Below are positions 1-41,472 of a DNA stretch of 41,472 nucleotides, in pieces. The notes under the pieces are model-generated. The model searched no databases and was not told where the DNA came from. It worked only from the letters and a program-made list of their open reading frames with translations. This DNA is from Bacteroidota bacterium (GTDB lineage: Bacteria; Bacteroidota; Ignavibacteria; Ignavibacteriales; Ignavibacteriaceae): assembly GCA_022564295.1 (NCBI GenBank), contig JADFLR010000036.1, positions 1 to 41,472 of the forward strand, read 5' to 3'. How positions within the stretch are numbered: the stretch's first letter is position 1; each line of letters begins with the position of its first letter. Position numbers and translations under genes: made by a program.

Positions 1-1
1 T

Positions 2-1411
2 CCGATTTTTAGGCATTTCATCAATTACAGAAACATCAAGGTCACCGTAAACAGTCATTGAAAATGTTCTTGGAATCGGGGTTGCACTCATAACAAGAAC
101 ATCGGGAGTTTTACCTTTACTTTGTAAAAGTGCTCTCTGTTTAACGCCAAACCTGTGCTGTTCATCAATTACTACTAAACCAAGATTATTAAACTTTACA
201 GTTTCTTCAAATAAGGCGTGAGTACCGATAATTATATCAGCTTCGTTTAATTCAATATCGGAAAGGTTTTTATCTCGTTCACTTTTTTTCTGTCCGCCTA
301 TCAATAAACTTACTTTAACTTCTTTTTCTTTGCGTGATGAGATAAGGTTTTTCATCATTGCTGTAATAGATTTAGCATGCTGGTCGGCAAGAATTTCGGT
401 TGGTGCCATCAAAGCTGCCTGAAACCCGTTATCAACAGCAATTAGAGCAGCAATTAAAGAAACAATTGTTTTGCCACTGCCTACGTCACCCTGAAGTAAT
501 CTGTTCATCGGCATATCGGAAAGCATATCATTTTTAATTTCACTTAATACTGTTAACTGTGATTTTGTTAGTTCGAACGGAAGTGTCTTGATGAAATCGG
601 AAACAAGATTTGTTTTTATGCTCATCTTATTCCCGGTGAGTCTTGTTTGATAATTATGTTTACGTAAAGCGACAAGAATCTCAAGGTAGAATAACTCTTC
701 AAATTTAAATCGTTGCAGGGCTAATTCTAATAAATTTTTATCTTCGGGAAAATGATAATATCTAACCGCTTTATTGATACTCAAAAGTGCATTCTTTTTT
801 ATAATTTCTGCCGGAAGAGTTTCATCTAAGTAATCCACATAATTTTCAACTGTGTAACTTATTATCCTGCGTAAACTTAGATCTCCGATATAACCTTTCT
901 TTAATTCTTTCGGTATCCTATAAAACGGAATGATTTTACCTGTGTGTAAAAAACTTTTGGACTCTTCTTCGGTTATTTTATCAAAATCTGGATGAATAAA
1001 TTGAAGATTACCGTGCTTACTTATTTCCGGTTTGGATGATATAGCGAAAATATCGTTTTCGTTGAATACCGAATAAAAATATTTTGTTCCTCGAAACCAT
1101 ATACACTCAAAAAAACCGGTTGAATCGCGAAACTGCACTTTAAGTAATTCCTTTTTACCAAATCGTTTTTGCTCTTTATCGACAACCTTTGCAATTATTG
1201 TAACTTCACCATCATAACCGTTTATTATATAGCCATAAGCTTTTGCAGCATTCAGCACAGTGGTTCTATCGAGATGGCGTGATGGAAAATAAAACAGCAA
1301 GTCCTTCACGGTTTTTATCCCGATCTTTTTAAAAGCATCCGCACGTTTTGGGCCAACCGATTTTATATATTGAACAGATTGACTTAGTATTTTTTCATTT
1401 TCGGAATTCAT
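2..1411 (-). CDS. recG: ATP-dependent DNA helicase RecG (5' part, cut by window edge)
   Basis: RecG remodels stalled replication forks and branched recombination intermediates. I translated this frame by hand from the ATG at 1411; 470 codons are present and the gene continues past the left edge. The N-terminus has the helix-hairpin-helix-like stretch SVGPKRADAFKKIGI and an OB-fold wedge region. It is followed by Walker A (LLQGDVGSGKT), the DEQHRFG box (a DEx(H) helicase motif II) and motif III (MSATPIPRT). The order and spacing are those of RecG, and the missing part would be the second helicase domain. It is divergent from dgt across a 229-base gap. The family assignment is secure. Confidence 0.95.
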   Translation of the reverse strand, partial: MNSENEKILSQSVQYIKSVGPKRADAFKKIGIKTVKDLLFYFPSRHLDRTTVLNAAKAYGYIINGYDGEVTIIAKVVDKEQKRFGKKELLKVQFRDSTGFFECIWFRGTKYFYSVFNENDIFAISSKPEISKHGNLQFIHPDFDKITEEESKSFLHTGKIIPFYRIPKELKKGYIGDLSLRRIISYTVENYVDYLDETLPAEIIKKNALLSINKAVRYYHFPEDKNLLELALQRFKFEELFYLEILVALRKHNYQTRLTGNKMSIKTNLVSDFIKTLPFELTKSQLTVLSEIKNDMLSDMPMNRLLQGDVGSGKTIVSLIAALIAVDNGFQAALMAPTEILADQHAKSITAMMKNLISSRKEKEVKVSLLIGGQKKSERDKNLSDIELNEADIIIGTHALFEETVKFNNLGLVVIDEQHRFGVKQRALLQSKGKTPDVLVMSATPIPRTFSMTVYGDLDVSVIDEMPKNR

Positions 1412-1538
1412 ATAATTAAAAATAAACTAAGCATTAAGTAAACTCAATACGAAATGCTTTTAGATTATTTAAAAACAAAAATGATTAACTTTATCGATGA
1501 AGATTATGCAAGTAATTAAAGGGGACTAAACTTACGTG

Positions 1539-1553
1539 ATTCCGGGTCGGAAT
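1539..1553. promoter_or_regulatory. small perfect palindrome between divergent recG and dgt
   Basis: ATTCCG-GGT-CGGAAT is a perfect 6-base inverted repeat about 90 bases upstream of dgt and 128 bases upstream of recG. It is placed where an operator could act on either gene, but it could be chance. The rest of the 1412-1640 gap is AT-rich and shows no convincing -33/-7 pair. Confidence 0.25.
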
Positions 1554-1640
1554 AGGTATATTTTTAAAGTGATATCCTTACTTCTTAAAGGATTAAAATT
1601 TTTGAGATCTGCATATTAAAACAAAACGAAAAATTAAATA

Positions 1641-3011
1641 GTGAACTGGAAAAAACTATTAAACGATAACCGGCTTGGTATTAAAAAGAAATCTACCAAC
1701 AATTCATTGGATGGAAGAAGTCAATTCCAAAAAGACTTTGACCGGATTGTTTTCTCTCCGGCGTTCCGACGACTGCAGGATAAAACGCAGGTATTTCCTT
1801 TACCGGAAAGCGATTTTGTTCATACACGGCTTACTCACAGCCTCGAAGTTTCGGTTGTGGGAAGGTCTCTTGGAAACCTTGTTGGCGAGCGTATTCTTGA
1901 AAGAGATACAGGACTAAAAAAAGAGTTTACAAAATTTCACTTCGGAGAGATTGTTGCAGCAGCATGTCTCGCACACGATATCGGCAATCCTCCATTCGGT
2001 CATTCGGGGGAAGATGCTATTGCTGAATTTTTTAAAAAAGGAAATGGAAAAGATTTTGAAAAATTAATTAATGATGAAAAAAAATGGGATGATCTGATTA
2101 ATTACGAAGGTAATGCTCAGGGTTTTAGGATAATAACTACATTGCAAAATCCAGATGTTAAAGGTGGATTGAGATTAACTTACGCAATGCTCGGAGCTTT
2201 CACTAAATACCCTAAAGAATCTTTTACACCTGAAACATTAATAAAATTAAAAAAGAAAAAAGCAAATAAAAAGTTTGGTTTCTTTCAGGCGGAGAAAGAA
2301 ATATTTAAAGAAGTTGCAGAAGCAACGGGTTTGGAAAGCAAAAAAAATATCGATGATTATTGGTGGTGCAGACATCCGCTAACTTTTCTTGTGGAAGCGG
2401 CTGATGATATTTGTTACAGAATTATGGATCTTGAAGATGGATTTAGACTGAGTTTAATATCATTTACCGAAACTGAAGATTTGATGATTCTATTAGTAAA
2501 CAAGAAAGATTTAAAAGGTTATAAAGGAAGAGATGAAAAAGAGAAAATAGGATATCTCCGGGCAAAAGCTATTAGTGATTTGGTGAATGAGTTAGGTGAT
2601 ACTTTTATGGATGAAGAAAAAAATATTCTTGCCGGAAAGTTGAAAGATGATTTAATAGCAATAATTCCAAATGCAAAAACTCTAAAAACAATAACTGAAA
2701 TTTCGGTTGATAAAATTTACCGTTCACGAAGAGTGGTTGAAAGAGAAGTTGCCGGATATGAAGTGTTAGACGGACTACTTGATACTTTCATTCATGCTTA
2801 CAACGAATCTTATGAAGAGCACTTATCACTAAAAAATCGTGCAATAATTAATCTTCTTCCCAAAAGAATTACAACAGCAAAAAATGATGATCTTTACACA
2901 CGCCTTTTGCGTATAACTGATTTTGTTTCAGGAATGACAGACTCATTTGCGGTTTCACTGTTCAGAAAAATAAAAGGAATATCTTTACCGGGGGGAAGGG
3001 TAACGGAGTAA
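1641..3011 (+). CDS. dgt: dGTP triphosphohydrolase (HD domain)
   Basis: It hydrolyses dGTP (often other dNTPs too) to the deoxynucleoside and tripolyphosphate, and so affects dNTP pools. The start is GTG, supported by the typical N-terminus MNWKKLLNDNRLG. The HD-domain metal ligands are visible: H66 in RLTHS, H112-D113 in AHDIGNPPFGH, and the distal Asp in EAADDICYR (about residue 255). The length of 456 residues is slightly shorter than E. coli Dgt (about 505) and fits the type common in Bacteroidota. There is no clear Shine-Dalgarno sequence. It converges on gpsA with only 3 bases between the stop codons. Substrate range cannot be read from sequence. Confidence 0.92.
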   Translation: MNWKKLLNDNRLGIKKKSTNNSLDGRSQFQKDFDRIVFSPAFRRLQDKTQVFPLPESDFVHTRLTHSLEVSVVGRSLGNLVGERILERDTGLKKEFTKFHFGEIVAAACLAHDIGNPPFGHSGEDAIAEFFKKGNGKDFEKLINDEKKWDDLINYEGNAQGFRIITTLQNPDVKGGLRLTYAMLGAFTKYPKESFTPETLIKLKKKKANKKFGFFQAEKEIFKEVAEATGLESKKNIDDYWWCRHPLTFLVEAADDICYRIMDLEDGFRLSLISFTETEDLMILLVNKKDLKGYKGRDEKEKIGYLRAKAISDLVNELGDTFMDEEKNILAGKLKDDLIAIIPNAKTLKTITEISVDKIYRSRRVVEREVAGYEVLDGLLDTFIHAYNESYEEHLSLKNRAIINLLPKRITTAKNDDLYTRLLRITDFVSGMTDSFAVSLFRKIKGISLPGGRVTE

Positions 3012-3014
3012 TCA

Positions 3015-4010
3015 TCACTCCATTTTCATGCCCCGTGTCATCAAATCATTTGTAGCTTTAACGGGATCTTTATCCTCAAATAGGATTTTATATACTTCAT
3101 TTGTAATCGGAGTTTCAACATCAAACTTTTTGGCAAGCTGAAAAGCTGAACGGCTTGTTTCAACGCCTTCTGCTACCATGTCCATTGATTTTAATATTTG
3201 TTTTAATTTTTTGCCTTTACCAAGCTGTTCGCCAACATACCTATTGCGGCTGTGTTTACTCATGCAGGTAACAATTAAATCGCCCATTCCGGAAAGTCCG
3301 GCAAATGTTTCGGGTCTTGCCCCCATTGCTAAACCGAGACGGGAAATTTCAGCAACACCGCGTGTCATTATTGCTGCTTTTGTGTTATCTCCAAAACCTG
3401 CGCTGTCAATTATTCCTGCACCAATTGCAATAACATTTTTAAATGCACCGCCGAGTTCAACACCAAGAATATCGGTGGAGGAATAAACTCTAAAATAAGA
3501 ATTCATAAAAGCTGCTTGAACAATTTTTGAGGTCTCCTCATCTTCCGAAGCTGCAGTTACAACAGTCGGAATTCTTCTGCTTACTTCTTCGGCGTGGCTT
3601 GGGCCGGAAAGGACTCCTATTTGTTCTTTAGTTAATTTTGGATGAACATCAACCAGCATTTCTGCCATGGTCATTAAAGTGCCCTTTTCAATTCCCTTGG
3701 AAACACTGATAAATATTGCATTTTTTATATCGGAATAATTTATTTTTTTCACAACTCCTCTTAAGAATTGTGAAGGCGTTGAGAGAACAATTAAATTTTT
3801 ATCTGTAGTTGCTTCTTCAATGTTATAAGAAATGTTCATCTCTTCAGGAATTTGAACGCCGGGTAAATACAACGAGTTGATACGCTTTTTTATTAATTCT
3901 TTAGCGTAACTTTTTTGATATTCCCACAGTGTAACGGAATGACCATTATAATGAAGTAAAATTGCGAGGGTAGTTCCCCATCCTCCGGCACCGAGTACGG
4001 AGACTTTCAT
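3015..4010 (-). CDS. gpsA: NAD(P)+ glycerol-3-phosphate dehydrogenase
   Basis: It reduces dihydroxyacetone phosphate to sn-glycerol-3-phosphate, the backbone for phospholipids. The N-terminal Rossmann motif GAGGWGT is at residues 7-13. The catalytic-domain signatures ELGGAFKNVIAIGAGI and GLSGMGDLIVTC are present, and the length (331) is normal. It lies 4 bases downstream of plsY on the same strand, so product and user of glycerol-3-phosphate are co-transcribed. Function is secure by family. Confidence 0.96.
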   Translation of the reverse strand: MKVSVLGAGGWGTTLAILLHYNGHSVTLWEYQKSYAKELIKKRINSLYLPGVQIPEEMNISYNIEEATTDKNLIVLSTPSQFLRGVVKKINYSDIKNAIFISVSKGIEKGTLMTMAEMLVDVHPKLTKEQIGVLSGPSHAEEVSRRIPTVVTAASEDEETSKIVQAAFMNSYFRVYSSTDILGVELGGAFKNVIAIGAGIIDSAGFGDNTKAAIMTRGVAEISRLGLAMGARPETFAGLSGMGDLIVTCMSKHSRNRYVGEQLGKGKKLKQILKSMDMVAEGVETSRSAFQLAKKFDVETPITNEVYKILFEDKDPVKATNDLMTRGMKME

Positions 4011-4014
4011 CTAA

Positions 4015-4683
4015 TCAAGACTTCTGCTTTTTCTTAAAATTAAGTTTATTCTCTGTTCCGTTAAATATTTTAACAACATTTTTACGATGAGTGTACATTA
4101 CAAAAAATGCTAAAAATATTACAAACGGAAGTATAGTTGTGTAACCACTAACATGTTCGTGAAGGATATTCTCTCTCAAAATCAAACTGATGGGGATTGA
4201 AATTGCAGCACTTAATGAGCCAAGAGAAACATACTTTGATACAGAAACAACAAGAATAAACACACCGAGAGCAATTAACATCTCAACAGTAATAATCATT
4301 ATTAACATTCCAAGTGCTGTTGCTATCCCTTTGCCGCCTTTGAATCCAGCAAACACCGTCCATACATGCCCAATTACAGCAGCAATACCAGCAATTATTT
4401 GCACTAAAGTAAAATCATCGAAAGGGGAAATGTTTTCAAACGGAAGTGGACCGTAAAAGAGTCTTGCAACTACAACTACTGCAAAAGCACCTTTCATTGC
4501 ATCTAAAAAGATTACAAGCACCCCATGTTTCCAGCCAAGCACACGCATAACATTTGTTCCGCCTGCACTGCCGCTTCCATGCTCGCGAATGTCAATTCCT
4601 TTTACTGCTTTACTTATAATTATGCCCGATGGAATTGAACCAACTAAATATGATAATATTATTATTATTGCGAGAAGTATCAT
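4015..4683 (-). CDS. plsY: acyl-phosphate:glycerol-3-phosphate acyltransferase PlsY
   Basis: This integral membrane enzyme transfers an acyl group from acyl-phosphate to glycerol-3-phosphate, making lysophosphatidate. The PlsY loop motifs are visible: GSGSAGGTNVMR (about residues 36-47) and AGFKGGKGIATALG (about 112-125). Several hydrophobic helices fit the family's multi-span topology. The basic tail (KKKQKS) is cytoplasmic-like. It forms a tight operon with gpsA. The gap to the upstream aldo/keto reductase gene is 150 bases, so it may have its own promoter. Confidence 0.95.
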   Translation of the reverse strand: MILLAIIIILSYLVGSIPSGIIISKAVKGIDIREHGSGSAGGTNVMRVLGWKHGVLVIFLDAMKGAFAVVVVARLFYGPLPFENISPFDDFTLVQIIAGIAAVIGHVWTVFAGFKGGKGIATALGMLIMIITVEMLIALGVFILVVSVSKYVSLGSLSAAISIPISLILRENILHEHVSGYTTILPFVIFLAFFVMYTHRKNVVKIFNGTENKLNFKKKQKS

Positions 4684-4833
4684 TACTATGCTCTTTTTAT
4701 TAACCTAAAAACTAACAAATGTATCATTAATAAACAAAGAAAAATCTAAAATTTCACCCTACTTTTCAATACTAATTTGGTTTTGATTAGATGCTGTAAA
4801 AACATTAAAGGTTCCATCATATTAAATTCAGCT

Positions 4834-6312
4834 TTATTCATTCCAATATTCTATTAACTTTTCATTGGATTGGAATTTTATACTTCCCAGAACATCCTTA
4901 ACATATTCTACCTTTCGCATTCCAACTAAAGTTGATGAAACTTCGTTAAGAGAATTTACAAATGCAATTGCTTTTTGAGATAGAGAAAAATCTTTTTGCT
5001 CATCATTTAGATATTTATTTAATTCATCGTGCAATTGCTTATTGTTTTCATTCCATTGTCGTGCCAATTCGCTCTCAATCGAATCCAAAGTGATATTAAC
5101 CGTAATTGCAAAATTATTAAGCAGATGTTCGAGCGAATCGTCACTCTCGAAAAATTTACCGATTGCATTGATTGCAAAATTTGCTCCTGGAATAAGATGA
5201 GATCCTTTAATATCTGTAAAATGATTTGGGCTTTCAAATTTATCATAGTTACTTTCAAGTATCTTACCAAGGGAAAGACATTCTAAAAGGCTCTTCTTAT
5301 CACTGAAATTTTTATTCATCTTATTTACATATTTGTCAATCAGTTTCTTCTCAAGTTCGCTTAATTTAGAAATCAAATCGATTATTTCTTCCCTGTTTCT
5401 ATCTTCCTTTATATTAAAATCAGCCAGCCGGTTAATTTTGTTATTTTCAATTGCATTTAGTGGACGGTTTACAAGCACCCCAAGGTTTTTCTCTTTTGCG
5501 AATTGAAGCAAAGATTTTGTGTTATTGACCTGGTTCATGTTTATTGTCGCACCTTTTTCCAACAAGTTTAATGGAAATTGGATCACAGCAAAATGATTGT
5601 CATCTGAAATTTCAGATGCAATATCATAAACTCTTTCTAACGACGTAAAATTGTTTTTGTCGTGCCGTTCAACAAAAGTGTTTGATGAAATACCGTAGTA
5701 CGCGATCCTGCCATTTTCAATTTCTGATTCGAGGTATTCAAATGCAAGCTTTATTCTCCGGTAATATTCTTCCTTTTTATCCTCGTCCAAAGAAATGTTA
5801 GAATATGTTAAAAAATATTCCGGGTTATGAAGAAGGTAAATATCAACTTTTTTTAGTTGCAGTCTTGCAAGGGAATTTGTTAGCTGGTCTCTTAGAAAAT
5901 CGGGGTAAATACAATGCCATAAATCGGGACTGCATTTCACAACATCGGGGAAAGGATTTCCAGATAATTCTCTCTCCTTAGCAGAAGTTAAATTATCACC
6001 TTGAAGGTAACCTGCTTTTGTTACTAAAATAATTTCATCTAAAATAATCCGCTCTTCGGATGTGAGCTTTTGTAATACATTCCCAACTAACTTTTCACTT
6101 CCGCCGATTGAATAATTTGATGATGTATCAATCAGATTAATACCATTACTTAAAGCGTATTCAAGAGCAAATTGATGTTCTTCAACTGAATCATTTACTC
6201 TGTAACAACCGAATCCACAGGTGCTTGTAATGAAACAGGTTTTCCCTAACTTTTCAAATTTCAAATCTGGGAATTTTGATGAGTAATATATTGTTGCCGG
6301 TATAGTTGCCAA
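4834..6312 (-). CDS. aldo/keto reductase with ~130-residue internal insertion
   Basis: This is an NAD(P)H-dependent oxidoreductase of the AKR fold with unknown substrate. The catalytic tetrad can be seen: Asp in NLIDTSSNY, Tyr in the same motif, Lys in LVTKAGYL, and His in YLLHNPEYF. The normal AKR end (LVGMRKVEYVKDVLGS) sits at the extreme C-terminus. The length is 492 residues against about 320 for the family. The extra residues (roughly 300-440) lie between the barrel strand LVNRPLN and that terminal helix, and are charged and helical in character. The start must be the TTG at 6312: an in-frame TAA lies two codons upstream and no ATG occurs near the N-terminus. It is co-oriented with plsY-gpsA but not tightly linked. 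Confidence 0.85.
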   Translation of the reverse strand: MATIPATIYYSSKFPDLKFEKLGKTCFITSTCGFGCYRVNDSVEEHQFALEYALSNGINLIDTSSNYSIGGSEKLVGNVLQKLTSEERIILDEIILVTKAGYLQGDNLTSAKERELSGNPFPDVVKCSPDLWHCIYPDFLRDQLTNSLARLQLKKVDIYLLHNPEYFLTYSNISLDEDKKEEYYRRIKLAFEYLESEIENGRIAYYGISSNTFVERHDKNNFTSLERVYDIASEISDDNHFAVIQFPLNLLEKGATINMNQVNNTKSLLQFAKEKNLGVLVNRPLNAIENNKINRLADFNIKEDRNREEIIDLISKLSELEKKLIDKYVNKMNKNFSDKKSLLECLSLGKILESNYDKFESPNHFTDIKGSHLIPGANFAINAIGKFFESDDSLEHLLNNFAITVNITLDSIESELARQWNENNKQLHDELNKYLNDEQKDFSLSQKAIAFVNSLNEVSSTLVGMRKVEYVKDVLGSIKFQSNEKLIEYWNE

Positions 6313-6403
6313 AAGTTATCCAATGCTAAATGATTTACAGAACAAGTTATCAAATATTCTTTATTTATTGAAGGAAATCAGCGTTTTTATAATGATAATT
6401 ATC

Positions 6404-6434
6404 TTTGTTTTCATAATGATATTCAATATATTTG
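6404..6434 (+). promoter_or_regulatory. Bacteroidota-type promoter (-33 TTTG / -7 TATATTTG)
   Basis: TTTG at 6404-6407, a 19-base spacer, then TATATTTG at 6427-6434 matches the Bacteroidota major-sigma consensus TTTG-(19-21)-TAnnTTTG exactly. It lies 30 bases upstream of the ATG of the small basic protein, leaving a short leader that carries a strong ribosome binding site. Confidence 0.65.
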
Positions 6435-6463
6435 CGCACTAATTTTTAGGAGAAAGGTTAAAA

Positions 6464-6628
6464 ATGGCAAAATCACAATCATTTGCTGATAAAGCTAAAG
6501 GCAAAAAGAAAGTTGATCATATTACTGTAAAACTAATAAAATCTGTAAAATCAGATAAGGGCACTTACAAGTTCAACGAAAAATTTGTTCGTTTAGACGA
6601 TATTAGCAAAGTAACAGAAATAAAATAA
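6464..6628 (+). CDS. 54-residue highly basic small protein, possibly DUF4295-like
   Basis: The protein runs MAKSQSFADKAKGKKKVDHI to SKVTEIK and is rich in Lys. A strong Shine-Dalgarno (AGGAGAAAGG, 6448-6457), a consensus promoter and a downstream hairpin show a real, independently transcribed gene. The core VKLIKSVKSDKGTYKFNEKFV resembles, from memory, the small Bacteroidota DUF4295 proteins (pattern V-K-x-I-[KR]-x-VKS-x-K-x-x-Y-x-F-x-E-x-x-V). I recall that a small protein of this kind was reported as an extra large-subunit ribosomal protein (bL38) in Flavobacterium, but that link is a hypothesis. Composition alone fits an RNA- or ribosome-binding protein. The coding call is firm and the family call tentative. 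Confidence 0.75.
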   Translation: MAKSQSFADKAKGKKKVDHITVKLIKSVKSDKGTYKFNEKFVRLDDISKVTEIK

Positions 6629-6640
6629 ATTCTTCTATTT

Positions 6641-6664
6641 AAGCGGTGAAAGCCGCTTTATTTA
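6641..6664 (+). terminator. intrinsic terminator after the small basic protein
   Basis: AAGCGG (6641-6646), 6-base loop, CCGCTT (6653-6658), followed by the T-rich TATTTATACTTT. It begins 12 bases after the stop codon, so the small gene is probably monocistronic. Confidence 0.6.
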
Positions 6665-6859
6665 TACTTTCCTTCAATATTCTCACCAAATTAAGTAAAA
6701 GTATTTTGTCATTTATCCTTGATTTATAAAATTTTTTTATTAAATTGTAATTATCAACTCGCAATTACAAAAACATTATTTTAATTGTAATTTTTAAAAA
6801 AAATCACTAATATTTAAGGATTTTTGTTGAATTTCTAACTTTTTTTTAATAAAACGTGA

Positions 6860-8260
6860 ATGTTAACTATGATTTCCCCAAGAAAAATGAAGTTTTACGG
6901 TATTAGGGACCTGGACAGCATTCCGCAGATTCAAAATCTTCCAGAAGACCAACGGTTTGCGTTAAAAGTGGTTTCTGCCGTTATGCCTTTCCGTGTAAAC
7001 AATTATGTTATTGAAGAATTAATTGATTGGAATAATATACCCGAAGACCCGATTTTTCAGTTAACTTTTATGCAAAAGGAGATGCTAAACGATGATCAGT
7101 TTGGCAGAGTTGCAAATATTTTATACAATGGTTACGATGATAGTGAAATAAAAAATGTTGTTGAAGAGATCCGTCTTGAATTAAATCCCCATCCTGCAGG
7201 ACAAATGACCATGAATGTTCCAAATCTTGATGGAAAACCTGTTCCTGGAGTTCAGCATAAATATAAAGAAACTGTTCTCATATTTCCTTCAAGCGGGCAA
7301 ACCTGCCATGCTTATTGTACATTCTGTTTTCGTTGGGCACAATTTATTGGAATGAGCGATTTGAAATTTGCTACAGATGAATCAAAACGATTTCAGGATT
7401 ATCTGATAGCTAAAAAGGATGTAACCGATGTTCTAATAACCGGCGGCGACCCGATGATAATGAGTGCAAAAAATCTTGCATCGTACATCGAACCTCTTCT
7501 CGAACCGGAATTTGATCATATAAGAAACATAAGAATCGGAACAAAATCTGTTGCTTACTGGCCTTATAAATTTGTAACCGATAAAGATTCAGACGATATT
7601 TTAAGATTGTTCGAGAAGATAGTAAATTCAGGCAAACACCTTGCTGTAATGGGACATTATAATCATTGGAAAGAACTCTCTACGGATGTTGCAAAGGAAG
7701 CGGTGAGAAGAATAAGAAACACAGGTGCGGAAATCAGAACACAATCACCCCTAATTAAACATGTAAATGATGACCCTGATGTATGGACACAATTATGGTT
7801 AGAGCAGGTTAAACTTGGTTGTATTCCTTATTACTTTTTTATTGAAAGAAATACAGGTGCAAAAAGTTACTTCGAAATTCCTCTTTACACGGCGTATAAA
7901 ATTTATAAGCAAGCGTATGAAAACATTTCAGGTTTGGGCAGAACGGTTAGAGGACCTTCAATGTCAGCTCTTCCGGGCAAGGTATCAGTTGAAGGAATTA
8001 CTGAAATACACGGTGAAAAAGTTTTCGTTTTAAATATGCTGCAGGCAAGAAATCCCAGGTGGGTTAAAAGACCTTTCTTTGCTAAGTTTGATGAAAAAGC
8101 AACCTGGATGAGTGATCTTAGACCAGCATTTGGTAAAGATAAATTTTTCTACCAGGACGAACTTAACCAAATGATTAGGGAAAGCGAAGAACAATCACAC
8201 ATTCTCCCTGGTGAAGATTTTGAAATTTATGCTAATCAAGAGTTGAATGCTGATGATTGA
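6860..8260 (+). CDS. KamA-family radical SAM aminomutase-like protein
   Basis: Radical S-adenosylmethionine enzyme of the lysine 2,3-aminomutase family, which moves an amino group from the alpha to the beta carbon using PLP. The 4Fe-4S ligands are C149, C153 and C156 in the CHAYCTFC motif. The upstream KamA signature is GKPVPGVQHKYKETVL. A Lys in SALPGKVSVEGI (K374) sits where the family's PLP lysine is found, though the glycine-rich loop is altered. The stretch after the cluster (CFRWAQFIGMSDLKF) differs from classical KamA (CxxYCRHCTRRR), so this is a distinct subfamily and the substrate is open. The start is 6860 or the second ATG at 6869. It stands alone after a long AT-rich leader (6665-6859). 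Confidence 0.85.
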   Translation: MLTMISPRKMKFYGIRDLDSIPQIQNLPEDQRFALKVVSAVMPFRVNNYVIEELIDWNNIPEDPIFQLTFMQKEMLNDDQFGRVANILYNGYDDSEIKNVVEEIRLELNPHPAGQMTMNVPNLDGKPVPGVQHKYKETVLIFPSSGQTCHAYCTFCFRWAQFIGMSDLKFATDESKRFQDYLIAKKDVTDVLITGGDPMIMSAKNLASYIEPLLEPEFDHIRNIRIGTKSVAYWPYKFVTDKDSDDILRLFEKIVNSGKHLAVMGHYNHWKELSTDVAKEAVRRIRNTGAEIRTQSPLIKHVNDDPDVWTQLWLEQVKLGCIPYYFFIERNTGAKSYFEIPLYTAYKIYKQAYENISGLGRTVRGPSMSALPGKVSVEGITEIHGEKVFVLNMLQARNPRWVKRPFFAKFDEKATWMSDLRPAFGKDKFFYQDELNQMIRESEEQSHILPGEDFEIYANQELNADD

Positions 8261-8273
8261 ATGAAAAATTGAA

Positions 8274-8321
8274 AAGTGCCGGTAATCTGTAAATAAATTG
8301 TGATTGAGGTGACTGGCACAT
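8274..8321 (+). repeat. imperfect palindromic repeat, copy 1
   Basis: Left arm AAGTGCCGGT (8274-8283) and right arm ACTGGCAC (8312-8319) can pair with one G-U. The right half, TTGAGGTGACTGGCAC, is shared with the copy at 11398-11448 in the same orientation. The two copies bracket the secreted-protein pair. It starts 13 bases after the KamA stop codon and could also act as its transcript end. Confidence 0.6.
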
Positions 8322-8591
8322 AAAACCACACAATTTCCTTTTACATTTCTCTTTACATTTAAACTAAAATTCCCTAATATGTTTTATCAATAATTAACGA
8401 TGAGTTATGGGCGGCTTGATAACTAACATCTGGCACGGTTTTTATTCTCTCTCTGTGGGGGAAAGAAAAATGATTTTCTTACCTCCCCCTACTCAAGAGT
8501 TAAGTTTTTCATTTTATCCTACAGGCTTTGTACAACAGCAAATGTAGCAATAAAATTTTAATTGTTATAATTATTTTTTTTGGAGGATAAA
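8322..8591. other. AT-rich intergenic leader with a long hairpin
   Basis: No gene is visible. A hairpin spans about 8456-8489: a G-run and AAGAAAA (8463-8469) pair with TTTTCTT (8474-8480) and a C-run (8484-8489), with a small bulge. It lies about 100 bases upstream of the next gene and could be a structured element or a decayed repeat. Confidence 0.35.
8527..8558 (+). promoter_or_regulatory. candidate promoter for the secreted-protein pair
   Basis: TTTG (8527-8530), 20-base spacer, TAAAATTT (8551-8558). The -33 element is exact and the -7 is one or two bases off TAnnTTTG. The predicted start of transcription would be about 25 bases before the ATG at 8592. Confidence 0.4.
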
Positions 8592-9710
8592 ATGAAAAAG
8601 TTATTTCAAATAATATCAGTAATTATTCTTGGGAGCATTCTTATCAGAGCTCAGGAACCCCTCATAGAAGGCGAATTAAGTTTTGATATAATAAATAATA
8701 ACGGTTCTTTAGTTGAAATAGAGTACGAATTAATAAGTCCGGTATGTTGGCATGCACCTGATCATTACATTACTGAGTTGTTTAACGGCGGGACACAGAC
8801 AACAAACCAGAACAGACTATTAGAATTCTTAGCTTGTTGGGAAACAACCGCATCTCAATATTTTAGAACTTTTGGTTTGGGTTACTATAAGTTTACCGCA
8901 AAAGTAAATGGCATTACAAAGGATTATTTTTATATCGATTACCGTACATCAACATTGCCTGAAAACTATAACCCTCAAGGTGATATAAGGATAGAATTTA
9001 ACGTAGCAACGGGGATACTCTATTATTATCTTAACCAAACTGAATTTCCCACATTTACTACGATTTGGGAGGAAAAACCTCATGTTGGTGTTTCGACATC
9101 TGAATTACCAAATTTCTGGCAAAACAGTTTAGTTGTGGTAAGCAGTGAGAATAATAATCCAAGATTTGTTTGGGGACCGAACCCGGATTTCGAAAACATA
9201 TTGGGATATAAAATCTATAGGGCTGTACATTGGGTACCTAACCCGAAACCTATAGTCTATTCCTTGATTGCAACGGTTAATAATGATATATTCAATTACA
9301 TAGATACTCAAGTCTTAATGGGAGATTGGGATTACCTCTGGTACTATGTGACAGCTTACAATAGCGAGACGGAGAGCACTGGATCCAATGTTGTAACCAC
9401 AAGAGCTGGTTTTTACAAAAAAAATAATTTTGATAAACTTAGTTCAACCAGCTATGGTTTAAAGCAAAACTATCCAAATCCTTTCAATCCATCCACAACA
9501 ATATCTTTTTCTTTAGCTGAGAACTCTTTTATTACATTGAAAGTTTATGATGTTCTAGGCAAAGAGGTTATTACGATTATAAATGAGATGTTGGAAGCAG
9601 GTGTTCATCAAGTAGAGTTTGATGGCAGTGGTTTAAACAGCGGTGTTTACTTCTACGAGATTCGAGCTGGGAATTTCAGAGATACAAAGAAACTAATATT
9701 ACTCAAGTAA
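8592..9710 (+). CDS. secreted protein with type IX secretion sorting domain
   Basis: I place the start at the ATG at 8592 because GGAGG (8582-8586) lies just upstream. A TTG four codons earlier would overlap that site. The 372-residue product has a signal peptide ending near IRAQ|EP, about 180 residues of no recognised family, and a fibronectin-type-III-like stretch (YKIYRAVHWVPNPKP to WYYVTAYNSETES). It ends in a type A sorting domain starting LKQNYPNPFNPSTTISF and finishing KKLILLK. The sorting domain is cleaved on export through the Por/type IX pathway and can attach cargo to the surface. The function of the body is unknown. It probably forms an operon with the next gene. Confidence 0.85.
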   Translation: MKKLFQIISVIILGSILIRAQEPLIEGELSFDIINNNGSLVEIEYELISPVCWHAPDHYITELFNGGTQTTNQNRLLEFLACWETTASQYFRTFGLGYYKFTAKVNGITKDYFYIDYRTSTLPENYNPQGDIRIEFNVATGILYYYLNQTEFPTFTTIWEEKPHVGVSTSELPNFWQNSLVVVSSENNNPRFVWGPNPDFENILGYKIYRAVHWVPNPKPIVYSLIATVNNDIFNYIDTQVLMGDWDYLWYYVTAYNSETESTGSNVVTTRAGFYKKNNFDKLSSTSYGLKQNYPNPFNPSTTISFSLAENSFITLKVYDVLGKEVITIINEMLEAGVHQVEFDGSGLNSGVYFYEIRAGNFRDTKKLILLK

Positions 9711-9747
9711 AATAGAATAATGATATTAGGTATTAACATAAATTGAG

Positions 9748-9771
9748 AGTGGCGGCTAACTTGCCGCCGCT
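9748..9771 (+). terminator. GC-rich hairpin between the two secreted-protein genes
   Basis: AGTGGCGGC, loop TAACTT, GCCGCCGCT: a 9-base-pair stem with one G-U, and no T-run after it. It stands out as the only GC-rich patch here and ends 17 bases before the next ATG. It may act as an mRNA-stabilising or attenuating hairpin rather than a full terminator. Confidence 0.5.
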
Positions 9772-9788
9772 ATTAATGGAGTAAGCAA

Positions 9789-11390
9789 ATGAACAATATT
9801 AAAAAGATATATCTTGTTTTATTAATCGCAGTTTTTTTTATCCCATATAATAATGCACAGCAGCAAGTTCACATCCCCTGGCCCTCGCTTGCAGATTCTC
9901 CCTGGCCGGTACTAAGAGGTGATATGCAGGGGACAGGTAGATCACGGTATGTTGGTCCAAGGACAAATAATGTTATCTGGCGACAAGATATGCCGCTTGG
10001 GATTTTTCACGGTCCTGTAGTGGGTTACAATGACGATCTTTTTGTTGGAACGCGTGCTGTTCTCTGGGACGGGTTCAATTATTTTTATTCGTTGGATAAG
10101 GATGGAGAAAATATCTGGACATTCGTTACAGAGGGCGGCAGAGCAAATTTGGCAGGCGCAACTATTGCAAATGATGGCACAATTTATTTCTCATCTTTAG
10201 GTGCAACCAGTGGAGCTGAAGTGCTTTACGCATTAAATCCCGATGGAACATTAAAATGGGTTAACGATAGGTTTGGATATGGCTTTTTCACAAGACATAT
10301 TTCTGTTGGAAAGAACAATTATTTATATCTTCCTTTTCTCGATACCCTTTATATACTTGAACCCGAAAATGGAAATATAATAGACTCTGTTAATATACCT
10401 TATATCAGTGAGACGGAGATAGTTTTCTCTGTGGGCGGGGATACTATTTTTTATATTTCCGGTCGTTTGTTTACACAGGACCCTAAAGCAATAAATGCTG
10501 CTACAATAAATGGTGAGATCTTATGGTCAGTAGAGTTTGACTCTCATAATTGGGGAACTCCTGTTGTGGATAATAATAACAGGGTATACGTTTATGGTAG
10601 CGAGGATTACGCTAATCTATTTCTCTATTGTATTAATCCGGATGGAACCAATAACTGGAAGTACCAACTTGATACTAATGAAAGATACGAAAACTACTCT
10701 TCTCCAACGATTGATGGAAATGGAAACATAATCTTTCAATCTTCAAGTCCGGATAGCGGTTACATCACCTCGCTTGATTATAACGGCATTCTTAACTGGA
10801 AAACTACTCTTGGGCATTTTTATGAAGATGGCGCATTTATAAGCCATGGTCTTGTCTGTGATGCAGAAGGTAAGATATATTGTGGTTCTAGTTTGGGTCT
10901 TACAACAAATTTTTGGTGCCTTGACAAAGACGGAAAAATTTTGTGGAAATTAGACCTTGAAGGTTATGAATATGACACATCACCCGCAATTGGATCAGAT
11001 GGCACATTATATATCGGGACGCACATCGATGGGTTATTTCAAAACCACATAAGAAATCTTATAGCTATCAGAGATACAGGGGCTACTATTGTTGAAAATG
11101 ATAACATTATAGATGAATATAATCTTAGTCAAAACTATCCAAATCCATTTAACCCTGTTACAACCATAAGGTATTCAATTCCTGAAAGTGGAGAAGTTAC
11201 AATTACAGTTTATGATATACTTGGAAGAATAGTTGGAACTCTTGTTGGTGATTTCAAACAGAACGGCAATTATGAAGTTACGTTCAATGCAAACGACTTA
11301 TCAAGCGGAGTTTACATTTACCGAATTACTGCAACTAACAACGGAAGGATATTGTTTACAGATTCAAAGCATATGATTCTTCTGCGATAA
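9789..11390 (+). CDS. secreted PQQ-like beta-propeller protein with type IX sorting domain
   Basis: The 533-residue product has a signal peptide (cleavage near YNNAQQ) and then repeated blades of the PQQ-like/pyrrolo-quinoline type. Each blade carries motifs such as DGTIYFSS, NPDGTLKW, DGNGNIIFQS, DKDGKILWKLDLEG and SDGTLYIGT. A type A sorting domain (LSQNYPNPFNPVTTIRY to KHMILLR) closes the protein. Blades of this kind usually serve as a scaffold. Absence of other catalytic motifs suggests binding or a structural role at the surface. It follows the previous gene by 78 bases containing a GC hairpin. Confidence 0.88.
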   Translation: MNNIKKIYLVLLIAVFFIPYNNAQQQVHIPWPSLADSPWPVLRGDMQGTGRSRYVGPRTNNVIWRQDMPLGIFHGPVVGYNDDLFVGTRAVLWDGFNYFYSLDKDGENIWTFVTEGGRANLAGATIANDGTIYFSSLGATSGAEVLYALNPDGTLKWVNDRFGYGFFTRHISVGKNNYLYLPFLDTLYILEPENGNIIDSVNIPYISETEIVFSVGGDTIFYISGRLFTQDPKAINAATINGEILWSVEFDSHNWGTPVVDNNNRVYVYGSEDYANLFLYCINPDGTNNWKYQLDTNERYENYSSPTIDGNGNIIFQSSSPDSGYITSLDYNGILNWKTTLGHFYEDGAFISHGLVCDAEGKIYCGSSLGLTTNFWCLDKDGKILWKLDLEGYEYDTSPAIGSDGTLYIGTHIDGLFQNHIRNLIAIRDTGATIVENDNIIDEYNLSQNYPNPFNPVTTIRYSIPESGEVTITVYDILGRIVGTLVGDFKQNGNYEVTFNANDLSSGVYIYRITATNNGRILFTDSKHMILLR

Positions 11391-11397
11391 AACTTTC

Positions 11398-11448
11398 AAA
11401 AGTGCAGGTCACTATTGAACAAGCTGTGTTTGAGGTGACTGGCACTTT
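11398..11448 (+). repeat. imperfect palindromic repeat, copy 2
   Basis: Left arm 11398-11411 (AAAGTGCAGGTCAC) and right arm 11435-11448 (GTGACTGGCACTTT) form a 14-base inverted repeat with two mismatches. It shares TTGAGGTGACTGGCAC with copy 1. The last two bases overlap the stop codon of ogt on the other strand, so it may supply the transcript end for both convergent genes. Confidence 0.6.
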
Positions 11449-11959
11449 ATTTAAAAAGGTCTTTTTGTATGCTTCCTTCCAAAATCAAAAGTTTTTCCTT
11501 AATCTCCAATCCTCCGCCGTATCCAATTAATGAACCATCGGAGCTGATAACACGGTGGCAGGGAATAACAACCGGTAAAGGGTTTGCCCCGTTTGCACTT
11601 GCTGCTGCCCTAATTACTTTTTCATCTCCCAATCTGACAGCCAATTCTTTATAACTTATTGTTTTTCCGTATGGAATTTTTAACAATTCATTCCAAACTC
11701 TTTTCTGAAATTCTGTCCCTTCAATTTCTAATGGAAGATCGAAATGCTTTCTCTCACCAATAAAGTATTGTTTTAATTGAGGATAAACACTAAACAGATT
11801 TGAGTCTTCAGGTTGGAGTTGAATTGTATTTACAAGTTTGGAATTATCTTTTTCAAGATTGAAAATAATCTCTCTTATTCCGTTTGTTGAACTGATAACA
11901 GTGAAATGAATATTATCGATTCCAAAAGAAGAATGATATTTCACCTGTTTGGATGTCAT
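11447..11959 (-). CDS. ogt: methylated-DNA--protein-cysteine methyltransferase
   Basis: This suicide repair protein takes the methyl group from O6-methylguanine onto its active cysteine. The active motif VVIPCHRVI puts the cysteine at 134, and the downstream GYGGGLEIKEKLLILEG helix is typical. FQKRVWNELLKIPYGKTISYKELA is the DNA-binding recognition region. The length of 170 is normal for the Ogt/AdaB type, with no Ada regulatory domain. It lies downstream of the Nfu gene on the same strand, but a strong terminator between them shows separate transcripts. Confidence 0.94.
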   Translation of the reverse strand: MTSKQVKYHSSFGIDNIHFTVISSTNGIREIIFNLEKDNSKLVNTIQLQPEDSNLFSVYPQLKQYFIGERKHFDLPLEIEGTEFQKRVWNELLKIPYGKTISYKELAVRLGDEKVIRAAASANGANPLPVVIPCHRVISSDGSLIGYGGGLEIKEKLLILEGSIQKDLFK

Positions 11960-11981
11960 TCGGTTATAAGATTAAATAAAT

Positions 11982-12012
11982 AAAAAAAAGGGAAGGAGCA
12001 AAACTCCTTCCC
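11982..12012 (-). terminator. strong intrinsic terminator downstream of the Nfu gene
   Basis: Stem GGGAAGGAG (11990-11998) with CTCCTTCCC (12004-12012) and a 5-base loop. On the minus strand it is followed by eight T residues (11989-11982). It is a perfect 9-base-pair stem, 22 bases after the Nfu stop codon. Confidence 0.88.
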
Positions 12013-12034
12013 TCATCTTAAAAATCAGATAAAA

Positions 12035-12577
12035 TTAAGCGGCAACAACTTCCAGTGCCTCATTGATATCTCTTTTAAGCAATCCCTCTATTGCCATAAG
12101 AGTTCCGCTTATTGCACTCGGGCAAGTTCCGCATGCACCCTGATAGCTTATCTTTACCGTAAATCCTTCAACTCCCACCACTTCCAAACCGCCGCCGTCA
12201 CCTGCAAGTGCTGGTCTAACTTTTTGATCGAGTAATTCGTTTATTTGTTTTAATAATTTGTCTTCAGAGTCTTCGCTTATCTCTGCCTCTTTTTCTTCCG
12301 GAATTAAATCTATGTCGAATGATTTTAGAAAATCAATGAATGGTCTTTGAATTTGTCCCCAGTTTGCATCCTTAGTTTTTTCAATTGTAACAAATTTATC
12401 CATATAAAAAACAGAGGCAACATCATCTATTTCGAAAATACCTTTTGCAAACGGATCATTCTTTGCTGAATCTTTATCAGGGTATTGTCTTGTCTCAACG
12501 TTCAGTAATTTTTTATTTAGTATAAATTTTAATGCTTGCGGATTTGGTGTTAAATCCACATCTTCTACCATTAACAT
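12035..12577 (-). CDS. NifU/Nfu-type Fe-S cluster scaffold protein
   Basis: It carries Fe-S clusters to target proteins. An N-terminal Nfu_N domain (DLTPNPQALKFILNKKLL, about residues 8-90) is joined by an acidic linker (about 93-105) to a C-terminal NifU domain. That domain holds the cluster-binding CxxC at C149 and C152 in GACGTCPSAISGTL. Two-domain Nfu proteins of about 180-190 residues are usual in Bacteroidota. The start is the ATG at 12577 with GAGGTAATT upstream. A second in-frame ATG is at 12571. Confidence 0.93.
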   Translation of the reverse strand: MLMVEDVDLTPNPQALKFILNKKLLNVETRQYPDKDSAKNDPFAKGIFEIDDVASVFYMDKFVTIEKTKDANWGQIQRPFIDFLKSFDIDLIPEEKEAEISEDSEDKLLKQINELLDQKVRPALAGDGGGLEVVGVEGFTVKISYQGACGTCPSAISGTLMAIEGLLKRDINEALEVVAA

Positions 12578-12605
12578 AATTACCTCAAAATTTTGTTTTC
12601 AACTG

Positions 12606-12637
12606 TAAAAATAGCTTAATATTATGCAAGCTTCAAG
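12606..12637 (-). promoter_or_regulatory. candidate promoter for the Nfu gene
   Basis: Read on the minus strand: CTTG (12637-12634), 20-base spacer, TATTTTTA (12613-12606). It is one base off the -33 and one off the -7 consensus, with 28 bases to the ATG. Confidence 0.35.
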
Positions 12638-12766
12638 GTAATTAATCTGAATTATGTTATTTCCCAATTGTTTATATTTGTACAAAAAAATAAGCTTTAA
12701 TTAATAAAGTCACCGTATTCCCTCTGTAATTATATATAATAACATCTGTTGTAATTTCTTAATGAT

Positions 12767-13759
12767 ATGAAGAACATTCTTATAGTTTTCACCGGCGGTA
12801 CCTTCTCGATGATGATAGATCCGAAAACCGGCGGCGCAGTTCCTAAATTTTCGGGCGATGAATTGGTGAGTAAAATTCCCGAAGCCAGAAAACTAGCTGA
12901 CATAACTTGTTATGATTTCGGAAAATATCCCGGACCGCATATAACTCCAATGCTTATGTTTGAGCTTTCACAAGTTATAAAACGAAAAATAAGTGAAAAT
13001 AATTTTGATGGTGTAATTGTTACCCACGGAACTGATACTCTTGAAGAAACAGCATATTTACTCGATCTAACATTAGAATCAGATATTCCGATTGTTATCA
13101 CCGGATCGATGAAGAACAGTTCGGAACCGAATTGGGACGGACCGATAAATCTTCTTGATTCCATTCAGGTTTGCTTGAATGATAACTCAAAAAATCTTGG
13201 TGTGCTTGTATGTTTAAATGGTGAGATAAATGCTGCAAGCGAAGTAACAAAAATCTTCTCGGATGAACTTGGTACATTTCAAAGTTTGGATTTTGGTGCG
13301 CTTGGATTTGTTCAAAACAACAGGGTATTTTATAACAGGTTGCCGCGTTGTCTCGAAACACTCGAAACAGAAAGTATAAATACAAAAGTTGATCTCATTA
13401 CGGTTTACGCAGGAATGAATGATAAGTTTTTTAAATTCTCGGCCGATAGTGGAGCCGAAGGAATTGTTGTTGAAGCGCTTGGAGTTGGCAACGTTCCTCC
13501 TCCTGCTTTTGAAGGTATAAAATATGCGGCTGAAAAGAGAATTCCGATTGTACTCGTTTCAAGATGCCCTGCCGGTGAAACCGATTATGTTTATAGTTAT
13601 CCCGGAGCAGGTGTTCACCTTCATAATTTAGGTGTAATGTTCACCGATTTTTTAAATGGGCAGAAAGCTAGAATTAAATTGATGCTTGCCTTAGGTAAAA
13701 CAAAAGATCGCAACAACTTAAAAGAAATATTTGAACGCACCTCTTCTATCAGGAGTTAA
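12767..13759 (+). CDS. ansA: type I (cytoplasmic) L-asparaginase family protein
   Basis: It hydrolyses L-asparagine to aspartate and ammonia. The two catalytic triads are visible: T12 in FTGGTFSM, then T89-D90 in VTHGTDTLEE and K116 in ITGSMKNSSE. There is no signal peptide, and the 330-residue length fits the cytoplasmic class. Archaeal GatD is related but longer at its N-terminus, so the amidotransferase role is unlikely. TATATTTG at 12673-12680 looks like a -7 box but lacks a matching -33. The phosphoesterase gene follows after 37 bases. Confidence 0.88.
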   Translation: MKNILIVFTGGTFSMMIDPKTGGAVPKFSGDELVSKIPEARKLADITCYDFGKYPGPHITPMLMFELSQVIKRKISENNFDGVIVTHGTDTLEETAYLLDLTLESDIPIVITGSMKNSSEPNWDGPINLLDSIQVCLNDNSKNLGVLVCLNGEINAASEVTKIFSDELGTFQSLDFGALGFVQNNRVFYNRLPRCLETLETESINTKVDLITVYAGMNDKFFKFSADSGAEGIVVEALGVGNVPPPAFEGIKYAAEKRIPIVLVSRCPAGETDYVYSYPGAGVHLHNLGVMFTDFLNGQKARIKLMLALGKTKDRNNLKEIFERTSSIRS

Positions 13760-13796
13760 TGCTAACCAACACTTTCTCAATTAACCGGAAAAGTAT

Positions 13797-14942
13797 ATGA
13801 ATACTAATTCTTCGTTTATTTTACTAATTAATTTAATAAGCTTAATTTTTATTTCCGATCTGTTTGCACAGGAGTTCACATTTGCTGCTATGTCAGACAG
13901 CCGTGGTAAAGATAGGGGAAGTAATGAAATAGTTCTTTCAGCACTTGTTACTCATCTTGTTGCTAATCAAAAAGAAGTTAAATTTTTAATGTTTATGGGA
14001 GACATGGTAGATGGTAGTGATGACTATCCTGATACTACTTTGGCAGAATTAATATATTGGAAGAAAATCATGTCGCCCGTTTATAATAATTCAAACATGG
14101 TTTGGCCATACATCTATCCTGTTATTGGCAATCACGAAGCAAGGACACCAAACGATGAAGATAATTTTAGATCGATGTTTAATAATGTTCCCATCAACGG
14201 ACCTGATGATGAAAAAGGATTAACTTATTCTTTCGATTATATGAATGTACATTTTGTTTGTGTTGATACAGATAGATGGTATTACGGCGATCCGGATGAT
14301 CCTTCCGATGACAGGCGTGACTGGCATTATGTAAAACATCTTGATTGGCTTGAAAATGATCTGCAAAAAGCGAATGAGCGAAATGTTAGATACACTTTTG
14401 TTTTTGGTCATGATGTGCCTTTCCCAATTGGCGGTCATCTGCATGATGGGTTTCCTAACCTTGGAAGAAGATTTAATCCTCCGGTTGATTCTTTGAAACA
14501 GTGGCATATAGATCAGCGAGATAAGTTTTGGCAAATTTTAGTTGATAATAAAGTTACAGCATACATTTGCGGGCACGAACATATTTACGGAAGGCAATTG
14601 GTAGATGGTGTTTATCAAATTGTTGCAGGTGGTGCCGGCGCACCTTTATACGAATTTAACCCTACATTTAATGAGCATCCGGATAGTAAAAAACCTTACG
14701 AAGAAATGAGTTACAATGATGCTGTTCCTTATTACAAAGAATTGAATTACAATTATGGTCCCGGTAAAAACGGTCAGCGCTCGGAAGATTTTTTTGGACT
14801 GAGAGCATTTCATTATGCAATTTTTAATGTGAAGGAAGACAGAATTGAAATTAAAATATACGGCGCTTTCCCAAAAGAAAAAATTAGTTACGAAATGAAT
14901 GGTGAAATAGAATTGATTGATAAATTTGAAATTAAGGATTAG
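13797..14942 (+). CDS. exported calcineurin-like metallophosphoesterase
   Basis: The signal peptide ends near LFAQ|EF (residue 25). Metal-site motifs follow in order: D34 in MSDSRG, GDMVD (68-72), GNHE (111-114), FGHDVPF and CGHEHIYGR. The usual first motif is DxH; here it is D-S-R, so one ligand of the classical site is replaced. The fold and remaining ligands fit purple-acid-phosphatase or phosphodiesterase-like periplasmic enzymes. The substrate is unknown. There is no sorting domain, so it is probably periplasmic. It is 37 bases downstream of the asparaginase gene, probably the same transcript. Confidence 0.85.
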   Translation: MNTNSSFILLINLISLIFISDLFAQEFTFAAMSDSRGKDRGSNEIVLSALVTHLVANQKEVKFLMFMGDMVDGSDDYPDTTLAELIYWKKIMSPVYNNSNMVWPYIYPVIGNHEARTPNDEDNFRSMFNNVPINGPDDEKGLTYSFDYMNVHFVCVDTDRWYYGDPDDPSDDRRDWHYVKHLDWLENDLQKANERNVRYTFVFGHDVPFPIGGHLHDGFPNLGRRFNPPVDSLKQWHIDQRDKFWQILVDNKVTAYICGHEHIYGRQLVDGVYQIVAGGAGAPLYEFNPTFNEHPDSKKPYEEMSYNDAVPYYKELNYNYGPGKNGQRSEDFFGLRAFHYAIFNVKEDRIEIKIYGAFPKEKISYEMNGEIELIDKFEIKD

Positions 14943-14947
14943 GCGGA

Positions 14948-14969
14948 AACTAACAAATTAATGTTGGTT
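14948..14969. terminator. weak hairpin between convergent genes
   Basis: AACTAACA, loop AATTAA, TGTTGGTT pair over 8 positions with one G-U, shortly after the phosphoesterase stop codon. No clear T-run follows, so termination here is only possible. Confidence 0.35.
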
Positions 14970-15029
14970 AGATAAATCCTTAGTTGATGAAAATTGGAAA
15001 GGCAAATAATTCTAAGTCGAAATGGAAAA

Positions 15030-16595
15030 TTACAGTTCAGCTTCCATTTGTTTTACATAGTATTGTCTGTATTCTTCTATTGCCTCAAATATTGCTTCTG
15101 CAAGCTGTGTTTGTCCCGACGAGCTTTTCAGATAGTTAGCATCCTTTTTATTCGATATAAATCCGGTTTCAATTAATACGCTTGGCATTGAAGCACCGAC
15201 AAGCACATAAAATCCTGCTTGTTTTACACCACGAGCCTTAAGTTTAGTGTTATGTTTAAATTGTGTGTTAAGCATATTCGCAAAGCTTTCGGAATATTTC
15301 ATGTAAGAAGAATGAGCCATGCTTACAAGTATAAAATTTTCATCTGTAAGCTGTTCATAACGTGTTGGATCATCTTCATATTCGATTACGCTGTTTTCTC
15401 TCTCGGCAATGTTAATGGCTTCCTGCGTTCTGCCAGGACGTAATAAATAAACTTCAATTCCGTTTGCGTCGGTTGGTTTTCTCTTTGTTGAGTTGCAATG
15501 AATTGATATAAAAAGTTTGCCGCCATGTTCATTTGCCAATTTACCTCTCTTAAATATATCTACAAACTTATCTGTGCTTCGTGTATAAACAACCTTTACG
15601 TCTTTCATCTTCTCTTCAATTAAATTCCCTAACTTTAATGCAACCTTTAAGTTGATATCTTTCTCTTTAATCTTATTTAATCCTATTGCACCGGGGTCTT
15701 TTCCACCATGTCCCGGATCAATAACAATTACATCAAAGTCCCATTTTTCTCTTGTTCTTTTTTCGTCTTTGGTTTTTGTAAAAATTTTGTTATGTATTGT
15801 AATTAAAATATCATTACTCCCTTCAACATTCATTACTTCATTGGTTGAATATTCTTCACCAACGTTAAATTTAAATTCTGTATCGGGGCCAATATTTCTC
15901 GTCTTAATTTTTTTTATCAATCCGCTAAGATTTTCACGATCTGTTCTGTTTGTATCAGCAATTACCTGCCTGAAGATTATTGTAAGTGTACCATCTTTCT
16001 GAGAGCTGTAGTAAGAAGGTATTCGTTTATTTGAATGCACAGTGATTAATGTTCCGTTTGCTCTTTCGGATACTGTAAGACCAGTTATATTAAATGAACT
16101 GCCCGGTAAGGGTTCGTCCATTTCTTTATCGGCGAAGAATTTAACATCACCAACAACAATGTTGTTTCCAACAATAATCTTATTCGGTTCACTATAGCTT
16201 AATCTCTTTCCCCATGCTTTTTTAATTGGGTTGATACTGAAGATAAGCGGAATAAAAATCCTATCATTAAATATATAACTTGATGTTGGAAGCTGATAAA
16301 TTGTTTGGCTTCCTGTTGTTCGTTCGGTAATTACAAAATAAGGATTTTTTGCGGTTATCTTTAGAAGATAGTTATCAAATTTAAGTTCAATCTTACCGTT
16401 TTTTTTGTTGTAAAAGTAATTTATTGAAGCTGCATCGGCAAAATCTCTTATAGAAAAGTAAACTGTTTTTTCTCTGTTGTAAGATGGAATATCTTTAATC
16501 CCTTTTTCGGTAACAACAGATATATTACCAAAGGGCTGTGCGAAGATATTTGCTACCGAAAGAAGAATTAAAATATAGAGAAGTTTTGCTCTCAT
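15030..16595 (-). CDS. exported N-acetylmuramoyl-L-alanine amidase (Amidase_3)
   Basis: It cleaves the bond between MurNAc and L-Ala in peptidoglycan, usually for cell separation. It has a signal peptide to about residue 20 (NIFAQ), then a copper-amine-oxidase-N-like region (about 25-145) and an AMIN-like region (about 150-275) that would bind the wall or envelope. The zinc amidase domain starts at VIDPGHGGKDPG (H296), with E311 in IKEKD, H366 in SIHCNS and E476 in LIETGF. All four expected catalytic or metal residues are present. The length of 521 is typical for AmiC-like enzymes with two N-terminal domains. Confidence 0.92.
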   Translation of the reverse strand: MRAKLLYILILLSVANIFAQPFGNISVVTEKGIKDIPSYNREKTVYFSIRDFADAASINYFYNKKNGKIELKFDNYLLKITAKNPYFVITERTTGSQTIYQLPTSSYIFNDRIFIPLIFSINPIKKAWGKRLSYSEPNKIIVGNNIVVGDVKFFADKEMDEPLPGSSFNITGLTVSERANGTLITVHSNKRIPSYYSSQKDGTLTIIFRQVIADTNRTDRENLSGLIKKIKTRNIGPDTEFKFNVGEEYSTNEVMNVEGSNDILITIHNKIFTKTKDEKRTREKWDFDVIVIDPGHGGKDPGAIGLNKIKEKDINLKVALKLGNLIEEKMKDVKVVYTRSTDKFVDIFKRGKLANEHGGKLFISIHCNSTKRKPTDANGIEVYLLRPGRTQEAINIAERENSVIEYEDDPTRYEQLTDENFILVSMAHSSYMKYSESFANMLNTQFKHNTKLKARGVKQAGFYVLVGASMPSVLIETGFISNKKDANYLKSSSGQTQLAEAIFEAIEEYRQYYVKQMEAEL

Positions 16596-16619
16596 TTGTT
16601 GAAAACTAATGATGATAAT

Positions 16620-17198
16620 CTATCCTATAAAAGGTAAAACAAATCCACTTTTCTTTTTATACGAAGAAAACTCATTGCCAAGATGTTTTGCCAAAAGCTT
16701 GTCTTCAACCGAAGCTCTTAAAAGAATAAACGGAATTTGTATAACAGCAATTGGTGCAACAATATAACTTAACGTTGCAGCCGCACCCCCAAGGTCAAGT
16801 AATATTTGAGACATATATTGGGGATGGCGAATAATTCTAAACGGTCCCTTGGTTACAAGCCGGTGATTTTTTTTAATAAGAATATCCTGCGAATAATTTT
16901 CACCTAAAGTTTTGAAAGCCCAGATCTGAACCCATGAAAAAATCAAATAAACTGCCACCCCAATATATCGTATTGAATTATACTCAGTAATATACTCTAA
17001 AGTGCCAATTTGAAACACACCGAGTATCAATCCGAGTAATGTAATTGTTGAAAGAATAACAGGAAGTTTTTGTAAATATGTATTCGGTTTCTCTTTAGCG
17101 ACACCAAGTTTATCTCTAAAGCCCTTTTTAGCTCCTGAAACATTGGCTCCGAAAGTTGCAATAATATTTAAACCGACTATAATATTTATTGGATCCAT
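16620..17198 (-). CDS. isoprenylcysteine/phospholipid methyltransferase-like membrane protein
   Basis: The 192-residue protein has about five hydrophobic segments. The C-terminal family motif (KNHRLVTKGPFRIIRHPQY, then a glycine-rich helix and ASVEDKLLAKHLGNEFSSY) is shared by ICMT, PEMT and NnrU-like methyltransferases that use S-adenosylmethionine at the membrane. The substrate cannot be told from sequence. It lies 24 bases upstream of the amidase gene in the same direction, so they may be co-transcribed. Confidence 0.82.
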   Translation of the reverse strand: MDPINIIVGLNIIATFGANVSGAKKGFRDKLGVAKEKPNTYLQKLPVILSTITLLGLILGVFQIGTLEYITEYNSIRYIGVAVYLIFSWVQIWAFKTLGENYSQDILIKKNHRLVTKGPFRIIRHPQYMSQILLDLGGAAATLSYIVAPIAVIQIPFILLRASVEDKLLAKHLGNEFSSYKKKSGFVLPFIG

Positions 17199-17350
17199 AA
17201 GTGAATTTTTTTTGTGGGAAATATAGTGAAATTCGGATTACTAATTTTTTAGTGAACCTTATTCAACTCAAATTTTCTGCAAGGTCGAAATGTAAACTGG
17301 TTTTATTGCTTTACTTTTTTGCCCACTGGTTACTGCCAATTGCAAACTGA

Positions 17351-17566
17351 TCACTCAAAACTCTTACTATGCTTTTGCATAATTGCAGCCCACTCTTCCA
17401 TGCTCAACTGTTCCGATTCTTCAATGAGCATAATTGGAATATCATCTTCAATTCTATACCTGCGTCGTGTTTCTTTATCTGTCGATACGAGAGTGTCACC
17501 ATCCAAAACAAGATCGGCTTTTGTTTCCGGACAGCAGAGGATATCTAATAAATCTTTACTAATCAT
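17351..17566 (-). CDS. Trm112-like small protein
   Basis: The 71-residue protein has the family pattern LLDILCCPETKADL, RRRYRIEDDIPIML. Trm112 proteins act as partners that activate methyltransferases for rRNA, tRNA or release factors. The zinc-binding cysteines of archaeal and eukaryotic members are not all present, as is usual in bacteria. The gap to the membrane methyltransferase gene (17199-17350) is 152 bases and holds no clear signal. Confidence 0.85.
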   Translation of the reverse strand: MISKDLLDILCCPETKADLVLDGDTLVSTDKETRRRYRIEDDIPIMLIEESEQLSMEEWAAIMQKHSKSFE

Positions 17567-17789
17567 TTAAAACTCTTTTTTTTATAGTTAATATAAAAAT
17601 AATTTTATTCATTTTAGAAGAATCATTTTCTTCGTTAACAACAGTGCAATCTAATTACCTAAAACATTATTAAATTTTTCATAATATTAACTTTGTCTGC
17701 CGTTTAATTTCTTAAAATTAATATATTGAATTTTATATGTTAAAATACTCAAACTTTAAAATATAATTTAAGACAAAAATCGAGGCGAT

Positions 17790-18653
17790 ATGATGAAGAA
17801 TGATAAATTTGAAGTTAAACCAAACTCAAAAGTAAATCTTTCAAAAATTAGTACATACGATACAAGTAATTTCAGTTCGAAGAAAGAAGCAAAAGAAAAA
17901 CTTAAAGAAAACATTAATAAAATGATCGGACTCCAGGCGAAGTTATACGCACAGGATAAGTACGCTTTACTTCTTGTGTTTCAGGCAATGGATGCTGCAG
18001 GTAAGGATGGAACAATTAAACATGTTATGAGTGGATTAAATCCGCAAGGAACACAGGTTTACAGTTTCAAACAGCCATCTAAAACAGAACTTGATCATGG
18101 TTATTTGTGGAGGATAAATAAATTTCTGCCAGAAAAAGGGAGAATTGGAATTTTCAACCGTTCACATTATGAAGAAGTGTTGGTTGTTCGTGTGCATGAT
18201 TTTATTAAGCAGCATAAAATACCCGATAAGTTTAAGAACGATTCCATCTGGAAACAAAGATACAGACAGATAAATGATTTTGAGAAATATCTTTATGAAA
18301 ATGGTATTATTATACTCAAATTCTTTTTACATATTTCAAAAGAGGAACAGAAAGAGAGATTCTTAAAGCGAATAGATGATCCTGCAAAAAACTGGAAGTT
18401 TTCTGAAGGTGATATAAAAGAAAGATCATTTTGGAATGATTATCAAATTGCATATCAGCAGGCAATTTCTGCAACAAGCAAAAGTTACGCCCCATGGTTC
18501 ATTATTCCGGCTGATAAAAAATGGTTTACAAGACTCACTGTGTCGGAAATTATCGTAAATGCAATGGAAAAGTTGAAACCCACGTATCCTAAGTTATCCA
18601 AAGATGAGATTGCAAATTTAAAGTCTATTAGAAAAAAACTTGTAGACGATTAG
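17790..18653 (+). CDS. ppk2: polyphosphate kinase 2 (PPK2) family protein
   Basis: It uses inorganic polyphosphate to phosphorylate a nucleotide (AMP, ADP or GDP), or the reverse. The Walker A-like loop QAMDAAGKDGTI is at about residues 66-76, and the Walker B/lid region GIFNRSHYEEVLVVRVH at 120-136. The 287-residue single domain fits class I or class III short PPK2; the exact nucleotide is not predictable here. Two ATGs are adjacent at 17790 and 17793, preceded by GAGGCGAT. No clear terminator follows before the histidine kinase 105 bases on. Confidence 0.92.
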   Translation: MMKNDKFEVKPNSKVNLSKISTYDTSNFSSKKEAKEKLKENINKMIGLQAKLYAQDKYALLLVFQAMDAAGKDGTIKHVMSGLNPQGTQVYSFKQPSKTELDHGYLWRINKFLPEKGRIGIFNRSHYEEVLVVRVHDFIKQHKIPDKFKNDSIWKQRYRQINDFEKYLYENGIIILKFFLHISKEEQKERFLKRIDDPAKNWKFSEGDIKERSFWNDYQIAYQQAISATSKSYAPWFIIPADKKWFTRLTVSEIIVNAMEKLKPTYPKLSKDEIANLKSIRKKLVDD

Positions 18654-18757
18654 TCATCGCAAATAAATTTATTATTGTTTATATTCTTTCTTGTTGATAT
18701 TCAGCACTATTTGAGTTTAAAGTATAAGCACAATCATAATATCAGAAAAATAATTCT

Positions 18758-20350
18758 ATGATAGACTCACAAAAAACAAAAGCCCAGCTAATTGATGAGT
18801 TAAGTAAATTGCGTCAAAAAATCGGTACCCAATCGACTGATATAAAATTGGATGCTGATCATTTTTGGCAGACCAAAGAAAGTTTACTTGTATTAATGAA
18901 CTCAAATCCAGAAGCATTTTTCCTTTTGGATACTGAGGGGGATTTTATAGCTGTAAATGAAAAAGCCGCACAGCGATTCGGCAAGAAACCTGACGAACTT
19001 ATCAACACAAATGTATTCTCATATCTGGATTCGCCGCTCGCCAGACACCGAAAGGAAAAAGTCAAAGAAGTAATCAGAACCGGTAAACCTGTACGCTTTG
19101 ACGATTCCCGCAATAAAAGATACTATGATAATTATCTTCATCCTGTTTTTGATTCTAAAGGAAATGTAGAAAAAATTGCAGTGTGGGTAATTGAATTTAC
19201 AGAAAGAAAACAGGCAGTGGATGCATTAAAAGCAAGCGAAGAAAAATTTCGTGAGCTTGCTGAAAACATCGACGATGTTTTTTGGATAAGCTGCGGTGAG
19301 GAGATTCTTTATATTAGTCCTGCTTTCGAAAAGATTTTTGGCAGAAGCTGCGAGAGTATCTATAATCGTCCCCGGTCCTTTCTTGAAGCTATCCATCCAG
19401 ATGATTTAGCAAAAGTCTTTAAGAGTTTACGATCGGAAAAATATATGAAAGAGGGGATCTTTAACGAGGAATACAGGATTATTCATACAGACGGCTCTGT
19501 TGTATGGATTAGTGCTCGCACGTTTCCAATATTTAAAAATGGAAAGCTAATCAGAACTGTTGGGATAGCTGAAGATATCAGTCTTCGTAAAAAAGCAGAG
19601 GAAGTTATTCAAATGGCGCTGCGAAAAGAGAAAGGACTTAGCGGTCTTAAATCCCGTTTTATTTCATTAGTTTCTCATGAGTTCAGAACTCCGTTGGGGT
19701 TAATTCTCTCTTCCACGGAGTTGCTTGAGATTTACGGTGATAAATGGGAGGAAGAAAAAAAGTCCGAACATTTTAACAGAATTAAAAAAGCTGTTGAAAA
19801 CTTAACATCCTTACTAACAGATGTAATGACAATAAGCAAGGAAGATTCGGGGCTGCTTAAAGTTATGCCAATCCAGATAGAACTTGTAAGTTTCCTAAAA
19901 GAAATTATAGAAGAAGCTAAATCATCGGCAGAAGAATGTCCTACAATTTATTTTAGCACAAGCAATACAAAAATTAATATTACTGCAGATGAAAAATTAT
20001 TAAGGCATATTTTTTTAAATCTTCTTTCTAATGCGATTAAATACACTACTACAGAAAAGAACATCTATTTAAAACTTAGTAAAGAAAACGACTTAGTCCT
20101 TTGTGAAGTTGCTGATGAAGGTATTGGAATTGAAAAGGAGGATATGAAAGAAATATTTGATCCCTTTAGCCGGGGTAGAAATATAGGAAAAGTAGGGGGC
20201 AGTGGTTTGGGCTTAGCTATTGTAAGAAAAGCGATTGAGCTGCATCATGGTAAAATCTCGTTTAATAGTAAACCGGGGAAAGGCACATCATTTATAGTAG
20301 AACTGCCGATTGAATATGCTGAAGAACAACTAAAGCTTAGTAACATTTGA
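18758..20350 (+). CDS. soluble PAS-PAS sensor histidine kinase
   Basis: The 530 residues have no membrane segment, so the kinase senses a cytoplasmic signal. A short coiled coil (1-40) leads to PAS 1 (about 42-150) and PAS 2 with PAC (about 163-280). HisKA follows with phospho-acceptor H307 in SHEFRTPLGL, then the ATPase domain with N box NLLSNAIKYT (421-430), G1 DEGIGI (453-458) and G2 GGSGLGLAI (480-488). It is 21 bases upstream of a LytTR response regulator, its likely partner. The PAS ligand is unknown. No conserved heme or flavin cysteine motif is obvious. Confidence 0.93.
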   Translation: MIDSQKTKAQLIDELSKLRQKIGTQSTDIKLDADHFWQTKESLLVLMNSNPEAFFLLDTEGDFIAVNEKAAQRFGKKPDELINTNVFSYLDSPLARHRKEKVKEVIRTGKPVRFDDSRNKRYYDNYLHPVFDSKGNVEKIAVWVIEFTERKQAVDALKASEEKFRELAENIDDVFWISCGEEILYISPAFEKIFGRSCESIYNRPRSFLEAIHPDDLAKVFKSLRSEKYMKEGIFNEEYRIIHTDGSVVWISARTFPIFKNGKLIRTVGIAEDISLRKKAEEVIQMALRKEKGLSGLKSRFISLVSHEFRTPLGLILSSTELLEIYGDKWEEEKKSEHFNRIKKAVENLTSLLTDVMTISKEDSGLLKVMPIQIELVSFLKEIIEEAKSSAEECPTIYFSTSNTKINITADEKLLRHIFLNLLSNAIKYTTTEKNIYLKLSKENDLVLCEVADEGIGIEKEDMKEIFDPFSRGRNIGKVGGSGLGLAIVRKAIELHHGKISFNSKPGKGTSFIVELPIEYAEEQLKLSNI

Positions 20351-20371
20351 TATTTGAGAGTTATAATCTGA

Positions 20372-21136
20372 ATGACCAAAATATTATTAATAGATGATGA
20401 AGAACCGTACCTCGAGAATCTGAATACTTTACTTGAAGAGGAAGGATTTGAAACGGTTACAGCTTCAAACGGAATGGATGGGATTGATGCCGCAAAATCA
20501 TCTCAACCGGATTTAATAATATGTGATATAATGTTACCGGATATAAGCGGCTATATGATTTTGGAAGAACTTCGCAAACGAGAAAGTACAAGTCGGATTC
20601 CATTTATTTTTCTTACTGCGAAAGCTGAGATGACAGATTTAAGGAAGGGTATGAATCTTGGTGCCGACGATTATCTCACAAAGCCATTTTCCATAAAAGA
20701 ACTGAAATCGGCAATTAGTACAAGGTTAAAGAAGAGAGAACTCCTGCGTTCTAAAGTGACCGAAGCTAATGAGACGGATATTGAAAAGGAATCACTTACT
20801 CTAGAAGACCATTTATTTCTTCCCTCAGGCAATAACTACGAAGTAGTTTTAGTTAAGGATATTGAATGTATTATTTCCGATAGTGTTTATACAAATGTTT
20901 ATTGTAAAAACAAGAAGAAAGTACTTGTAAGAAAACTTCTTAAAGAATGGGAAAAATCATTACCGGAAAAAACTTTTCTCCGTGTAAGAAAATCAGCTAT
21001 AATAAATCTTACCTGTATTAAAAAAGTGGATAAGTGGTTCAACAATACTATTAAAATAGTATTAGAAAGCTTTAGCGAACCAATCATCGTAAGCCGCAAG
21101 TACAAAGCTGAGTTAAAGAAAAAACGAATTATCTAA
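20372..21136 (+). CDS. LytTR-type response regulator
   Basis: It has a receiver domain (1-120) with acidic pocket IDDE, phospho-acceptor D52 in CDIMLPD and K104 in LTKPF. A LytTR DNA-binding domain follows (about 150-250; VLVKDIECIISD, FLRVRKSAIINL, IIVSRKYKAELKKK). It is expected to bind paired short direct repeats near target promoters when phosphorylated by the adjacent kinase. A linker of about 30 residues (VTEANETDIEKES) joins the domains. The 198-base gap that follows is the largest in this gene block, so a promoter for the downstream genes could lie there. Confidence 0.93.
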   Translation: MTKILLIDDEEPYLENLNTLLEEEGFETVTASNGMDGIDAAKSSQPDLIICDIMLPDISGYMILEELRKRESTSRIPFIFLTAKAEMTDLRKGMNLGADDYLTKPFSIKELKSAISTRLKKRELLRSKVTEANETDIEKESLTLEDHLFLPSGNNYEVVLVKDIECIISDSVYTNVYCKNKKKVLVRKLLKEWEKSLPEKTFLRVRKSAIINLTCIKKVDKWFNNTIKIVLESFSEPIIVSRKYKAELKKKRII

Positions 21137-21318
21137 ATTGAGTGAGTCTCTTCCAAGAAACTAGTTTTAGTTTTTACCAGCAAATCCCATCAATAAAAAC
21201 CAGACCTTTAATTTTATTAGAGTGCAGGATATTACATTATTCTGCATCTTATTACAATTTCCATACGATTCTTTGTTCCCTGCCCGATATTTCAATCAAA
21301 AATAATCTTAGTTACCAA

Positions 21319-21333
21319 AAGCAGATGCTGCTT
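21319..21333 (+). promoter_or_regulatory. hairpin abutting the start codon of the single-domain regulator
   Basis: AAGCAG-ATG-CTGCTT is a perfect 6-base-pair hairpin ending one base before the ATG at 21335. It occupies the place where a ribosome binding site would be, and no Shine-Dalgarno is visible. It may limit translation of the regulator. Confidence 0.4.
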
Positions 21334-21334
21334 A

Positions 21335-21697
21335 ATGAAAAAAATATTGGTTATTGAAGATTCAAAAGATATGAGAGAAAACATTATTGATATGTTGAAT
21401 GAACATGGTTACAGCACATATGAGGCTGATAGCGGAGTATCGGGATTAGCAGGAGCGAAAGAAGTAAAACCCGATTTAATCATTGCAGATATTATGATGC
21501 CCGGAATGGATGGATTTGAATTATTAGAAGCATTGAAAAAAGATAATCGCACATTATCTATTCCGTTCATTTTCTTATCTGCAAAAGCTTCCGATTCAGA
21601 CATAAAGAGAGGGCTAGAAACCGATGCTGATCTTTATATAACCAAACCGTTTAAGATGGACGAATTGTTATCGCACATCAGCGATATACTCAATTAA
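21335..21697 (+). CDS. single-domain response regulator (CheY-like)
   Basis: The 120-residue receiver has acid pocket IEDS, phospho-acceptor D52 (ADIMMPG) and K104 (ITKPF). It has no output domain, so it works by protein contact or as a phosphate sink. It aligns along its whole length with the receiver of the LytTR regulator just upstream, including ...PDLII.DIM.P and IPFIFL.AKA, which suggests duplication. It is followed after 41 bases by the DUF4331 gene. Confidence 0.9.
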   Translation: MKKILVIEDSKDMRENIIDMLNEHGYSTYEADSGVSGLAGAKEVKPDLIIADIMMPGMDGFELLEALKKDNRTLSIPFIFLSAKASDSDIKRGLETDADLYITKPFKMDELLSHISDILN

Positions 21698-21738
21698 TCA
21701 CAATTAACTATATCAATCAATTAACAAAAGGAGCAGAG

Positions 21739-23913
21739 ATGAAGAAGATAGTAATTTTATCAACATTGCTTTCTACGATATTGATGATCGTACTGATAAC
21801 TACTTCACTTGATTCAGATGCATCAAGCCACCGTGAAGCGCCGTTGATAAGTGTTGATCCGCTTGCTGACAACACTGATCTGTATGTGTTCAGATCACCG
21901 GATGATACGAACACAGTAACTATAGTGGCAAATTATGTGCCGCTTGAATTACCGGAAGGCGGACCGAATTATTCATCCTTTGGTGAAGGAATTTACTATG
22001 AGATTCACATTAAGAATCAGACCTCAGTGGGTCCGTTGGGGACAGCAAAGGACGATATTACCTACCGGTTTACATTCAGCCAGACGAACGAAGATCCCAC
22101 AACATTCTTTAATATTCGTCTCGGACTGCAGAATCTTAAAACAACATACGTTGCTGAAAAGAGCACAGATGGGGGAAACTCTTTCGTCACAATAGTCTCA
22201 AACGGAGTGGTTCCTCCAAATAATATTGGTCCCCGATCCATTGAAGGCGGCGTAGGACTGAGCACTACTTATTCAGCTTTAGTTCAGAGTGCAATAATAA
22301 CTGCGTCAACAGGGGAGAAAATATTTTGCGGACCACGCGATGATCCATTCTTTGTGGATTTGGGCGGCGTGTTCGACCTTGGGGAGACAAGAAGTGAGTA
22401 CGGTTCCGATCCTTCGAATTCCAATTACGCGAGAGATGCGGTTGCAGGATTTAATACACACTCAATAATTATGCAGATACCGATAAGCAATTTGCAGAAG
22501 AATGGCTATTCTGTCGGTCAGGCAACAAGCATCCTCGATCCCGATTTTGTAATTGGTGTCTGGGCTTCCGCAAGTAGGCAGATGATTACTACGCTCTCTC
22601 CAACCGGCGAAAAGCCGACTTACAGCGGGCCGTGGATACAAGTATCACGTTTGGGCATGCCTTTAATTAATGAGGTAATTATCCCAATCGGAGAGAAAGA
22701 TCATTGGAATGCTGTAACTCCATACAGTGTTGATGAGCAGAGCTTTATACAATATTTTTCTAATCCCGAACTTGCACTTTATATGGATGACAGTCAATTT
22801 GGTACAGCAATTCCCGGGCTGGAGCCTTTAAGAATTCAATCGATGTCTTACCCGGGTATAGGGATAATACCAGGCTACACGATGCCTGGTTTCGATTTTA
22901 GAAATTTTAAGGACGGTGCATGGGCAGTTACACAACTTGATCCACCTCCGGATTTAACAGGTACCGCATTTGCAGTAAATCTTAATGTAGGATTAGTTGC
23001 TCCAGGTCAACCGCGGTTAGTGGATATCTATCCATTATATTATTTCGGAGTTCCAAACCTTATTCCTTATCATTTGGCAACCGGCAAAACTAGTGGTCCT
23101 TTAAGTGAGGGGAAGCCATTTATTCATAACTTTTTGCCTATAACTGATGATAACGGTCTCTTGTATGGCGGTGATATGTTAAGATTGAATATGGCTACTC
23201 CCGTAACCGAAAGAGGTACAGAAGAATATATTCAGAATGCTTTTGAAGGATTGATAAGAGCGGCTGTGTTGGGTTTAACTGTAGCTCCTTACAATACAAC
23301 TGCCGATTTGGAATTTATTCCTCATATGGATGGTTTCCCTAATGGTAGAAGGCTTGAGGATGATGTAACAACGATAAGTCTACAAGCAGTTGGTGGACTT
23401 TTACTTGCTGCCATCGGATTACCTTTTGATGATGCGGTTGAACCGGACTACTCAGACTTGGTTTCGCCCATGCTCGTAGCTGAGCTTACTTACAATGCAG
23501 GTCCAACTCAGAATGATATTGGACTTTCGTACGATTATCCGTTTCTTGTAGATCCACATCGCGGATTTGACTATGTGAAATCACTTACAGCATCTGAACC
23601 TGGAACGGTAGTATCGATAGGTACAGACCCGTTGGGATTAAGTATTCCTAAAGGATTTATACTTGAACAGAACTATCCCAATCCCTTCAATCCTTCAACA
23701 ACTATTAGCTACCATGTTGCAGAAGAAGGTCATGTTGTTCTGAAGGTATTTGATTCTCTGGGTCAGGAAGTTTCTACACTTGTAAACAATGATCAATCAC
23801 CGGGCATTTACGAAATAAATTGGAATGCTTCGGCTTTAGCGAGTGGCACTTATTTTTACAGACTCGAGATAGGAAACGAGGTAGTAACAAAGAAAGCACT
23901 CTTGCTTAAGTAA
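21739..23913 (+). CDS. secreted DUF4331 protein with type IX sorting domain
   Basis: A strong ribosome binding site (AAAAGGAG) precedes the ATG. The 724-residue product has a signal peptide ending near SDA|SSHREAP; SSHREAP, then DPLADNTDLYVFRSPDD, is the hallmark of DUF4331. The domain fills about residues 28-620, and a type A sorting domain (LEQNYPNPFNPSTTISY to KKALLLK) closes it. The function of DUF4331 is not established. The clustered His, Asp and Glu near the mature N-terminus could bind metal, but that is a guess. It heads a set of envelope genes (TPR, DUF6702, HupE/UreJ). Confidence 0.9.
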   Translation: MKKIVILSTLLSTILMIVLITTSLDSDASSHREAPLISVDPLADNTDLYVFRSPDDTNTVTIVANYVPLELPEGGPNYSSFGEGIYYEIHIKNQTSVGPLGTAKDDITYRFTFSQTNEDPTTFFNIRLGLQNLKTTYVAEKSTDGGNSFVTIVSNGVVPPNNIGPRSIEGGVGLSTTYSALVQSAIITASTGEKIFCGPRDDPFFVDLGGVFDLGETRSEYGSDPSNSNYARDAVAGFNTHSIIMQIPISNLQKNGYSVGQATSILDPDFVIGVWASASRQMITTLSPTGEKPTYSGPWIQVSRLGMPLINEVIIPIGEKDHWNAVTPYSVDEQSFIQYFSNPELALYMDDSQFGTAIPGLEPLRIQSMSYPGIGIIPGYTMPGFDFRNFKDGAWAVTQLDPPPDLTGTAFAVNLNVGLVAPGQPRLVDIYPLYYFGVPNLIPYHLATGKTSGPLSEGKPFIHNFLPITDDNGLLYGGDMLRLNMATPVTERGTEEYIQNAFEGLIRAAVLGLTVAPYNTTADLEFIPHMDGFPNGRRLEDDVTTISLQAVGGLLLAAIGLPFDDAVEPDYSDLVSPMLVAELTYNAGPTQNDIGLSYDYPFLVDPHRGFDYVKSLTASEPGTVVSIGTDPLGLSIPKGFILEQNYPNPFNPSTTISYHVAEEGHVVLKVFDSLGQEVSTLVNNDQSPGIYEINWNASALASGTYFYRLEIGNEVVTKKALLLK

Positions 23914-23930
23914 ATTATAATAATTATTTA

Positions 23931-23991
23931 CCGCAGATGCTGCACCGGTTATGATACTGGGTGGCTATTATTCCGGCAGCAGTATCTGTGG
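23931..23991 (+). terminator. long stable hairpin between DUF4331 and TPR genes
   Basis: The 13-base arm CCGCAGATGCTGC (23931-23943) pairs with GCAGTATCTGTGG (23979-23991) in RNA, with two G-U pairs. An inner CCGG/CCGG (23945-23948 with 23973-23976) extends the stem. No T-run follows, so it is more likely a partial terminator or mRNA-end protector that keeps DUF4331 expression above that of the downstream genes. Confidence 0.55.
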
Positions 23992-24013
23992 TGGTAATCT
24001 AAAAGGCATATAA

Positions 24014-25357
24014 ATGGAAAAGAAAACATTCTTTATAACCGTAACAACGTTGATTGTATTCATAGGTTTATTTATGCTTATCAACAAATTGAATAAAGAT
24101 GATCTATCAATTATTCCAAGTCTAATTCCTCGTACTAACGATTCAAATGTTTCTGCAGAATATTTAAATGCCCAGCGAACAGTGGATTTTTATAGAAAGA
24201 AGATAGAGAACAATAGTGAGGATTCTAAAAACTATGTTGAGCTTGCACAGGTTTATTTGCAGGAGGCACGAGTTACAGGGCTTCATCATGAATATATGGT
24301 GCACGCGGAAATTTTAATAAATACCGCACTGGGTATTGATCCCGGCAATTTTGAAGCTTTGGTGACAAAAGCCACTTTACTCATGATCTATCATCGTTTC
24401 AATGATGCAAAGAAACTAGTATTAAAAGCAATAGGACAAAACCCATATAACTCCGCTGCCTACGGTGTGCTTTGCGATTCCTATGTTGAAACCGGTGATT
24501 ATGAAAACGCTGTTAAAACATGTGATAAAATGCTAAGCATTCACCCGGATATTAAATCATACTCACGTGCTTCCTACCTGCGCGAGATTTACGGTGAGTT
24601 AGATGCTTCTATTGAAGCAATGAAATTAGCTGCCGATGCCGGAATGACAGGTCAGGAAAGCAGATCCTGGGCATTATATAACCTGGGTAATCTGTTTTTT
24701 ATAAGCGGTAAAATAGACACTGCTGCTTTTATCTATAACGGTATTTTGGAAGAAAGACCAGGTTATGCTTATGCTTACAGCGGACTATCGAAAATAATGA
24801 TCGCAAAAGGGAATTATACAAAAGCAATTGAATATCTCGTTAAAGCTTCTCAAATTATTCCCGATCATATTTTCATTGAACAACTCGGATATATTTACCT
24901 GATAATCGGTGAAAAAGAGAGTGAAGAGGAAATGATTAAGAAAGTTTTACAGACCTTTGAACAACATGAAAGTGACGGTTGGAATGTAAACAGAGAATTT
25001 TCACAATTCTGTTCAATTCATAATATTAAACTAAGTGAATCATTGGAACGAATAAAGGGCGAATACGAAAAAAGTCCCGACAATTACGATGTGCTAAAAT
25101 TATATGCCTGGTTGTTGTACAAAAACAAACAAAATGAAAAAGCTTTGCACTTAATAAAAAAAGCGGCGAAATTTGGGAGGTATGATCCTATGTTTCACTA
25201 TTATGCGGGGCTCATATTCGATGATGCCGGGAAGAAAAAGGATGCGCTGAAATATCTTCAAAAATCATTTGATGAAATTTTATATATCCACCCTTTAGCT
25301 TTTGAAGATGCACGTTCCCGAATTTCTTCTCTTGAACAAATTGTTTATGCACATTAA
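24014..25357 (+). CDS. membrane-anchored tetratricopeptide repeat protein
   Basis: Of 447 residues, an N-terminal hydrophobic helix (about 7-24) anchors the protein, with the rest probably in the periplasm. TPR-type helical pairs run from about 60 to 440 (for example DSKNYVELAQVYLQEARV, NSAAYGVLCDSYVETGDYENAVKTCDKML, AYSGLSKIMIAKGNYTKAIEYL, PMFHYYAGLIFDDAGKKKDALKYL). TPR proteins act as assembly scaffolds. It lies between DUF4331 and DUF6702/HupE genes in one direction and so is likely part of the same system. AAGG lies 7 bases before the ATG. Confidence 0.88.
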   Translation: MEKKTFFITVTTLIVFIGLFMLINKLNKDDLSIIPSLIPRTNDSNVSAEYLNAQRTVDFYRKKIENNSEDSKNYVELAQVYLQEARVTGLHHEYMVHAEILINTALGIDPGNFEALVTKATLLMIYHRFNDAKKLVLKAIGQNPYNSAAYGVLCDSYVETGDYENAVKTCDKMLSIHPDIKSYSRASYLREIYGELDASIEAMKLAADAGMTGQESRSWALYNLGNLFFISGKIDTAAFIYNGILEERPGYAYAYSGLSKIMIAKGNYTKAIEYLVKASQIIPDHIFIEQLGYIYLIIGEKESEEEMIKKVLQTFEQHESDGWNVNREFSQFCSIHNIKLSESLERIKGEYEKSPDNYDVLKLYAWLLYKNKQNEKALHLIKKAAKFGRYDPMFHYYAGLIFDDAGKKKDALKYLQKSFDEILYIHPLAFEDARSRISSLEQIVYAH

Positions 25358-25382
25358 TAACTAAAGGATTAATATTTCATAA

Positions 25383-25874
25383 ATGACTATTACAGTTTAC
25401 CTATTAAATATTTTACTCACTCTTTCGTTTACTGGTTCAAACCTGATACACGGTATACACATTAGTTTTGGGAAAGCTGAAATTTCTTCAACTCATGTTT
25501 CCGGAAAAATTAATTTCTATAAAGATGATTTTATGAAAGCATTAAAAAAACTAAACTACGGGAACCTTAATGGATTGAATAATAAAGAATATGATAATCT
25601 TAAGTACAGATACTTAAGTCAGTTTTTTACCATTCAAGTGAATGAAAACGACTATCTGAAGTTAATTATAACTGATAATCAGGAAGATGATTCTTCAATC
25701 TGGTTTAGTTTCCGGTTTCCAAGTGAAAAACATATTGATTCTTTAACTATTGAATGCACAGCTTTATTCGAGCTCTACAATGATCAGATGAATATGTTTG
25801 TATTCAGTATTGAGAATAGAGAACAGAGTAAAATCTTCAAAAAATCAAATTCAAAAATTAAAATTATTTTATAA
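25383..25874 (+). CDS. DUF6702-family exported protein
   Basis: The 163-residue product has an N-terminal signal-like helix, then ISFGKAEISSTHVSGKINFYKDDFMKAL, a middle YLSQFFTIQVNEN and a late TALFELYNDQMNMFVF. This order matches my recollection of DUF6702, a small Bacteroidota periplasmic family. The first half resembles the periplasmic N-terminal part that is fused to the membrane part in long HupE/UreJ proteins. It sits 25 bases after the TPR gene and 14 bases before the HupE-like gene, so it is probably a partner subunit of HupE. It is not biochemically characterised. Confidence 0.7.
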   Translation: MTITVYLLNILLTLSFTGSNLIHGIHISFGKAEISSTHVSGKINFYKDDFMKALKKLNYGNLNGLNNKEYDNLKYRYLSQFFTIQVNENDYLKLIITDNQEDDSSIWFSFRFPSEKHIDSLTIECTALFELYNDQMNMFVFSIENREQSKIFKKSNSKIKIIL

Positions 25875-25888
25875 TATCCATCAAAACC

Positions 25889-26446
25889 ATGGACAATTTT
25901 ATTTTATTTCTTGAAGTGGGATTCCATCATATACTGGACGGCTACGATCACCTGCTTTTTCTTGCCGGATTAATAATAGTTGTAAAAGACTTGAGTAGTT
26001 TATTCCCGGTAATTACTGCGTTTACAATTGCGCATTCAACTACTTTAATTTTAAGTGCTCTCGGTATACTTTCCATAAATCCAACACTTATTGAAACCTT
26101 AATAGCTGCATCAATTGCTTACGTAGGGATTGAAAATTTAATCAGGAAAAGAATGCAGTATAGGTGGATTATTGCTGGAGGTTTTGGACTAATTCACGGA
26201 GCAGGATTCTCAGGTCATTTGATAGAACTGTTGAAGAGTGTGCTTGGAATAGGCAATATGTGGTTGCCATTAATTGGCTTTAATCTTGGAATAGAAGCTG
26301 GTCAATTTGCTGTACTTTTACTTATCTATCCTGCTATTAGGTTTGTGCAAGTCAAGAAAAAACAAGATTTAATAGTATCATATGTTTCAGTTGCCATTGC
26401 TGTTACAGGGGTTGCACTTTTTATAACGAGAATATGGGGAGGTTAA
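25889..26446 (+). CDS. HupE/UreJ-family membrane protein
   Basis: The 185-residue protein is almost wholly hydrophobic with about six helices. Family signatures are GFHHILDGYDHLLFLAGL (residues 12-29), FTIAHSTTL and GFGLIHGAGFSGHL, each contributing His/Asp that could line a metal path. HupE and UreJ are linked to nickel (and cobalt) uptake for hydrogenase and urease, but no such enzyme genes are in this window. Other members have an unknown substrate. The protein here lacks the large periplasmic N-terminal part of long homologues, and the adjacent DUF6702 gene may supply it. Confidence 0.9.
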   Translation: MDNFILFLEVGFHHILDGYDHLLFLAGLIIVVKDLSSLFPVITAFTIAHSTTLILSALGILSINPTLIETLIAASIAYVGIENLIRKRMQYRWIIAGGFGLIHGAGFSGHLIELLKSVLGIGNMWLPLIGFNLGIEAGQFAVLLLIYPAIRFVQVKKKQDLIVSYVSVAIAVTGVALFITRIWGG

Positions 26447-26856
26447 AAAAATAGCTGTTAAACAGATTTCTAAAATCGGAAGATTCTAATCTTAATTAGG
26501 AATAATTGCTAAACTTAAAAAAGGGCAAAAGTAACATTGTTGAATGAGAAGTAATAAACTTATATATTACAAGTCCTCACCCTATAAGTCTCCCATTATA
26601 CCCTTTCCCTTTTCGAAGGCAGAGGGTGGGAGACTGTTTAATTCGAATGATATAATTATTTGACACGTTACTAGAAACAGCAATTCCAAAATTCCAAATT
26701 ACAATCTTCATAAATCAATGATGGAAAAAATTAATGTAACGAAAAAGTATTGAGATAAAAGTGATTATCCGCAAGAAAACATTACTTAAATCAATCAAAA
26801 AAATTCTTTCTTATAAAACCCATTTTTTTTATATTTCAAAACAATTATTACTCGTT
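26447..26856. other. 410-base intergenic region with a decayed palindromic repeat
   Basis: No gene is supported. The segment 26587-26635 has AGTCTCCC (26587-26594) pairing with GGGAGACT (26628-26635), and internal CCCT and AGGG runs that can extend the pairing. It looks like an old intergenic repeat of the C-rich/G-rich kind. An ATTCCAAAATTCCAAATTACAA run (26684-26705) resembles the low-complexity spacer at 28300-28396. The open frame before the GGGP synthase ATG (from 26761) is not convincing coding sequence. Confidence 0.5.
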
Positions 26857-27615
26857 ATGAAAACATACGACCATATCATAAATACAATAGAAAAAAAAGG
26901 CGCAGCATACCTTGTATTAATCGATCCTGATAATCTATCACAGGGAAAAGCAGCAGATTTCCTAAAGCATTGTGAAAAATCAGGAGTAGATGGTTTTTTA
27001 ATCGGTGGTAGTTTGATGATGAGCGGAAATTTTGAAGCGCTGATTGAAAAAGTGAAAATGAGCACTAGTTTACCGGCTATTATTTTTCCGGGAAGCATTG
27101 ATCAGATCTCTCCGGTAGCTGATGCTATTCTGTTTCTTTCAGTAATTAGCGGAAGAAATGCAGATCACCTGATTGGCAGGCATGTAATTGCTTCTCCAAT
27201 GATAAAACGAGCTGGAATTGAACCGATATCAACAGGTTATATTTTAGTTGAATCGGGAGCGACAACCACAGCTGTTTATATGAGCGGAAGTATGCCCTTA
27301 CCCCGTAATAAACCTGAAATAGCTGCTGCAACTGCACTCGCCGCAGAGTATTTAGGAATGAAACTGATCTATCTTGAAGCAGGTTCAGGCGCCGATCGAT
27401 CAGTACCGGATGAAATGATAAAAGCGGTTACGCGGGTTTGCAATGTTCCGGTAGTTGTTGGAGGCGGAATCCGATCACCATTGGTTGCACACGAAAAAGT
27501 TGAAAGCGGTGCAAATGTAATTGTAACAGGAAATCATTTTGAAGATGAGAGCAACTGGGAAACTATAAAAGAATTTGCCGATGCCGTACATTTTAAGAAT
27601 CCTATTGAAGTATAA
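26857..27615 (+). CDS. geranylgeranylglyceryl phosphate synthase-like protein (GGGPS/PcrB family)
   Basis: It joins a polyprenyl diphosphate to glycerol-1-phosphate by an ether bond, the first committed step of archaeal-type lipids. The family motifs are VLIDPDN, IYLEAGSGADRSVP, VVVGGGIRSP and VTGNHFE, all in order on a TIM barrel. I start at the ATG at 26857 (252 residues) because the upstream extension is unrelated and basic. Homologues are known in Bacteroidota and make the product in vitro, but their role is unresolved. No glycerol-1-phosphate dehydrogenase or digeranylgeranyl transferase is in this window. PcrB of Firmicutes uses heptaprenyl diphosphate instead. Confidence 0.88.
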   Translation: MKTYDHIINTIEKKGAAYLVLIDPDNLSQGKAADFLKHCEKSGVDGFLIGGSLMMSGNFEALIEKVKMSTSLPAIIFPGSIDQISPVADAILFLSVISGRNADHLIGRHVIASPMIKRAGIEPISTGYILVESGATTTAVYMSGSMPLPRNKPEIAAATALAAEYLGMKLIYLEAGSGADRSVPDEMIKAVTRVCNVPVVVGGGIRSPLVAHEKVESGANVIVTGNHFEDESNWETIKEFADAVHFKNPIEV

Positions 27616-27685
27616 TTATCTAAGTAAACTCATTAATGGTTTTTTCAAATCAATTAGGTTTTGAATTTTATAGAAAAATTCCTCT

Positions 27686-28273
27686 ATGAACAAAAAAAAA
27701 TTTATTACCGAATCTCTGAAAGAAAGTTCAGAAACAAAGCTGAAGATTGAGCAGAAATGCAAAGAAGATATTCTTAAAGCTGTTAACATCCTTAGCGAAG
27801 TTTTCGGTAACGGTAACAAACTTTTACTTTGCGGTAACGGAGGCAGCGCTGCTGATTGCCAGCATATTGCAACCGAGCTAATGATACGGCTAAGTCACCA
27901 CATACAACGTCCCGCTCTTCCTGCAATTGCACTAACAACCGATACATCAAATCTTACTGCGGGAGGAAATGATATTGGCTTTGAAAATGTATTCGCCAGA
28001 AACGTTGAAGGGCTTGGAAATAAAGGCGATGCACTTATTGCAATCTCAACAAGCGGAAATTCGGGTAATGTTATTGAAGCCGTTGAAATGGCTCATACAA
28101 AAGGAATGAAAGTAATTGGATTATTGGGCGGCGAAGGAGGAAAACTAAAAACAATTGTTGATCTTCCTATTGTTATACCTTCCTCTAATATTCAGCGTAT
28201 ACAGGAAGGACATATAACCGTTGCTCATATTATTTGTGAGCTTGTGGAAGATGAGCTTTACGGAACACCATAA
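27686..28273 (+). CDS. gmhA: phosphoheptose isomerase
   Basis: It converts sedoheptulose-7-phosphate to D-glycero-D-manno-heptose-7-phosphate for the LPS core. The SIS fold is seen in CGNGGSAADCQHIATEL, with zinc ligands His and Glu here and in IQEGHITVAHIICELVE. STSGNSGNVIEAVEMAHTKGMKVIGLLGG is the sugar-phosphate loop. The length of 195 is normal. It suggests an outer membrane with heptose-containing lipopolysaccharide. A 70-base gap separates it from the GGGPS gene. There is no visible Shine-Dalgarno. Confidence 0.93.
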   Translation: MNKKKFITESLKESSETKLKIEQKCKEDILKAVNILSEVFGNGNKLLLCGNGGSAADCQHIATELMIRLSHHIQRPALPAIALTTDTSNLTAGGNDIGFENVFARNVEGLGNKGDALIAISTSGNSGNVIEAVEMAHTKGMKVIGLLGGEGGKLKTIVDLPIVIPSSNIQRIQEGHITVAHIICELVEDELYGTP

Positions 28274-28397
28274 ATATCAAATAACATTTCTCAAATCACA
28301 ATTAAGCTCCAAGCTTCAAATATCAAAACACGAATATATTTATTTGGAATTTGGTAATTGAAATTTGTTTGTTTTTTGTTGTTTGGGTATTGGGATT
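28274..28397. repeat. low-complexity spacer with imperfect mirror arms
   Basis: The 124-base gap between convergent gmhA and the DUF192 gene is built of AAAT/ATTTG words (for example TTTGGAATTTGGTAATTGAAA) with partly complementary AAATATCAAA upstream. It looks like a degenerate intergenic repeat and may serve as terminator for both genes. Confidence 0.35.
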
Positions 28398-28967
28398 TTA
28401 TAAATTGATTTTAGTTCCCATCCAAAAAATCTTACTGCCAATTACTATATTGTACTTATCTGTAAAACCACCTACAACCTCAACCACATAAATTGCCGGA
28501 GCAGTTGATGGATAACTTTTGGCTGAGAGAGTCTCAGTATTTTTGTGGATTGTTACGATCTCTTTGTCTTTATTTATAAATAACATATCAAGCGGTATCA
28601 AAGTGTTTCTCATCCAGAATGATTGTATCCTTTCATTGGAAAAGATAAAAAGCATTCCCTGATTTTCTCCCATTGATTTTCTGTTCATCAAACCAAGCTG
28701 GCGTTCATATTCGTTATCGGCGATTTCCAAATCTATTTTAATTTTGGCGTTTCCCAGACTATCTGTAAAAGTAAGCTCGCCTTCTTTTTTAAACATATAA
28801 TATTTCACTTCCGGTTCATTATTATTGATAAAATTATTAACAATAAATAAGAGAGCAACTGCAATCAGAACAATTATTGTTGCCACTTTCGTAACATTCA
28901 GCTTGAACTTATTCTTCGATTTTATTTCTTTAGCAGAAGATGTCTTTTTCCTTTTCTTTTGAGACAT
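28398..28967 (-). CDS. membrane-anchored DUF192 protein
   Basis: I start at the ATG at 28967 (189 residues); a 13-residue upstream extension reads as spacer. A basic N-terminus (KKRKKTSSAKEIKSKNKFK) is followed by a membrane helix (VATIIVLIAVALLFIVNNFI), then the DUF192 domain with its signature ERQLGLMNRKSMGENQGMLF, SFWMRNTLIPLDMLFI and VVEVVGG. DUF192 (ACR, COG1430) is widespread without an assigned function. It is transcribed divergently from the hydrolase gene. Confidence 0.9.
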   Translation of the reverse strand: MSQKKRKKTSSAKEIKSKNKFKLNVTKVATIIVLIAVALLFIVNNFINNNEPEVKYYMFKKEGELTFTDSLGNAKIKIDLEIADNEYERQLGLMNRKSMGENQGMLFIFSNERIQSFWMRNTLIPLDMLFINKDKEIVTIHKNTETLSAKSYPSTAPAIYVVEVVGGFTDKYNIVIGSKIFWMGTKINL

Positions 28968-29021
28968 TTTAAAATTCCGTAATTTGTAATTAATAAATAT
29001 AATCAATCACACGAAATTATT

Positions 29022-29903
29022 ATGAGTAAAACCGAATCATTAATCCTTGAACGTTATAAAATTGACCTTACCGATTCGCAAAGCAGCATGATAAACAGCG
29101 GATGGGGAGAAGGGATAATAAAAAAAACGATAGTAGAGAAAATCACTTATCTCTCGGATGGCTTGAAGGTTAAAGGTTTCCTTGCATATCCAAAAGACAC
29201 ATCGAAAAAATATCCTTGCATAATATGGAACAGAGGCGGGATTGGTGACCGCGGCGTAATCGATTCATTTACTGCAAGAGGATTATTCGGGCAGCTTGCA
29301 AGCTGGGGTTACGTTGTTTTTGCATCGCAGTACAGGGGAAATGATGGCGGCGAAGGTAAAGATGAATTTGGCGGCGATGATCTGAATGATGTATTAAATT
29401 TAACACCTCTAGCAAAAGAGTTTGAGTTTGCCGATGATGATAGATGGGCAATTGAAGGATGGAGCCGCGGAGGGATGATGACCTATTTAGTATTAACTAA
29501 AAATAACTATCCTACTTATCCGAAAGCTAATTTTAAGTGTGCAATTGTAACGGGTGGAATTGCAAATCTTCGCTGCAACTCGGATGAAAGTCCGTTTATG
29601 CGAAGATTATATGAGGTAACTATGGGCACTTATTCTGATGATGAATTTAATCAGAAGTGTGAGTCCCGCTCAATTGTAAATTTTCCTGAGAAGCTATCCA
29701 AAAACACACCAATGTTAATTTTCCACGGAACTGCCGACACAAGGGTTTTGCCTCACGATTCACTTGATTTATCTTACCACCTGATTAAGCACAATATTCC
29801 ATTCCGTTTAATAATGCTGGAAGGAGGAGATCACTTTATGCGAAAGCACCGCAAAGAAGCAGATGAAATGAGACGGAAGTGGTATGAGAAGTATTTGGGA
29901 TGA
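29022..29903 (+). CDS. alpha/beta hydrolase, S9 prolyl-oligopeptidase-like
   Basis: The 293-residue protein has no signal peptide. The nucleophile is S148 in EGWSRGGMM, the acid D239 in HGTADTRVLP and the base H271 in LEGGDHFM. Domain order fits the catalytic domain of S9 peptidases (dipeptidyl/acylaminoacyl type) without a beta propeller, so it may be an esterase or small peptidase. The substrate is unknown. The stop codon is followed at once by a 16-base inverted repeat. Confidence 0.88.
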   Translation: MSKTESLILERYKIDLTDSQSSMINSGWGEGIIKKTIVEKITYLSDGLKVKGFLAYPKDTSKKYPCIIWNRGGIGDRGVIDSFTARGLFGQLASWGYVVFASQYRGNDGGEGKDEFGGDDLNDVLNLTPLAKEFEFADDDRWAIEGWSRGGMMTYLVLTKNNYPTYPKANFKCAIVTGGIANLRCNSDESPFMRRLYEVTMGTYSDDEFNQKCESRSIVNFPEKLSKNTPMLIFHGTADTRVLPHDSLDLSYHLIKHNIPFRLIMLEGGDHFMRKHRKEADEMRRKWYEKYLG

Positions 29904-29967
29904 AGATTAGGATTAAGAGTAAGATTAGGTAGAAGTATTGTTGATCGCCTGCTCTTAATCATAATCT
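29904..29967. repeat. 16-base inverted repeat after the hydrolase gene
   Basis: AGATTAGGATTAAGAG (29904-29919) and CTCTTAATCATAATCT (29952-29967) are inverted repeats with one mismatch and a 32-base loop. T-rich sequence follows. It may work as a terminator or be a remnant of a mobile palindromic element. Confidence 0.5.
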
Positions 29968-30223
29968 TACCTTTCTCATAATCTTTCCTTTCCTTGTTTA
30001 TCATCTCTCAAACAATTAATTTGCCAGTTCTAAATTTTACTAAAATCCAACCGAATTGTACTTTTTCTTACAAATTGTTGTTGGATTCCCCTATATTTTG
30101 CATTACTGTAATTTGATTAATCTAAATGACTATTCAACAGCAAGTAAATGAGTATTAAACCAACTTTATCTTGTTCATCATAACGGAACGGGCTTGCTGA
30201 TAAATTATTATAAGGAATTTTTT
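29968..30223. other. AT-rich leader of the pyruvate dehydrogenase operon
   Basis: No gene is seen. One weak promoter-like pair occurs at 30068-30100. The leader to aceE would be about 120 bases long, room for control that I cannot identify. AAGGA lies before the aceE ATG. Confidence 0.4.
30068..30100 (+). promoter_or_regulatory. candidate promoter for aceE-aceF-lpd
   Basis: TTAC (30068-30071), 20-base spacer, TATATTTTG (30092-30100). The -7 is close to TAnnTTTG, but the -33 matches only two of four positions. Confidence 0.28.
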
Positions 30224-32896
30224 ATGAGTGATGATAATAAACATAACACCGAAATTGAAGAATTAGAAATCAGTGAATGGTTTGATTCGCTAGACTGGGT
30301 GCTTGAGCATGGTGGTCCTGAAAGAGTTGTTGAACTTTTGCAACAATTACAGATTCGTGCTCATAAAGCTGGAGTACAAATTCCATTCACGGCGAACACT
30401 CCTTACATAAATACAATCCGAAGAGAAAAACAGCTGCCTTTCCCCGGTAACAGAGAAATCGAGAGAAGAATTAAAAGTATCATCCGCTGGAACGCAATGG
30501 CAATGGTTGTAAAAGCCAATAAAGTAGAAAGCGGGATTGGCGGACACATTTCAACTTACGCAAGCGCTGCCACACTTTATGAGGTTGGTTTTAATCATTT
30601 CTTCAGGGGGAAAGGAAACGGCTACGAAGGAGATCAGATTTATTTTCAAGGTCATGCTTCACCGGGAATTTATGCAAGAGCTTATCTTGAGGGAAGAATT
30701 ACAAAGGAGCAGCTTGAAAATTTCCGCAGAGAATTACAGCCAACCGATGGGCTTTCTTCTTATCCGCATCCGTGGCTTATGCCCGATTTCTGGGAATTCC
30801 CAACTGTATCAATGGGACTCGGACCAATTATGGCAATCTATCAGGCAAGATTTAACAGATATTTGGAAGACAGAGGATTAAAAGAACCCGGCGGAAAAGT
30901 CTGGGCTTTCATTGGTGATGGTGAAACAGATGAACCCGAAGCACTGGGAGCAATTACACTGGCTTCAAGAGAAGTATTGGATAATCTTATTTTTGTTATA
31001 AACTGTAACCTTCAAAGATTGGACGGACCAGTTAGAGGCAACGGAAAGATAATTCAGGAACTTGAAGCTATTTTCCGTGGGGCTGGATGGAATGTAATTA
31101 AAGTTGTTTGGGGTGATAGCTGGGATCCTTTGCTTGATAAGGATAAAGACGGCAAACTTGTTAAGCGTATGGGCGAAGTAGTTGACGGACAATATCAAAA
31201 ATATACTGTTGAAGGTGGAGCATACATTCGCGAACACTTTTTTGGTGTTGATGATGACCTTATTAAGATGGTTGAAAATATGACGGATGAACAATTGAGT
31301 AAGATGCGCCGCGGCGGACATGATCCCGAAAAAGTTTATGCTGCTTACAATGCTGCAGTTAACCATAAGGGATCACCGACGGTTATTCTTGCTAAAACAA
31401 TTAAAGGTTATGGATTGGGTGAAAGTGGCGAGGGAAAAAACATAACTCATCAGCAGAAAAAATTAAATGAAGAAGAGATGAAAGAATTCCGAAGCAGGTT
31501 TGGTATTCCAATTTCGGATGAGCAGATAGCAAAAATGCCTTTCTACAAACCTGATGAGCATGATGCCGAGATGAAATATCTTAAGGAAAGAAGGGAAGCA
31601 CTCGGTGGATTTGTTCCATCACGTAAAACAGATATTCGTCCCATCAAAACACCGCCCGAATCAATCTTTGAAGAATTTTATGAAGGAACTAATGGCAGGG
31701 AAGTTTCAACAACCATGGTGTTTGTAAGAATTCTTACCAAGCTGTTAAAAGATAAGGAAATCGGCAAGTACATTGTTCCTATTGTTCCCGATGAGGCAAG
31801 AACATTTGGAATGGAATCACTTTTCCGGCAAATAGGAATTTACGCACACGCCGGGCAGCTATACGAACCTGTTGATGCTGACAGTCTTCTTTATTATAAA
31901 GAAGCAAAAAACGGGCAGATACTTGAAGAAGGTATTACCGAAGCAGGTGCAATGTCATCCTTTATTGCTGCGGGAACCGCTTATCTTACACATGGAATTA
32001 ATATGATACCTTTCTTTATTTATTATTCGATGTTTGGAATGCAGCGGGTTGGCGACCTTGTTTGGGCTGCAGCCGATATGGGCGTAAGGGGCTTTATGCT
32101 TGGAGGAACTGCCGGCAGAACAACACTCAACGGTGAAGGTTTACAGCATCAGGATGGCAACAGCCATATACTTGCTTATCCCGTTCCAAATCTTTGTGCT
32201 TTCGACCCTGCATTTGCATACGAGATTTCTGTAATTATCCGCGATGGAATTAAACGTATGTATGAAGATCAGGAAAAAGTATTTTACTACATAACTTTGA
32301 TGAACGAAAACTATCCTATGCCACCAATGCCTAAAGGTGTTAAGGATGGTATTCTAAAGGGAATGTATAAGTTTAAATCTTCCTATAAAAAGAATGCTAA
32401 GTTAAAAGCTAACCTTTTTGGAAGCGGAACAATAATGAATGAAGTGCTAAAAGCACAGGAAATTCTTGAACAGGATTACCGGGTTGCTGCGGATGTTTGG
32501 AGCGTAACCAGTTATAAAGAAGTTAGAAGAGATGCACTTGATATCGAAAGATGGAATATGCTTAATCCAACCAGGAAACAAAAAGAAGCGTACATAACTG
32601 AATTGTTTAAAAACAACGATGGTGTTTTTGTAGCTACATCGGATTATTTAAAAGCACTGCCCGATACAATTGCTAAGTGGCTTCCGAAACCTCTTACTAC
32701 TTTGGGAACAGACGGCTTCGGCAGAAGTGCATCGAGAGCAGCATTACGAGACTTCTTTGAAGTTGATGCTAAACATATTGTTTTTGCAGCGTTAGGCGAA
32801 CTTGGTAAAGAAGGAAAAATAAAAAATATCACGTTGGATAAAGCCAAAAAAAAGTTGGGAATAAATCCTGATAAACTTAATCCTCTTTATTCATAA
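30224..32896 (+). CDS. aceE: pyruvate dehydrogenase E1 component, homodimeric type
   Basis: It decarboxylates pyruvate with thiamine diphosphate and passes the acetyl group to E2. I start at ATG 30224 (890 residues), with AAGGA upstream; the TTG ten codons earlier lacks support. The ThDP-binding motif starts GDGETDEPEALGA, followed by NCNLQRLDGPVRGN. Other long-E1 signatures are GGHISTYASAATLYEVGFNHFF and MIPFFIYYSMFGMQRVGDL. This long single-chain E1 is the gamma-proteobacterial AceE type rather than the alpha/beta E1. First of three genes; aceF begins 32 bases after its stop codon. Confidence 0.96.
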   Translation: MSDDNKHNTEIEELEISEWFDSLDWVLEHGGPERVVELLQQLQIRAHKAGVQIPFTANTPYINTIRREKQLPFPGNREIERRIKSIIRWNAMAMVVKANKVESGIGGHISTYASAATLYEVGFNHFFRGKGNGYEGDQIYFQGHASPGIYARAYLEGRITKEQLENFRRELQPTDGLSSYPHPWLMPDFWEFPTVSMGLGPIMAIYQARFNRYLEDRGLKEPGGKVWAFIGDGETDEPEALGAITLASREVLDNLIFVINCNLQRLDGPVRGNGKIIQELEAIFRGAGWNVIKVVWGDSWDPLLDKDKDGKLVKRMGEVVDGQYQKYTVEGGAYIREHFFGVDDDLIKMVENMTDEQLSKMRRGGHDPEKVYAAYNAAVNHKGSPTVILAKTIKGYGLGESGEGKNITHQQKKLNEEEMKEFRSRFGIPISDEQIAKMPFYKPDEHDAEMKYLKERREALGGFVPSRKTDIRPIKTPPESIFEEFYEGTNGREVSTTMVFVRILTKLLKDKEIGKYIVPIVPDEARTFGMESLFRQIGIYAHAGQLYEPVDADSLLYYKEAKNGQILEEGITEAGAMSSFIAAGTAYLTHGINMIPFFIYYSMFGMQRVGDLVWAAADMGVRGFMLGGTAGRTTLNGEGLQHQDGNSHILAYPVPNLCAFDPAFAYEISVIIRDGIKRMYEDQEKVFYYITLMNENYPMPPMPKGVKDGILKGMYKFKSSYKKNAKLKANLFGSGTIMNEVLKAQEILEQDYRVAADVWSVTSYKEVRRDALDIERWNMLNPTRKQKEAYITELFKNNDGVFVATSDYLKALPDTIAKWLPKPLTTLGTDGFGRSASRAALRDFFEVDAKHIVFAALGELGKEGKIKNITLDKAKKKLGINPDKLNPLYS

Positions 32897-32928
32897 TAAG
32901 CTTAGAAAGAAATTTTAATAGGGAAATA

Positions 32929-34215
32929 ATGACAACAGAATTTAAACTACCCGAATTAGGTGAAAACATAGAATCGGCTGATGTTATTGCCGTTCTGGTA
33001 AAAGTTGGTGATCGTTTAGAGAAAGAACAATCTGTAATTGAAATTGAAACTGATAAAGCAACAGTCGAAGTACCTTCATCGGTAGAAGGAAAAGTTATTG
33101 AGGTGCTGGTGAAAGAAGGTGATAAGGCAAAGCCTGGTGATGTGATTTTAATGGTTGAAACAATATCTGTTGCTCCGGCTACAAAAACAATCGATGAAAA
33201 ACCTACCGTAATAGGTGAAGCAGACAAGCCTGAAGAATTTGAATTGCCTAAAAAAGAAGTTAGCGAACTACAGCCGGGCGAGCATGATAAACAACCTCCT
33301 ATCATAAAAGGTTCTGCTCCTGCTGCTCCTTCGGTTAGAAGAATTGCCCGCGAAATTGGTATTGATATAAACGAAGTTAAAGGCTCGGGTCCCGGCGGAA
33401 GGATTTCGATGGAAGATGTTAAGGCTCATTCCAAGAAACTTCACCAGGATAGAAAAACGGGTGAGGGCTTTGGAATTAAGCAGGAACCTTTACCCGATTT
33501 TACAAAGTATGGTGCGATTGAAAAAGTTGAGATGTCTAAGATAAGAAAAGTAACCGCCGAACATTTAAGTTATGCATGGGCTGTTATTCCGCATGTTACG
33601 CAATTTGATAACGCAGATATCACGCAACTTGAAAAAGCAAGAAAAGATTACAATGCAAAATTAATAGATGGCAAAAGTAAACTAACTGTTACTGCAATAT
33701 TGTTAAAGATAATTGCTGCAGCGCTAAAGAATTTTCCGCAATTTAACAGCAGTATTAATATGGAAACTAAGGAGATAATCTATAAAAAATACTTTAACAT
33801 TGGTATTGCTGTTGATACAGAGCGTGGATTAATGGTTCCGGTAATTAAAGAGGTGGATAAGAAAAACATAAACGACCTTTCTGCTGAAATGGGAGAACTG
33901 GCACAAAAGGCGCGCGATAAAAAAATATCGCTTGAAGAATTACAGGGCGGATGTTTTACTATCACTAACCTTGGTGGAATTGGAGGCACAGCTTTTACTC
34001 CTGTTATTAATTCACCTGAAGTTGCAATCCTTGGTGTATCGCGTGGGAGCTATGAACCGGTTTACAATGGCTACGGCGTCTTCGAACCAAGATTGATGCT
34101 TCCGTTATCTCTCTCTTACGATCATAGAATTATTGATGGTGCAGATGCAGTAAGATTCTTAAGATGGGTTATAGGAGCACTGGAAAATCCGTTAAAATTA
34201 TTAATTGATGGTTAA
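32929..34215 (+). CDS. aceF: pyruvate dehydrogenase E2, dihydrolipoyl acetyltransferase
   Basis: It takes the acetyl group from E1 and passes it to CoA, forming the core of the complex. It has one lipoyl domain (1-80) with the lipoylated K43 in IETDKATVEVPS, a linker, and a peripheral-subunit-binding domain (about 130-170; APSVRRIAREIGIDINEVKGSG). The catalytic domain carries H399 and D403 in SYDHRIIDGADA. E. coli AceF has three lipoyl domains; a single one is common elsewhere. At 428 residues it is compact. Between aceE and lpd. Confidence 0.95.
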   Translation: MTTEFKLPELGENIESADVIAVLVKVGDRLEKEQSVIEIETDKATVEVPSSVEGKVIEVLVKEGDKAKPGDVILMVETISVAPATKTIDEKPTVIGEADKPEEFELPKKEVSELQPGEHDKQPPIIKGSAPAAPSVRRIAREIGIDINEVKGSGPGGRISMEDVKAHSKKLHQDRKTGEGFGIKQEPLPDFTKYGAIEKVEMSKIRKVTAEHLSYAWAVIPHVTQFDNADITQLEKARKDYNAKLIDGKSKLTVTAILLKIIAAALKNFPQFNSSINMETKEIIYKKYFNIGIAVDTERGLMVPVIKEVDKKNINDLSAEMGELAQKARDKKISLEELQGGCFTITNLGGIGGTAFTPVINSPEVAILGVSRGSYEPVYNGYGVFEPRLMLPLSLSYDHRIIDGADAVRFLRWVIGALENPLKLLIDG

Positions 34216-34305
34216 ATTGTATTATTGTTGAATTGCTAAATTGTTTGAAGCAGTAACATTATAACAATACTGCAATTATTTTTACAAACTAAGGTAAAGT
34301 ATTAA

Positions 34306-35727
34306 ATGTCTGAAAAAATAAATTTAGTAGTGATTGGCGGAGGACCCGGGGGATATGCTGCTGCATTTCTCGCAGCTGATTTGGGAATGAATGTAACACT
34401 TGTTGATCTTGAAAAAAATCCCGGTGGTGTTTGCTTGTACACAGGATGTATTCCATCCAAAGCATTACTGCACGTTGCAAAATTAATTAGCGAAGCTGAA
34501 GAAGCTAAAAACTTTGGAGTGGAATTTTCCAAACCGAAAATTGATATTGATAAGTTAAGAAGCTGGAAAAACGATGTAGTAAACAAACTTACCGGCGGAC
34601 TTGGTGTTTTATCAAAACAAAGAAAAATTAATTATATCCGTGGGAAAGCAAGTTTTGTAAATTCGTCGGCCGTTACTATTGAAAAAACAGAAGGCGGAAT
34701 GGAAGAATTAAAGTTTGATAAAGCAATTATAGCAACAGGTTCGCGCATAACAACAATACCATCTTTAGAAATTAAAAGCGAAAGGTTTCTTAACTCAAAA
34801 ACTGCGCTTGATCTTCCAGCAATCCCCAAAAGTTTGTTAGTAATAGGCGGCGGATATATTGGATTGGAACTTGGTTCGGTATACAATGCTCTCGGCAGTA
34901 AAGTTTCTGTTGTTGAAATGCTTGACGGACTGCTGCCCGGGGCTGATAGAGATCTTGTTTCACATCTTGCAAAGAGAATTAAAAGTAGTTTTGAAGAAGT
35001 GATGCTTAAATCAAAAGTGGTTGAGATAAAGGAAGTTAAGAATGGTGTAAAAGTAACAATAGAAGATAAAGATGGAAATATAAATGATAAGATTTATGAT
35101 TATGTGTTAATGTCCATCGGAAGAAAACCGGATATGTCGGGTTTGGGATTGGAGAATACAAAAGTGCAGGTTAACGATAGAGGTTGGATAAATGTAAATG
35201 AGCAGTTAAGAACAGATGATCCAAATATTTTTGCTATCGGCGATATTGTCGGTGATCCAATGTTAGCACATAAAGCTTCGCATGAAGGCAGAGCTGCTGT
35301 TGAAGTAATAGCAGGCGAGAAGGTTGTATTCGAACCAAAAGCTATTCCGGCAGTTGTGTTTACCGATCCGGAAATTGCATGGGCAGGATTGACTGAAACA
35401 CAAGCGAAAGAACAAAATGTTAAAGTTAATATCTCAAAATTTCCTTGGGCTGCTTCGGGCAGGGCAACTACTTTGGATAGGTTTGACGGTGTTACAAAAA
35501 TTCTTTCTGAACCGGAAACTGATAGAATACTTGGTGTTGGGATTTGCGGACCGGGTGCGGGTGAGCTTATTGCCGAAGGTGTATTAGCGATAGAAATGGC
35601 TGCTAACTTAACTGATTTAAAGTTAACAATTCATCCGCATCCGACTTTATCCGAAACTATGATGGAAGCGGCTGAAGTTTTTTTCGGGCAGAGTACACAT
35701 ATTTATCGACCTAAAAGAAACAAGTAA
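34306..35727 (+). CDS. lpdA: dihydrolipoyl dehydrogenase (E3)
   Basis: It reoxidises the dihydrolipoyl arm of E2 and reduces NAD+. The FAD motif GGGPGGYAA is at 11-19. The redox-active pair is C43 and C48 in GGVCLYTGCIPSKALL, where the usual GGTCLNVGC is altered at the variable positions. The NAD motif is GGGYIGLELGSV, and the C-terminal HPHPTLSE holds the proton-shuttling His-Glu pair. The length of 473 is standard. Last gene of the operon, 90 bases after aceF. Confidence 0.96.
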   Translation: MSEKINLVVIGGGPGGYAAAFLAADLGMNVTLVDLEKNPGGVCLYTGCIPSKALLHVAKLISEAEEAKNFGVEFSKPKIDIDKLRSWKNDVVNKLTGGLGVLSKQRKINYIRGKASFVNSSAVTIEKTEGGMEELKFDKAIIATGSRITTIPSLEIKSERFLNSKTALDLPAIPKSLLVIGGGYIGLELGSVYNALGSKVSVVEMLDGLLPGADRDLVSHLAKRIKSSFEEVMLKSKVVEIKEVKNGVKVTIEDKDGNINDKIYDYVLMSIGRKPDMSGLGLENTKVQVNDRGWINVNEQLRTDDPNIFAIGDIVGDPMLAHKASHEGRAAVEVIAGEKVVFEPKAIPAVVFTDPEIAWAGLTETQAKEQNVKVNISKFPWAASGRATTLDRFDGVTKILSEPETDRILGVGICGPGAGELIAEGVLAIEMAANLTDLKLTIHPHPTLSETMMEAAEVFFGQSTHIYRPKRNK

Positions 35728-35764
35728 ATTAAATATCCACTTTCTAAGAAGGTGGAATTGAATT

Positions 35765-35798
35765 GCCCCTATATGGGCTTTAATCTTTTCTTTTTTTT
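35765..35798 (+). terminator. weak terminator after lpdA
   Basis: GCCC (35765-35768), 6-base loop, GGGC (35775-35778), followed by TTTAATCTTTTC and a T8 run up to 35798. The stem is only 4 base pairs, but the T-tract is long. Confidence 0.4.
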
Positions 35799-35818
35799 CC
35801 ACGGGAATGCCTATGGCA

Positions 35819-35927
35819 GAATATCGAACACCTACTTGTCTCAGGGACGAAGTCTACGGATTAATGATTTTAGAATTTTGAAATATCCCATTTACATCTT
35901 AAAATCATTATTCGTTAATCGATATTC
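35819..35927. repeat. nested inverted repeats
   Basis: Outer arms GAATATCGA (35819-35827) and TCGATATTC (35919-35927) enclose inner arms TAATGATTTTA (35862-35872) and TAAAATCATTA (35900-35910), all perfect. The left side carries about 34 extra bases between its arms, so the folded form would have a large one-sided bulge. No known element matches. Confidence 0.5.
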
Positions 35928-36069
35928 ATCATTCAAGGGAGGTTAACAAATTCAAGCATAGCCAAAAGGACATGACTTTCTGCAAAGCAGGTGGCTTTCT
36001 AATGTAAAATAAATTTTATTAGCATGTCTATTGATGTGCTATTGTTGAGAAGTCCATCACTATAAATTT

Positions 36070-37632
36070 TTACATCAACCACTCAATTTCTTCAAGCCAA
36101 ACATAAAGCATGTCTTCATCGAGTGTTAATAAATCCTTTCTGTTTATATCGTCGGGATGCGGGAATAATTCATCAAGTTTATCATATACTACTCGCCGCT
36201 GTCCCGGTTTTACTATGCGAAAAAGATTCCACAATGTTATTCCATCTTTTGCTGAAGACGATTCAATTATCATATTTAAATTTATGTCGCTCTTTCTGCC
36301 GAATATGTATTCTTCCAGGAGGTTAATAAACTCGGAGGTTGAGGATGTATGAAAAGGCAGACCTGCTCCTGCATTGTTTAATATTTTTAAATTATATTCA
36401 CCGGGAAATATAAATTCAGTTTCACTGGAAATGACCTGAAGCCAACCGTCTATTAATTCTATCGCTGAATTACCGCTTTCATCTAAATGTAAAATGTAAT
36501 TTGAACCAAGACTGAACTCATTAATAATTGCTTGAGAAATTTCGATGTGCAAAAGATCTTTAGCACCATCTGTATTTACAATTATTTTACCGATCACTAA
36601 TTTTGCAGAATAACTTCCGCCAAGTCTTTCTATTGTCGTACTTTCAAGTATTTCAATCGTTCCCACATCAGGCATTTCTAATGTTGCTTCAGAAATATCA
36701 TTAGTTTGTACTATGTCTCCGATATTAATTTCAGTATTACCAGCTATAATTTGATTATTTAACTGCGGTGTTCCCGACTTAATTACCATTGTCCATTGAG
36801 TTGTATCCGAAAATAAGTATAAGAAAAATGTAACCAGAACTGCAATGATGATGGGATAAAGAAGAAACTTTTTATTAAAATGTAATTTTGGTATTTCCCT
36901 CTTAATTTTTATCTTATCAATTTTTTGTTCTACTTTGTTTTCTTTTGTTTCTTTTCTGTACTTAAGAATTTCTTCCTTTAATCTTTTTTTCTCTTCTTTC
37001 TCCCAATCTTCAAATTTCATATCATGGATTTTATCCAGGGCATATTTTAACAGATTCTTTTCGGGAATGATCTCTCCTGGTAAATTTTCTAACTTTTCAA
37101 GCACAGTATCAACCGATGGCTTTTCATCAGATCCACTTTTAATAGTTTTAATAGAATCGGTGATCCTCTGAGCAATATCATTCGTTCCAATATCAAGCAT
37201 TTTTGCTATAGCATCGGCAGAGTAATTTTCTATAAAATTTAAAGTAAGGATAAATTTATTTGTATCGCTTAATTTTAGGTATTCTTTGGCAACAGATGAA
37301 GATGGAAATTTTTCAATCAATTCATAATCTTCTAATTCTTTGGGCTCATCAGATTTATCTTGTTTTTTTAATTCATGTAGTGCAACGTAAACTGTAATGT
37401 CTTTTATCCACTCAGCAAAAGTGATATCTTCATCTATTGTGTCGGTAAAATCCCAGGCATTAATAAAGGTATTAATGGTTATTAAGTCAGCGGATGGTTT
37501 ATCGCCTGTTAGCAAAAATGACAACTTATAAATTTTACCGAGGTTCATTTCAAAAAGCTGTTCTAACGCAGCATTGTTACCTCGTTTTGCACTCTCAATT
37601 AGGGATCGGATAAATTTGTTGTCCTGTGTCAA
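36070..37632 (-). CDS. fused ECF-sigma-like / transmembrane / FecR-like protein
   Basis: The 520-residue protein has three parts. Residues 1-165 look like an ECF sigma factor: region 2 (GKIYKLSFLLTGDKPSADL, then TFAEWIKDITVYVALHEL) and region 4 (SADAIAKMLDIGTNDIAQRI). A charged, probably coiled stretch (205-250) leads to one membrane helix (256-275). Residues 285-395 look like FecR (GDIVQTNDISEATLEMPDVG, IEILESTTIERLGG). A C-terminal motif (GITLWNLFRIVKPGQRRVVYDKL, about 455-520) recurs, as I recall, in FecR-linked proteins of other phyla. Sigma and FecR are normally separate proteins. Here the sigma part would be tethered to the membrane until cleaved, or may no longer bind DNA. It is divergent from a cytochrome c gene. 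Confidence 0.8.
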   Translation of the reverse strand: MTQDNKFIRSLIESAKRGNNAALEQLFEMNLGKIYKLSFLLTGDKPSADLITINTFINAWDFTDTIDEDITFAEWIKDITVYVALHELKKQDKSDEPKELEDYELIEKFPSSSVAKEYLKLSDTNKFILTLNFIENYSADAIAKMLDIGTNDIAQRITDSIKTIKSGSDEKPSVDTVLEKLENLPGEIIPEKNLLKYALDKIHDMKFEDWEKEEKKRLKEEILKYRKETKENKVEQKIDKIKIKREIPKLHFNKKFLLYPIIIAVLVTFFLYLFSDTTQWTMVIKSGTPQLNNQIIAGNTEINIGDIVQTNDISEATLEMPDVGTIEILESTTIERLGGSYSAKLVIGKIIVNTDGAKDLLHIEISQAIINEFSLGSNYILHLDESGNSAIELIDGWLQVISSETEFIFPGEYNLKILNNAGAGLPFHTSSTSEFINLLEEYIFGRKSDINLNMIIESSSAKDGITLWNLFRIVKPGQRRVVYDKLDELFPHPDDINRKDLLTLDEDMLYVWLEEIEWLM

Positions 37633-37775
37633 ATCAATTTTACTAATTTTATGAAATTAAATTTAGTCGCTACTATCAAGATGATTAAAATATTGAACTA
37701 TTACAATTTAAAATGCTTAAATGTTTCTTGCAAAATGTTTATTATCAGAATCTCTTTTTGTAAATTTCCGGCTCA

Positions 37776-37783
37776 TATTTTTG
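37776..37783 (+). promoter_or_regulatory. -7-like box upstream of the cytochrome gene
   Basis: TATTTTTG matches TAnnTTTG exactly and lies 41 bases before the ATG at 37824. A TTTG lies only 15 bases upstream, shorter than the usual 19-21 spacing, so this is tentative. Confidence 0.3.
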
Positions 37784-37823
37784 AATATTATTAGTTTTTG
37801 TTTAATTGTAGAATAAAGTAATT

Positions 37824-38237
37824 ATGACAAAACCTCAGATTTGGGTAGCATCGTTTTTAGTGCTGTTTATTTTGTTATTTATCATTGGGAGAATTACAAA
37901 AGAAGAAGAAACATTTAAACCTATTTCCAACGAAAATTTTAGTGATCAAACTTCAAGTGAAAATTTAACCGCAGAAGAATTAATAGCAAATTTTGGCTGT
38001 ACTAACTGTCATGGTGTTGATCTTAATGGAACAAAACAGGGACCTGCGCTTAAAGATATAAGCCAGAAGTTTGGCAGAAGAGAGTTGATTGCATATCTGC
38101 GTAATCCTAATTCGTTTATGGGTTCAGAACGATTTCTAAAATACAGAGAACAATTTCCCGGGGTAATAATGCCTAATTACGGCAATAAGGATGTGAAGGA
38201 TTTAGGGAAAATTACAGATTACCTTCTCGAACGCTAA
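37824..38237 (+). CDS. membrane-anchored monoheme c-type cytochrome
   Basis: An N-terminal helix (residues 6-23) acts as anchor or uncleaved signal, putting the 137-residue protein's heme domain in the periplasm. One heme site CTNCH (C59, C62, H63) is followed by a likely axial Met in VIMPNYG (M116). GPALKDISQKFGRRELIAYLRNP is the usual helix of class I cytochromes. It would shuttle electrons between respiratory complexes. No oxidase or reductase gene adjoins it. Confidence 0.9.
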   Translation: MTKPQIWVASFLVLFILLFIIGRITKEEETFKPISNENFSDQTSSENLTAEELIANFGCTNCHGVDLNGTKQGPALKDISQKFGRRELIAYLRNPNSFMGSERFLKYREQFPGVIMPNYGNKDVKDLGKITDYLLER

Positions 38238-38244
38238 AATCCAT

Positions 38245-38277
38245 TTAAAAAAATAAACACCCCGTTAATGAGGCGTT
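38245..38277 (-). terminator. intrinsic terminator for the aldolase gene
   Basis: On the minus strand AACGCCTC, loop ATTAAC, GGGGTGTT pairs fully with two G-U pairs, then TATTTTTTT. On the plus strand the same positions would be A-C mismatches, so it serves the aldolase transcript rather than the cytochrome's. Confidence 0.7.
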
Positions 38278-38306
38278 CTAAGTATAAATAGTGTATTCCC
38301 TCTTAA

Positions 38307-39353
38307 TCAAGCAATAGTAACATCTTTGGAGAGATAAACATCCTGAATAAGATTAAGAAGTTTGACTCCTTCTTCCATAGGTCTTTGGAATGCTTTCCTG
38401 CCGGTAATTAATCCCATACCACCTGCACGTTTATTAATTATTGCTGTTTTTACAGCATCAGCAAAGTCATTGGTGCCGGAAGCACCGCCGCTGTTTATCA
38501 ATCCAGATCTTCCCATATAGTTATTTATTACCTGGTAACGGGTCAGGTCGATTGGGTTATCAGATGAAAGTTCGGAATAAACTTTCTCGTGTGTCTTCCC
38601 GAATTTAATCGCTTCAAAACCACCGTTATTTGTAGGAAGTTTTTGTTTAATAATATCTGCTTGAATTGTAACGCCAAGATGATTTGCCTGAGCGGTAAGA
38701 TCGGCAGCATTATGATAATCTTTATCCTTCTTAAAACCGGGATTTCTTAAGTAACACCATAGCACAGTAGCCATACCCATTTCGTGAGCATACTGAAATG
38801 CTTCGCTGACTTCAATAATTTGGCGGTTGCTTTCCTCCGAACCGAAATAAATAGTGGCACCTACTGCGGCTGCACCCATATCAAAAGCCTGTTCAACGCC
38901 GGCAAACATTATCTGATCATATTTATTCGGATAGGTTAACAACTCATTGTGGTTTAATTTAAGAATGAACGGGATTCTATACGCATACTTTCTCGCAGTC
39001 ATTCCAAGAACACCCAAAGTGGAAGCAACAGCGTTACATCCACCTTCAACTGCAAGCCTTACAATATTTTCCGGATCGAAGTAAATAGGATTCGGAGCAA
39101 ATGAAGCACCGGCTGTATGTTCGATTCCCTGGTCGACAGGAAGTATGGATACATATCCTGTACCTGCTAATCTTCCGCTGTTAAGTATCCAGTTAAGATT
39201 TTTTAGTACGTTTATGTTTCTATCAGATTGAATATGTACTCTATCAATAAAATCCGGTCCAGGTAGATTTAATTGCTCTTTAGGAAATTTAGCCTTGTAA
39301 TTAAGGAGAGATTCTGCTTCGTCTCCTAAAAGCTCTTTTATCTTATCTAACAT
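38307..39353 (-). CDS. fbaB: class I fructose-bisphosphate aldolase (DhnA/FbaB type)
   Basis: It cleaves fructose-1,6-bisphosphate by a Schiff-base lysine, in glycolysis or gluconeogenesis. I start at the ATG at 39353 because GGAGG lies just upstream; a TTG start 4 codons earlier is less likely. The 348-residue protein has the barrel signatures [29 protein letters not shown] and [13 protein letters not shown] of the archaeal/DhnA-type class I enzymes, distinct from metal-dependent class II. It is co-oriented with ypdA, which ends 115 bases before this start codon. Confidence 0.94.
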
Positions 39354-39468
39354 TTTTTCCTCCAATATATGGTTAGTTTGATATTTTTAATTCACATTAT
39401 TAATTATTTAATTCGTTTAAGATAAGCTTTAGAAATTTCTCATTCAATTTATTACAGGATTAGGAATA

Positions 39469-40437
39469 TTATTTCCCTGCTGCTTCGAGCTGATTGAATA
39501 TCTGAACGGTGTGGTTTCTCGAATTTTCGATGAACCATTTACCGGTTGTCATTCCGCCGCAAACTCCTCCGGCAAGATAAATGCCCTTTATGTTTGTTTC
39601 ATAAGTTTCTTCATTGTAAAAGGGAATTAATTTTTCATCATCAGATATTATAATTCCAATCCTTTTAAGAAAATTATAATTGGGATGATAACCTGTCATC
39701 GCAAAAACAAAATCATTTTTTACTGTAATTGTACTATCAGGAGTTTTAATATCAACTTCGTCATCTCTTATTTCTGTCAGCTCGGAGTTAAAATATGCTT
39801 TTATACTACCTTCATTAATTCTGTTTTCGATATCGGGCTTAACCCAATACTTCACGCCATCTTTTAGTTTGTCCTTCCTTATTACCATCGTTACTTCGGA
39901 ACCCCTTCTGTAAGCTTCTAACGCAACATCAACAGCCGAGTTACCTGCACCAACAATTAAAAGTTTTAGATATGCGTAGGGATGTGCCTCATCAAAATAA
40001 TGTTTTACTTTTGGTTTATCTTCGCCTGGAATGTTGAGTAGATTCGGTTTGTCGTAAAACCCTGTTGCTACAATAATAATTTTTGCTTTGTATTCTGCCT
40101 TGCTCGTCTTAACAATAAATGCATCATCAATTATTACTATGTTAAATAATTCTTCGTAGGTATGAATGTTAAGTTTCCATGCCTCAGCCGAACGTCTGTA
40201 ATATTCCAACGATTCGCTACGCGTAGGCTTATCGCCATGCGATACAAAGGGTGTTTCACCAATCTCCAATCTTTCGGATGTTGAGAAGAATGTCATATTG
40301 GTAGGAAAATGAAAAAGGGAATTAACAAGACATCCTTTTTCTATTATCAGGTGAGATTTGTTTCTTTTCTTCGCTTCAATACCGCAGCTTAAACCAATAG
40401 GACCGGCACCTATTATAATCACATCAAATTTATTCAT
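39469..40437 (-). CDS. ypdA: YpdA-family bacillithiol disulfide reductase-like flavoprotein
   Basis: YpdA uses NADPH and FAD to keep bacillithiol reduced. The FAD motif IIIGAGPIGLSCGIEAKKR, the family marker VNSLFHFPTNMTFFSTSERL and the NADPH motif VGAGNSAVDVALEAYRRG are all present. The length of 322 is normal. In staphylococcal YpdA the essential cysteine is C14 in GGGPCG; here residue 14 is Ile and the nearest cysteine is C18, one helical turn on. Bacillithiol genes are not in this window. Either the cysteine role moved or the function differs. Tandem palindromes lie upstream. Confidence 0.85.
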   Translation of the reverse strand: MNKFDVIIIGAGPIGLSCGIEAKKRNKSHLIIEKGCLVNSLFHFPTNMTFFSTSERLEIGETPFVSHGDKPTRSESLEYYRRSAEAWKLNIHTYEELFNIVIIDDAFIVKTSKAEYKAKIIIVATGFYDKPNLLNIPGEDKPKVKHYFDEAHPYAYLKLLIVGAGNSAVDVALEAYRRGSEVTMVIRKDKLKDGVKYWVKPDIENRINEGSIKAYFNSELTEIRDDEVDIKTPDSTITVKNDFVFAMTGYHPNYNFLKRIGIIISDDEKLIPFYNEETYETNIKGIYLAGGVCGGMTTGKWFIENSRNHTVQIFNQLEAAGK

Positions 40438-40462
40438 CTGTTCATAATTTTTTATGTTTGCC

Positions 40463-40499
40463 CCGACATGTCGGTAAACTTGTCCCGATTTATTGGGAC
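40463..40499. promoter_or_regulatory. tandem palindromes upstream of ypdA
   Basis: CCGACATGTCGG (40463-40474) is a perfect 12-base palindrome. GTCCC (40482-40486) pairs with GGGAC (40495-40499) just beyond it. They lie 25-62 bases upstream of the ypdA ATG, where an operator would be. The second resembles a GTCCCGAT/ATCGGGAC intergenic repeat common in Bacteroidota. Confidence 0.4.
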
Positions 40500-40593
40500 T
40501 CGTTTCATATAGAATTTAATAGAGTTTGAAAAATAAGAATTAAATTTAATGAAGTGGTTTCATTATTTATAATTGAAGAGTTAAAAAATCTAT

Positions 40594-40624
40594 AAAAAAA
40601 AGAGCGGCTTATAATACCGCTCTT
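40594..40624 (-). terminator. intrinsic terminator of the small secreted-protein gene
   Basis: On the minus strand AAGAGCGG, 9-base loop, CCGCTCTT, with T-run at 40600-40594. It is a perfect 8-base-pair stem, 20 bases after the stop codon. Confidence 0.88.
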
Positions 40625-40644
40625 CTATAACAATTATTTCGCTG

Positions 40645-41073
40645 CTATTCACGATCACGAATAATTTCAATTATAGCACTTGCAACTGTTCTATCCCGAT
40701 CATCTAGGAGGAAAACACGGTAAAATCCGGGATCTTCAAACTCCATATCGCTATCATCATTTTTAGCGAAGAAAACATAATTCGATTCCGGATCAAGGCT
40801 GTAATCAAACTTTTTATAGTAATTAAACTCACCGGTGCGAAAATTATATTTATCCAACTGAATTGAAACATCATAAAGTCCGAGTGCACGGTTGGATCTA
40901 ACCATTACTGTTAAGTAACCGGTTGTGAATCTGTCACTTACACCTTGCTCGCCATATGTGCCATATTTCTCACAGAAGTACATTACGGGCTCTTCCTGAG
41001 CAAATACAGTAGAATGCATCGCAAAGAACGAAAATAAGAGTACAAACGCAAAAAACAGATGAAATCTTTTCAT
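40645..41073 (-). CDS. small secreted protein of unknown function
   Basis: The 142-residue product has a signal peptide to about residue 26 (MKRFHLFFAFVLLFSFFAMH, cleavage near VFAQ|EE). The mature part of about 115 residues is beta-rich with alternating aromatic residues (FTTGYLTVMVRSN, YDVSIQLDKYNF). It has no cysteine pair, sorting domain or motif that I recognise. A good Shine-Dalgarno (AAGGAG) sits 8 bases before the ATG, and a terminator follows the gene, so it is monocistronic or ends a unit. Confidence 0.8.
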   Translation of the reverse strand: MKRFHLFFAFVLLFSFFAMHSTVFAQEEPVMYFCEKYGTYGEQGVSDRFTTGYLTVMVRSNRALGLYDVSIQLDKYNFRTGEFNYYKKFDYSLDPESNYVFFAKNDDSDMEFEDPGFYRVFLLDDRDRTVASAIIEIIRDRE

Positions 41074-41328
41074 TTAATTAACTCCTTTTGTTTTGTTGGT
41101 TGATTGATTAGAATTTCCATTTAAAGAATATTTTGTCCAGCTATAATCAGAAGAACAAGTAAGATTATTTACAAGATAAGAAAAACTATTGACCCCTAAT
41201 GAATAATCACTTGTTGGGGGATTATTATTTAATTCAGTAATACTAACACTCCAAGCACTAACAATTCCTATTAACAATATCAAGCTTAAAAATCCAAAAA
41301 ATAATATTCCATTCACACCCTTTTTCAT
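41074..41328 (-). CDS. small exported N/S/T-rich protein, possibly of archaeal origin
   Basis: The 84-residue frame has a strong N-terminal hydrophobic helix (ILFFGFLSLILLIGIVSAW) and then Asn/Ser/Thr-rich sequence with several N-x-S/T sites (NLTCSSDYSWTKYSLNGNSN). It does not resemble the other products here. A TTTATAAA box centred about 27 bases upstream (41350-41359 on the minus strand) fits a leaderless archaeal promoter, and no Shine-Dalgarno is present. Its last codons overlap the ribosome binding site of the next gene, so the true end may be elsewhere. It could be a real gene or a chimeric read-through. Confidence 0.35.
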   Translation of the reverse strand: MKKGVNGILFFGFLSLILLIGIVSAWSVSITELNNNPPTSDYSLGVNSFSYLVNNLTCSSDYSWTKYSLNGNSNQSTNKTKGVN

Positions 41329-41472
41329 GCAGAAATAAAACTAAACCTCTTTATAAATATTTCTTAACTCTATAGGATAATTTAAAAAATATACGTCCTA
41401 TTAAAATAAATGGAAAAGGAAAAATAATTTCTCTAGAACTAGCATTACAAGAAATGCCAGAAACCATTCAAC

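Follow-up and report, generated by a model that had tools for sequence, protein, structure and literature searches.

Gene and domain layout of the fusion protein

The window, a stretch of 41,472 nucleotides of Ignavibacteriaceae DNA, contains a 520-residue open reading frame on the minus strand (36070-37632) that starts with TTG and has no internal stop, and that encodes a sigma-FecR fusion protein. The homologue codons aligned with the TTG start are ATG, GTG and TTG, with other codons in some. The gene, the domains of its product and two flanking genes are as follows:

34306..35727, plus strand: dihydrolipoamide dehydrogenase-like gene (named by reading), convergent, marking the conserved genomic slot
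36070..37632, minus strand: whole fusion gene, TTG start codon at 37630-37632
36076..36336, minus strand: C-terminal helical domain, residues 433-519 (alignment and model; common to split FecR-type partners)
36340..36795, minus strand: FecR/PupR-type periplasmic beta domain, residues 280-431 (fold match; FecR profile in a homologue)
36805..36867, minus strand: single membrane helix, residues 256-276 (model, helix 258-274, and sequence)
36868..37011, minus strand: charged helical linker, residues 208-255 (alignment and AlphaFold2 model)
37012..37086, minus strand: putative helix-4-like segment of an anti-sigma domain, residues 183-207 (alignment; the preceding zinc-finger bundle is absent)
37129..37299, minus strand: sigma4-like domain, residues 112-168 (family profiles and fold match)
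37348..37632, minus strand: sigma2-like domain, residues 1-95 (family profiles and fold match to sigmaE region 2)
37600..37623, minus strand: lineage-specific N-terminal motif DNKxIRSL, residues 4-11 (alignment of relatives)
37824..38237, plus strand: divergent cytochrome c gene (Cytochrom_C, 1e-6), a neighbour of the fusion gene only

The initial annotation had read an ECF-sigma-like domain, a membrane helix and a FecR-like domain in one chain, and this three-part architecture was upheld. The helix that it placed at residues 256-275 agrees with the model, whereas the FecR-like part, given as 285-395, extends to about residue 431, and the helical domain at 433-519, with its pattern LTLWNLL...VYDKL...PxPxxV...L...ML..WLEEIE, had been missed. 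Basic residues precede the membrane helix and an N-in topology is predicted. Elsewhere in the window, G+C rises to 0.426 at 22001-24000, over a 724-residue open reading frame, against 0.31-0.40 in the other 2-kb steps.

Residues ~6-169 of the window protein match the NCBIfam families SigY (4e-12) and SigW (5.1e-12), below every curated cut-off shown, and SigW is also the best match among PDB sequences (3.8e-6); the sigma70-ECF profile gives about 31.3-33.6 bits and does not reach its cut-off of 42.9. Similarity of the N-terminal part to the sigma family, as first proposed, is clear in these profiles, though below cut-off, and the Pfam matches of the window protein itself are sub-threshold (Sigma70_r4, E 0.037; Sigma70_r2, E 0.14, 12.4 bits against 24). 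Across the 15 fusion proteins described below, at E<=0.1, Sigma70_r2 matches 13 (best 8.8e-8; the window protein is not among them), Sigma70_r4_2 matches 13 (best 1.6e-11) and FecR matches three (best 2.3e-6), one homologue exceeding the Pfam FecR cut-off with 32.5 bits. Pfam FecR matches neither the window protein, even with the limit relaxed to E<=10, nor anything in its genome at E<=0.001, so that the FecR assignment comes from homologues and fold.

The AlphaFold2 model of the window protein (mean pLDDT 82.7, pTM 0.49) recovers SigW-like and PupR-like folds. Residues 5-171 superpose on SigW (Z 14.8, rmsd 4.5 over 157 residues), residues 1-93 on sigmaE region 2 (Z 15.1, rmsd 1.9 over 92) and residues 303-431 on the PupR signalling domain (Z 15.4, rmsd 2.6 over 125), the matches to FecR/PupR-type domains being 6ovk (Z 15.4) and 4m0n (Z 14.9). 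The FecR-like region of the earlier reading, for which the window protein has no Pfam match, is recovered as a fold. In Foldseek comparisons of the sigma part, the anti-sigma-bound SigW target gave TM 0.67-0.69 and the RNA polymerase-bound 6dv9 and 6jbq 0.41; several other anti-sigma-bound sigmas gave only 0.47-0.57, and the stretch between the sigma domains is modelled at low confidence. Profiles, model and fold comparison together place a sigma2 and sigma4 fold in the window protein, followed, in the predicted structure, by one membrane helix and a FecR periplasmic fold.

Relatives, genomic slot and the missing zinc-finger bundle

A protein search of 97 genomes gave a match in 74, many to ordinary sigma factors only, among the matches listed. 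From these matches 60 stretches were taken, with candidates partly scored; they contain 14 fused genes of the same class as the window gene (class A; 15 with the window), nine fusions of a second class (class B; 473-645 residues, one ended by the contig end), 31 split pairs and five sigma-only forms, while one stretch (L058) gave no target. The 14 other class A fusions are 24-43% identical to the window protein (alignment A1). Counting the window, at least 15 single-frame class A fusions are found in 13 Ignavibacteriales genomes, so the same fusion does recur in related genomes, and an assembly or frameshift artefact is ruled out.

The named relatives are mostly labelled Ignavibacteriales, Ignavibacteriaceae or Ignavibacterium. 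A scan of genome contigs with the single window protein found no relative, and the same scan with alignment A2 returned seven loci pointing to Ignavibacteriales, including one in Bacterium BMS3Abin03 (3077-4657). When profile A1 was run against 247 genomes drawn from across the phylum (E<=1e-8, up to six candidates scored per genome), whole-length matches occurred, among the matches listed, in three genomes, all of the window's own family. In one genome (G081) the two halves were matched separately within a single frame of 576 residues, which is a class B fusion; other FecR-type halves were confined, among the matches listed, to the window's order and one genome of the same class (G100), and the remaining listed matches were to sigma factors.

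The dihydrolipoamide dehydrogenase-like gene (cluster c2) adjoins the target gene convergently at 11 of 15 class A loci, at all five sigma-only loci and at two split pairs (L062, L064). Farther out lie other dehydrogenase-complex parts, a cytochrome c (c5) and an aldolase-like gene (c10), mostly named by reading; profile checks of neighbour names covered one member each of the cytochrome c, SIMPL and DUF255 clusters. Four class A genes lie off the slot (L033-L036), two apiece in two genomes of the same genus. Two relatives at the slot consist of two overlapping genes, one sigma-like and one encoding a zinc-finger-TM-FecR anti-sigma protein. As to the number of independent fusions, the tree needs five changes between fused and split states, but the starred branches force only one per group, the method being quick and the branches long. 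The make-up of the slot varies among relatives between split, fused and truncated forms. Two class B fusions (L052:5068-6756 and L060:2-1420) carry a zinc motif between their sigma and FecR parts and are possible intermediates.

The immediate upstream neighbour of class A genes is a cytochrome c at four of 15 loci and a DUF255/thioredoxin-like cluster at seven of 15. The suggestion that the divergent cytochrome c is a target of the fusion protein accordingly finds no support in the fusion loci, and a special relationship of this kind is unlikely. In the wider set, a small pilin-like protein of ~125-150 residues (MGxQQLLLIxLGVI..., with a GGGG motif; L034:2893-3270, L035:5509-5886, L066:6735-7118, L085:6776-7159 and others) is encoded close to the sigma/FecR genes (within ~160 bp, same strand) at 21 of the 60 loci with a target. 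It had no Pfam match (two sequences tested) and no NCBIfam match of weight (11 tested), and for the wider family it may be a partner or a target. Six matches to it lie elsewhere in the window genome, two of them partial, and none beside the fusion gene. The same genome also encodes a 452-residue protein (L111:1333-2691, contig G000:C9) with sigma region 4 (Pfam 7.4e-8) and, by eye, a region 2-like stretch, followed by a likely membrane helix and a further domain.

The split partners identify what the fusions have lost. At E<=0.01, zf-HC2 is found in 18 of 31 partners and FecR in 17 of 31, and the motif H-x(2-4)-C-x2-C lies near the N-terminus in 24 of 31. In 21 of 31 pairs the sigma-like gene and the partner gene share 4 bp. 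All four counts include L091, which was moved to the canonical set for other comparisons. The zinc motif is present in none of the 15 class A fusions, none of which has a cysteine in residues 151-260, and it is still found in two of nine class B fusions. An alignment of 15 fused, four split and five truncated forms places the loss at ~39 columns missing from the fusions. Some 20 residues further on, a segment LPxxIxPxxxLxxxI can be recognised in the majority of rows of the fused, split and truncated forms. Profile comparison pairs A1 columns 154-531 with split-partner columns 27-405 (E 1.2e-61), although the first ~20 paired columns, where the last sigma4 helix faces the end of the zinc finger, are probably a forced pairing.

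In solved anti-sigma complexes, helices 1-3 are described as forming a bundle of which helix 1 binds sigma4, and helix 4 as binding sigma2 where it holds the clamp helices of RNA polymerase (PMC7406223). Judged by its place, the segment kept in the fusions would correspond to anti-sigma helix 4. A cytoplasmic anti-sigma domain of the kind found in FecR-type regulators is absent from the fusions, in which only the helix-4-like segment is left.

The five sigma-only relatives (L046-L050) show the same deletion, and consist of the sigma half and the helix-4-like segment without the FecR half. The next gene lies just 7-282 bp away, which leaves too little room for a FecR half, and among the matches listed for their five genomes (candidates partly scored) there was no separate match to one. 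The C-terminus of L050 is a membrane helix, those of L046 and L049 are strongly amphipathic basic stretches, and L047 and L048 have short basic-aromatic tails without a convincing amphipathic helix. At the homologous start position L048-L050 have CTT or CTG and not ATG, GTG or TTG, for which reason ORF callers shorten these proteins and their expression is uncertain.

Contact positions of the sigma half and its possible role

The sigma halves were compared with 31 canonical ECF sigma factors, comprising ten of 24 sigma hits from the window's own genome (L096-L105; primary-type, partial and unrelated hits, the window gene and the second fusion, L111, were set aside), 20 picked by hand from the protein-search matches listed, and L091. 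Columns were chosen on 21 canonical ECFs and tested on the other ten, all from the window's genome. Polar columns were kept at 75% in this held-out set, 33% in the 15 class A fusions and 40% in split forms, and hydrophobic, Ala or Gly columns at 82%, 81% and 83%, respectively. At individual positions, Q53 falls from 29/31 in canonical ECFs to 1/15 in fusions, D50 from 22/31 to 0/15, N82 from 29/31 to 1/13 and the aromatic residue at 77 (Y or F) from 26/31 to 0/15.

Over nine contact-type positions, a descriptive list chosen with all 31 canonical sequences in view and placed by sequence alignment rather than by superposed structures, the fusions keep a mean of 1.27 (range 0-3), the split relatives 1.53 (30 rows) and the ten own-genome canonical ECFs 7.80 (range 4-9), and the window protein matches one contact class of nine (N54). 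Ten core positions are kept at 9.73 in the fusions and 8.90 in the ten own-genome canonical ECFs. The last sigma4 helix, the recognition helix, has a mean net charge of -0.80 in the 15 fusions, +0.60 in the split forms and +3.81 in the 31 canonical ECFs (fusions versus canonical, p 4.9e-8, which is not exact because the sequences are related); the basic -35 recognition helix expected of a working ECF sigma is thus absent from the fusions. For sigmaH, clamp-contacting residues are reported to be conserved across sigmaA and ECFs, and F72, T76, N77, W81, I85 and N88 to matter for the -10 element, the equivalent of N88 varying among real ECFs (PMC6411747). The fusions keep W75 and a hydrophobic residue at 79, which align with W81 and I85 of the -10 pocket.

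The sigma half is under purifying selection in two close homologue pairs. With domain borders set by the analyst, dN/dS is 0.061 for the sigma half and 0.096 for the FecR half in L039/L041 (dS 0.88), and 0.157 and 0.184 in L044/L045 (dS 0.67); these are the two closest pairs, and those with larger dS, including the pair of the window protein and its nearest homologue, L032, are near or past saturation. Lineage-specific residues accompany the conserved core: with the near-copies L041 and L045 left out, R9 is present in 16 of 18 fusion or truncated rows, in none of 31 canonical and in none of 30 split rows, and E24 in 18 of 18 class A and truncated rows against 23% of canonical ones. Three slot-type split forms (L061, L062, L064) have K at the R9 position.

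Of the two readings offered at the outset, proteolytic release of a sigma factor or a tethered scaffold, the evidence leans towards the scaffold, because the contact positions are lost, the anti-sigma bundle has been removed and relatives at the same slot keep the sigma half without the FecR half. The reading modestly favoured here is that the fusion is a membrane-tethered pseudo-sigma module rather than a releasable sigma factor, and the fused, worn-down descendant of an ECF-sigma/zinc-finger-FecR anti-sigma gene pair. The sigma-like domain would no longer make a working RNA polymerase holoenzyme; co-opted and held at the inner membrane as a docking platform, it would be retained because of its shape and of a partner that it binds. 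The leftover helix-4-like segment may lie in cis against the surface of sigma2 that formerly bound RNA polymerase. Beyond the membrane, the FecR domain could report an envelope signal, or act as an anchor, by altering what the cytoplasmic module binds.

The strongest objection to a tethered module is that the split pairs, mostly with a zinc-finger partner, share the same losses. If these relatives, 24 of 31 with zinc-motif partners, are working sigmas, the losses are no proof that function is gone; either the family as a whole had given up transcription by the time of the fusion, or the contact losses are tolerated. The retention of W75 and the hydrophobic residue at 79, as aligned, and the variability of the N88 equivalent in real ECFs also speak against the module.

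The broader proposal, that in Ignavibacteria a sigma factor and its FecR-type anti-sigma have turned into an adaptor with the shape of a sigma, anchored in the membrane and never in contact with RNA polymerase, is put forward tentatively and may well prove too strong. Its stages stand at one slot, as two genes, as a fusion without the zinc-finger lock, and as a sigma half on its own, which in some relatives ends in a membrane helix or an amphipathic tail.

An IutY-like membrane pro-sigma, in which an outside signal would lead to cleavage by Prc/RseP-type proteases and set free a sigma domain that has diverged yet is still active, is rather unlikely. The domain order is that described for IutY (PMC5411451, PMC9249621), the Trp of the -10 pocket and its hydrophobic neighbour are kept, and in homologues the sigma half is under purifying selection, which is consistent with an active factor; the lost contact positions, the neutral to acidic recognition helix and the truncated relatives that retain the sigma half without a periplasmic part argue against one. 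An RseP-family protease in the window's own genome exceeds its cut-off (284.3 bits), but its presence says little, as RseP matches occur in 14 of 14 control genomes and pass the cut-off in nine. Nor did alignment of eight groups of upstream regions, judged by eye on few sequences and with no statistics, reveal a convincing shared promoter-like element.

PhyR is a soluble protein with a receiver domain, whose sigma-like domain no longer serves as a sigma factor. A mimic of this kind, in which the sigma-like domain would trap the anti-sigma of another ECF and so free that sigma, is improbable. The likeness lies in weak Pfam matches (PhyR_sigma-like in five of 15 fusions at E<=0.1, best 0.0014) and in PhyR structures among the fold matches (4qic_A, Z 9.8), and three zf-HC2 candidates over cut-off elsewhere in the genome could supply a partner. 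Canonical sigma structures match better, however, no specific partner was identified, and a receiver domain such as that of PhyR was found neither in the window protein (Pfam; best 25 of 37 NCBIfam families) nor among the 24 Pfam families in the fusions. A fusion decaying towards a pseudogene, to which the varying composition of the slot and the non-ATG starts might point, is hardly credible given dN/dS of 0.06-0.18 over both halves in two close pairs and open frames at 15 loci.

Should the tethered pseudo-sigma module be correct, living relatives would still display, next to one another, the steps by which a sigma/anti-sigma pair was co-opted for a use other than transcription; a sigma-domain hit in genomes of this kind should then be counted as a sigma factor only once its contact residues have been checked. 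Should the family instead be active, its members would be sigma factors able to work with most of the usual contact residues missing, and that too would be informative.

Comparison with known systems

Among the papers listed on ECF sigma/anti-sigma pairs in Ignavibacteria, fused sigma-FecR proteins and degenerate sigma-like domains, covered through titles and the openings of abstracts with few subscription journals, none dealt with this family. The layout of sigma part, membrane helix and FecR domain is itself already known from IutY of Pseudomonas putida (ECF243), described as one chain with cytoplasmic sigma2-sigma4, one membrane helix and a FecR-like periplasmic domain (PMC9249621, PMC5411451), and several ECF groups are reported to be fused to membrane anti-sigma parts (PMC8999054). 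The statement in the initial annotation that sigma factor, regulator and anchor are normally separate proteins therefore needs qualification, IutY having the same layout (PMC5411451, PMC9249621, PMC8999054).

IutY is reported to act as a sigma factor that Prc and RseP set free upon an aerobactin signal (PMC5411451, PMC9249621), and sigma2 and sigma4 are all that is described for its cytoplasmic part (PMC9249621). Since IutY is active with these two domains, a missing zinc-finger bundle alone is no sign of lost function. The window protein resembles IutY in carrying sigma part, membrane helix and FecR domain on one chain, and differs from it, as far as the published description of IutY goes, in lacking the contact-type positions; further differences are its charged linker, the helical domain added at its C-terminus and the position of its gene beside central-metabolism-like genes.

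The ECF48, ECF52 and ECF53 proteins, such as SCO4117, likewise join a sigma domain to a membrane-bound anti-sigma part (PMC8999054), but are described with a zinc finger and membrane helices, whereas the window protein has no zinc finger and its outer part is FecR-like. FecI/FecR and Leptospira LIC_12757/LIC_12756 pair a sigma factor with a single-pass FecR-like regulator, the two-gene layout that the split relatives share (PMC12155086); in contrast to the fusion, they are described as two proteins with a working sigma. The split relatives differ from the FecI/FecR type in that they mostly have a zinc-finger anti-sigma domain and their sigma part is without the usual contact residues.
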